Assembly: GCA_903813345.2 (NCBI GenBank)
Contig: CAIIXF020000007.1
Coordinates: 1,367,730-1,431,729, forward strand
Direction: 5' to 3'
DNA: 64,000 nucleotides
Source: Owenia fusiformis
Taxonomy: Eukaryota > Annelida > Polychaeta > Sabellida > Oweniidae
Shown here: positions 1-64,000 of the stretch, in pieces
How positions within the stretch are numbered: position 1 is the first letter of the stretch
Layout: every line of letters starts with the position of its first letter
Made by a program: the position numbers and the translations under genes
Notes under the pieces: generated by a model
The model's input: only the letters and a program-made list of their open reading frames with translations
Database searches by the model: none
What the model was told of the DNA's origin: nothing

Positions 1-1430
1 ACTAAAACGACTACTACCATCTATTCATAGATCAAGCGAGTCTACCATTACAAGCAAGTATTTTACAATGTGCCTGGGTGGATATAGCTTATGAAAGAAG
101 CAATGGAATGTACATGTTAAATCCGGACAAAACTGTACACAAGACAATTTTTAATGTTGATTCAATATCCCATTGTGATTAGCTTCCTCATCGATCAAAA
201 ATAAGGTATCACCATTACAAAGCACATTTCTCAATTATTCCGGTTATTAGACCTAATGATTCCATTCCTATAATCTTAGGTGTATATTTGGATTATTGTT
301 TAAGCTATGATTAGGTAGTTATAGAGACTGAAGCATAACTATGGATAATTGTGTTTAAAGTAGCCCAGTATCCAACTCTAAACCTAAAGACCCACAAATG
401 TTTAGCCAAAAATATGCGATTTTCAGTTTATATCCTTATTATACAATACTTTAATTTGTTAAAACTCCATTTTCTGTAAATTATTATTGACTTAAAAATG
501 ACTTGGCTAATTGACTTCGCGGCAAGTTAAAGGCAGAATCTGATCTATAGGGGGTGACAAAATTACAAGCAACATGTATGATTGACCTACCAATCTATTC
601 CTCACAATATCAAATACAATATCTCCCAAAAGATTCACAGTATGTTATAAATTGGTGAAGTTATTAATGATTAAAAGTGAAAAATGTTTAAATTCTCCCA
701 AATAGTGAGAATGGTAACCATTCTTATAGAAAAATAATACATTATTGTAAAATTCTTTAGTTTTCCTGGAATAAAGTATGCACTTTTGTGATTTTTAGAA
801 AATAAACATGACGGAATGACATGAGCCAAAAATATTCTAAAATTGAAATATCTTTTTGTGTAGCCTGCTCACTATATCTGATTCTCTCTTTAAAATTTAA
901 AATGATGCATACGATTGGTTTACAATGCGTTTTTTTTCGTTCAGCAAAGGTTTATACCAAACTTCACATTGATGTTTGATATCAATATTGTAAGTAAAAG
1001 GTCATTTTGTCTGTTGTTTTTTTAATATCATATGGTGTACTCTTATATTGGTGTGCTTTTCAGAGTTGGGCCAATTCAATAAATGAGAAAACATAAAAAG
1101 ACACATTTGAGAAACACAATTAAGGACCCTATTTATATATTTAAAATGTCTTCCGTCACATGTTGATTTTTATGATGCAGTTCATTGATATTTTGTCTTG
1201 ATTGAGCAATAATTGAGACTTATTATATCTCTCATTTCTTTGGAATTGATTAAAGGATAAGGTGCAGACACACCGTCGTCATCATTTGAACACTGCAATA
1301 ATATTACTTACAACAATTTATTAAAAATAGTTTAGAAATAGACCTACTTCAACTAATGAGCAGTGGAGCCAAACAGAAAAAACTATTTTTCTAACAAAAA
1401 GTCCAACGTTTACGCTAAGTTCCTCTTACA
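1..1430. other. AT-rich non-coding stretch
   Basis: No convincing exon, RNA gene or mobile element was seen. Open frames are very short and none shows a recognisable protein motif. Confidence 0.5.
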
Positions 1431-1439
1431 AAGAAAATA

Positions 1440-3480
1440 TGACTTATTTGAACAGCAGTGTAGTTAATATATGTGCAGCTTGTTGTAGTACACGTGCCCT
1501 TTGCTCGATACTTCTTACCACCCACTAGGGAATGGCACGAATGAAAGTTTGAACAGCAGTGTAGTTAATATATGTGCAGCTTGTTGTAGTACAAGTGCCC
1601 TGTGCTCGATACTTCATACCACCCACTAGGGAATGGCACGAATGAATGTTTGAACAGCAGTGTAGTTAATATATGTGCAGCTTGTTGTAGTACACGTGCC
1701 CTATGCTCGATACTTCTTACCATCCACTAGGGAATGGCACGAATGAAAGTTTGAACAGCAGTGTAGTTAATATATGTGCAGCTTGTTGTAGTACAAGTGC
1801 CCTGTGCTCGATACTTCATACCACCCACTAGGGAATGGCACGAATGAAAGTTTGAACAGCAGTGTAGTTAATATATGTGCAGCTTGTTGTAGTACACGTG
1901 CCCTATGCTCGATACTTCTTACCATCCACTAGGGAATGGCACGAATGAAAGTTTGAACAGCAGTGTAGTTAATATATGTATGTATTAACCACACTGATGT
2001 TCAAACTTTCATTCGTGCGATTCCTTAGTGGATGGCACGAATGAAAGTTTGAACAGCAGTGTAGTTAATATATGTGCAGCTTGTTGTAGTACAAGTGCCC
2101 TGTGCTCGATACTTCATACCATCCACTAGGGAATGGCACGAATGAAGTTTGAACAGCAGTGTAGTTAATATATGTGCAGCTTGTTGTAGTACAAGTGCCC
2201 TGTGCTCGATACTTCATACCATCCACTAGGGAATGGCACGAATGAAAGTTTGAACAGCAGTGTAGTTAATATATGTATGTATTAACCACACTGATGTTCA
2301 AACTTTCATTCGTGCGATTCCCTAGTGGATGGCACGAATGAAAGTTTGAACAGCAGTGTAGTTAATATATGTGCAGCTTGTTGTAGTACAAGTGCCCTGT
2401 GCTCGATACTTCTTACCATTCACTAGGGAATGGCACGAATGAAATTTTGAACAGCAGTGTAGTTAATATATGTGCAGCTTGTTGTAGTACAAGTGCCCTG
2501 TGCTCGATACTTCTTACCATCCACTAGGGAATCGCACGTATGAAAGTTTGAACATCAGTGTGGTTAATACATGTACAGCTTATTAAAGGTCAAATACCCT
2601 GTGCTCGATACGTCTTACCATCCACTAGGGAATGGCATGAATGAAAGTTTGGACAGCAGTGTGGTTAATACATGTACAGCTTGTTAAAGGTCAAATACCC
2701 TGTGCTCGATACGTCTTACCATCCACTAGGGAATGGCATGAATGAAAGTTTGGACAGCAGTGTGGTTAATACATGTACAGCTTGTTATAGGTCAAATACC
2801 CTGTGCTCGATACTTTTGCCATCCACTAGGGGATGGCACGAATGAAACTTTGAACAGCAGTGTGGTTAATACATGTACAGCTTGTTATAGGTCAAATACC
2901 CTGTGCTCGATACTTTTTACCATCCACTAGGGAATGGCACGAATGAAAGTTTGAACAGCAGTGTGATTAATACATGTACAGCTTGTTATAGGTCAAATAC
3001 CCTGTGCTCGATACTTTTTACCATCCACTAGGGGATGGCACGAATGAAAGTTTGAACAGCAGTGTGGTTAATACATGTACAGCTTGTTATAGGTCAAATA
3101 CCCTTTGCTCGATACGTCTTACCATCCACTAGGGAGTGTCACGAATGAAAGTTTGAATAGCAGTATGGTTAATACATGTACCACTTGTCATAGGTCAAAT
3201 ACCATGTTTTCGATACGTCTTACCATCCACTAGGGGATGGCACGAATGAAAGTTTGAACAGCAGGTTCGAACAGCAGTGTTGTTAAAACATGAACAGCTT
3301 GTACTTTATATGTCAGATGCTCTGTGCTCGATGATACGTCTTACCATCCACTAGAGGGATGACACGAATGAAGGTTCGAAGAGCAGTGTTGTAAAAACAT
3401 GTACAGCTTTTAATAGGTAAACTGCTCTGTGCTCGTTCACACATAAAGGGAATGGCACAAATGACGGTTTGAACAGCTGT
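1440..3480 (+). repeat. ~100-bp satellite array with inverted units
   Basis: About 20 head-to-tail units of roughly 100 bp. Each has a segment reading GAACAGCAGTGTAGTTAAT, a CTCGATACTTC segment and a CCACTAGGGAATGGCACGAA segment. Units near 1980-2030 and 2275-2330 contain a short stretch in the opposite orientation, so the array includes inversions as well as unit duplications. Divergence grows from left to right: units after about 2540 carry TACATGTACAGC in place of TATATGTGCAGC, and the last units (3150-3480) are the most degraded. The short open frames inside are by-products of the repeat and are not considered genes. Confidence 0.9.
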
Positions 3481-5870
3481 GTAGTTGAACTGTCCCATAG
3501 TCCTGTGATCATTGATTGTGATATCGATTTTTTAATTGTGATCAAAGATCATAGTTTAAGATATTTGGGGATGGCTTTCCTTATTACTGGTGTTACTCGT
3601 TAATGTTTTATTTTCTCTGCTTTAACACCGTTTGGTATTTCCCGTTGACACTTGTGCATGCGTGTTCACTTCATATTACCCACTTGTTGATGGCAGGGAT
3701 AAAAGTGATCATGAGAATATGTAAGAAGTTATATTTCTTAAGAACGAGAGCGAGGGGAAAATCGAGGAAAATCTCGCTTCAACACAAAACATCAAACTTG
3801 GAGTGGCATTCTCCACAAATGGGCAAAAAGTCGGAGTCACGCTTGACAATCCAGGAATTGACACTTTCCTCAAATGGCAAAAAGGCGGAGTTATATGATG
3901 GCTGGTAGTTTGTATGTCAGGATTCTTGGAGAAAAGAGACCTGAATCTAGGCTTTTGCTCGTTCACATCCAAGCAACTCGCAAAACCTCGTCTCAAATAT
4001 ATCTCCAACCCAATCAGAGGTTCCCAATTTGAATGTCGAAATTGCATATTAATTCTCAGGTTTCGGAACATATACATATATATATAATATAGTTGTACAT
4101 GTATTAACTACATTGCTGTTCAAACTTTCATTCGTGCCATCCCCTAGTGGATGGTAAGAAGTATATATATGACATCATGTGGCATTAGCAAAAGTTTAAA
4201 CAGCGCTAGCTCCATCATCCATACTGTAAACAATGGGTGATGCAATAGTTACATAAAAAAATCTCTTCAGCCTAACAATTTACGAAGTATATAATTGAAG
4301 TATATAATCACAGTTAGTATTCTACGTCTCGAGTAACAGATAAGTATAATACTGTTAAGGCCTTTATCTTCTGTCGCCAGTGATGTCTCATTAATTGTGT
4401 TAGCTCGACTTCCTACATCCAGACGTGATACATCTAGATTTTATAGACAAGATTGTTGTAAAACCCTCATCCCACAAGGTGCAATATCTGGTGAATCGTG
4501 CTATTATAGTGTAATGTATTAGATGTTAGAACAGGTTACATATTGTTAACCTTGTCTGCCATATTATATTAAGATAAATTACCAGCTTGCAAACTATAAA
4601 AAGGACATAATATCAGGAAGCGCAGGGAGAGTTACAATTAAAATCAGAGGCACTTAAACCGCTATAACCCCCATCTATTAAAAAGTCAGTGGAGAATTTT
4701 GGTTGTGTCAACATTGATTCAAAGTAGATCCCAGTTATATAATTGTAACATAATTGAAATTTTGCCAAACACATGGCATCCCTTTTTGGCAAAATATAGA
4801 TAATTGGAGCAGTCCATTACTTCAGTCAAATTAAGAAAGTCACAGTTGCCTTAGAATAAATGAAATACAAGCATTATATCAGGTAGCTATAGGGTACCAT
4901 CTGCAAACTGTAAATATAAGTATCAGTACTAGTAGTTCAATCTGAATTCCACATAGCCGGGTGTATTGCATGGAATGGAGTATTAGAATAGAAATCTTTT
5001 CATTATCTATATTAATGATTCTCCTTTCCATCCAACATCCAATGGCAAACATGAACGTATGAATTAAGTACACTACAGTAAACCTTTGCCAAACCTTCTG
5101 TCATATTTGATTTAGACACTTTTTATAATTTATGGAATTGATGTCCTCGCCAACGAATTATCGAAACGTTATTTATTGCTTGACTTTCCAAACTATGTAA
5201 ATAATTAGCAAAATGTTTATGATTTCTTATGACATAGGTAGTTATGTCGTCATGCGTGTGAAAAGTATTACATGGCTCGGTCCAGAAACTACAATCTTTT
5301 AAAGCACATCTGACATCCAATGGTTCTACAAACAAACCTCTCCAATCATCAGTAAAGCACTCTATGTCAGAACCATTCCAAATTGAATGTTCAATGCCAT
5401 TATTGGATTCACTTGGTACATGACAGAATCCAGACTAGTGATCTACCCTCTTGAATATCTGCGTCGTATCAAAACAGGAATCACATTTAAGATTTAGGAC
5501 TGTTCTAGATAGCATAAACATGTGCGATAATACACAAGAAATCACATAAACATAGAATTAAACATAGGGGCTGACTATATTGCTTAGTCTATAAGTATCA
5601 TAGGGGCTGATTGTATTGCTTAGTCTGTAAGTGTCATAGGATGTAATAATCTTCAAGGGAGAGAGCCCAATCCAATAGAGCAGCACGACGAACCAGATGC
5701 GTCTTAACTTTAAAGGACCCTAATGAATCCGAATGGAATCTTATAATTCTTCAGATTTGTAGAATAAGGATAAGTGTTTTAAGGAGTAAGTTCTATAGCG
5801 TTCTTTGTTTTGAATGACTTTGATTGAGATATTTAGATTGACGTACACTTGGTGAAATCGTTAAAATAAT
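3481..5870. other. Intergenic; stray inverted satellite fragment at ~4095-4160
   Basis: No gene was recognised. A fragment at about 4095-4160 matches the satellite at 1.4-3.5 kb in inverse orientation, with TTCATTCGTGCCATCCCCTA and a neighbouring GGATGGTAAGAAGTA. Overlapping open frames at 3603-4077 on both strands have no family resemblance and are treated as chance. Confidence 0.45.
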
Positions 5871-6370
5871 ATATAAAAAGATGTTTTATTTTCAAATATT
5901 TGTGTAAAAAGATGCGTAATAATACAGTATTTCCATTCAGTATTGTAATTATTATATTATATTATGAAGGAAAAAAATATAATCAGCATAATATACTACA
6001 TTATATAGAGATTAATATAATATGATTAGAAATAAGTGAGATCCAAATATATTATTTGTACATTTAAACATTTACCAAATCTGATTATCTCAATAAGAAA
6101 ATGTAGCAGAATGTTTTATTCCCGGTATAATATTCTTTTTTAGAATTATTTGCGCCAATTTATATTTATTCTGTCTTTCTAAAATATTATTTGGTCATAT
6201 TTATCAATCCAAACTGATGATTGCAGTCTATTTAGATTTTTTTCTATTCTAAAAAATATTATTTTCTAGTATTTTCCAATCTAAGCAGAATATATCAAAT
6301 TATATTGTATTATTTGGGTTCTAAAAAATATTATACTCGATTATTCTCGTCCAACTTGATGTACAATCCA
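5871..6370. repeat. Very AT-rich TATTATT-type low-complexity region
   Basis: Recurrent AAAATATTATTT and TAATATAAT motifs without a clean period. A related stretch occurs at about 9080-9360, on the other side of the diverged repeat array. Confidence 0.4.
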
Positions 6371-6539
6371 TCTGGTTAATTACTTAACCAAACAAAACAA
6401 AGAATGCACAGCATGGCAGTTAATAGGATTAACCGTTCTACTGGCCTTCTCATCTCTATTACTTACACATGTCACACATATTTTATTTTGACTGTTCTAT
6501 TTCTATTTGAAAAATATTTACAAATAAATGTTTAGAAGA

Positions 6540-9070
6540 AAGAAATTTAACTTGTTTTAAATTAATGTTAACAATGGAGTAAAAATGTGAAAAAGTCATC
6601 AATTAAAAATCAAATAATTAACTTTCCAATGAGTTAATCGATTCATTCCAAATTTTAACACAATGTTAATCATAGAAAGAGGGATTTTATACAATTAAAC
6701 AAATATGAAAAACTTAATTTACAAATTATTATTTTTGTGGAAAATAAAACAATCGGCTCTAGATATTAATCCATTCACTCTAACAAACGGATTAACTCTA
6801 ACAATCGGATTAGTTATCAGTGAACAAAACTCATTTCATAAAAATTGAAAAAACTTAGAGATTAAAGTATTACTCATATTGCTCTGTCATCCATACATGT
6901 ACATGTATGTGAATGGTGAAAATCTTCATGATTTTGAAAGAATTGTTGGACAAGGGGAGGGGATCGTTACTCGTTAGGTACGGGCCTGTATAAAATGCGT
7001 AATGTTTTAAGCTAAAATTTGAGCAATTCTGTGTCAAGACTATTTTTGTGGTTGGCAGAGTGAATACGGGTGGTTGTTTGTGCCTGTGTAAGAGTGGCGC
7101 TTAAATGTTGTTTGTTGTTGCAGAGAAACAATGGAGTAAAAATGTGAGGAAACCCATTGATTAAAAATTAACTTTCCGTTGAGTCAATCAATTTAATTCA
7201 AATTTTAACACAATGTTAATCATAACATAAGGGACATTATAGAATCAAATAAATATGAAAAACTTGGTTTTTAAATAATTTTTTGTGGAACTTAGAACTG
7301 TTGGCTGTAGGAAATTAATCCATCGCCTCTAACAAACGGATTAGCTTTCAGTGTTAACAAAACTCATATTAAAGAAATTGAATAATTGGGGATTAAAGTT
7401 TTACTTATCATATTGCTCTGACATACATGTACTGTATGTCAACATGTTATTTACATCAGTTTGTTCTACCATGCACCAATTTGCTAAAAGCGTAATCATC
7501 GCTATGTCAGATGAAACATTAGGAATAAATGTAAAATGTGCCCGCTTCTTTATTTTCATTATCAAACAACTAAACATACCGAATATACATTTGGAAATGG
7601 AAAACAAAAAATTAATTAAAACCAGCTTTAATTAAAATGGTCCAATTGTAGTAGAAACAAATGTATTACATCATGGACTAATCTGTTGTTTATATCCCCA
7701 GTTTATATCTCAGATATATGGTTAACAGAAAACGCATGAATTGTGAAATGTGAGAGAATACACGTTTTAATTTTGTTTAAGCATGGCTTAACACCACTTG
7801 TATCAGTTAACCTAATGTACCTTTCTTATTTATTATCAGCGATTTGCCAGAAGAAATCAGAGCAATACATGTACATGTACATCCAATATAATACAGGCTC
7901 GGAATAAGTTTTAGCCCAGGGGATCAATTTTCAAAACAAACCAAGGGGTCACAATTGATCATTTTGGCCCGAAATCACTTAACAGTGCTCAGATTGGTAA
8001 AAAATGTAGGATTTTGAAAGAATTTTGGCAAGGGGGGGATTTACTTGAACCCCCCCCCCCTCCCTGGCCATGGACCTATACCAAATTCGTAATGTATTGA
8101 TATATAGCAGTTTCGTGTCATAAATGTCTTGTGTTGTTTGTGAAATGATTAAAGGTGTTTGTGTCTGTGTAAGAGGGGGCTTTAAGTGTTGTTTGTTGTA
8201 AACTTAATTTGACAGAAAAACAATTGAGTTAAATTGTGAGAAAACCCAATAGAGTAAAAATGTGAGGAAACCCATTGATTAGAAATTAACTTTCCGTTGA
8301 GTCAATCAATCAAATCCAAATTTTAACACAATGTTAATCATAACATAAGGGACATTATACAATCAAATAAATATGAATTTGCAATTAATTTTTCAGTTGA
8401 AATTAGAACCATTGGCTGTGGGAATTAATCCATTAACTCAAACAAACAGGTTATTTATCAGTGTGAACAAAACTCAAATCATGGAAATTGAATAATTAGG
8501 GATTAAAGGACTTATTATATTGCTCTGGAATGTCAAAACATGTATGTGAATGGTGAAAAACTACATGATTTTGACAGAATTGTTGGCCACGGGGAGGGGG
8601 TCCTCAGCTACGGGTCTGTATAAAATGCGTAATGTGTTTATTGAATATTGAGCAGTTCCCTGTCATGACTGTTTTTCCGGTTGGCAAAGTGAATACAGGT
8701 GGTTGTTTGTACCTGTGTAAGAGGGGATCGATTTAAATGCTGTTTGCTATAAACTTAATGTGACAGAGAAACCCGCAGAGAAACAATGGATTAAAAATGT
8801 GAGGAAAACAAATTAATTAAAAATTCAAAAATTAACTTTACAATGAATTAATTGATTGAATCAAAAATTTAACACAATGTTAATCATAACATGAGGGACA
8901 TTATACAATCAAATATGTATGTAAAAACTTATTTTGCAAATTATTTTTGTGGAATTAAGAGCCATCAGCTGTAGAGATTAATCCATTAACCCTAACAAAC
9001 AGATTAATTATCAGTATGAATGAAACTCATTTCATTGGAATTGAATAATTAGGGATTAACGGCTCGAAAA
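6540..9070 (+). repeat. Diverged ~550-bp repeat, at least four copies
   Basis: Three landmarks recur in the same order. The first is AACAATGGAGTAAAAATGTG near 6571, 7128, 8218 and 8778. The second is the TTAACACAATGTTAATCATA block about 80 bp further on. The third is ATTAATCCAT followed by CTAACAAACGGATTA near 6765, 7310, 8426 and 8980. A GGGGAGGGG...CTGTATAAAATGCGTAATG block lies between copies (about 6955, 8030 and 8595). Spacings of about 545, 1116 and 554 suggest one decayed or missing unit in the middle. No coding potential was seen. Confidence 0.75.
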
Positions 9071-12000
9071 TAACCGCGTATAATAGGTTTTTGATTGCAA
9101 ATGCCAACATATTATTTGCTCCTGACAGGAATATTATTCTATATTATTTGGCATTATATGTTGTTCCCTTTAAATAATACACGAATAATATTATTAAATC
9201 AAAAATAATTCTTAAAAATACGTATTATATTTTTTTCCGTTATAATAAAAAAAATAACTGCCTATTATACAGGAAAAAATATTCTCTACGATTCTCTCTT
9301 AATGCAACTTATTTAGCAGTATATTAAACATTTTATTCTATATTATTTTTACTTTTTTACCAAGTGGTATAAATACGACAGGGCGGTTTTCTTAAGACGG
9401 TTTCCAAGGGTAGACTCTAAACTTTTTATTCCATCCCCTATGAGGAAATTTCTCATAACTTCTCATCAACTTCTTGATCATTCATGATCACAATCATTGT
9501 TTTTATGATACTGTGTATTGTTCAACATATTCGCAATGCTAGTATGGGCTTTAATCAGCATCCGTTCTTGACAAGACCGACATGGAATATTGGGTAGTTA
9601 GTAGTTAGATTCGTTTCGCTGTCCTAAATGCCAATGAGCATCAAGCCTAACATAAATGGGAGTCACTTGAATTATCTATGAATAATGCCTGATATATTCT
9701 CATGGCATTACCCACTGTTGCATCATTGTGACATAAGTAGAATACTAGTGAATACAATGTCATGACATTTATGGAAAGAATATCTCGACCCATTGTTGCT
9801 ATGGAGCATGCTGTACACTGTGTCTGTCTTTTCAACAGGAATACCGGAAATAATGCAATGGATAATGCTTTATAATTCAAGTTATACGAGCAAATAAATG
9901 GCAGCAAAGCATGAATAGTGTAAGATGAAATATTAAATTAGAAGAAATCTTGTTAACAAACACATAAATGTTACGAGAACTCACCCTTTTCAGAATAAGT
10001 GCTAAATTGGAAATTGAATTATTTTGATAACTGAAATAAGTCAGAGTTTTTAAAAAGTAAACATGACAACAAAATGATATGAGGAAAAACCGCAAAATTG
10101 TGACAGTTTAATTTGGCTTTTATCACTGACTCCATTTAAGATGACGTAAGAAAGACTTAATTAAAAGGCTGGTTATTAACCAGGTTAATACAAATGCAAC
10201 TGGTCTAAAATGGTATTTCGACTCGCTGGTCTCAAATCAGCACTACATGTTTGCAGTGACTTATACTTTCAAAAGAACGGAAAATGCAATAAATCATTAC
10301 CTTTTGAACCAGGAACGCCCTGTTCCCTCCATTTAAAGGGGTCCGTTCAGTGGCATCCTCTTCAAGCGTTACGGTAGACATTTTAGAGCTGACTGGCGTA
10401 GCTTGTGATATAAGTAGACAGCTATTCCTATGCGATTCCTTTAGACTGTTCTTTCAATTGAACAACAAATGTAATTTGACTTGGTGTAAATTTCCATATT
10501 TTTTACAGTACCGTATTTTTAGCTATATTTATCTTAAAGTGGCTTTGTCCAGCAATGATCCGACGCAAATGTGGATGACTTTTTTTAATTACCTAAATCC
10601 AAGTGGTCAATACCTCATTCTTTATTTCCCTGAAGAAACCTTTAAACCTCGATCACTTCAGAGATTTGCATTACATGGAACTCATTACTTTTGGCCTTTA
10701 TGTTTTATAAGCCGAATGGATTAGTAGCATTCCCATTCGGATGAAATCCCAATGTAGGTGCCATGTGACATGTACGTTAAGTTACACTATTCTCTCAGCT
10801 CCTAACAAGTTTCCGCTCTGTGCATCCTTAGAAATAAATGAGAATGGCATATTACCTTACCGATTCACTCCGTGTCTTAATAATGAGTTCTACGTCTAAT
10901 GCAACAGGGCCTTCCTTACAGCCCTTATTAGTAACAAACATACATTGTCATCTCTTTAATTCCTGATTCAATTACACGAGATGTACTATCAGATTACCTT
11001 GTTCTGCTATATACCGAACAGTGTCTGGACAGTTTCGAATTAACGATATGACGAGGCATATCAAAAATGAAATCCAGTAAGTTAGGGAAGTTAGTTCATA
11101 GATTCGCACCTAGTTAGCTCACAGTGGCTCCCTGGCTTGTACACATTGAAGATTGATTATGTTGTATTGATATTATCCTACTCTAGCGAATATTTGTTGA
11201 TCCCATCCTTATAGTTACAATTGACTTCTGAGATGTCTTGTAATTAAGTTAGTTAAACACGTTAAGCATGTGTTTCTTTACTCGATGATGTAATCGAAGT
11301 CATGTTTTATCAACCTTATTAAATCTTGATACTCATAAGCGCGATCTCAATGTGTGTTTGTTCTGTAGTAGAACTGATGCGTAGCAGCAACATGAAGTCA
11401 TGACTGAGATCTATAATCTTATCGGATATTGAAATAATTCCGACAAAAATGAAAACACTCAAGTGTACTTGAATGTCTTTTATGACTGAAATAGTATCAA
11501 ATCGCTTCTATTTACCAACTACTTATATTTTGGGTTTTCATGGTCTTAGTCTATCATACTTTCAAGTGGTGATCTGAGTGAAACATGAATACCTGTTGTA
11601 GTCTATAAAAGTCAACCATCGATCCCATTTCAGAGATCTTCAGAGGCGTGTCCATAACAATTACCATTCCAAGTGTTACAGTTTACATTGACACATCTCC
11701 TATGTTTATACTTCATTAAATCAATTGCATCTCCTAACGCAACACTGTTCCCCGCTTAACGGTTGTTTGTCCTCGACGTTAGTATTACAGACACGAATAG
11801 TGCTACTGATATACCCACATTTATTACCTAACCATTTTCCTATAGTCTACACAATGCATTTGTGAATAGGCAAAAACTCGAGCACTCAGTAGCTATAGCA
11901 AGCATCGGCACTCGTTTTATAAACCCATGTATTCAGAGTCAAAGTACTCAGTGAAAATAAGACAGTCTCGTAAGAACAGTCAATAGAATAAGTGAAAATA

Positions 12001-13973
12001 TATTGACAATGTGTTAAAGAAATGTCAAATTACTTGTAATCTAGCTACATTGATGTCCCTGTGAACAACTAATAGTACTATTTCCTAGACTTCAATGATT
12101 GGCATTTGCACACAAGTCCTTTCTTTAATAGCTAATAGAGAAAGTGTAAATTTCAACTCCGAAACTCATGAAAGGGTGTGCTCGACTCATCCTACAATAT
12201 GAATGGTATGAAAATGCAAATTTTGGGTACTAATTTTTTTAATATTTTGCTAAGAACAATCAACGGCGTTCTTTCCGAAATATTGTTCGCTTCATACATG
12301 TATATTCAGGAATATATATCATCATTCGAAACTGAAAATATGTAAAGAAGTGACTTGAAATAAACGTGGAAATCAGATTTATTTGTGAGGGATATATTAG
12401 TGACATGATTTTCTCATTAACATCTAAAGGATAAAAAGCGCATTGGCTAAGGCAAGTACTTGTTTTTCCGGGATGTTTCCCTCTTGTTGTCTTAATGAGC
12501 CAGGGTTATAATAACTAACAGTATCCTCGGAATAGCCGGCCAATCGATCAATTTAGTAATGTATAATATACATTCTTGGGGACGTATTTGACAATCGCCA
12601 CAAATGTTCCTCGTGCAGCGAAGATAGATGCGTTATAAGGCCTTGTAGAGAGTGTCGATACGGTTATACATTGATACACTCGGTGTGTAATCGAATTAAT
12701 GAAGACCTAATTTGATTACCATTTCATGGCACATTCGTTCGCTAAAGTTAGTTCACCTTTACAATATATTCCAATGCTTTTGCAGACAAATAACGTAGGT
12801 CTATGTCTTCCAGAAATAGTAGTCCCCTTGCTGTTGTCTACTTACTTCGCGACATGTTTTAGGATTCAACTCACATAAAGGAAAATGTCAAAAAGTATTT
12901 GTGTGGGATAATTTGGCAGTCTGCAGTGGATTAATCTGAGTCCATGTGAGTAAATTATACCTCATGAGATTCTAATTCATTTTAAACCCTATCTCTGTGG
13001 ACAGATAATTTACTAACTAGAGCCAGAACATAGCGCTGAGAAAAAACTTCCAATTTTAACTAGAGTCCCTTTGCTTACATAATATTTAATGCTAACTCGT
13101 ATTTACGACGGTTCGTTTTGCTCACTTCAGAGACTTCAATAATGTATCATATGGCTAAAGATGTGTCTACGACTCTACAGATAAATATACCAACCGCTGA
13201 TGTCCAAATGATGGGCACGAAGACTCATTAATTACAAGAAATGCCATGAGCAAGAAGTACAAAGTTATGACAGTTTTTCAAAATTTAATTTGGCTCTATC
13301 AACTAATCCATTTTATTGACAATGAGGTTGTATGGTTCGACGCCCGTGTAGACGTGAATACATTCGTTTACTGGGTATGTTCGCAAACTATGTAGTTACT
13401 CATAACATTTAATTGTTTGTATGTAGATATTTCTCTTAAAATTAAAATAAGACCAATGAAACAATAACTCAATCGTTTGTCGTATTTCTTTTGTATAGCA
13501 AGACATTCGATATTGAATGGTCTTTATTATCAAGAAAATCTATATTTGAGAATTTTATCTGAAACAACCTGATGGGTAACGTTCATTATAACCCGAGAGC
13601 TGTGGTGGATATGCTGCGTTCATTTGCATTGTTCTTGTTATTCTCGATCATACATTATATAATGGACATCAAACACCGTTGCTAAATAACTATGGATTAT
13701 TAGTCAGTTTGATTTTGATTATGATATCAATAGCAAGTGCTTTGACATTTTGGGTTTTGTTTCTTTCCTCTAGAATCATTTCTCAGAAAAATTCTGCTGA
13801 TTGTAGTTTCATTAAAATTTGTCGATATAACGATCAATTCGCAAACAATTACTTTTAGATAAAGGAAGAAATTGCAATTATTATAGTTCAGAAACTGTTT
13901 ACCAATTTTGTGATTTTGACTAATAATTTAGATATCAACAACTATATACATATTCTGAAATTGTGTGATAAAC
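9071..13973. other. Intergenic, no feature recognised
   Basis: Apart from the AT-rich patch at about 9080-9360 I see no repeat, RNA or gene. The longest frame here, 10350-10724 (+), 124 codons, lacks a recognisable domain, a signal peptide or a convincing splice context. Confidence 0.4.
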
Positions 13974-14124
13974 CATAGGCTCCGGGCCGATATAAAGATG
14001 GCAGCACCAACAGAATCCAGCATTATCTTTTTATAACATATATTATATAATATTCATAAATAAACACAGGCCGATTACCATGCCATCTTTATTTAAAAAT
14101 CATTTCTATCGACCTTAGCCTATG
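13974..14124. repeat. Short imperfect foldback element
   Basis: The ends read CATAGGCT and AGCCTATG. The inner arms carry ATAAAGATGGCA and TGCCATCTTTAT around an AT-rich centre, so the whole segment can fold back on itself. This is typical of a degraded MITE. Confidence 0.5.
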
Positions 14125-14683
14125 TATACACTGCACTCGAAAAGTTTGGAAACACCAACTACCTTATTAAACCACGTGTTCAAGTCTGTTTACGTTTGGC
14201 AATTAAAAAGAAATCGTGAAAATAACAAAATTTAATTATTTAAGCTTGTTTCAAACATGTGGAGTCGGTTTTGTCAAAATTTTGGAGGGTTGCCTCATCA
14301 TCCATGCATTTTACTCCCTCTTATATATGCATGCTTTGTCATAATATATTCGCACACAGGATGAACATAATGCTATTGTAGACTGAAGAGCAGCGAGGGC
14401 TAACTAAATACTGCTCGATAGTTCGAAGTATATAAATACATCATATTTCTGCATTTTGTTCAAACAATACAGGTATAATCAAATTGATACACGAAGACGC
14501 AGACAGATCAAGAACTAAATGTGCGAGAATGCGCCAATGTGTGTCTGGTGTTCATTCAATGGAGCTCCCACTGATCTAAGCAAAACAATATTTGGGAAAT
14601 AATGCTTTAGCTTTTTCAAAGATGTCACTTGATTATTTAAGTTTTACCTCTTCGGTAGCACATTCTTAAAGTGTGCGCCTGAC

Positions 14684-14856
14684 CCGGTGTAAAAGGGTAG
14701 GAGGTCCTATCAAATTATGGTCCTACTCTCCATTGATTTATATGGTGACCTAAATACAACTCTTTCCCTCATTATTTTATACGCAATCAGGGCCAGTAAG
14801 GGCCGTTAAAAAAGGGGACCATAATTCCTGGGGGACCATCATTTCTTTCACACCGG
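14684..14856. mobile_element. MITE copy 1 (CCGGTGT termini)
   Basis: A 173-bp element beginning CCGGTGTAAAAGGGTAG and ending TTTCACACCGG. Its body is shared with the copy at 15970-16143, including TCCTATCAAATT, TTGATTTATATGGTGAC and CAGGGCCAGT. The terminal inverted repeats and constant length mark it as a non-autonomous DNA transposon. I could not find a clear target duplication around this copy. Confidence 0.7.
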
Positions 14857-15969
14857 CTACGTATAGCACAGAGTTTATACTGGCGGATTAGACTAGTTCA
14901 TTTTTTATATGTGTGTGAAAGCTTTCTCTTATTTGCGTTTTTTCGTTTAGTACGGTTCTGTTATTGCCGAGGTCATATAACCGGGATAAAACAATGATTA
15001 TCGTTGACTGCCCACACACAAAACATACGTTGAGTGAACAGTGTTATTACAAACAACAGGCTTTAGAATACAAAGCGTAGTGTGATAATAAGCTGTACAC
15101 TACCACTGCTGCATGTACATATTACTAATTTACTAGGGCTCTCAAAGAGTGGATAGGGAGGTTGTGTTTGTCACTTTTAAATTTTACATTTCAAAATTGT
15201 CATTTTACATGTCATAATTTGTTGGTTTCATTCGTTTAGCAAATCAAAACATTGTAAAACAATAAATTGTCTGTTACGTACAATCAATCTTGTTCAGTTT
15301 TGATTAGTTGTCAGAATAAAGTTACGTTCATCTGAATCCATGTATCAAAACAAAAATCCTATTTTCACTTCAAAATACTTCAGTGAGATGAAGGCTCGGA
15401 ATTGTCACATGCAATAACTTATTGTCGTATTCGTTATTTAATCTTCTCGATAGTAGCATTTAGTCGCACATTTGATGCCAGGTCACCTTGTCGCGTACCT
15501 CTTGGGGAACCCCACATTTATGTGTGTACTCATGGAAGTAAATTCCCAGGTGTAGCCGAGAGCCACAAACTTTTCAACAGGTTCGAAATGACCAATTTCT
15601 CTCATATATACTCTAAATATTGTATTATTTAGCACCTACAAAGTATTGCTAATAACCATATGTAATTTCAATAAGGAAACTTATCTGGCTACATATAAAT
15701 TCAATATCAACACTAGCTGTTCTCTCAACACGTCCTGGCTTACCTTGTGGTGACAAACCCTGGATTTTCGCTATTTATAGTTTATCAACACCTGGACGCA
15801 TGCGCATTTTATAGTTTATCGGGCACTTTAAACGTAGTTTATTAGTTTGAGTTATAGGAAACAATCCATGCATTGAAAATGATTATTACCACCTTACCGG
15901 GCCAGTTCTATGTGTTTTAGGGCATTCGTTTTACTATATCGACCTGTGTCATAGTGGAGGTCCATAATG

Positions 15970-16143
15970 CCGTTGTAAAAGGGTAGATGGTCCTATCAAA
16001 TTTTGATCCTACTCTCTATTGATTTATATGGTGACATAATTACAATTATTTTCCTTATTATCTATACACAGTCAGGGCCAGTTAGAGCCGTAAGGAAAGG
16101 GGACCATAATCCCCAGGGGACTATAATTTTTTTTCACACCGGT
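15970..16143. mobile_element. MITE copy 2, possible 8-bp target duplication
   Basis: Second copy of the family at 14684-14856. It is flanked by CCATAATG (15962-15969) and CAATAATG (16144-16151), which match at 7 of 8 positions. An 8-bp duplication would fit a hAT-type transposase acting in trans. This is inference; no transposase gene is present here. Confidence 0.65.
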
Positions 16144-16270
16144 CAATAATGCAATTAATGACCGGGAAATTAGATATCGTTCAATGCGTAAGATTTTCTT
16201 GCTATTTCAGCCCTGGTCATTAACGGTGGTAATAATACTAATAACGTCATTTCTGCGGGCAATATTTAGC

Positions 16271-16388
16271 AGTTATGTCCCTATCATTGAATATATGCCT
16301 AAGGTCTGTCACCAATATAGCCCGAGCTTGCGAGGGTTATATTACGACAGACCGAAGGCATATATTCAATGATACGGACATAACTGTT
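16271..16388. repeat. Inverted repeat with ~40-bp arms
   Basis: The left arm AGTTATGTCC...ATTGAATATATGCC..AGGTCTGTC pairs with the right arm GACAGACC..GGCATATATTCAAT...GGACATAACT around a loop of about 25 bp. A CCTTGGCCCTTCGGCCC palindrome follows at about 16610-16660. The open frames crossing this region are chance readings of the palindrome. Confidence 0.65.
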
Positions 16389-17381
16389 GTATTACATACT
16401 TTTATATCATGGCTACGTCATATCAATGACGCCACGTGTCTGTGTGCGAGTGAAATTAGGAAGAAATGAAACATGACGTCCCGATGACGTCATAAGATTG
16501 TCATGGTAAACGGTTTGGCGGCTATACAGGAATATATAGCCGACCTTCAGCTCCATTGACTTCAATACAAATGCTTCGCTCGGTATGTAATACAGTGAAA
16601 TATTGAACCTTGGCCCTTCGGCCCTCCGTCCAATATCACTATATTGCCCTTCGAAATGATGTTATTGTACTATTCACGCATAGCTAGGCAAGGTGTGTCC
16701 GATTCCAGCCAATTCGACAGAGTATTCACATAATGAACAGTGTGTGAAATATCAATAGCGCATTTGTTGTGTACAGTTGCTATGAGTTTGAGATTGAAAT
16801 TGAGTTGTCCAATACTTGACCCTTGCAAACATGGCAAAAGGTTTCACTGAAAATATGTTCTTTTAATGATTTTGTATCTTTTAGTTGATTTTATAGAAAA
16901 TATTTTGCAATGTATGAAAATAATTCAAGCCCAAGACTCAATGCATTGTGGTTGCTTCATTCCACTCAGATGTTGTTTTCTAAACTTTGCATTCCCCTAC
17001 GGGGTCATGCAAAGATTTGGAAACCACATCTTCATGTAATGGTTCAGCACACAACGCACTGAATCCAAGGCTTCAATCCTTAAACAAGTAGTAATATAGT
17101 AGCATTTTATTCGTAAAGTGCTTACATTCTTTACATTCATACAACCTTTAATTAGGTTGAGGCTACAGTAATTGCTCATTTCTGAATCATTATAAGATTT
17201 ATGCATTCATTTCTATTTAAACGTTGACTTTTTGACACATAAACTGTTTTCTAGGTTAACTTGATTCCCCTCGTTGAATTCGAGGCTATATACGGTATCA
17301 GTATTAAGAACAACAAATACACATACTCCTACAAGAATTTATCATAAAAAGGATTACGATTAAAAGTTAGACACCTTCAAA

Positions 17382-19637
17382 ATGTCGACATCGCCCGTAT
17401 ATGTAGATGTACAAGAAAACGATGATGATAGACATAACATCAACAGCATGGAAACAAAAAACAAAAAGATCGACTTTTCAGATAGAACGATGAAGTCAAG
17501 GTACAGAATTTATGATTATAGCATCTAGAATTTGATGACGGGTGAGCTACATGTCGTATTGCTAAAAACCATTAAAACATTGAACAACAATCTGACAATG
17601 TCAAAAATGATATCTATGCTTAGATCAGTACATTGCTTTTTCTCCTGATTACGCGAATATAATTGTTATAACACCAGCACTGATAGTAGTTTTGATATCA
17701 ATGCCATTCGATGTCATACGCAGTATGGGGGCTTACGGACAACTCATCCCCTAGACAACTCATCCCTGGACGACTCATCCCCTAGACAACTCATCCCCTG
17801 GACATCTCATCCCCTGGACAACTCATCCCCTAGACAACTCATCCCCTAGACAACTCATCCCCTGGACAACTCATCCCCTAGACAACTCATCCCCTGGACA
17901 ACTCATCCTTTTTTCATATGAAGCTAAATTGTGAAGTGTTTCTTTCTATTTAATAAATACACCTTAGATCATTCAAAATATCATTTTTCACTTTATATAT
18001 TACATGACTCAAAATTGCATTTTAGTAACTTCATCTGTGAATGCTGTGAAAAAATAATCTTTGGATTAAAGAATATTTGAGCTATGAACAACAAACATAT
18101 TATGACATCAAAGGAGCTTCTTCAATCAATGTTAATACTGTATAATATTGAAACTGTATATTAAAAGTAAAATCAAAAGTAAATATTTACAAAACAAATC
18201 ACAGATTAATTGGTTGATAATTTCAAAGTTTTTTTAACAATTTTCCAGATCCTCCCCAGAAAGTCTTTACGCTGGTTACTGAAACAGATCATTCGTGATC
18301 ATGTACATTTTCTTAGACATATGATACTGACATACATTTGTGGGTGGAGTACCAGTGTTCATGTTATATGAATTGATAATATAACATTAAATTACTCAAA
18401 CATGCTAAAGGATGAGTTGTCTAGGGGATGAGTTGTCTAGGGGATGAGTTGTCCAGGGGATGAGTTGTCTAGGGGATGAGTTGTCTAGGGGATGAGTTGT
18501 CCAGGGGATGAGTTGTCTAGGAGATGAGTTGTCTAGGGGATGAGTTGTCTAGGGGATGAGTTGTCCAGGGGAAGGGTTGTCTAGGGGATGAGTTGTCTAG
18601 GGGATGAGTTGTCCAGGGGATGAGTTGTCTAGGGGATGAGTTGTCCAGGGGATGAGTTGTCTAGGGGATGAGTTGTCCAGGGGATGAGTTGTCCAGGGAT
18701 GAGTCGTCTAGGGGATGAGTTGTCCGGTTACCCAGTATGGGTGGGTTGTCACAAGTATTTTCTTCCATGAATTAGCAAGGAGGTCAGATGCCCCTCTGGA
18801 TCCGCCATTTAAAGATCGTCGATGAAACATCAGAATCGAGAAACAAATGGAAAGCTTGGTCAATCAAAAAACTCTTAAGGGGTTTATCATAATTTTTCAG
18901 ATAGTGATAGATCGAATAATTTAAGACCAAAGTTATACATAAATGATGTCTGTTTTATTAAATTTTAACCCTTTGCTTATTGAAAGGTTTTGGGAAAAAT
19001 TTTGAAAAAAATAAACTTTCTAAACATATTTTCTGAGGAGAAGAAATATATGGAATATTTCAATAGAATAGAAATCAATAGAAAGTGTTAGTGTCCTTCT
19101 TCGATATTTCAACCTAACTTCTAGTATGTAATACAAATTGACAGCTTTCAAATGATATACATTATACCGAGTCTTGTGTTTTAAAACACCTTATGTCCAA
19201 AAACGCTAAAATTCTTTATGGGATGCAAGATAATTTTTTCGAGCCTTCTTCAGGCAGCTGTAACTTCGCAACCAATAGCCTATATGGATTCTCAAAAACT
19301 TGGTAAATTAAAGGTAGAGTTATCTAAGGGTGTATAGATGGAGAGATATACTGTCATACTAAACTTCAACCATTGCAAAATTGTTTCATATTTCATCTAT
19401 TTTTGCAGAGACAATATTAGAACATTTGCCTTTCTTGGTCTCGTATTGCTGAGTTTAGTGATTCTCATACTAGCCGGGATATTCATCACATCAATTAACG
19501 ACATAGGTAACGGCACCTGTACAAATTCCACTGGCGCAAACTTCACGTGTTCTCAAGAAAACTCCACAAAAACGGATGCCACTGCACGGTCAACATTCCC
19601 ACTGACTCTGAAACGACTGGAAATAGAAGTGTGGTAG
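17382..19637 (+). CDS. Small single-pass membrane protein with N-glycosylated, Ser/Thr-rich ectodomain (possible frameshift)
   Basis: This is a two-exon model. Exon 1 is 17382-17500, starting at ATG after a good context (CAAAATG) and ending at a GTACAG donor. Exon 2 is 19409-19637, after a TTTTTGCAG acceptor. The phases match (AG + A = Arg) and give 115 aa. About 45 hydrophilic, acidic then basic residues precede one hydrophobic segment (FAFLGLVLLSLVILILAGIF, about residues 45-65). A short ectodomain with several N-x-S/T sequons follows, so the topology is probably N-terminus in the cytosol. I do not recognise the family. The frame stops at 19637, but another frame stays open to 19762 and encodes a Ser/Thr/Glu-rich stalk with the repeated pattern PTDSETT / PTDSQETT. 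A one-base indel or an unseen splice near 19560-19600 may therefore separate the two. The intron holds a 1-kb transposon. Confidence 0.55.
17730..18732. mobile_element. Non-autonomous TIR transposon with tandem-repeat termini, 9-bp TSD
   Basis: The element is flanked by perfect 9-bp direct repeats CAGTATGGG (17721-17729 and 18733-18741). The two ends (GG....CGGACAACTC and its complement) match at 12 of 16 positions. Inside each end lies an array of 16-17-bp units: CTAGACAACTCATCCC at 17740-17910 on the left, and the complementary GGGATGAGTTGTCTAG at 18410-18728 on the right. The right array is about twice as long as the left. The central ~500 bp is AT-rich with no open frame. A 9-bp duplication is the usual size for Mutator-like (MULE) elements; that family assignment is inference. 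It sits in the intron of the membrane-protein gene. Confidence 0.8.
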
Positions 19638-20028
19638 TCCCTAATGATTCTGTGACGATAGGCAGTACTGTGACTGTAAGCGGTTCTGTTGATTCTGAGA
19701 CGACAGAAACTAGTATTGCAGACGTTCCAACTGACTCTCAGGAAACGACTGAAATTCCCTAGCCTTTTCTAAAAATGAGGGCAGAAACATCAACCCGGCT
19801 AACTGACTACAAACGGTTTCATGAATCTCATCTGACTGTATCTAGAATTGTGGAATTTATAAAAGAAAAGCATTATCAATTTATTGAAATGCCATTGAGG
19901 AATGCCATATATCAATCAATATCAAATTACCCTAGTATATAGTTTGTATGTAAATGTATAATTATATAACTATCTACCTAATTTTTTTCCAACTCGAAAG
20001 CAAGTTAATGTACCACTGTAGCTGCTTA

Positions 20029-20034
20029 AATAAA
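20029..20034 (+). terminator. Candidate polyadenylation signal AATAAA
   Basis: AATAAA within TTAAATAAATAATTT, about 390 bp after the stop at 19637 and 270 bp after the alternative stop at 19762. It would end the membrane-protein transcript. No cleavage site can be confirmed from sequence. Confidence 0.45.
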
Positions 20035-21068
20035 TAATTTGAATATTTGAACTTCAGTCTAGCTCAGTGATGGTTTCCATAGGCCATCTGTATTTGGCCA
20101 AAACAAAACTCAAATAATTACATAAATTAGAAAATGTGAGAAAAGCTCAAGGAAAACATAGAAAAAATTTGTTCACTTTCGAACCACTTGTTAAAGTCAA
20201 TGCTTATGTTAAGTGACGATTTTTGACCTTTCTGGGTTGGTTGGAAAACTATAATCCGTGTTTGGGTTAACTTTTTACTGTTTAGACGAGAAAGATCAGA
20301 TTTGTGTATAGCTATGAATAAATCAAGTTTAGTACCTTTCAATAGTTAAAAAATGAAGAAGACAAAGCTGTGGTACATCATAAATAGCCTTAGTGGTACT
20401 CCCTAGGACTACTGTACTTGTTATGAATTGGACAAACAATAATGTTTCCCCGGGAATGTTTCGTGTTGGAAATAATATTATCTATATATCTTGAATACAT
20501 AAGTTGGTTGTATAAAATAAAACTATTCTAGGTGGAAAGTTTGTATCGCCTGACGCCCAGCCAGTTCTAGGGTATGTGTACCCCTTGGGGATTTGTAGTT
20601 TGGGTCACGCGAGCACTAAAAATGTTCTTCTGCTTCATCATTTTATCTGATATTCAAAGGATCTTTCTATACTTCAACATAAAACTATGATTGTGCTCCA
20701 TACGGTCAAATATATCATGCTGAATACAGTAACCGCTTGCTATTGTTTGGGATGTGCATGATGTATGGGAGTGTAGCATTCTGATACTCAGACCATCTCT
20801 GCAATGCACAAGAGTGGTTGTGAATGGAGGCTGTGATATCTCACGATGGGAGTGTAGAGGTGTTATCTTTGTAAGATTGTGAATTTTGTGTAAACATATG
20901 TCAACAATATGTAGGCGATGTGTATCAACTGTTTCATAATCTTTTCGTATCTATATGAATCTGATGAATGGTATAACCAACAGGATGAACATTTAGTTTC
21001 CATTAAAGCAATGAATCCACAACAGAACTACAGTGCACAATGGTGTTAATGATTAACATTACGTATAT
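20035..21068. other. Intergenic region between converging genes
   Basis: Lies between the 3' ends of the membrane-protein gene (+) and the metallophosphatase gene (-). It probably includes both 3' UTRs. No repeat or RNA gene was recognised. Confidence 0.4.
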
Positions 21069-23261
21069 TTAACAGTTAGAGCCATCTGGTGGGCAATAAT
21101 TTCCACACCCTTTAGAAACAATATTCCTCGCAGATATGGGTAGGAATACTCCAGTTAAACGGCCCCCTCTCCAGCAATTTGTATCGAGACCAATCGATTT
21201 TGATCTTATTTGGAGGTTTCGTGCAGCATCGTGTCCAAACACGACATCTTGGGGTCCATTCCAATATCTCGCCCATTCTCGCCCCCTGCCAGGTCTTTCG
21301 ATGGGCAAAGGATTCCCGAAATTATCAAATGCAATATTGCGCATGCGTGTCATGACCGTTCGGCTCTGTTCATGGATAGGTTTACCAGGAAGAAGTCCAG
21401 CGTGGACAACTACTGTGTTGAATCTGAAATTATGGAAATGATTACAAAAAAAATAATATATACATCATACCTAATATATTTGGATCTATCGTACAAAATT
21501 TTCATTTGGCACAAAATGGGATCGCTTCAGGATCGGGACTATTAAAGAAATAATAGGGGATAGAGAGAGTTGAAGTTATATTTTCGAAAAGCCTAAATTT
21601 ATTTTCTGAAAAAATAATTGAGATATCTGATGAAATAGCCCTACAGAAATTATTCAAGATTAGAGAGTTATAAATGTCCAAATTAATCATCCCTTTTTGA
21701 AACCTTAAAAATCGAAGAATTTCAACGAAATAACTCTTTGAACTTTTAGAACATGATATGTTGTAGAAAATAGGTATGGCATGAACATGTGTGAGTAAAA
21801 TATTGTAAAATTGTGACAACCTTCTCCCTTGTTCTCCCTTTCACAAAAACTTTATGATTTAAAAATACGAATGAGTTACCTGGAGATGGTTATAGTGTAA
21901 GGTAGTGATTGTAGGTATCTGCGGTCTTTTCCTGATGCGTGTCTGAACCAGGAATAACCATTTGGGTTATTATTCAGATTGTCTTCATGGTTGCCACGAA
22001 CCTGATAGGCACCTATATAATCATTAATTCAGGTCATTAATGAATTGGTTGTAAAACGCGTTGTCTAATTGTGAATTTATATAAAAAAAAGAATTAACAT
22101 TAACACCTGATGTATCCCAGATTACAGGTCATAGTTCTTCTTAGCGAGTTTTGATCTATCCAACAAAGCAGTAATATGAATTTAACGTTACCAACCGCTT
22201 TTCCTCACAAACTTGAGAGTGTCAAGATTCCTTGGTCCTCTATTTGTAATATCACCAGCAAACACAACAATCGCATCCGATTTGATTGTATTCCTATCAC
22301 GGTTCAATACGTCAGCTCTTTCTAGTAATAATCTCAATTCGTCCAAGCAACCATGAACATCTCCAACCACAAAGACCTACATGTAGACAGTATAATGATG
22401 AATACATGTACTGTATTTGAACATAACAATGAATCTTTTGATGCAAAGTAATTCCAGCTTAGCATATCGGGATAGCTCTTGTGGTAGAGCATGTCTGTAA
22501 CAGATGGTTCTGTGTTTGTAAAAATTACGCTTCTAACCATGAAGTGTTTCACATCAAATAAGCGCGTAACAACCAAAAACAGTACTTGAATGCTACATTA
22601 TTAGCAATTTTAGGAAGGGAATTGGGATGGCGCCTTTCATTTCATTGACACACGCACGCTCCGACTTACCCGTTTGTTTGCAGTTATATCATCACCTAAT
22701 GTCATATGCCGTTCCCCATTATAATTCTGAAACAATTATAAAATTCAAGTTTAGCAAATATGATTACATGACTAAAAATATGAAATGATTTTTAACAACA
22801 TAAATAGACTAGCTACTGAAAAGTACTTACAGGTCTCGCTACTGCGAACGTTACAAGGACGCTCAAACAAATGAAAACTCCTAAAATGAAAAAAACTGAT
22901 TGCAGTGTAGCCCCCAAAGGGTGCTAGAAATGAATTTATAAAAAGTAACGTACTAATATTGTTATAACATATTATTTTGCGAAACAAGGACTGCTCAAAA
23001 TGAATTTGAAAAACTGGTTGATTTCAAAAGTCGACAAAGACAAGCAAAAAGATGAAGATGAGTAACTTAGGATAACCTTCAAATACTAGTTTCGATTCAA
23101 TTTCATTTTATGAAAACAATTTTATCAAATTAAATCCTGTTTCTTTTTTAAATGAAAATAATGGAATCGTTAATATGAGAAGGTTACTTCAAAGATTTTA
23201 CGCTATATAATATTTGCACATGTAGAGAATAAGACGAATAGAACTTACCTTTCATTGTCAT
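21069..23261 (-). CDS. Secreted ApaH-like / PPP-family metallophosphatase
   Basis: Six exons: 23249-23261, 22831-22880, 22670-22726, 22196-22376, 21880-22012 and 21069-21423. They join in phase to 789 nt (262 aa plus stop). Residues 1-19 form a signal peptide (MTMK then GVFICLSVLVTFAVA), so the product is predicted to be secreted or lumenal. Every PPP/ApaH metal and phosphate motif is visible: GDVHG (45-49), GDITNRG (81-87), RGNHED (106-111), HAG (152-154) and GHD (208-210). The SIGLDTNCWRGGRLTG segment resembles the corresponding part of bacterial diadenosine tetraphosphatase ApaH. The family hydrolyses phosphoesters with a two-metal centre; the substrate here is unknown. Pro/Gly/Cys residues at the C-terminus could form disulphides. 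The donor of exon 4 (GTTGGT) is atypical but is required to keep phase. It lies tail-to-tail with the membrane-protein gene. Confidence 0.88.
22465..22535 (+). repeat. tRNA-like fragment, possibly SINE-derived
   Basis: The segment ATAGCTCTTGTGGTAGAGCA resembles a tRNA D-arm/A-box (TAGCTC..TGGTAGAGCA). GGTTCTGTGTTTG about 30 bp later is a weak B-box. There is no full cloverleaf, so this is likely a decayed tRNA-derived SINE in the intron between phosphatase exons 3 and 4. Confidence 0.35.
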
Positions 23262-24885
23262 AGCCAGAGGAAGTATGATTCGCAAATACTATAGTAGGTC
23301 AATGGTTTCATTACCTTTCTCTTAAAGGCTCATCTTATGTTCCTGTTCTGCTTGAAATAATAACCACCTTATAAAATATCAATATGTCCTTAATTGATCA
23401 ACGAACTGATCCACACTCAAGGAAGTATCTGTATTGGCAACAGTTGACCATCATGAAGAATCATGACCTTCTGTTAGGTTCTTTCTAGAAAATTACTCAA
23501 ACTAAATCAGAGCATATTTCTAGTTGAAGACAGAAATTACTAAACTCTACCTAACTGAGTTTTAAAGTTGAAGTCGAGCCTTTAACTCAATTTGAATGTT
23601 ATCAGTTTGATTGTAGTACAAGTTCAACAACCCATGAGATTGTTTATGTGTTCTATCTGCTTTTTCAAATGTGAATATTACAAATATTCAGACAGTTTGA
23701 TGAAAAGTAACATTTCCGAGAACAATTTCAAATTTCTCATCTTTTATTTTTAAAATCATTTATACGATATTGAAAAATATAAAATAATATGGTCGCCAAG
23801 CCCTAAGTAACGACCTTCAAGTGATAATAGATCTTATCAATTATAATCACAATGAGTTTAATTAGACAGGTGTTTCTCAAGTGTCGGTTTCTCTTCAATT
23901 GTCTATGTTCAGTTTTATGCAAAATAAAGCCTATGATAAATATGCATGCATGGAGCAAAGAACATGTAGTGACCCCAACGGGCTTTCTTAACATCCCAAT
24001 ACACGTAGGGATATGATAGGGAAGCTTCCCGTCAAACCGAGTTGATTAAAGACTTCCAGATTACCAGTCCTGTAGGAGTTTTTAGATGGTCCTGAAATAT
24101 GATCGAAAACTACCATATCAGAATCTTTCCGGTTTTTATAACACTATGGGAATTGGAATAGATATGGCCAATCATAGATGATTGAAACATTATTGTTGTG
24201 TAAAAAGGAAATGACAAATTAATCTGAAAATTGGTTGGGAGATGATCAAACTATGTGAGTACTGCAGAAAAATAAATTGCAAAATAATTTGATAATCATT
24301 GTTAACCGTGAAAAAAGTAAGATACAAAAAATGTAAACTTTGAAAAATGCACCGTATTGATCGATTCACGGATATTAAATCAAAATATACATAGATGGGA
24401 TATTTCTACCAATGCTCAGTCCGAGATGGTACGTAAATTCTATAAAGAATGTTCATTGTATATTTTGACAGATCAACATATATTTCACCTTTTGAATACA
24501 TTTTACCGAAAACTCTGCCGTACAATGTTCATGTAGAAGATGATTATGTTACTTAAAATGTAACTTGTAGTTGGCGAAGCACATCTTTAAAATGTCATTT
24601 CTCTTTTGAATTAATGGGTGTTGGACATTACTATACTGCTATAGATGATATGGTATGGGACAGCAATGCTATGCATTGTATCGGGATTCGGGATGCTAGC
24701 CATCAGATGTTGTTCTCAAGCTCCCATCTTTTTCGAAGACATCGGGTGGTCTTCCTCGCTTGTCACAAGAACTACCAGAATGAAAAAATTAATAAAACGC
24801 AGGAAGCTCTTTGCTGAAGTGGCAAATATGTCGTTTCATGGCAAATATGTTAATTAATGCATTGTATTGTATTGCATTGTGCCGG
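23262..24885. other. Intergenic: phosphatase 5' flank and galactosyltransferase 3' flank
   Basis: Both flanking genes are on the minus strand, so this interval should contain the phosphatase promoter and the 3' UTR of the galactosyltransferase gene. No TATA box or polyadenylation signal could be singled out, and no repeat was recognised. Confidence 0.35.
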
Positions 24886-27440
24886 TTAGGAGGTCTTTCC
24901 TCTCTGCAGTTTGTAGAAGACATAGTAAAAGTCGTACATCATATCTGGGCCCACCCTGTGGAAGCTGATGGGCTCTTCACTACAACAGTCAAGACCCTGA
25001 AATGAAAATTATTGTTGTTTGATCAAAAGGACTACGCAGCTCTGTAGCCATAACATAATCAAAAATCAGTCGATACGCTGAGACGGCCACTCCGTCAGCT
25101 ACACAAAGAGAGTGAAGAAAAAATTGAAATATATCAGGGACAGGGGTAAGGAGCAGAATGAAATTAAATTGGACGTCAAATCGTTAATTGATTAAATATA
25201 TTTTAGCTACTGTAATAAATTAATTTATATATATAATATAATAAATCAGATTACACATTTGAAATGCAATAGAGCTATGTGGTTAATTCAACGATAAATA
25301 TTCATTGAGAGTGTGTGGACTGTAAAATCCTTGCAACGTGAACACCTCCTAATCCGGACACTTAAAGCGGCACCGATGGCGTTCGGATTTGGCAAGTGTT
25401 TCTATAATTTGTTGCTTCTCTACCATGTTATTTTCGAAGCATTACTTCAAAATTAACACGGCTAATACTTTCGAAATAATAAAAGTTGGGTAAGAATATA
25501 TATTTTTTCAAATAGAAGTACATTGTCGTCCCTTGGTTGACTACTTTTAAGTTTGATTGGCTCACAAAATATTTTAACTGGAAGTAGTGTATCAAGCATT
25601 CTTTACCAGTCGTGTTTTGCTGGGCTGATACAACTCGACAAATGGTTCGATTAGATGCTGCATATACCTATGTGGTGGGTACATTAGGAACCTGTCTCTC
25701 CCTAAACTATCACTACCATTCACTGGTCTACAGCCTGACTTCAGTAAACATGTAGATGCTTTCAGATCTTCATCTAGATTAGAAAATAAGGTAATTGTAA
25801 TATTCCCTACATTCATACACTTAAGAAAATGAGGTATTTAAAAAACATGTCTGGTATTGAGTGAAAATGGGTATCGTTTAGACATTCCATAAAATGGAAA
25901 GTTACTGCCATTCTTTATATTAGAAGTGTGAGCTAATATTCTATTAATAAAAGGATATGTATCGATATGGTGAACTGAATTCCACCAATTATTAAAAACA
26001 TTCTGTAAAAACACAGTCCTTTATGTAATGTTGACTGATTGACAACAATTTAATGCGAAAATTATTCATATATATTTCTATAACTGTTTTTGTTAACATT
26101 TTTCGTTTTTTAGTGCAATTGTTTTTTGTTCCTTTCTACCAATTCTTGAAAATGAAATAAAATGTCTTTCCGAACCTTGTTGGACAAAATAAAACACGAT
26201 AAAAACGTTATAGAATGATTTGAAGTGCAATACAGGTCCAGGATACATTTTGCTCTCGATATTCTGTATTGGCACTCGACTTCGTCTCGTTCCAACACGG
26301 AATTTCTAGAGCAGAATATATCCTGTATTGCACTTCAAATCATTCAATAACTTATAATATTATAATTTTTTATTATAACAAAGGGGTTAATCCCCCTGGC
26401 CAAAATACAAGATGGTTGGTTGTTGCCATTTTTAGATAAAAATATTTTAATTAGACCTCATTTTTGTTCAATCTATTCAGAGGGTGATGCAATATATTCA
26501 GGCGATTAGTCGTTGAAAATCTAATAAAGCTAATAAAAGAATATAGCCGAGAAACATGAATTAGGCCAATTTTAATTTCTACCGACTTACTCCAGCCTGA
26601 AGGGAAACAGTCGGGTTTAATTGTCTGCATTCCAATCTGGACAAGTCTTCGCAAAGCTTCCTTACTGACCACAATCCCACTTCCCCCAGACATAAACAAT
26701 TTATTCTTGTTTCCATTTTGATATAATATATGACCAAAAAACTCTGGCTGTGCGGGATCATGGTTCTCCAAAAATACTCTCAAGTTGTGAATCACAACAA
26801 ATGTATCCGAGTCCGCTTTGAGAAAGTAGTCCGCCTTGTTTAAAAAGTATTTGAAAACATACATCCAGGCAGCACGTGACTTTACAGCTAGTTTCCTTTT
26901 ACCCTCAGGAACGCCGAGTCCAATTGTTGGGAATGAAGCGTTCGTTACCGAGCTCATATATAGTGTGACGTCGCAATGCTTACCCCATGTGTTTCGGATG
27001 TGAACTGTTATCTCGGTTAAGTCTTTGGGACTTGTTAAAACCCAACATAATAGTTTGTATGATTTCCGAGGTAGGTCACGTGTCACATTTCTGCTTTTTC
27101 TCAGTGTTGTACCATTATATTGTCCCATTCTGATTCTTTTGGAACTTATTAACCGTCCACTTTTGCCAGTGTAATAAATAAGAACAATTATGCAACACAG
27201 AGAAAATAGGAATAACGCATAGAATAATTTTCGAGTATACGCGTGTGCCATCAATCCAAACATAGCTGTTAAAATAAGCTTGCATGTCACTGAACCATGT
27301 AAATGTTCCTCAATTATCAATTGTTGTGTGTTGCTGTTAACTTTGTTATTAGAGAAAAAAAAAGAACACAGCTGCTTCTGACAAACTGGTATCTTCAGAT
27401 CTTTACCAAACTGAATTAATATTTTCCATCCTTTATTCAT
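24886..27440 (-). CDS. C1GALT1-like beta-1,3-galactosyltransferase (GT31), type II Golgi membrane protein
   Basis: Three exons: 26591-27440, 25607-25773 and 24886-24996. Phases match (TGG A|AT, CTG|GGT). The longest start (27440) gives 375 aa. An internal Met at 27263 (316 aa; 27251 is also possible) is likelier, because it puts the hydrophobic anchor (LFYALFLFSLCCIIVLIYY) near the N-terminus as in core 1 synthases. Visible GT31 features: KLLCWVLTSP and NTWGKHCD; the metal-binding DSD in FLKADSDTFVV; FMSGGSGIVVSKEAL; EDLKASTC followed by DSLGRDRF; and a C-terminal CCSEEPISFH that matches the CCS..SFH block of C1GALT1. The reaction expected of the family is transfer of galactose to Ser/Thr-linked GalNAc in the Golgi. 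It is shorter than vertebrate C1GALT1 between exons 2 and 3, where the conserved YW(N)Y region is missing or in an exon I did not find. It may therefore be a divergent paralogue. Confidence 0.85.
26211..26347. repeat. Palindromic foldback element in galactosyltransferase intron
   Basis: The arms GAATGATTTGAAGTGCAATA and TATTGCACTTCAAATCATTC pair almost perfectly. Inner arms (CCAGGATA...TGCTCTCGA / CTAGAGCAGAATATATCC) extend the stem imperfectly. It lies in the intron between exons 1 and 2. No target duplication is obvious. Confidence 0.65.
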
Positions 27441-28883
27441 TTTGTTGGATTGTCAGTGCATCTAGTCACATCGGATCACCATGAATTGTATGTCATTGAA
27501 TAATCATTGAAAAATGTAGATATGTATAACTAACTGACTAATCAAATGATACTAGAATACAAACATAATGATATAAATAATCAACTACAACATTTTATTT
27601 CCATTGCTATATTACAGATAGTTATAATATTTTGTAAAATAAATTAATATTGTTTACCAGCAAACAATGTGTATCTGTCATGGATTAACAAAATCTATGT
27701 CAATTCAATAAATGATTCTTTTTAAGAAAACTAGACTGATGGCTGATATGCTGTAGGTAAAATAACCATGAAATCTGTTTAAGTTCTGTAATCATGAAGA
27801 ACCATGTGAATACATGTAAGAGTCGCAATTCTCCCAACTTAGTTCTTTCAATTCTAGTTGAAAGTCCATGGTTCTACACAGAATATTGTATAAATCATAT
27901 AACAATAAATAATATTCATAATTATATTGACCTTGACATGTGAATCAATGTAACATTCAAGTTCTTTATAGTATAGTATAGTAGTAAGTCTATAGAGAGT
28001 ATTAATAAAAATGCACCTTCTAAACTTGACATTTGACCTGCCAAGTAAACTTGACCAAAAACTCAATTACTGGCACATGTACTATTAAAGAGGCTATGAC
28101 TACAATGTACAATGTATGCAATTTGTCTCCTCGACGTTCAATCCCTTATTGCATTTAATGTTAACCCTTTATCCATATGAGCATGTTCAAAAACAACATG
28201 GCAACACTGTGGAGAGGATAACTACTGGCATAGAGTCTTCAAATCACAAACTAATGGATACAATTTTCAATGGAAGATTTCTATTCAAATGCAATTTTAA
28301 ACGCATAAACATACTTGTTCTAGATAAATCTCCAACTTTTCATTATTGTATCAACAAATTCAAATATTGATTTCCGTATATTATATACAACTTATTGTAT
28401 TGTATTGTGCATGTACAGTACTAAATACAGTATTCAATGTATGAAATTGTATTCTAATGTATTGTATTGTATTGCATCCAAATGTACAGTGTTATATTCA
28501 ATATATTGCATTGTATTCTAATGCATTGTACAATAATTCACCTGATAGAAACCACATGGAACTAAGGGAGCAGATCAAGAGTTCAATTTCAGATTCTTAA
28601 CTAAACTATTAAATGAGGGAAATGGAGTCTGAGCGGTCTTTTGAGTTGGGTGTAAAAACAAAACTGATTTTCCTTTCAACTATGACCACCCTCAACATTT
28701 CACTTCGTAACCATTACAAAAATCAATTACATCTCTTATTTTCTTAGATGTAATCTGCAAATTAAAAGGAAGTTGTATTATATTATCACCCCCTAAAACC
28801 CAATAATGTTTCAAGACTAATTAAAGGAGGTTTTCAGCCCTGAATAATATTTGACCTGTCACCTCACATTCCAAAAATCATAT
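27441..28883. other. Intergenic; TGTAT-rich simple repeat at ~28385-28530
   Basis: Contains the upstream flank of the galactosyltransferase gene and the 3' flank of the UBX-LRR gene. Around 28385-28530 is a degenerate TGTATTGTATTGCATTG simple repeat; a smaller patch of the same motif is at about 24860. No exon was recognised. Confidence 0.4.
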
Positions 28884-31800
28884 TCATTCAGAATCTGAAT
28901 CTTGACCTCTGGGTTGAAGATTTTTAACACTGACTCTAACAAGCTGTGGACACTCAGTGATGAGATGCTGGATGTTGCTCTTCACCCGAGTTCCATCCAG
29001 GTTGATCAGAGAGAGATGAGGCAGATGGATGTGCCTCACACCTACAACAATAAGCAAGCATTAGACACGGTTAGACAATTTAGCCTCAAAATGTATAACA
29101 TTTTACAAAATCTATTGTGATATTTTTATATTTTTTTGTAACTTTTTCTTACTATGCTAGCCTTTAATGCCAATGTCGTTAGGCAGCAATGGTATGAATG
29201 TTAAATTCTCAATAATGTTATCAAAAGAAGAAACAAATGGAATCCTTTTTTTATATTTAAAATTCTTTTTTATTTCAGATAATTCACAATGGAATCCTGG
29301 TGCAATTCAAAGGAAGATATTCCATAGTACCGTTTTCAATGGCATTGTCCATGGACATGATATCAAATATTAAAAGCAAGTTAAGTACATTAACATATTT
29401 TAATGTACACATATTCAGGGTTCTCCCTATTTTTTCAAAATGAGTGTTGGAAAAAGATCCATACCCAAAATTTGTGGGTGTGTACTGTTATTAGAACAGA
29501 GTGGTAAAATTCAAATATTTATGTAATATAAATAGTGTGGAGTCCCAAACTAAGTGAGTTGTAACACTTGCATCATCAGTGTGGTAGAATCATGATTCTA
29601 TGTGAACACTCCAGGTACTGTTAATCTTACCTCTGTTTGATACTGCAGTTCTACTGAGGTTAAGTTTGGAGAGTAACAGGCAGTTATTAAGAACACCATT
29701 GCATAGGAAGTCACTGCTCACTCTGAAAATTAAATAGAATAATTCTAAATAAGTTTGGAGAGTAACAGGCAGTTATTAAGAACACCATTGAATAAGAAGT
29801 CACTGCTCACTCTGAAAATTAAATAGAATAATTCTAAATATGTTTGGAGAGTAACAGGCAGTTATTAAGAACACCATTGCATAGCATAGGAAGTCACTGC
29901 TCACTCTGAAAATTAAATAGAATAATTCTAAATAAGTTTGAGAGTAACAGGCAGTTATTGAATACACCATTGCATAAGAAGTCACTGCTCACTCTGAAAA
30001 GTAAATAGAATAATTCTAAATAAGTTTGGAGAGTAACAGGCAGTTATTGAATACACCATTGCATAAGAAGTCACTGCTCACTCTGAAAAGTAAATAGAAT
30101 AATTCTAAATAAGTTTGGAGAGTAACAGGCAGTTATTGAATACACCATTGCATAAGAAGTCACTGCTCACTCTGAAAAGTAAATAGAATAATTCTAAATA
30201 AGTTTGGAGAGTAACAGGCAGTTATTGAATACACCATTGCATAAGAAGTCACTGCTCACTCTGAAAAGTAAATAGAATAATTCTAAATAAGTTTGGAGAG
30301 TAACAGGCAGTTATTAAGAACACCATCGCAAAGAAAGTTACTGCTCACTCTGTGGTAACGTTTTATATCATCAATGTTGAGAAAAGGTAGACCAATCACC
30401 AGAAGACCTAAATATTATTACTACCTTGATGAATCACAATAATCTATACATGCAAGACATTTATATGTTATGGTTGAATGAGACAAAACCTTCATGAAAT
30501 GTTTTATTTATTTGGTATTGATAATGTTCTATCTTTTAGCAGTCAGAACCAAACAAATGGGTCTGCCATTATTCTGATTTGTATACGAGCTATATCATCA
30601 ACAGATCAGCTGCAAAAGTTTAAAGTGGTGAGATAAAGAGCAAAACTGAATCAAACTGAAAACTGAATCAAACAATTTGAATATGTCCCAGCCAATCCAT
30701 GATTTAACACTGTGTGGCTGTACAACACTTACCCAGTTTCCGACATGCTTAACTCTTGAAGCTGTGTCAATCCTGGAAAACAGAAATGAAACAATGTTTC
30801 AATTTTCTTCAAATGCATTCAGCTATATTAGTAACTGATTCGATGCTTCTATCATAAATAGGTTTTAGGGGCAATATAGGATTCTACCTTGCAATAAAGT
30901 TTTTAACCCTCATTTTAGTCTAATTTTCGAATGTAGATTTTTGATGTCACTTTCACTTAATTTTGGATATTTATTTATGAAAATCACGATTACTTTTCCC
31001 CACATCTACATGCACTGGACATTACATGTATAGCAGTCTATTGAAAGGATGCATATGTTTACTCAATACCTTGTATTATGGTGGCCCCGGCATCAGTGAT
31101 GGCTGTTCTGTCAAGGGAGAGCACAGTAAGGTTTGTCAGACCTGTAAAATACACATGACAGTATATGTACATGCAAATCACAGTCCAAATGTTTAAGAGC
31201 ACAATTACTCAAGGCAAAAAACAAAATGTGTTAAAACACAGCTAAGAAAGGAAGAAAAAACAAACTCCAACTTTCTAAACAGTCTAACAATGCAAAAAGG
31301 GTTAAATGACCCCCCCCCCCACACACACACACTTCTCCACCATAAGATAAAATATATTTCTGAATCTGGTCCCAAATACAGAATATTCAAAACTAATTCT
31401 TATTCAACATAATATGAAATATGAAGTTTTGAAATATGTGTACATGTACAAGGAAATGTATATAGGTTATTTCATGCTTGATTTTCAATATGAATTTTAT
31501 TCCAGGGTAATATGATATTGACCGAGGGAAATATGATATTGACCAAACGAGCGTAGCGAGTGAGCGTCAATATAATATTTACCGAGGTAAATTATCAAGT
31601 AAAAAAATGTAAAATGTAAAAAATGTTTGAGGTGGTCATTAAGATCATGGGGATCTATCTCCTCGATCGGTCTGAGTTCATTCCTCTCACTCCGTAAAAA
31701 ATCTACTAGGATTTTTATGTCACTTTTAGTTTTCTTCGAAGTATTGATATTTTCTTGACCTTTAATGAAGTCATCAACATCCTCTGTTGCATACCTAGAC

Positions 31801-34800
31801 ATATTTGTCACAGTAATAGACCTTTGTCACAGTAATAGACGTAAACTAGATGATAATAATTTCAATAATTTCAATTTTCCAAACGATTTTTTTACTTCCT
31901 GTAGAGATGTGCTAGACGAAAAGCGTAAAACTCAAGAGAAATTACCGGGAATATTTCTGATACGGGATCTGATACGGGATTTTTGCTGATACGGGATCCA
32001 ATACGGGATCTGATACGGGATTTTGGCTGATACGGGATCTGATACGGGATTTTTCAAATAACACTTTTATTCCCTGTTATTTTCCCAGGGAAAACATGTT
32101 ATTATGGAATAAACATATATATTCTACAGTATATGCAAGCTCTAATTAAAACTGCTACACTCACCAGCTAGCATGAGTAGTCCTTCATCAGTGATCTTGG
32201 TATTCCCAAGAAGAAGCTTTTTTAAACTGAAACAAATCAAATAAATGCATTCTCTCAAAAACGGTAAAAATATCAGCATTTTTTGGGAAATCTGAACACA
32301 ATATCAGCATTTTTTCAAACACTGTACAGATTCAGCATTTTCTCGGATATTGTGCACAATATCATATCAACACTGAGAATGCAAATCACCCACTTACATA
32401 ATGAAAGTATTCCTAGATTTTTTCTAATGGAAAAATGAATTAGGAATTCAAAATGCCTTACTAAGAGTTTCATCCAAAATACTTCTTACCTGTGTATCTG
32501 TCCAACATATTGCATACTAGAGCTGGTAACATTGATGTAGTTTGTGAGATCTAAAGACTGTAAAGGCATATCTAAAATAACAATAAAACAATAATGCATA
32601 AAATATAGAATTTTTTGAGGTACTAGTATAGGAATATAATTATAGGTCTACTTTACCATCAGAGTATACACATGGTTCAATAGAGCTATCTTGGCTACAG
32701 ACATAGTCAGATGTATTAAGTACAAGATGGCATCATTCTCATTTTGTCCCATGCATAGAATCAGATTTGACAATTTGGCATGTTATTTTGTAATAGAACT
32801 GATTGTGTTAGCTTGGCACATTGTATTACTAATAGAATCAGTTGTGGTAGTTTAGCATATTAAACTGCATATAACCAATTTCAATAGTTAGTTTGACATA
32901 TTGTACTGCAAAGAGAGCCAGTTTGGCATATTGTACTGCAAAGAGAGCCAGTTTTGCATATTGTACTGCAAAGAGAGCCAGTTTTGCATATTGTACTGCA
33001 AAGAGAGCCAGTTTGGCATATTGTACTGCAAAGAGAGCCAGTTTGGCATATTGTTTGATATAATTTGTTGACTTCAATGTTTTTCTCTACTCTCATGTTG
33101 CCCTTTGTATAATTCTGTTTACCTTTAAGGTGAGATATCCCAGTGTCTGTAGTGGAGAGCCTGCTAGGAAGTCCAAGAGATTGGAGTTTAACACCTAAAA
33201 AAGATTCATTTCAAGTTTCAATTTACCAAAGGAGGTATGATTTCCCATTCTTATGCTTATACAATATCAATACAAGGCACATTTGTCAAAGGGGTCATAA
33301 ACACATAATCGAGCAACAAGCTTAGCCGCAATTAAATGGAGGTTAAGAGATTCTTACCTGAAATATACTGCAATGCTAGGTCACCTGTGACATTCTCAGT
33401 GTTAGGGATATTGAGGGAGATAAGTTTGGAACATCCTAGTAGACACATCAGAGACTCTGTTACTATTGCAGTCCCAGATATGTTCAAACCTTCCAGACTT
33501 TCTAATTTATCAATACCGGTCAGACTACACACCTGAAAAGATTTTTATAGAAATCGAAATACAGGAATTTTCAAAGTAACAAATAATTTGCAGAACCTTT
33601 TCATTAGTGATTCCTTTTCTACAGAAAACATTTGGTCATTAAGGAGTGTTCCATATACGCATGTAACATATTGATATCAGATCTAACATTACACACACAA
33701 ATCAGAAAATACAAATTGCAAAAATTGTACAACGCAGATAAAGTAAACTGAATGGCTTACTTTAGTTTGTTCCAGGTTTAGTGTTCTTAGTCTTGGCAAA
33801 TCTGAAATAAACAAAAACATAACAATATCATAAATTAAAAGAACATATTCTTAGCGATGAGAATGATGAGTAATAAAAGGATAAAATGGATCAGACCAGG
33901 TCAGGTTAATTTGGATCAGAAGTTCAAATTCTCCTAGAAGGGAATTAGGCCAGGGAAACAAACAAAATAGTTACCATGGTGCAAGCTTAGGAAAGCATTT
34001 TAAAATTGCAAGTGAGAGATCATCTTAAGCTGAACATATATAACAGCCCTCTTTGTTACACCAGGTGTGAGAAATTTCACAAAAATATATTTTAAAGATA
34101 TTAATCTGTTACACATATTCTCACCTGCCAAATACTGCAAAGACTTATGTGTTACAGGAGTCCTACAGAGGTTAAGGTGTTGCAGATTTTCTGGTTTAGT
34201 TTGGCAGTATTCCTGGATTCCCTGGTCATTGACATGTGTCTCTTCCAGGACCAGAGTGACTAGACTAGGGTAATCTGGAAATATTATTTTGTAAAATGCT
34301 GCAAACATAATGGGCAGGGTCAAACATCAAAATAACATGTAGTATCATTTCAAATTCTTATGTGGTCAGAGCCTCTAGAAAGTGAATGCTGTATACGTAA
34401 CCAAAGATAAAATCCTCTCAGTTGAACTTTATAGATTCTATGAATATTTTACTTAAAAGAAAGGTGCTTTTAGTAAATGGAATCCTTACTTGCAATAACA
34501 GGAAGACAATTGTTGGTGAGGTTATTACAGGATCCAAGGTTCAATACTTTCAATCTCTTTAATGCTGAAAAACAAAAACATACATAGACTAATAACAATT
34601 CAAAATAAAATGACATGATATCAAAAAATAGCCCAAGTTGCAATTTCAACACTGTATTCTGCATTAACAGAGCATGAATTTGTTTCCACGTGAAGGAATG
34701 AAAACGAAATTGCAGAAGAAATGTAGTAACCAAATTATAATCTGAAAATAATGAATTTATATATCCAATTGTCCAGTATCAGATTTTGAATTGTACAAAA

Positions 34801-37800
34801 AAATCAATATTCATTTGACCGATGCATATCCAGGGTGGGCCAAAAAAAACGCCACTTTTTTTTCAAAATGCTATAACTTTTTTAATTTTTGATATTAAAT
34901 CATAATTTGCATACCAAATAAAACTTGAGGTTGTTATCTAGCCATCAATCATAAATTATCCACTTTTACTTTAATAAAATATGTCACCAGCGTCTCACTT
35001 AAACATGTGGTGTTCCGTGAGAAATAGGCATAATTTGCAAAATGTTCCTGAACTGATACGGCCTGATGATCACCAAGATAATAGCCCTGATGCGAACACC
35101 AGTGAGTATAGGGTATGGGAAGGTCTCCAGGAGATTTTATGAAGGCATCCAATCAAGAAAATTGCTCAACTGAAGCTGGCAATCAAGACAGGTTGAAAAA
35201 ACTTAGCTAACATTTCATTGATACTGCGATATCAGCAAGGCGAAAAATATATCATAAATTAGGGTGGCGGACCAATTGAACTCCCCTTTTAGATCAAATA
35301 TAATCCAAGTTGAAGGACCTGTAACATTGTATTATTACTAAGAACCCTTGGCACTATATAACTGCAAAATTTGGGGTATGCAGGTTGGAAAATAAAAAAG
35401 TTGTAGTGTCTTGAAAAAAAAGTGGTGGTTTTTTTTGGCCCACCCTGTACATGTAGGACCAAGACCATGCATGGTTTTACTGCCTTTTTATTGGTCAAAG
35501 GTGACAATACGATGGAATTATGTACCTGCTAGTGGCTGAAGGCCCCTATCTGTTATGAGCGGACAGAAGCACATACTCAGATGCTGCAGATTCTTATGGA
35601 GGCTGAAATGAAGCAACAGAGTTGATTAATAACACTTCATTTTTAATGACGATGCATGGAGGACACTTGTAGAATTGAGTTAGCACAGAAGTTCATTCAG
35701 GTTGTAATCTAAGCTACTTGTTCGTTAGGTGGATAGTGAACTTACCTAATGGCAGCTATTAATTCATTGGTTGTGTAGGGATAGCAGTCTAGTATTAACT
35801 TCTGTAAGTGGCTGGAAAAACACATGTAGAACTTATGTCACATTTATCTGAACAGGATGAAAAAAATTCAGGTGAAAACAGAGGCACGGTTTTGCACACC
35901 TGATTTTATTTTTATAAGTTAATAAGTAAATAAGATATGAATGTGAAAGTATGTGCAAAAACATACAAATGCTTGTCAGCTTCAACAATGAGAAATGGCT
36001 TACAATGATGAAAACAATCTTACCATGTAACAAATGGATGTAACGTTTTTGGACGTAAAATTTTTTCCTTGATGAGATGCTCAAGAATCCTAGTGGCGAC
36101 ATCTGATGGTAGACCACTGAGTGTTGTGAGTGGATTCCTGCCGTCACAAATCCTAGTGGACACTTGCTTAATGATCATGTTGGTCAAACTTGTAACATTG
36201 TACGTCAGGGTGAGATGAGGGGAAATAGGCTGGCTTGAGGGACCTGCATAACGACGCCTGGCAGCTTCAGCTAAAATGTAATCAACAGTACAAGTAAATA
36301 GTTTCTATTGGGATGCTGAGCAGGTTATGATCTACAACAATTCAATGTAATTTAACCAAAATTCCTTTTGATGAGTTTGTTAAATTCTGACATTGAGAAA
36401 CATGTATTTTTAGAATTTATACCTGCAAGTTGTTGGGCTGGTAAGTCAAGTTGTGAATTATGGTTTTCTGGGACAAGTCGATTACCCTCTCCCCAATCCT
36501 GGCCTTGGTGTCCTCCTCCCATATCTCCTAATCCCCCACCCATTCCTCCTAACCCCCCTCCCATTCCTCCTAACCCCCCTCCCATTCCTCCTAATCCTCC
36601 TCCCATTCCTCCTAATCCTCCTCCCATTCCTCCTAATCCCCCTCCCATTCCTCCTAACCCCCCTCCCATTCCTCCTAATCCCCCTCCCATTCCTCCACCT
36701 CCAAATCCAGGGGGCATGTTTCCACCTCCAACTTCATCATCTCCACTATCATCTGCCATTTCTACATCTATAAATAACAAATATGGTATATTTAAATAAA
36801 ACAGTTTGACAAGAGGAAAGAAATTGGTGCAAAATGAATAAAGTAAAAATGTAGATTGAAACTGAAAAGATTCTGCTTGATACCTTGTCATAACAAACAA
36901 ATCATCTTAAATGTGTCTGACGGTTTCATAATACTTTGACCTATTTTGGAAGGAACATTTTGTTTATACCTTGATCAGGTGGTGGTGCTACACCCTCTTC
37001 TACCTCTAGCTGGTTACCAGCACCCCAGGAATGCCCTTGTGTAGGTGGAGACACCTGGTTATGGCCCAGAGGAACTGCATTATTCAAAGGCGGGTCTGCA
37101 TCTACTGCTGCTGCTGAATCTTGAGTTTCAGTATTTTGTTGTTTTGGACTATCAGCTGGAACAACTAGAAACAAGTGTAACAGTCTCAGTTACTGATTCT
37201 ATAATATGGTATATGTAGTACATATAAAATCACATTTAAAACTGTTAAAATTAAAATCTAAAATCTCCCAAAATGAAAAAATTGGTTCACTATTTGATCA
37301 TTTGAAAGAAAACAGAATCTCATTAAGAAACATTGCCATCTAAATCTTTTGACATACCAACATTTAACTTCTAAGAATTAACACTGAATAGGTTATGAAC
37401 ATGCAAATGAGAAAAAATGAATTCACAGTGGACTAACTTTTCTTTGGAGGTGACGAGTCTGCTTTCTTGACAACGAGAGAGCCACTAGGGGTCAACCCAA
37501 GGTCACGTAGTGTCTCACACATATGTATCTCACCATATTCCTGCCTTGGGAATGGCTACAATTTCAAATAAGATAATCAACATACAATTGTTCATTAGAA
37601 TATCAAGCATATAAAATAAACAACATTCAATTGTTCATTAGTATATCAAACATAAAATAAACAACATACAATTGTTCATTAGTATATCAAGCATAAGATA
37701 AACAACATTCAATTGTTCATTAGAATATCAAGCATAAGATAAACAACATTCAATTGTTCATTAGAATATCAAGCATAAGATAAACAACATTCAATTGTTC

Positions 37801-40800
37801 ATTAGAATATCAAGCATATGAGTAACCTTGTTATTTAATAGATTGTCATCATTGACCATCCTCCAAACGCAGGGGTCCAGATATCATCCACTCTGTTCCA
37901 GTAGATGATGTCGGCCCCTGCATTTAGAGGAAGTCACCAGATTGCTATTATATAAGTACATGTAAATATATACTATGGGTAAATTGAATTTTCAGGGATG
38001 TGAAAAATAGAGAGTCGCCAGTACATGATTTTGATAAGACCTTAGATAGACATTAGGCAAAAGTTATCAAATCTATGCTTTTTATTTGTCTTATATTTTC
38101 AATTTGGATTTGACCAAGCGGTCTGGGAATTAGCCCACCAAGCTAGGCAAAGGCATTGTAGCCTAGAGGTCATTGGTCCGAGTCATGTGAGCTCCTGTAT
38201 TCACTAATTTACAGAAATAAACATTGCACACATACCTGTATTAGACACAAATCATCCACATTGTCTAACTTTCCCTTGACAAAGTTCCACACCTCTGACA
38301 GGAGTGTGTCTGCTGTAAAGTTATGCCTCAAAGCTTGGCCAGTAGGTAGACGGATCTAAAAATGCATACCTTGTACATGTTCAGCATATGTCAAACAAAT
38401 CTTGCATCATCATCCCCCCTCACCCCATTACATGCCTCAACCAGGGTTCACGGCTAAGGTTGAATACATGACTGCCCAATTTATTATATTGGCATTCAGT
38501 TCATTGCCCAACATGTAACTCATTTTCGTCTATTGCCTTGAGTGAAAAGTAATTGCCATTGGCATTCAGGTAGCTGTGAGTTTGCCAATCCTGACTTCAT
38601 CTAGAACTAGTTACAGAGGCCATAGAGACCTGTTGCAAGGCAACAAGCCAAGTGGATTTTAAACCTAATAATTAATTTTTCCTACAATACATATAATATG
38701 AGAAAAATACACCTAGACCCAAGTGCAAGTATATAATGAAACAGAATGACATCAAATAACTCTGGGTCAACGTATACATGGTACTAAATGGGTATAAACC
38801 CTTTTGTTTTCCTACCTGTAAGATACACTTTTCAGACTTGACATCTTTGTTATTTTCTTTAGAAGTTAGCTCCGCTGCTGCAGTGTTGGGTGGCTCCGCT
38901 GGTGCTGTGTGGCTAGCTGTTGTTTCATGTTTTATGCTGGTTCGCATTTTTCTTCTCTCCCGATCTTCTTCTATTTGTTTCAGGGCTTCTGCCTTAGCCT
39001 TTGACAGACAAAATAAGTAAGTTAGACATTTTTCATTGAAGGTATAGTGCATATATATCTTCAATTAACCTCTGGACTATCAATTGGCAACAAACTTAAC
39101 AGATGCACATTTTTAGTGAAAATTCTTACAAAACATATTTCAACTTTTATATTAACACTTAAATTCCAAAAACTGATTTAGACAACTGACTATACCCTGT
39201 ATCAAAAATCTACCATTAAATAACCTCTATATATCTTCATTTAGCAAAACAAAATATGACTTAACACATGCATATTTTTAATGAAAAACTCTTACAAAAC
39301 TTATCTTACTTTTATATTTACTATTAAATTCCAAAAACTGATTTAGACAGCTGACTTTACCTTCTTTTCTAATTTCTTATTTTCTATTGCACTTTTCCTT
39401 GCTTCTTCTCGTTCTTTAGCATGGAATCTTTCCTTGATCTGTCTTTGTTTGTCATTCATTGACATTCTGCTGGTCACCCTGTCTTCCTCAGGCCCCGGGG
39501 GAGGCGTGGGAGAACCTTGGGAGGTCACAGGGGCAGAGGAGGGTAAGTTTAGTGGCTGAGGGTTTGCAAATGGATTGGCTCCAACATCTTCACCTCGTTG
39601 TTCCTGCAACATGTACAATCATGTGACAAACATAGAGCTATGAAAATAAATAAAATGTTTATCGTACATGTCCATCATACATTGATCATTTTTGATCTTG
39701 TAATATAAAATTGATCAAAAATAGTGAAATCTAGAATAAGAAAAAATTAAAAATATGAAAAATTAAAAATCAATTCAGATATGCATAAAACCAAAAATAT
39801 ATTGAGAGTATTTCAATCAAAGTAAGTGCCTAAAATAAACATTTCGGTGTATAGAGCAAACCACAATAATTCAAACAAAACATTTTACCTTTCTCAAGGT
39901 GAGAGAGGCTTGAGCTAACCCTGGTTTGCCTTGAAGAATCCTGGAATAAATCAAACATACAAATGTAATAAATAGTACTTAAATATGTATTACTGTTCTG
40001 TAATGATTGCATGTTCATTTTGAGAGGTGTTTGAATTATAGATATAAGAGGTTTTACTTTACTTAATTTGAGATTTTAATTCTAAAACATTTCTTTATGT
40101 CTGCCTCTTATGGATAGTTTTTGAAATATCGAATTTTCCTGGCAATTTTTGAACTGATAGATCTAATGTAAAAACTTCCTTGGAATATGTATTTCAAAAG
40201 CAAGTTTAATTAATTTTGGGAAGTATTTGTAATAGCTCATTTAAAACATTGGAAACTCTCTAACAATGAGTTGTTGCACATGTATACAAGAAATCCAGGT
40301 ACCTGGTGTACCTGGTGTACTTACCATTCTATAGCTTCTTCTACAGAAAGTTTCCCAGCTTGGACAGCCTGTTGTGAATCTTCTAAGCCAAATCCCATAC
40401 TCACTAGGCACATGACAAGGTCATCCACACTCTGTAACAAATAAATTCACCATATAGAGTATATTAGTCTCAGTCTAAATTGAACACATGTTTCACTTAA
40501 ACCGGTCATCAAAAAATTATGAAAAAATTACACATCGTCAATTTAATGGTCATATTTTGAATGGTAACAATTTAATTTGAAAAATGACAATTAAATTGAC
40601 AATGTGTAACTTTTTATATACAGGTATTATAGAATGAGATGAAAGCGTTCAAACTGGTGAGGGGAACAGTGATACCTGTGTACTAAATCTTCTGGAGGAA
40701 GGATGATTCCTATATTATCCAGATCCTTTTATGTGTTGAGTCTTACTAAGTAGGAAAAAGGGGGGACATGGTCTATCAATCTAAGGGTTGTAGTAAGGAA

Positions 40801-43800
40801 CTTGAAGATGTTTGTCAATTTCAACCTTGAAGTGGTTGACATTGTCAGCATCTATTGCAGACTGGGAGATTGTTCCAGTATTTTACAATTCTTCTTCTTC
40901 AGTTCTTCCAAATACATTTTTTCTTACATTTAGTCAACTGTACGTATCTTGTGTTCAGGTTCTGGTATTCCATCAAGTATTCCTGCTGGTCATTTCCGTA
41001 TCCTTTATGCATCACTTTGCATTTATAGTACTTAAATAGTAGTTGCCATTCATTTGACCATTTACACATGCTGTCTTGATCATTTTGTAGTATTATTTTG
41101 CGTCATCAGCATATATGAGAAATTTGTTCTTGGTTGTTTCAGTAAAGTTGTTAATGAAGGCAGCAGACAGGGTCGGTCAAAGGCAAGTTTCCTGAGGGAT
41201 ACCAGATGTTACATGGGAGCACTCGACTCGCTCTGATACTCAACCGTTTACCGAAACTCTCATGACGATGGTTACAGACATGAGAAGCCCATGTTATAGA
41301 CTGTGGACTACTCTGATAATTGCAACTTCCATTTTTCATGGAAGGTCACACATTCCAACATATTTCAAACAGTCTGTATGATTATGCTAGGCACTTTCTG
41401 GGTAGTTGGACTTCATGTAGGGGTGGCAGACGGCCCTCAGGCCAATTCATACCCCCACCCTAAGAAAACCTTGGGGGTACTTTAATACCACCTGATAAAA
41501 AGAATACTAATGCATGTCATATATTCATAGTTTTGTAGTAGGCAGAGCATACCATGGTTAGTCAGTGCCAGAAATGTCCAATCTCTGACTTATATGGTTA
41601 CCATGGAAACAGTATTTATATCTCAAAATCTTCTCAATTTGACCTCCTCCAAAATATGTCCCTTAGCCCTCAAAGTGAAATATTTGCAAGTTTGTTTGGA
41701 TTTTGTGGCTGCAACTTTGTCAAAAGTTGTATAAATATGTATATATTCACACTAAAGCACTAAAAAGTTGATATAATGCTCCAATAAATCAATAATATCT
41801 ATCAAATATAGTCACACACAACTACTTTTAGGGAAAAGTGGGCGTGGCACTTTTTGGAACTTGTGTAATTGTTGCAGCATTAAGCAAAAAATACATATTA
41901 CACTAACAATAATTGACATTTAATTATCATTTACTAACATTGTGTAACATTGTAATATGTTCATTATCATTATTAGATACTTAAATTATTTTATGTAAGT
42001 GTTATCATGAACTTTTCTTTTATCCCTATACCATACAAGGTGGGCATCACCAATGGTGTCAAACTAACTTTTCTGTTTAACTTATTTTTTACCATAGACA
42101 AGGGAAAAAGCTTTACTTGAAGTCGTGACCTCATTAGGTGCTATGTATATGGATAGATGGATTGATACTAGTCGGTAGATGGCAGCACTTGTGCTAGTTG
42201 GGCTAGATACAAGTATTTACCATTGACTTGACATGTGTCACTTAGTCTATTGATTTACCATATTCGTTCTGTTGGATTAAAGTGAAACTGCATTTGCAAT
42301 GAATTTGATGATGTTCAGATTGTGTTTGAAACTTGATGATAATCAGAAGTGTTTGAAACTGGATGTTGTTCAGATTGTGTACACATGAACTTTAATAGGA
42401 CCACTGAAACAATAAGTCAATGTTTAAGATTCTTTAAAATTATCTCAATGAGAATTTAGCCTGTTAACCTATAATTAAACTACGCTTCAGCAAGATTTCG
42501 AAGCTATATAACAAATCTCATAATTTGCAACTTTTTCATTATTTGATAATTTAACCCATTATTCTTTATTGCTGATTTAAATATTGCAAGGAATTCAAAT
42601 GACCTAGGGAAGCCAGTGATATGAATTGGCCTTATTCATTGAGTTACATTAAAATGGAAAATTGTGAAGAAAAAGAGAACTGTTCCACGGCTTCACAGGA
42701 AATATGGAAGCAAAGTCAACAAGGGATGTGGGAACTAGGCTGTTAACATATAGAGATTTAGAACTCTCCAGGGAAGTGTCTCTATTTGGTATAAAATACA
42801 CAGGTCTATTCATGCACACCATTTTAAATATGAATCAAAATTAGTGATATCCATGTTTCTGGTGAAAGCATTAATTGAAAGAGACAAACATCCTACCCCA
42901 ATGGTATAAAATATAAGGAAGTTTGAAGCAGTAAAAAGGTATTACCATTTTAGATTTGATTGAACAAATTGAATCACAGGCAATTTTTAAATTTCGATAT
43001 ATTAAAAGAGGCTCTCTTGGTTAGATGGGAGAATTAGCTGCATGTTAAAGGTGCCGCTTTGTTCAGTTTATAACAAAATTGATATTAAGCCCGAAACAGT
43101 ACGAAATGTTAAGCAAATATTTCATTCTATGGAGGGCAATACCTGTTCATCTTTCAATGATTTTTGCAATATGTATTGCCCGCAGCCCATAGGGCGATGG
43201 TAATACATGTTGCAAAAATCATTGAAAGTGCAGTTGTCAGAATCCCCAGGCGGGCAATACGCTGGACAATACGTCTTTTAAATATGGAAATAATTCAGTG
43301 AGCTGTGAAATACGCTGGTATTTTTAGTCACATGGTTCTGAATTAGCCAATCAAATCACACCATTTATAGCAATTATGCAATAATTAGTGCTACTTCCAT
43401 GAACACCCGTTTTGTAGAATAAGATTCTGATTCTCGTATTTGGTATATATATGAATTAGACAAAGGCAAATCCAGTCGAACATCTTGTTGAGCATCAAAC
43501 AAAGGTACAAGCTATATATCATTTCTCAAAATGGCCACTTTACTGAAGAAATTGTCAAAAGATTATATGTATCATGTTTTAATGTATTTACGTTTAAATA
43601 TAGCTGTCTTAATAAGTACACATGATGAAAATACAGGCACAAACAAAATGCATACTTTCTGAAACCCTGCGTTTGGATATTGTTAAATTGAATGATATTG
43701 GCTAAAAACTTCTGTCAGAATTGAAACAATATTTCACCAAGAAAAGTCAACATTTCAAAACAACAGCAATAGCTAGAACTATCCTATTTAGATGTTTACT

Positions 43801-46108
43801 TGACAGTATGGAAAATTGGGGAAGCCTGACAGAGAATCATAACAGATAGAGGTAGAAAGATTTGATAAAGAAAATGGAGTTTTGGTGTGGGAGGGGGGGG
43901 GGGGCGTGTAATTGTATACTTGTTTATAAAATTGATAAAATGACATATTCTAGACAAGGATAGGCATTTGCCATAATAAACTATGAGGGATAATGACTCA
44001 TAAACTTACACAATGGAGATTTGGGGTAGTAATATGGAACATACGTTATATGGAAACTGTAACCTTATAAGATCTTGTCCAGTATTTCAGTCATACCTGA
44101 TTATAAAGGACCATTGATGTTACAGCATCAGGGCATATTACATATAATATTTAATCATGACCATCATTTCTACTGTGCCAAAATCATTCAACCAATTTTA
44201 AAATGGAATACGAGAACAAGTTTTCTTATTTTAGGTTATATATTCATATGTCTAATAATATTTGATATTAAACATATTAACTTTTATTGTTTTTATACAC
44301 TAAACAGATTTGTTTAGATATTATTTTAAGTTTTAACATAACAAACCACTTTCCAGGTCGAAGGAATCACTAAAGGTACAGCATTTCAGAAATGTTTAAA
44401 TTGTTTATATTTCATTATTTTGTGAAATACTAAAAGGAGTTTAACCCGTACCTTGTTGACCATGAGTCAATGAATGCATTATGTAATATCTGCAAAATGA
44501 TGCACTATGCAATTCATACATGGAATAATTTATTTTGCCATATTGGAATCAAGTATTTTCGTTAATCCATTGGATAGATCATGCATTACCTGATGTTGAT
44601 AATAGAATCAGTAAGTCAATTGTAAGACACCATTTATCCGAGAAAATCTTAGTTATGTATTAAAGCAGGGCATAACATTTCACATATCGTTTATTCATGT
44701 TTACTACATCTATGGTTCCAATGTCATTTAAGCCTGATTTGGTGCAAATGTCAAAGCATAACATCAACTCTAAAGTAGTTTAATTCAATGAAAATTAAAA
44801 ATATCAAAATCGACAATTACTGTCCGCCATCTTAGATGCGAAGGTTACAGCCGTTACCTTCACTTGGTACTGATCAGTGTCGGTCCATTACTTTTCAATT
44901 GCATAAAATGGCTCTAACCCTGACAAATGTATTAATCAATTTTAACTCATAGCTCTTCTTGATCAATGAAACTATTTATATTCTAGCTTCAAGTCAATGA
45001 ATACGACTTTGACAAGCTAAAAAGACTAAGGACCTCTAGGACTTAAAAGTTAATTTGACCATTAATGACCTATGATAGGGAAGGGTCATGATAACACTTA
45101 TATAAAATATTTAAAGTATCTAATAATGATAATGAACATACTACAATGTTACACAATGTTAGTAGATGCTAATTAAATGTCAATTGTTGTTAGTGTAATA
45201 AGTATTTTTCATTTAATGCTGCAACAATTACACAAGTACCAAAAAGTGCCACGCCCACTTTTCCCTAAAAGCAGTTGTGTGTGACTACATTTGATAAATA
45301 TTATTAATTTATGAGATCATTATATCAAGTTTTTAGTGCTTTAGTGTGAATACATACATATTAATTCAACTTTTGACAAAGTTGCAGCCACAAAATCCAA
45401 ACAGATTTGCAAATATTTCACTTTGAGAACTTAAGGACACATTTGGGACGGGGTCAAATTGAGAAGATTGTGAGATATAAATACTGTTTCCATGGTAACC
45501 ATATAAGTCAGAGATTGGAAATTTCTGGCACTGACTAACCATGGCATGCCCTACCCACTATAAAACGATGAATATCTGATATGCATTAGTATTATTTTTA
45601 TTGGGTGGTATTAAAGTACCCCCAAGGTTTTGTTGGGGTAGGGGTATAAATTGGCCTGAGGGCCTTCTGCCACCCCTACATAAAGTCCAACTACCCAGAA
45701 AGTGTCTATTATAATCATACAAATTGTTTGAAATATGTTGGAATGTGTGACCTTCCATGAAAAGCGAGATCCATTTCTAGAGCACTTCTACAGAATAGTC
45801 CGCAGTCTATTACTGATAACTGAGATCACAAGCACCAAGTATGGAGCTTTTGACGTTTTGCTGGAAATGGTCGGATGACCTAATATTTAAAATCCAGTAG
45901 ACTCTAGTGTTAGATATTCAAAAAATGGCAGATTTATTTTCAAAATATCGGAAAATTAGCACAACAAGCAAGAACTACAGAGAGAAAAATGTCACCAGCA
46001 AAGTAAGCAAACCAATACTTCACACTATACTCATTCATTCTTAATATAGCTTTGACCCTTTAAATTGTATCAAATTATGGGAAAACTTACTTGAACTGCG
46101 CTTGCCAT
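28884..46108 (-). CDS. UBA-coiled coil-UBX-leucine-rich repeat protein (putative ubiquitin/p97 adaptor)
   Basis: 23 exons: 46091-46108, 40325-40431, 39889-39940, 39361-39603, 38816-38998, 38236-38355, 37438-37555, 36970-37164, 36423-36767, 36024-36270, 35746-35811, 35526-35602, 34490-34564, 34125-34274, 33761-33801, 33358-33532, 33123-33194, 32490-32571, 32165-32226, 31070-31141, 30733-30772, 29631-29722, 28884-29041. Every junction keeps phase, giving 2790 nt (929 aa). Residues ~7-50 are a UBA domain (MGF loop at 18-20). Residues ~100-160 are a charged coiled coil. Residues ~198-278 are a UBX domain with the p97-binding FPR loop (PFPR at 242-245). Residues 281-345 are Pro/Gln-rich. Residues ~364-430 are (LGGMGGG)n repeats. 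Residues 461-542 contain LPSDVATRILEHLIKEKIL, resembling the segment before the LRRs of ZYG11-type cullin-2 adaptors. From ~543 onward are LRRs of the L..L.L.....(I/V)TD.GL..LA type. The first 280 residues look UBXN1-like. I do not recognise a named protein with this whole order. The role as a p97/ubiquitin ligase adaptor is inference. Confidence 0.85.
29662..30352. repeat. Tandem duplication of a 3' splice site plus exon start, 8 copies
   Basis: Units of about 89 bp start at 29662, 29751, 29840, 29934, 30022, 30111, 30200 and 30289. On the gene's minus strand each unit holds a polypyrimidine stretch, a TTTTCAG acceptor and the first ~50 nt of exon 22 (encoding VSSDFLC.GV..NCLLLSKL). Only the copy at the gene-distal end (exon 29631-29722) continues into the rest of the exon. 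Seven copies keep TTTTCAG; the eighth has a degenerate CCACAG. In most duplicated copies the exon part runs into an in-frame TAG (TTATTTAG). The copy at 29840-29933 carries a 5-bp insertion. Confidence 0.92.
31508..31600. repeat. Short foldback in intron 19
   Basis: ATTGACC...GAGCGTAGCGAGTGAGCG...ACCGAGGTAA. Outer pieces TTACCTCGGT / ACCGAGG and ATATGATATTGAC / GTCAATATAATAT are in inverse orientation. It is similar in style to the GATATCAA foldback near 53.4 kb. Confidence 0.5.
31955..32056 (+). repeat. GATACGGGATCT short tandem repeat
   Basis: Seven occurrences of (T/A)ATACGGGAT within ~100 bp, alternating with GATTTTT(G/C) spacers. It lies in intron 19 of the UBX-LRR gene. Confidence 0.75.
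32890..33053 (+). repeat. 30-bp minisatellite in UBX-LRR intron 17
   Basis: Five to six copies of a 30-bp unit containing TTTGGCATATTGTACTGCAA and AGAGAGCCAG. Because 30 is a multiple of three, minus-strand frames stay open and give a ten-residue repeat (YAKLALFAVQ). This is an artefact within the intron between exons at 33123 and 32571. Confidence 0.85.
34829..35447. mobile_element. Tc1/mariner-type TIR element relic in intron 12
   Basis: The ends are CAGGGTGGGCCAAAAAAAAC and its near-perfect complement GGTTTTTTTTGGCCCACCCT, with TA on both sides (34827-34828 and 35448-35449). Length is about 619 bp. The inside keeps short open pieces on the minus strand (for example 34949-35152) but no intact DDE transposase, so it is a deleted or non-autonomous copy. 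Confidence 0.7.
36518..36697 (-). repeat. Coding 21-bp minisatellite: (LGGMGGG)n in UBX-LRR exon 9
   Basis: About eight to nine units of 21 bp within exon 36423-36767, each encoding LGGMGGG. Third-position changes (CCC/CCT, AAC/AAT on the plus strand) separate the units, while the amino acids are almost unchanged apart from the last unit (LGDMGGG). The plus strand is also open here and reads a proline-rich frame, which I treat as a shadow. Confidence 0.9.
37568..37822 (+). repeat. ~45-bp minisatellite in UBX-LRR intron 6
   Basis: About five to six copies of a unit containing CAATTGTTCATTAGAATATC and AAGCATAAGATAAACAACAT. It lies directly upstream of the acceptor of exon 37438-37555, on the intron side. 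Confidence 0.85.
38105..38200 (+). repeat. tRNA-like sequence, possible SINE head
   Basis: TTGACCAAGCGGTCTGGG resembles the A-box of a Leu/Ser-type tRNA. GGTCCGAGTC about 75 bp downstream resembles a B-box (GGTTCGAATC). There is an imperfect extra arm between them but no clean acceptor stem, so a tRNA-derived SINE remnant is likelier than a functional tRNA. Confidence 0.35.
39075..39360. repeat. Duplicated segment at the exon 4 donor
   Basis: Intron sequence ending AAATTCCAAAAACTGATTTA followed by GACA.CTGACT occurs at about 39160-39195 and again at about 39325-39358, where it abuts the real donor of exon 39361-39603. The duplicated tract is roughly 165 bp and about 80 per cent alike by eye. 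Confidence 0.6.
41294..45812. mobile_element. 4.5-kb inverted-repeat structure in UBX-LRR intron 1
   Basis: The left arm, about 41294-42030, and the right arm, about 45073-45812, are inverse copies of each other over roughly 740 bp with scattered differences. Shared landmarks include GGGTAGTTGGACTT, AGGGGTGGCAGA, GGTTACCATGGAAACAGTAT and AAAGTGGGCGTGGCACTTTT, or their complements. The 3-kb interior (42031-45072) has no open frame above about 80 codons but contains a small foldback at 43110-43270. It could be a TIR transposon with long termini that has lost its gene, or a large inverted duplication. No target duplication was found. Confidence 0.8.
43110..43270. repeat. Foldback MITE, family A copy 1
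   Basis: Arms TTTCAATGATTTTTGCAA and TTGCAAAAATCATTGAAA flank a GCCCATAGGGC centre; the outer parts carry GCAAATATTTCATTC and GGGCAATAC. Related to elements at 48025-48198 and 53835-53996. Confidence 0.65.
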
Positions 46109-46193
46109 TTTTTGTTTTTGTTTTTCATTTACTTCCGTTTTACTGCGCCTCCTAACGAGTAGGAAACAATTTTACTTCCGGTAACCGGTTGCA
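46109..46193. promoter_or_regulatory. 85-bp divergent promoter between UBX-LRR and ACP2-like genes
   Basis: The two start codons (minus-strand ATG at 46108-46106, plus-strand ATG at 46194) are separated by only 85 bp, so both 5' UTRs and the core promoter must lie here or overlap the genes. Two ETS-type sites occur: ACTTCCG at 46131 and ACTTCCGG at 46174-46181. A perfect Grainyhead-like palindrome AACCGGTT is at 46183-46190. No TATA box is seen. ETS sites are common in animal bidirectional housekeeping promoters; binding here is inference. Confidence 0.6.
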
Positions 46194-49100
46194 ATGTGGA
46201 TGAAAATATTTTTGTTTTCTATTTATTTTACTTTTATTTTACCTGTTGCGTCTGGTGAAACAACCTTACAACTTGTCCAAGTGGTATGTATATTGCATTG
46301 ATTTTAAAAGAGAACCAATGAAACATAATACTGAGCTAAATGAGAGAAAACTGTTTCACTGAGCAGTGAATGGCAGCAGATGCTGATGAGTGTTCAATTC
46401 ATATACGATGCACTGACTTTTATATTTCATTCTATAGAACCTGAGTGATAGAACATACGTTTTAATTTTACAAAGTGATTAGATTAAATGAACACTGAAA
46501 GAGGTATATACGAGGGGGGATTCATAAGTAGTGGGACAAATGCTATAACTTCACTTATATCAACCAGATTGTATTCAAACTTGGAACACAGAACCACAAA
46601 CATGTAGTAATCATTGTGTGAAAATTTCAAAAAGTTACACCCAACTTCAGTAAACTGAGAGTTCCAACCATGACGTCACAACAGGGTCCACGGAGCACAT
46701 TGTATGTCACTAATTGCCAGTTAAATTACAATTCTCAACTGATATTCAGGATGTGATCTAATCCGTGACTTCTAGCGAGTCCTTTTGTGGGGCACATCAA
46801 TTCTATGCAAGACTATTGATTTCTTATCCTTCTGGTGCAATCTCACTCTTTCTCAAAGTATTCACGATGACAATCAATGCATTTTTGGCATCTCCTCAAC
46901 CATTTTAGGTATGCACCCTCAAAACCATATTTTCCAAGATTGGTTATCTCGGCTCTCACAGCATATTCAGAACACATATACAGAATACCACCTATTATAT
47001 ATACTGTTGATTTTTTTACTTCTTGTTTCCCATAGACTTTCAATAAACCTCTATAGGTCTCTAATACTGAAAACTTCTTCAAAGCATTAAATTTAGTCAC
47101 ATCACGGATGTTTATACGTGATTCTTGCTTTTTTATGCTATTTTAATCAAATTTTGCTCCATCCAAGAAGGCCTGAAAATGGCAGTGTCCTGGTGTCACT
47201 GTTTTGTGTGACATCACAATAGCATGATGATGTAATATATGTTACAGTTGTCATGACTACAATGCTTGAGACAATATGAAACCAAATATTTGAAAATAAC
47301 TGTCATTTTGAGATATTTATGAGCATATTTATGTTGATCAAGCCCCTCATTTTTTAACTGCTCCGTTAACCCCTACTTTTGGTTACCATAGCAACCGTTG
47401 TTGCTAGGGAACAAAACGAATTACATTGCAATTTCACCAAACAATGCCTTATGTCCTAGTCCATTCATGTGCCAAATTTGGTTGAGATATGTAGACAGGG
47501 ACTTGCTGCCTCAGAAAAGTCCCACTACTTATGAATCCCCCCTCGTAGTGTGACGTCCAAGAATAAGGACATTACTAAGGATCAAGATAGATGTAAATAT
47601 AATTGGGGAGGTGTAAATGCTATACTCATGATTTATCCCGTTCCCGGACTATGGACTATAGTCCGGGAACGGGATAACTCATGATCATATTGAATGGGAA
47701 ACTCAAAGGCAGTTCTAGTTCAGTCTAGTTTATGCTTAGTGTTTTGTATTGTACATGAACACTGTAAAATCAAAAATACTGTAGCGTATTTCACACCTCC
47801 CTCAATTATTGGATTATAAAAGACGTTTATCTCAGCGATAGTATTGCCAGCTCGGGAATTCTGACAACTGCACTGGACAGAAATAAAAGTGTACTATACA
47901 ATGATTCTTGTCCGTAATCATGTTACCTGATGGGTTTATGATGTATTTATTGATAAAATAAATGTTCACGGCAATATTCTATATTTCTTTGAAATGCAAA
48001 GTGATTGTAGAGAATGTCTAGCAATGATATAATAAAACAAATATTTCATTCAATGTTCACGCAATACCTGTTTCACTTTCAATGATTTTTGCAGCATGTA
48101 TTTCCCTCACTCTATAGGCTCCAAGCAATACAGACTGCAAAAATCATTGAAAGATGAACAGGTATTGCCCTCCATAGATTGGAACATTTGCTTATTATAT
48201 ACAGGGTGTTTCATAATGACCGTCCCCCCATCAACCACCAATCCATTATATGTGTACAGTATATACTATATCTGTTATGAATACTTCATTTGGTAAAATA
48301 TTTCATAAATCTTGTTCTTGTTTACTTTAGTTATTTCGCCATGGTGACAGAAGTCAAACGAGCAGCTACCCTACAGACCCATATACTGAGGCTGACTGGC
48401 CACAGGGATATGGTCAACTAAGCAAGGTAATGGGTTTACTTTGTGCTACTCTTTCATCTCTGAGCGTGTTGTTATGAGGGCGTTTACTAGAGCTTAAGAC
48501 AAGATTAAACCTTAATAAAATGCACATTTTATATGTTTCTTGACTCAAAACTGCAGTAGATGCACGGGCCTAGCCAGGGTGGATGCGATGGGCGCGATCA
48601 CTCCCCCCCCCCACCCCTCCAAAAAAATAAAAAGCAATTTTATAAAATTTGTTGAAAAAACATTAACAAGTAGTTTGAAATGCTTAGAATGCACCAGATA
48701 TATTTTTAAAAGATTCCAGCCCAATACCCCCTCCCCCTTTTCGGGCTCACTTCGCTTGCAATGATGCTTACCCAAAAAGTCACACCCCTTGAATTTCTTG
48801 GCTACTCCCCTGAGATGTATACATATAAATGTCATTCAAAGCGAAATTCAAAGAAATTGGAGATACTTTGGCACTTTGCAGCAGATATTGTATCTTTATA
48901 ACAAACAATTTTCGATCCCTGCATTAATAAAATGAATTAAAAAAATTAAATTCATTGCTTTCAAATTGTTACTTTGTCTGTTCATTTTGCACTAAATTGC
49001 TATGAATACAGAAAATACTATATCTGGTATAAATGTCTCAATATCAAATACAGTGTGTACTTTTCGCTGAATTATTTCATCTGATCATCATGTATCTCTA

Positions 49101-52100
49101 AATGTGCAATCTTGTTATAACATACATATATATTTGAACCCTGCAGAAAGGGATGAAGCAGCAGTTCAACCTTGGCAGATACCTGAGACAGAGATATGTT
49201 ACAGAAGCTGGATTTCTGAATCCAAGATACAAAAGAAATGAGGTACAATATTTGTCTCTCATCATTCCATCTCATGCTTCTTTTCTTAAAAGTTCAACAA
49301 TTCTAACGTTATCTCATGAAAATCATTGGAATTTTGAACCAGGATGTGTAGTAAGGATTGTTAGAGAATCATTGATTGCTTTTTGAAACTTTTACTCTCC
49401 TTGCCCTTTCTTTTACAAGCTTAATTGAAATGTTTCTCTGGGGGTCTGTAGGTGTATGTCCAGAGTACTGACTATGACCGTACAATCATGAGTGCGACCA
49501 CCAACCTTGCGGGACTCTTCCCTCCAGCTGTTCAAGATAAATGGGACCTTGACTATGGCTGGCAACCTATCCCAGTTCATATAGTAACAGCAGATCATAT
49601 AATGGTATATTTCTCCAGAAGTGTAGTTATTAGACATATTTATACTGGTAGTGTAAATATAATAGTGCATTGTAGTGAATATTACATAAAATACCATATA
49701 AAATACATGTATATTACTTTGAATTATTGATTGTAACGTAGGGATTTAGTACCCATATATAGATATGTACAAAATATAGCTTTTCATATTAATATGTTTT
49801 CATTATTAGTACGAGCTGAGGCATTATTGAACAATGCACATATGATAACATTGTTTTTGCATTAATTGACTTTTTATTCCTCATTTTTAGTTCAGATTTA
49901 CATTATGATTTTGCAACATTTGACAGTATGTGAATCAATGTCCCATTTCTCCCATTCTCCATCTTTGTTTTTAGCCTCTTGAGGATGTCCTTGACTATTG
50001 TAAAAAACCAACAGATGAGAACAAAGCAGACCCAGTATGGTTACAGCGATATCAGGAAAATAAGGTGATATACGAGTTGTAGCAATACCTAAATACATTT
50101 TGCATGATGCATAAATACTATCGTTGGAAATAACCTGTTCGACAAGTTCACAATTCTATAAATGTAACAATTTTTCAAATATTTCCTTTGATTCTCCCTT
50201 TAAGACAAAAATACAATGTACAGTAAAACCTGTCGTAGTGAACAGCCAGTCCTCCCTCTAGTGAACCTACCCACCCAACCTCTGTCTTCCTTTGACATAA
50301 TCTACTGACTTCTGTATAAATTACCGTCTCTGTAGTGAACACATACCAACACTGAACATTTTTCTCAGCAAAAAAAAAGTTCAATATACACAGGTTTTAT
50401 TGTAATTCCTTAATGTCATAAAATTTTCTGTGATCTGAAACCAGAGAATCAAGAATAACATACATGGGACCTCACAATGTGTAATGTTTTGTTTCAGGAG
50501 CTTTATGACTTCATTGCCAACAAAAGTGGTGTCACACTAGAACCTGGTCTACCTACTTGGCAGATAAGCGACCAACTTTTCTGTCAGGTGATTTTTCTTA
50601 CATGGTTCAAAATTTAGGAATATTCAAATAAAACATCAACTAATGTTTCAGTTTATAAGATCATTCTTATATTTCCACATGTGTTTCCAATGGTCTTTCA
50701 TGGGTTTCCAATATTTCTATGCACATTTCTGTATGTGTCTTTATGTCCCAATGTGTGTTCCTATACATGTTTCTAATATTCCCACATGTGTTTCTAATTT
50801 TCACATTGCATTGTGTTTCTTATGTTCCTGTGTGTTTCCAGGGCCAACACCCAGAGTTGAACTTCAAGAAGCCAGAATGGGTGAATATAACAGTTCTGGA
50901 TCTTTTGAAAGAAGACAGAGAATACAAGGCTGGGCTGGCACACTCTAACATTGATAATGCAAGGATGGTCATAGGTTTGTGCAGCATTCTAAGGGGAGAA
51001 GTGGGGATTTCCAGGCCATCCATTTTACCTTATAAGAGGTTGAACAGCCAGTTCCAGAGAACTTATCATCAAAATCTTACCATTTAACCTCTTGAAACAG
51101 AGGCTCTAAAATTCGTTGAACAAAGAATTTTTCATTTTTGACACTTTTTGACATTTTACTTCATACCTATACAACTTTAGATGCTCAACTTAGAAAAATT
51201 AGATGACACAGATCATTTCTACACATTTTAATACAACTTTTGTGTAACTGGGTTGAAAATCATTCAAATAAGAGCAATTTTAGAGAAACATTTTGTGATG
51301 GAGAAATCTCATCACTCCAGGTGGTCAAGAGGTTAATACCATATTTGGTCATTTGTTTTCGCTTCTAAAGCCTCATGTCTGATTAGGAATTTCTCTGGAT
51401 CAGAAGTTCTTGCCTAACTGGCATTACATCTGATCTGGCAATTGGACCTAACTGTATAAATATCCATCATGGAATACCATGCCCCTCTCTTCTTGCATCG
51501 TTGATCTCCATGGATTTTTGTATTGGGCATTCTCGATTTAGAATTGGTGGAATCGACGGACTAATCAAATTCATTGCAAACACATAATGATAAAAACATG
51601 ATTTAAATGTCATCTCAAAAGGAATTCTCAATAAACTGCATAGCACTGGGTTAATAAACAATAAACAAATGATCGCAAAAGGTATTCACTTATTTCTAAC
51701 AGTTCCTACAAATTATTTTATATTTTTCGTACGAATGAATTCTTATAACATTAGAAATAAACATATAAACATTATAAAATATGGTGAATTTAATCGGTAG
51801 AAATTTATTTTTTAAAAGTATGTCAACTTTTTTACAAGAGTAAACTTCCCGGGAATTTTAAGATTGTATGGGAAGCCCCGCCTGCTCGATCAGCAGGAGG
51901 ATTGGCACGGAAAATTAGAGCAACTAAACACAGACATGTTTTTAGATGCGATGTGTATGAGAATGATAAATATCTTTATGCATCTTATCCATACTTTCAG
52001 GTGTGCTATTGAATGAGATGGTCTCCAACATGAAATGTAAGATTTACAATGACATCTTATCCATACTTTTAGGTGTGCTATTGAATGAGATGGTCTCCAA

Positions 52101-55100
52101 CATGAAATGTAAGATTTACAATGACTCTTCCTGCAATTTCAACACACATAAGTTTGATAGGATCGGCAAACAAGGAATAAAACTTAACATGTATTCAGCT
52201 GTAAGTGAACCATTTGCTAATCATTTTAATTATTTGAAGGTTAACATCAATTCTTTCCTTCCCTTTTTCATTTATTTATCTTATTTGAAGTTGAGAATCT
52301 TTGACACCAATTGATTTACATTGTTTGGTTGCATTTTCATTTACTATTATATTATTATTACATTATCTAAGAATAACAAATTAGTTTTGATACTGTGAAA
52401 ACATGTTTTTTAACATTGTACAGTGAAATCTGTAAAGTGGAACACCTCTAGAAGTGGAATATTTCTGTAAGTGGAACACTTCTGAGAGTCCCAAGACCAT
52501 CTGATTTAATCTTGAATAAACCTCTATAAGTGGAACACCTCCCAAATGGAACACTTCTAGAGTTAGAAAAGGTTAGACAGGTTTTACTGTATATACATTA
52601 ACAGGGCCTAAGTAGAAGTATTATTGACCATGCATTTCTAAGGTATATTCATAAACATGAAATTTCACTCTTGTAGCACGATACACAGAACCTTGCACTG
52701 TTGGCTGCACTGAAAATTGACAACACCAACTGGCCGGTATATTGCCAGACAGTTATAGTAGAGCTTCATAAGAGAGCAGACAAATACTACGTAGAATTAT
52801 ATCTAAGAAATAAAACAACTAACTTTGAAGACACATCAGATGCACCATTCAACTTAACCATTCCAGGTAAATAAATGGTTGTTGTGTTTTATGTCACTAC
52901 CAAGAAGTGGTGTCATTTTGTTATAGCTACCATTTTTAGCAACATTGGGAGTTGGTATCTGTAACAATTGTAACACTTTTGTAATTGCAGCCAGGTGGTG
53001 ACATTTTGTCACATTAATGCCTTTCTTCTGATTTGAAAATTTATTGAATCAACACAAACAAAATTATCCACTCAATTAAAGGTCAACAGTTAATGAAAAG
53101 GCTATCCTGATATTTCACCTATTTTAGATTAGTATGATATTATTCATTATCCCACGATTAATGTGTTATCTGTACAATAATAGCTATTGATATTTCTGAT
53201 ATTATTGAAATCCGTGTGATATTTTCCAGAAAATCGTTTATCAAACTCATATGCGTGTGATATCGTTTATCTCACGCATATCCGTGTGATATCACATTTG
53301 CATTTCGCGCCACAATATTGTTGGAAACTAGGTCAGATAATTTATTCTCTTGTTATACTTTATTATATTTTATTATTGAAATGTGATTGTAATCATGGGA
53401 TAAACCCAATATCACATAATTTTCTCGTGATATCATTTTATCGCCTCGTAGATATCAAATATCAACACTCATTCGCTTCGCTCACTCGTGTTGATATTTG
53501 ATATCAACTCGGCGATAAAAATGATATCACTCAAAATGATGTGATATTCTGTATTTATTATATCACTATCTAGCTAGCGACAGTATGATTGGTCAAAACC
53601 GGGTCACATGTCGTGGGATATCTGGCGATATTCAATAGCAATGCTAATCAGATAAGACAACCGTGAGATATCTAGCGATATCCCACGCTCCCGGGAATTT
53701 TCAAACAATTTGTTTTCGTTCAGTGTAAATAATTTAGTTCCGTGTAGGTCAAAATGACAGACGAACCGAGTAGATTCGTAAAAATATCTGAAGACTTAAT
53801 GACTTAATAATATTAGGGATGTTTAGCTAGACAGTGATATAATAAAACAAATATTTCACTCTATTTTCGGTGAATACCTGTAGCACTTTCACAAGGCTGA
53901 TATTCCAGTTACCCTTCGGGCTTCGTGGAATATCACTTGTGAAAGATGTACAGGTATTCACCTCAATACAGTGAAATATTTGTTCAATATAGATATAAGT
54001 AATTCCATGTAATGTCACAAGTGGTCACCATGGCAACATAGATGCATTTACTATAGAAATGGTTGCCATGGCAAGATGGATGCATTTCCTTTAAGGTTTT
54101 TTGCAAATTCTCTATTTTTGAATATTTTATTTTAGACTGTGGTCATAGCTGTCCCTTTGAAAGATTTGTAGAGCTGACGTCTAATGTGACAATAAATTAT
54201 GAGACATTCCAAGCACTATGCAACCCCCCTCATTCATGGAATCTTCCATCAAGTGAGTAGCACCCAATTTCACCAATATTTTAAATAGCCTCTAATTACA
54301 AATTGAAATATATATTTCATAGGAATTCACGTTTTGTTCAATTGATGAGGGTTTTGGCCTATTTTGATTTTTACAATTGAGGTGTCACTTCTACAGCGCA
54401 ACTAATCCAGATACTCTTTTTTTTAGCTTAGTGATAGGGCATAAAGCGATTCCCATTTTCCATAGGGGGCATTGAATTCAGGAAAGCTTGGTTTCTTTTT
54501 TTATCTATGGCTTCCTTTGCTCATTAGCTAGTTAGTTCTTTCCCCTAGAAACATCCTCACTAAGGACAGTTCACAAGTTTTTTAGTTGAAAAGGATTTGC
54601 CAGAAAGTTGAGGTTATTCACGTGAACCTTTATCCTCTACTAGATACACCTGACACAGGTAGGCCAGTTAAATTCAGTTTTACTCATTTGTAAATTTGTT
54701 TGAAAAATTCATGAGTTTTGTTTCTTGCATTTCTTAAATTTAGAACATGAAGCCCCTCCTAAAAAACAAATGGTCCAAAGAATGGGTCAATATGTGGTAA
54801 GAGCCTGCATGTTTAAAGTACAGTAAAACCTGCGAACAGGGAATGCTCTTGGGACTGAAGGAAAGTTTCCTTGTTCAGAGGTTTTCCCTATAGAGAGGGG
54901 CCGCACTTTCAGCAAACTCAAACTTGCCGAATAAGCATATTTGTATATATATTGATTAATTGTACAAATGCCGGCTCCATACCTTGGTTACGTTCTCCCC
55001 ATGTTGATTTTAGCTGCTGCTAGCGTCTGATGATGTCTAGTTGATGTAATTATTGATATGATGTGTAGAGATATAGTGCTAAGAACTGAATTTCAAGTTT

Positions 55101-56938
55101 CATCAACCCCATTTTATATCATTGATAATCTAGAAGTAGGACCAGTAAAAGATCTAAAGAGATTTGGCTCAACATGACCATGTACTTACTATCTGTTATC
55201 TCCATAAAACAATTGTGTCAGTCTCTAGATTATCACAACTGATTTGGTGCAATTAGGTTTTTGAAGGGAAGAACTAATGTCATGATAATGAGTAACAAAC
55301 AGATTAGTACTAGTTAAAATAAATCAGGGTAATTAACAGTGGGTGGGATGCTACATCATGTAAACAATTGGCTTATCTTAATCTCAATCATATTAATCCA
55401 AGCTTTCTATATTCAGATATTGGCTTAAGACTTTCACACCTCTGAAAAATAATGGAATATACAGTGTCACCAATATTCCATATTCCTTGTTTACAGGTGA
55501 ATTTTCATAATTTGCCCCAAAATAGTGTTCCTTGTTCCCTGTTCACAGGTTTTCCCTACAGAGAGGGTCCGTTAACATGTAAGTCAATGGAAAAATATTC
55601 GGTTCTTTTGAAAATCATTCCTTGTTCATAGGTTTTCCCTACAGAGAGGTATTCCATTGGACAGGTTTTACTGTATGGGGAAAGCCAGAATCAGAGATGA
55701 GAGGCTTACAAAATTGTGTGTAACATGATGATTTTCCAATAATTCAAATTCATTACACAGCCAATCTCAAAAACAGTATTGTCTAGCGCTGTTCAAAACA
55801 GTACTGTACTGTACTGCAAGATGATGATGCAGATTGAATGTGTTTTCAAAATGTAATAACTGAAATGAGATCCAACGTAAATAAAAATGAAATTATTAAA
55901 GAATTAACTAAAACCTCTGGAGAATGAGGTTATTCATGCTCTATAACTTGAATGCCAAAATGATAAATGTGGTCAAAATCCACCTACTAGTATTTTGTTT
56001 TAAGTGAGGTGTTACAATCTGCATTTCTAAGCTGTAACATTTTAAGATAAATAGACACATTTTTGTCAGATGTTGCCTCTAAATCTGATGCTACCTTATA
56101 ATTACTATCTTTCATGCTTCCACATGCACATTATTTGCATGTGATAACTATCATTAACAAGAATCTTCTCTTTCACTTGCATTCTAGCTGATGTGCACCT
56201 TTGAAAGGGTTTCATTGTAAAGCTAAGTTCACAACAATGGCGCTTTGATGGCACTTTAAAGTGGCGTACAAAGCGACTTTGCACGGCGCTTTAAAGCGCT
56301 ATAAACAACAAATCAATTTATATATCTAAAAGAAATAAGATCTCAATAAATAAGCACCTTAGTTAAGAGAATAAATGTAGATGGTGCACCAGGTCAGGGT
56401 AAACTTAATGCAAGTACAATGTATAGTTATGCACACCAACACATGTGCACTACAATGAAGCAATAACAACTCTTTAATGCACATCATTTAGGTGGTTGTA
56501 TACGAGACTATATACTCACAACATGGCAACATTATAGTATATAAATAATGATTTGTGACACCAAATACAACAAACGCATACAACAATGTTCTCTACATTG
56601 TTATATTTTCAAATGTCACCTACTGGCGTGACGGAAATTATTAATATTCCACTTTAGAAGTATAATAGTGGTCCTTTCTGGCCCTAAATTAGTATTTCTT
56701 TTTATAAACCAATGGAAAGCAAGACATTTATTACATGGAACATTTCTCTCTTTTACACTGAGTTTTGAATTATATGAGCTTATCCACTTATTTTATTTCA
56801 GAAAAACTCCTGGGAGTGATAGGTGCGAGTGTGGGTACAAGTCTAGGTGTGGGTATTTTGCTCTGTATACTGTGCTCTTGTTGGAAAAGACAACGTAAAG
56901 TCAGATATCAACACTACAGGGAAGTGGAAATGAGATAG
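46194..56938 (+). CDS. Lysosomal acid phosphatase (ACP2-like), type I membrane histidine phosphatase
   Basis: Eleven exons: 46194-46283, 48331-48426, 49147-49242, 49452-49604, 49975-50064, 50498-50587, 50842-50974, 52073-52200 (or 52001-52200), 52677-52866, 54136-54252 and 56802-56938. All phases match, giving 439 aa (463 with the longer exon 8). A signal peptide (about residues 1-20) precedes the histidine phosphatase domain. The catalytic RHGDRS is at 33-38 (nucleophile His34) and the proton-donor HD at 293-294 in [14 protein letters not shown] and WQPIPVH blocks are typical of ACP2/ACPP. Several N-x-S/T sequons and paired Cys fit a lumenal domain. A single membrane segment lies at about 397-418. 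A short basic tail with YREV (433-436) matches the YxxPhi sorting motif that carries this enzyme to lysosomes. Family role: hydrolysis of phosphomonoesters at acid pH. Intron 1 holds a mariner relic. A candidate AATAAA lies far downstream at 59015. Confidence 0.93.
46511..47545 (-). mobile_element. mariner-family transposon relic in ACP2-like intron 1
   Basis: The ~30-bp terminal inverted repeats read CGAGGGGGGATTCATAAGTA and the complement TACTTATGAATCCCCCCTCG, with TA on both sides (46509-46510 and 47546-47547). A minus-strand frame at 46843-47100 ends in [19 protein letters not shown], which matches the C-terminal end of mariner transposases. The upstream catalytic part is not open, and the element (1035 bp) is slightly shorter than a full mariner, so it is inactive. 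Confidence 0.85.
47635..47675. repeat. Perfect 18-bp hairpin
   Basis: ATCCCGTTCCCGGACTAT, a 5-base loop (GGACT), then the exact complement ATAGTCCGGGAACGGGAT. GC-rich for this region. It lies in ACP2-like intron 1, about 90 bp past the mariner relic. Confidence 0.9.
48025..48198. repeat. Foldback MITE, family A copy 2
   Basis: Begins TGATATAATAAAACAAATAT and contains the arms CAATACCTGTTTCACTTTCA / TGAAAGATGAACAGGTATTG and CAATGATTTTTGCA / TGCAAAAATCATTG. Near-identical ends and layout to the copies at 43110 and 53835. It sits 130 bp upstream of ACP2-like exon 2. Confidence 0.7.
50219..50404. mobile_element. MITE family B copy 1 (TACAGTAAAACCTG ends)
   Basis: Starts TACAGTAAAACCTGTCGTAG and ends ACAGGTTTTATTGTA, a ~16-bp inverted repeat that includes terminal TA. 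The body carries repeated TAGTGAAC motifs. It lies in ACP2-like intron 5. Related elements are at 52419-52591 and 54819-55675. Confidence 0.65.
51982..52125 (+). repeat. In-frame 72-bp tandem duplication of the exon 8 splice acceptor
   Basis: Two copies (51982-52053 and 52054-52125) are almost identical over 72 bp. Each has ATCTTATCCATACTTT, an AG acceptor (TTTCAG at 52000, TTTTAG at 52072) and the exon start encoding [18 protein letters not shown]. Since 72 is 24 codons and no stop intervenes, using either acceptor keeps the ACP2-like frame. The longer product simply repeats 24 residues just before the HD active-site region. Confidence 0.93.
52419..52591. mobile_element. MITE family B copy 2
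   Basis: Starts TACAGTGAAATCTGTAAAGT and ends GACAGGTTTTACTGTA. The interior is built from AAGTGGAACACCTCT-like motifs in direct repetition. It lies in ACP2-like intron 8. Confidence 0.65.
53150..53690. repeat. GATATCA-rich foldback region
   Basis: An inverted repeat centred near 53485: GATATCAAATATCAACACTC, a GCTTCGCTC centre, then GTGTTGATATTTGATATCAA, with CGCC/GGCG and TGATATCATTTTATCG outside. The surrounding ~500 bp holds many GTGTGATAT and CACGCATAT pieces in both orientations. Intron 9 of the ACP2-like gene. Confidence 0.65.
53835..53996. repeat. Foldback MITE, family A copy 3
   Basis: Shares TGATATAATAAAACAAATAT with the 48025 copy. Arms GAATACCTGTAGCACTTTCA / TGAAAGATGTACAGGTATTC and GATATTCCA / TGGAATATC flank a CCCTTCGGGC centre. 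It closes with GTGAAATATTTGTT, the complement of the start. Confidence 0.75.
54819..55675. mobile_element. MITE family B, long copy
   Basis: Starts TACAGTAAAACCTGCGAACA and ends TGGACAGGTTTTACTGTA. Near both ends it repeats a GGTTTTCCCTACAGAGAGG motif (about 54882, 55547 and 55631). At ~857 bp it is five times the length of its relatives, and the middle has no open frame. ACP2-like intron 10. Confidence 0.65.
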
Positions 56939-59900
56939 CACCTACAGCAGCTGAGCACCAGAATAATACCTGCAGCACCAGACTAGCACATATAGTAATT
57001 ACTTGGTCAGACCTCAACCCCCCCCCACATTTTCCATTCTCTTCATGACAAAGTTTGGAATGTACTATTGGGGAACAGAGATTTAATGCAATGCTTATTT
57101 ATACCAGAACTGTAGCTCAAATAGCCTTGCCCAAGTTGGTATTTTTTGAGATAGCACCTGCATTACCAGACTAGCACATATAGGAATTACTCGGTCAGAT
57201 CCCAATCCCCCCCCCCATTTTCCATTCTCTTCATGACAAAGTTTGGGATGTAGTGGGGAACAGAGATTTAATGCAATACTTATTTATACCAGAACTGTAC
57301 CTCAGACTAAACATTCAAAAATTTAGTCTAGCTACAAGCACCTCGGACCACCACAACCCCTCTACTTGACTTAACACCTCACACAGAGATGTGCAAGGCC
57401 TTGTAGCTAGACTGTCTAAAATTAGACTCTAATACTTCCTCATATTAAATTGTCTATTTTCTAGTCACCAATGTGATACTAAAGATATAAACCAACTCAA
57501 GTTAATGTTTAAGTGCCTTTGATTCAAAATCTATTTCTGTAAAAATGTTTGACAGATATGTCAAAACTCGGGTCCACTGCACATATTGTTTACACGTACC
57601 AGTACATTGTAAATTTATTGTAAACATTTGTAAGCCAAGATTTTATTGTTGGCTGAGGCTACAATATATTGTAAAATTGTTTCATTAGCTAGATATTATA
57701 TGATTTGTATTAGTAGATTTTAAATCTGTATATGGTTATGGTATATGTATTATACTAGTATTGGGTCATGGTTCATCAGAACATAGCATGTGATTATGTT
57801 CAGACTGTTTATCCTCTGCCGCTCCCTTGAGATCGAATCATAAATTGAAACTATTATAAATATATTGTTGTATCTATTTAATGCCAAATAATATTTTATA
57901 GAAATGGTGCTCTGAAATAACTAAGTCAATATAATTACGAGTCAATATCTTTCTTCCATTTAAAAAAACAAGAATTTTAGTTTATTTTACATTTTTTATT
58001 CTGAGATGATGTTTCATATTTATTTTCAATTTATAGAAGATATTTATATATAAGATATGATATATAAGAGCATGTAGACTAGTCACTACCTTCAAGTAAA
58101 TGCCCTTGGTGTGCTTAATGCCCTCAGTTATCCTTCAGTCCTTATATATGGACTTACCTACAAGCTATGGGTTAATACACTTGTAAGTTGTAACTGCCAG
58201 AAAGTCAAAGGTGTTGTTTTTCTTGAGTATTTAGTAAAATATCAAAATAGGGTGAAGTTCAATTTTTTAAGTTATCAATATTTTATGAAATTTGAATGAA
58301 ATGCTAATATACAGAGTGTCCCAAAAAACTAGCCCCAAATGAAACATGAATGACTCTTTTCCTTCATCAAAAAAGCTGAACATTTTATATTCTGTCAGAT
58401 TATCTAGATTTCAAGAATATTCCTTCATCACTCAGAGATATTTTATAATTGTCTTGGTACACCTTTTGGGGGCCACCCTGTACTCTGTTCTACATCAGTA
58501 AAAATAGTATTCATTTTTAAGTATTCAGAATCACAGTATGAATTTCTTTTCCAATTTTTACATATTTTCCACTTAGAGCATAAAATTTGTATGAATTAAG
58601 CTTAAAGACAAGTTACTGTGGTATATTGACTTGTACAGATGGTGGTACTTGTGTCTTTAACATTAATAGTTTTGTTTATTTATTATTTGTGCATGTAGTA
58701 GGATACAGCCAATGTTAAAGCATTTTGAGTGTGTAATATAATACCACATGCAGGTAATTGTTGTTGCATTAACTGAAGTACTGTAGAAAGTTATTCAAGA
58801 GTAATTGGCTCATGAAATTGCATTCTTAAAACACAATTTCTGATATTCAATTTTTCTGATGTTCAATGGAGATAGTGTTTTATGTTTAAATATTTAATAT
58901 ATTCTGGTCAATAATATTTACATTTATGGTGGTTAATAATATATACAGTATATAGCTTTGTTATATTGTTTAATCATTTTTGTACAGCTACTACATGTAT
59001 TGTGAAGGTTTAAAAATAAACAGAATTTACAAAGGAATTAGATTTTATAATAATAAATTTCTTTACTTTTAACTATTTGTGTAAATGTTGAAAACAAAAG
59101 TTATATTTGACAAATGTTTGGATTCAAGCATGGGGGTTGCATGCATGTTGTTTTAATTAAAACACACAGAACCTCCTATAGGGCATACAAAAAGCCCTAG
59201 TTTGAATCCCTTAAAAGAGAACTTCATTATTTTCCAACCTTTGTTGTGATAACAACTATCCAGAGTAAGCACAAACGTGAGATCTTTAAACCAAAATCTT
59301 TGAAATATATGAACAGTAAAATAAAGTTTTCAGTAATGTACAATTATATAATTGTACATATACAATATATTTCTGCTCTATCAAGCTAATACATAATACA
59401 TTAACCATGTATATATATTTTTTATTTATAGTAACAATGGCAACAATGTGGATCCTGTATATAATAACAACAGATTGCATTAAATGCAGTGGGCTAGATC
59501 GTATACATTGAAATGTTAATTGTTCTTCAAACATTCCTAAAACAGATTAACTAAAATTAAGTGATATTAGATTTCTTATTCATGTGGTTCAGTCTCAAAA
59601 CATAAACATAAAAACTGTGAAACATAAATGCCAGCAATTTGCATCAACAGATCTTTGATGAAAAACACTAAAAAACTTTATGCACCAATTTAAGCTTGGC
59701 AAAAATGCCCACCTAGCAATTGGCATGAAAAGTTCCAACAATCAAAAAACCAAAGGTGTATGTAATTGCTCACTGCAAACCTCAGAGTACTCTACAGTGC
59801 TGTTCATGATACAGTGCTGTTTGACTGTGCTGTACAGCACTGTTTTCTTAAACAGTACTATCTGGTGCTGTTTGATGATGAAGCAGGTTAGGGGCATAAG

Positions 59901-60900
59901 GGGTAATATGAGTAATTTGGGGATAGATAGTAGAACTTCAACCGTTTTGAATTTTCTAAATTTTGGCGTATTTTACGATCAGAGTGAGAGACTGAACCGA
60001 ACCATTGAGTATTCTATTCATACAACAAGGGGGCAAAACCTGAAACAGATTTGTAAATCATAGTATTGCTAATAATATTGAAGCTAAATGAGAAGAATTT
60101 ATCATGTAACAATTGATACATGTTTAACAATCAATACAGTTTTTAATATTATACTTATTAACAACATGTAAGCTTGAGCTCTTCTCTCATGGATACCTAG
60201 AGTATTTCTCTTTTCATCTAAACAGCAGTGAACTCTTGAGTCTTAATTGACTACCCTCATGTAAATTCCAATTGAAGCATAAACGTTCATTATAATAACA
60301 TTTGATAACATTAACTGAGCTTTAATGGACATATGAGTCCTGTACCCTATTGTCTCTGCTGGAAGTAAACACTAGCAAATCTGGAATTTTCCTGTTAAAG
60401 TCAGATTAAAGAATCTTGATCCCTTTGATCCTGCAGATTTTGTCCGCAGATAAAGCCATTTTTGTGCATAACAGTCTTGCTTTCCTAATAAACAATACAT
60501 TTCATGAACTGTATTAAGAAAATTGAGGCAAGGTTACTTTCATGACACAAACTTCCAAAGTATAAAATATGGGTCTACTATAAGTCCTTCAATTATTCAA
60601 ACCTTATTGTTGAGCCATCATACCTTTCAACTAACATTTTTTTCTATTTGACAGTATACACGAGGTAGAAAAGAATTTAAATTTCTGCAACCATTTACCT
60701 CATCTAATTGACCCAATTCTCTATAGAAACTATAAATAGTAATATCTCAGCTGCCAGTACATACGTACCTAACCTTTATATAGATAGCAGTTTGTGCATA
60801 TCCAGTGAGTGTTCAAGTAATAAATATTAAAGCTTTGTTCACTTCTACACTGTACATAGAAAATAAATAAAACGACGGCAAATTACACAATAATATAATC
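56939..60900. other. ACP2-like 3' flank and convergent intergenic region
   Basis: An internal ~170-bp tandem duplication follows the stop: CAGACTAGCACATATAG...TTTCCATTCTCTTCATGACA at about 56980-57110 and again at 57165-57300, inside the presumed 3' UTR. AATAAA at 59015-59020 is a possible polyadenylation signal. No other gene was recognised; the frame at 59680-60063 (+) shows no known domain. Confidence 0.4.
58312..58480. mobile_element. Short Tc1/mariner-like MITE
   Basis: Begins CAGAGTGTCCCAAAAAACTA and ends TTTTGGGGGCCACCCTG, flanked by TA on both sides (58310-58311 and 58481-58482). The ends match imperfectly (CAGxGTGxCCC). At 169 bp it has no coding content. Confidence 0.55.
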
Positions 60901-61239
60901 TAAGCTTGTATTCGCGAATGCAACTAACATCTAGCAGCTATCAGGCTATGGGATTAACCTACTATTTTATGACCAACTCATTTAAATATGAATGGAATAG
61001 TGGCAGGTACTATTTATATTTAAATGAGTTGCCCATAAAATAGCAGGTTAATCAGGTAATGCCTGGGACACATATGCTCCGATCCATGGGCCGGCGCCCA
61101 GCCGATTGAGTGTTTTGTTCAATATTGTATCCAATTTTGAACAAAATACTCAATCGACCGGACACCGTAGTGAAAATCGAAGCCTATGTGACCAAGGCAT
61201 AACTGACAGACGTTAGTTGCATTCACGAATACAAGCTTA
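60901..61239. mobile_element. Compound foldback element with 28-bp TIRs
   Basis: The outer ends TAAGCTTGTATTCGCGAATG and CATTCACGAATACAAGCTTA are inverse over about 28 bp. Inside are two separate hairpins. In the first, ATTAACCT..TATTTTATG..AACTCATTTAAATA pairs with TATTTAAATGAGTT..CATAAAATA..AGGTTAAT. In the second, CGATTGAGTGTTTTGTTCAA pairs with TTGAACAAAATACTCAATCG. The result is a three-stem, cruciform-like layout. Confidence 0.8.
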
Positions 61240-61732
61240 AGCTCCATGCAAGTATATCTGAAAGTACATCATAAGCCCTTGAATGTATTTCACTATAATG
61301 AGTACATATGGCAATAATGAAAGCCATTTTTGAATGGTCCAGTTTCCATTTACATTATACATAGTCCAGCAAGTTCACACTTTGGGTCATATATATTTTA
61401 TAGATCATTGCTCCCTATCATCCTACAGGACTAAAATGTGCATGCAAATCAAAACAATATTTCTTGTTTTATCCTATGCCACCACACAAGCTAGTCATCC
61501 AATTAAATGAAAACTAAAATGAATAGTGTATTCCTTACCAACTGAATGTTTGTTTGGTAAAATTCTTTGGTCTGTTGTCACCTTTTTTTTAAAACAACCA
61601 TCTTACTAATATAATTCCACATAACATTTCACAATACTGCAAAGATTCCTCAAAGTTAAGCATTTAGGATGTTCATCAGAAGACACTTCAATGACTTCAT
61701 CCTTGATTTCCAACTAACAATCCCTAGATCAA

Positions 61733-62927
61733 TCATCTATCTTCCATTGGAGACAAGACTGCAACAATCTTATCTAGACCTCTTGTAGTGGCCTCTGTCA
61801 AGGCAGTGTTGCCGAACATGTCTTTAATATCAGATCTTGCTCCACATTCAAGTAGAAATGTAACTATTCCCAAATAGTCAAAGGTGACAGCCTGGAATTC
61901 AGAAAAATATAAAGGAACTTAGCATGTTTCACTTCATTGTATCTAAGAATTTCATCAAGGTTGAATTGAACTGAATTGGTTAAACTGAGATGCCCTTCAT
62001 TGAGGCTGACTACATTTAGGCAGATTTCATTGATGCTGACTACATTTAGGCAGATTTCATTGAGGTTGACTACATTTAGGCAGATTTCATTGATGTTGAC
62101 TACATTTAGGCAGATTTCATTGAGGTTGACTACATTAAGGCAGATTTCATTGACCTTGACTACATTTAGGCAGATTTCATTGATGTTGACTACATTTAGG
62201 CAGATTTCATTGATGTTGACTACATTTAGGCAGATTTCATTGATGTTGACTACATTTAGCCAGATTTCATTGAGGTTGACTACATTTAGGCAGATTTCAT
62301 TGAGGTTGACTACATTTAGGCAGATTTCATTGATGTTGACTACATTTAAGCAGATTTCATTTAGGTTGACTACATTTAAGCAGATTTCATTGATGTTGAC
62401 TACATTTAAGCAGATTTCATTGATGTTGACTACATTTAAGCAGATTTCATTTAGGTTGACTACATTTAAGCAGATTTCATTGAGGTTGACTACATTTAGG
62501 CAGATTTCATTGATGTTGACTACAATTAGGCAGATTTCATTGATGTTGACTACATTAAGGCAGATTTCATTAAGGTTGACTACATTTAAGCAGATTTCAT
62601 TGATGTTGACTACATTTAGGGAAATTTCATTGATGTTGACTACATTTAGGCAGGTTTCATTGATGTTGACTAATCTTCATTCTTTCATCAACTTGATGTT
62701 GACCAAAGTTACTTTATCTCCTTAATTAAATAATTTATTTTATTATTTCAATCATTGGCTTAACTCCTTCTGATAAATATCACTAAAAACTATGATATCA
62801 CACGAATACATAATTGTGAACACTTACCACATGTAGAGCTGTTCTTTTATCATAGTCCCCACTGTTGATATTCGCTCCAGCAAGGTACCATGACCTCAGA
62901 CCTTCTAGATCATTTATTGCAGCAAGA
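61733..62927 (-). CDS. ASPG-like asparaginase/lysophospholipase, C-terminal ankyrin part (5' part outside window)
   Basis: The last two coding exons on the minus strand are 62828-62927 (enters with the last base of a codon, ends in phase 0) and 61733-61891 (ends TGA). Together they encode 85 residues. The first carries LAAINDLEGLRSWYLAGANI and ends YDKRTALHV; the second carries FDYLGIVTFLLECGARSDIK then FGNTALTEATTRG. These are two ankyrin repeats (D..G.TALH, A...G....V..LL..GA), and the LEGLRSWYLAGA sequence closely matches the C-terminal ankyrin region of the 60-kDa lysophospholipase/L-asparaginase ASPG. The catalytic asparaginase domain must lie beyond position 64000. Both flanking introns are largely minisatellite. 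Assignment to ASPG rests on short segments only. Confidence 0.7.
61990..62675 (+). repeat. 30-bp minisatellite, ~22 units, in ASPG-like last intron
   Basis: Very regular 30-bp units with TTGACTACATTTAGGCAGAT followed by TTCATTGATG. Variants are TTTAAG for TTTAGG and GAGG for GATG. The period of 30 leaves a 249-codon plus-strand frame open (LTTFRQISLM repeat), antisense to the gene. It has no start or splice context of its own and is treated as spurious. Confidence 0.95.
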
Positions 62928-63074
62928 CTGTAAATAAAATTTGAATAAAATTGATTATGTGCACAAAACACTATCATTAGCTGGAGTCCTCATTAACATT
63001 CCCTCCTTACATAGACACAAAATGCTAAACTGGACTTTTACTTTAAAATATTATTTTGTTGGTAAACACATTTC

Positions 63075-64000
63075 CGTAAAGTTCCACTCCAACAAATGAC
63101 AAAACCTTTAAAGTTCCACTCCAACAAATGACAAAACCTTTAAAGTTCCACTCCAACAAATGACAAAACCTGTAAAGTTCCACTCCAACAAATGACATAC
63201 CTGTAAAGTTCGACTCCAACAAATGACATACCTGTAAAGTTCGACTCCAACAAATGACATACCTGCAAAGTTCCACTCAAACAAATGACATACCTGCAAA
63301 GTTCCACTCAAACAAATGACAAAACCTGCAAAGTTCCACTCCAACAAATGAAGTACCTGCAAAGTTCCACTCAAACTAAATGACATACCTGCAAAGTTCC
63401 ACTCCAACAAATGACAAAACCTTCAAAGTTCAAATCCAACAAATGACAAAACCTGCAAAGTTCCACTCCAGCAAATGAAGTACCTGCAAAGTTCCACTCA
63501 AACTAAATGACATACCTGCAAAGTTCCACTTCAACAAATGACAAAACCTGCAAAGATCCACTCCAACAAATGACAAAACCTGCAAAGTTCCACTCCAACA
63601 AATGAAGTACCTGCAAAGTTCTACTCAAACTAAATGACATACCTGCAAAGTTCCACTCCAACAAATGACAAAACCTTCAAAGTTTAACTCCAACAAATGA
63701 CATACCTGTAAAGTTCCACTCCAACAAATGACATACCTGTAAAGTTCCACTCCCAACAAATGACATACCTGTAAAGTTCCACTCCAACAAATGACATACC
63801 TGTAAAGTTCCACTCCAACAAATGACATACCTGCAAAATTCCACTCCAACAAATGACATACCTGCAAAGTTCCACTCCAACAAATGACATACCTGTAAAG
63901 TTCCACTCCAACAAATGACATACCTGTAAAGTTTAACTCCAACAAATGACATACCTGTAAAGTTCCACTCCAACAAATGACATACCTGTAAAGTTCCACT
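63075..64000 (+). repeat. 31-bp minisatellite running off the window edge, in ASPG-like intron
   Basis: About 30 units of roughly 31 bp: AAAGTTCCACTCCAACAAAT followed by GACATACCTGT, with GACAAAACCTG and CTCAAACTAAATG variants. With a 31-bp unit all three minus-strand frames are visited in turn and none contains a stop, which produces several overlapping open frames. These are artefacts. The array continues past position 64000. Confidence 0.95.

Follow-up and report, generated by a model that had tools for sequence, protein, structure and literature searches.

Descriptions of p97 cofactors usually portray individual proteins whose contacts with ligases and clients are transient. UBXN1, UBXN7, FAF1 and FAF2 have an N-terminal UBA domain and a UBX domain with an FPR loop, linked by a charged helical stretch. 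UBX proteins bind p97; in the presence of FAF1, FAF2 or UBXN7 the ubiquitin threshold of p97-UFD1-NPL4 is lower, and the coiled coil directly preceding the UBX domain is required in FAF1 and FAF2 (PMC9377798, in excerpt). In replisome disassembly, CUL2-LRR1 together with UBXN7 or FAF1 supplies a leucine-rich-repeat (LRR) ligase receptor, ubiquitin binding and UBX docking on p97. Cul2-Lrr1 and p97 are bridged by UBXN7 via separate domains, a precedent for the arrangement discussed here (PMC9358472, in excerpt). In replisome disassembly the parts are spread over separate proteins, whereas a gene of the annelid Owenia fusiformis appears to bring the same functional parts together in one chain. 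Like the four cofactors named above, its predicted product has a UBA domain, a charged helical stretch and a UBX domain in that order; unlike them, it carries an LRR region of ~360 residues after the UBX domain, and no UAS/thioredoxin-like domain is listed among the 13 Pfam families found for the full protein at E up to 10.

The window, meaning the whole 64-kb stretch of DNA that was analysed, contains the gene on its minus strand, to which all features of the gene given below belong. From the exon 1 ATG to the stop codon the gene occupies 28884..46108, and in an independent rebuild running from 46108 to 28884 its 23 exons spliced in phase into 930 codons including the stop, equivalent to 929 amino acids. 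The preliminary description had proposed this same 23-exon, 929-codon in-phase join, and it held, as the frame is unbroken and 22 of 22 introns follow GT...AG. The start codon is supplied by exon 1 (46091..46108), an 18-nt exon separated from exon 2 by a 5,659-bp intron and the least certain of the model. Exon 1 and the long intron 1 are, along with the acceptors of exons 5 (1.5 bits) and 8 (0.7 bits) and the donors of exons 7 (3.7 bits) and 20 (3.5 bits) in the splice-site scoring of the gene, the weakest parts of the model. Upstream of the ATG lies a possible core promoter (46131..46181), in which two exact matches to [AC]CGGAAGT, an ETS-type motif, stand at 46181 and 46138, 73 and 30 bases from the ATG; these were noticed post hoc and are the only two found when both strands of the window were scanned. 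Intron 1 also houses a 683-nt inverted repeat (91%), the arms of which (41333-42015 and 45081-45763) are separated by 3,065 nt and which is possibly a fold-back or MITE-type element. Downstream of the gene, a long open frame at 26451-27452, also on the minus strand, reads by eye like a C1GALT1-type beta-1,3-galactosyltransferase.

The UBA domain, with its MGF loop, spans approximately residues 7-45 and is encoded by exons 2-3 (39889..40431), on evidence from Pfam, an AF2 model of exon 2 and Foldseek. The earlier assignment of this domain is supported: UBA (PF00627) scored 23.4 bits, above its cut-off of 22.4, when residues 1-64 were scanned separately, but 18.1 bits, below the cut-off, in the full-length scan. 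UBA_7 reached 21.5 bits with the whole protein and 26.9 bits with residues 1-64, both under its cut-off of 27. Exon 2 by itself was modelled by AF2 with a pLDDT of 92.4, and Foldseek ranked a RuvA domain first and the UBA domain of USP5 second (E 2.1) against this model; as both E-values exceed 1, this comparison lends weak support to a UBA fold. Exons 4-5 (38816..39603) encode the charged helical, coiled-coil-like stretch that precedes the UBX domain, recognised from its sequence and from a weak alignment to the coiled-coil/UBX region of FAF1.

The UBX domain itself, residues 194-271, is spread over exons 5-7 (37466..38839, coordinates derived by hand from the exons) and scored 50.4 bits against a Pfam cut-off of 21. 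Its FPR loop reads PFPRQEY and aligns to that motif in UBX domain-containing protein 4 and in FAF1, the same two proteins that came out best in a PDB sequence search with the N-terminal half. With the UBX domain alone, the best PDB match was 2kxj (UBX domain-containing protein 4), followed by FAF1. The PFPR-bearing UBX domain of the preliminary description is thereby confirmed, as are its Gly/Met repeats, which a tandem-repeat search traced to a 21-bp array of 8.9 copies in exon 9 (36511..36696) encoding a 7-residue Gly/Met/Leu repeat. Membership of the UBX family and the presence of an FPR loop support the putative role as a p97 cofactor that had been proposed. A second tandem array, of 41 bp and 6.1 copies, is located in intron 6 (window 37568-37818).

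The genome of the same organism, searched over 498 Mb in 525 contigs, yielded no second copy of the gene with either half. All five matches to the N-terminal half were the gene's own exons, and the 41 matches to the LRR half at E up to 1 comprised its own exons and their repeats together with weak LRR matches, the strongest of those elsewhere having an E-value of 1e-4. The UBX profile PF00789 gave 13 matches, spread over 12 places; 11 exceeded the cut-off and none lay within the UBA-UBX-LRR gene, probably because the UBX domain of this gene is split between exons. By reading of their translations, the way in which the same-genome ZYG11 and ZER1 genes discussed below were also named, the 12 places were assigned to UBXN1, FAF (two), UBXN7 (two), UBXN4, UBXN6, p47, UBXN10/UBXN11-like (two), ASPSCR1-like and OTU1-like genes. 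Two near-identical UBXN7-like UBX exons lie ~20 kb apart on the same contig, which suggests a recent tandem duplication. Six of the 12 UBX domains were compared with the one described here by a pairwise test expressed as a Z; UBXN4 was the closest (25 identities in 76 aligned columns, Z 23.5), and the remainder gave Z 2.7-10.8. UBXN4 is nonetheless a separate gene in the same genome, to which the gene here adds a UBA domain and the LRRs. With its UBX domain nearest to that of UBXN4, the gene looks, on sequence similarity, like an additional UBX family rather than UBXN1 with a tail. A UBXN1 orthologue that had gained LRRs was rejected on the same ground and because a separate UBXN1-like UBX exon is present elsewhere. 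Viral contigs were scanned twice for relatives and gave none, which fits a gene of animal origin, and an NCBIfam search returned no useful match.

The C-terminal part of the protein, residues ~570-929 (exons 12-23, 28884..35602), is composed of ~15 LRRs, identified from Pfam, PDB matches and strand motifs. LRR_4 and LRR_8 scored 45.1 and 34.4 bits, both above the cut-off of 27, and LRR_Zer-1 scored 14.4 bits, short of its own cut-off of 27. Between residues 570 and 911, strand motifs are spaced 22-26 residues apart, and counting overlapping rows gives the figure of ~15, which replaces the approximately 12 repeats first proposed. In the PDB, this half is most similar to a GALA protein (E 4.4e-10), FBXL2 and FBXL17 (up to E 2.2e-8), with ZYG11B far behind at E 0.0044-0.0056. 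Although GALA and FBXL-type F-box/LRR proteins are thus the best solved LRR relatives, residues 462-564, which include the segment before the repeats, matched no F-box family in Pfam at E up to 10. An F-box in that segment was rejected on this result, along with a Z of 1.0 against one provisional F-box stretch. ARM repeats are the degron-binding part of ZYG11B; among the 13 Pfam families listed for the full protein there is no ARM family, and its C-terminal end consists of LRRs. An 89-bp tandem array of 7.7 copies (window 29661-30352) reaches across the end of intron 21 and into the beginning of exon 22. This array contains eight copies of CAG|AGTGAGCAGT. The frame read from the last of them, at 29722, stays open into the real exon 22; the seven upstream copies all run into a stop, and so constitute seven decoy acceptors ahead of the real one.

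Because the two halves each have their own separate relatives, the model could in principle be two adjacent genes, UBA-UBX and LRR, joined in error. The boundary between the UBX and LRR halves falls at intron 9 (36271..36422), which at 152 bp is the second shortest of the 22, contains neither AATAAA nor ATTAAA, and has good splice sites, with a donor of 8.6 bits and an acceptor of 7.5 bits under a leave-one-out matrix from the same gene. Within the open frame of exon 10 there is no in-frame ATG upstream of NMIIKQ, which itself sits within a predicted helix, and the only [AC]CGGAAGT sites of the window are those at exon 1. Taken together, these features of the sequence make a single gene much more likely, and an erroneous join was rejected, as very improbable, on the short intron 9, its lack of either polyadenylation-type hexamer and the missing ATG. 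The single chain with UBA, UBX and LRR regions that had been proposed is accordingly supported by the in-phase model, the Pfam matches and the features of intron 9.

A further question is what the pre-LRR helical segment of exon 10 (36024..36270) contributes, since motif, profile and AF2 analyses mark it as a candidate VHL-box-like element, with a BC-like SLTNMIIKQV at residue 488 and, 26 residues downstream at 514, the Cul2-box pattern LPSDVATRI. In ZYG11B, the VHL box, a BC box helix followed by a cullin box, sits before the LRRs (PMC13201589, in excerpt). ZYG11B and ZER1 share with the protein here a helical pre-LRR segment with a Cul2-box pattern and then LRRs, but the protein here has no listed ARM repeats, a non-canonical BC box and a UBA-UBX N-terminus, and the ZYG11, ZER1 and AMN1 relatives of this genome reside at other loci. 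The common order suggests that the protein may also be a cullin-2 (Elongin B/C) substrate receptor, in which a diverged VHL box in exon 10 would bind Elongin C and CUL2, the LRR would bind the substrate and the same chain would hand the ubiquitylated substrate to p97, which is the less likely reading. The BC box consensus, (S,T,P)Lxxx(C,S,A)xxx-hydrophobic (PMC4878042, in excerpt), tells against it, as SLTNMIIKQV has Ile at the sixth place where C, S or A is required, and the two strict matches in the protein, at 76 and 818, both lie outside the pre-LRR segment. Moreover, in 20,000 shuffles of the segment the Cul2-box pattern arose in 42% and the relaxed motif pair in 4.7%, so the motifs alone prove little. 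Pairwise comparison with human ZYG11B (this sequence and that of human AMN1 being provisional) gave the segment a Smith-Waterman Z of 6.5, or 4.9-7.4 over four settings, and its score of 51 was above the maximum of 46 reached by 621 other open frames. ZYG11B was the only one of five comparators to which the segment was clearly similar, with Z 0.3 against the same-genome ZYG11, -0.4 against ZER1, 2.7 against AMN1 and 0.7 against human AMN1, and the value for ZYG11B dropped to 2.3 (BLOSUM62) or 3.7 (BLOSUM45) once the residues upstream of LTLTYNV were removed. The same-genome comparators were themselves identified against these provisional human sequences, ZYG11 by Z 20.6 and ZER1 by Z 5.3 to ZYG11B, and AMN1 by 45% identity to AMN1. 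Between them, ZYG11 and ZER1 reached only Z 2.1-2.9, so that the pairwise test has little power, and ZYG11B was absent from a PDB search with the N-terminus of the same-genome ZER1 at E up to 10; for these two reasons, a VHL box going undetected at the sequence level is weak evidence. The pre-LRR segment of the same-genome AMN1 aligned with ZYG11 at Z 4.5-5.4 and with ZER1 at 0.4, a hint of a BC/Cul2-box-like N-terminus common to AMN1 and ZYG11.

Profile comparison gave an intermediate result. Against a five-sequence profile (same-genome AMN1, ZYG11 and ZER1, and human AMN1 and ZYG11B), hhalign scored the segment at 19.3, with a probability of 5% and an E-value of 0.0074. None of 100 shuffles attained this score (maximum 16.9) and a same-genome F-box/LRR stretch reached 9.95, but left-out members of the profile scored 23.6-42.6, and the aligned part is the Cul2-box side, with the BC helix outside it. 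Single-sequence AF2 of exon 10 predicted three helices, which would fit a VHL box, at low confidence (mean pLDDT 60.3), and Foldseek with this model returned 34 matches at E up to 10, none of them at E up to 0.001. The LRR half is similarly divided, with some similarity to ZYG11B in the PDB and better matches to GALA, FBXL2 and FBXL17. On whether the exon 10 segment is a VHL box, these comparisons lean tentatively towards a distant relative. For the ZYG11/ZER1-like cullin-2 receptor of the preliminary description stand the Cul2-box pattern and the likeness to ZYG11B; against it stand the departure from the strict BC box, the lack of an ARM family among those listed and an LRR_Zer-1 match below cut-off, and the profile score falls between shuffles and members. 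It is doubtful that the protein is a self-contained tag-and-unfold receptor, which would engage Elongin-CUL2 via the diverged VHL box and a client via the LRR, and would deliver the ubiquitylated client to p97 via its own UBA and UBX domains. Alternatively, the segment might do no more than cap the LRR at its N-terminal end, and the LRR might serve for localisation or as a scaffold, by which a p97 adaptor is sent to one cellular site, not to one client. Human UBXN4 is anchored at the ER, and the nearness of the UBX domain to the gene read as UBXN4, closest of the six compared, counts for such a role, as does a Pfam scan of the segment by itself, which gave no family at E up to 10. The intermediate profile score to VHL-box proteins and the UBA domain, which suggests client binding, count against it, and we consider it unlikely.

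We regard the protein as probably a p97/VCP adaptor of the UBA-UBX type with an LRR domain fused behind the UBX. The order of its domains is given by the gene model and the family matches, and from these we infer every binding step. The UBX domain would dock its FPR loop onto the N-domain of p97, and the UBA domain would hold ubiquitin chains on the client. The C-terminal LRR arc may then provide specificity by binding either one specific client or the ligase by which that client is marked, with a putatively flexible acidic, Gly/Met-rich linker between the UBX end and the LRR end. As a result, p97-UFD1-NPL4 would be brought to one set of ubiquitylated proteins. This scheme is drawn by analogy with FAF1, FAF2 and UBXN7 and with the bridging of Cul2-Lrr1. 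A point against an adaptor is UBXN1, also a UBA-UBX protein, which had no significant effect in the p97 assay (PMC9377798, in excerpt).

The combination of UBA-UBX and a long LRR module in one chain was not found described in the open-access PMC text that was searched. Phrase searches for a UBX-LRR protein matched a single paper, in a reference-list string on CUL-2LRR and UBXN-3 (PMC6773462), and wider searches gave no UBX-LRR fusion in titles or the starts of abstracts. Orthologues may be present, unnamed, in public proteomes. A natural UBA-UBX/LRR fusion would reveal the client-specific step that has become hard-wired in evolution, and a single protein would allow the hand-off from ligase to p97 to be tested by single-domain deletions. 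If the tag-and-unfold receptor were true, a single protein would perform the tasks that CUL2-LRR1 and UBXN7 carry out as separate proteins.
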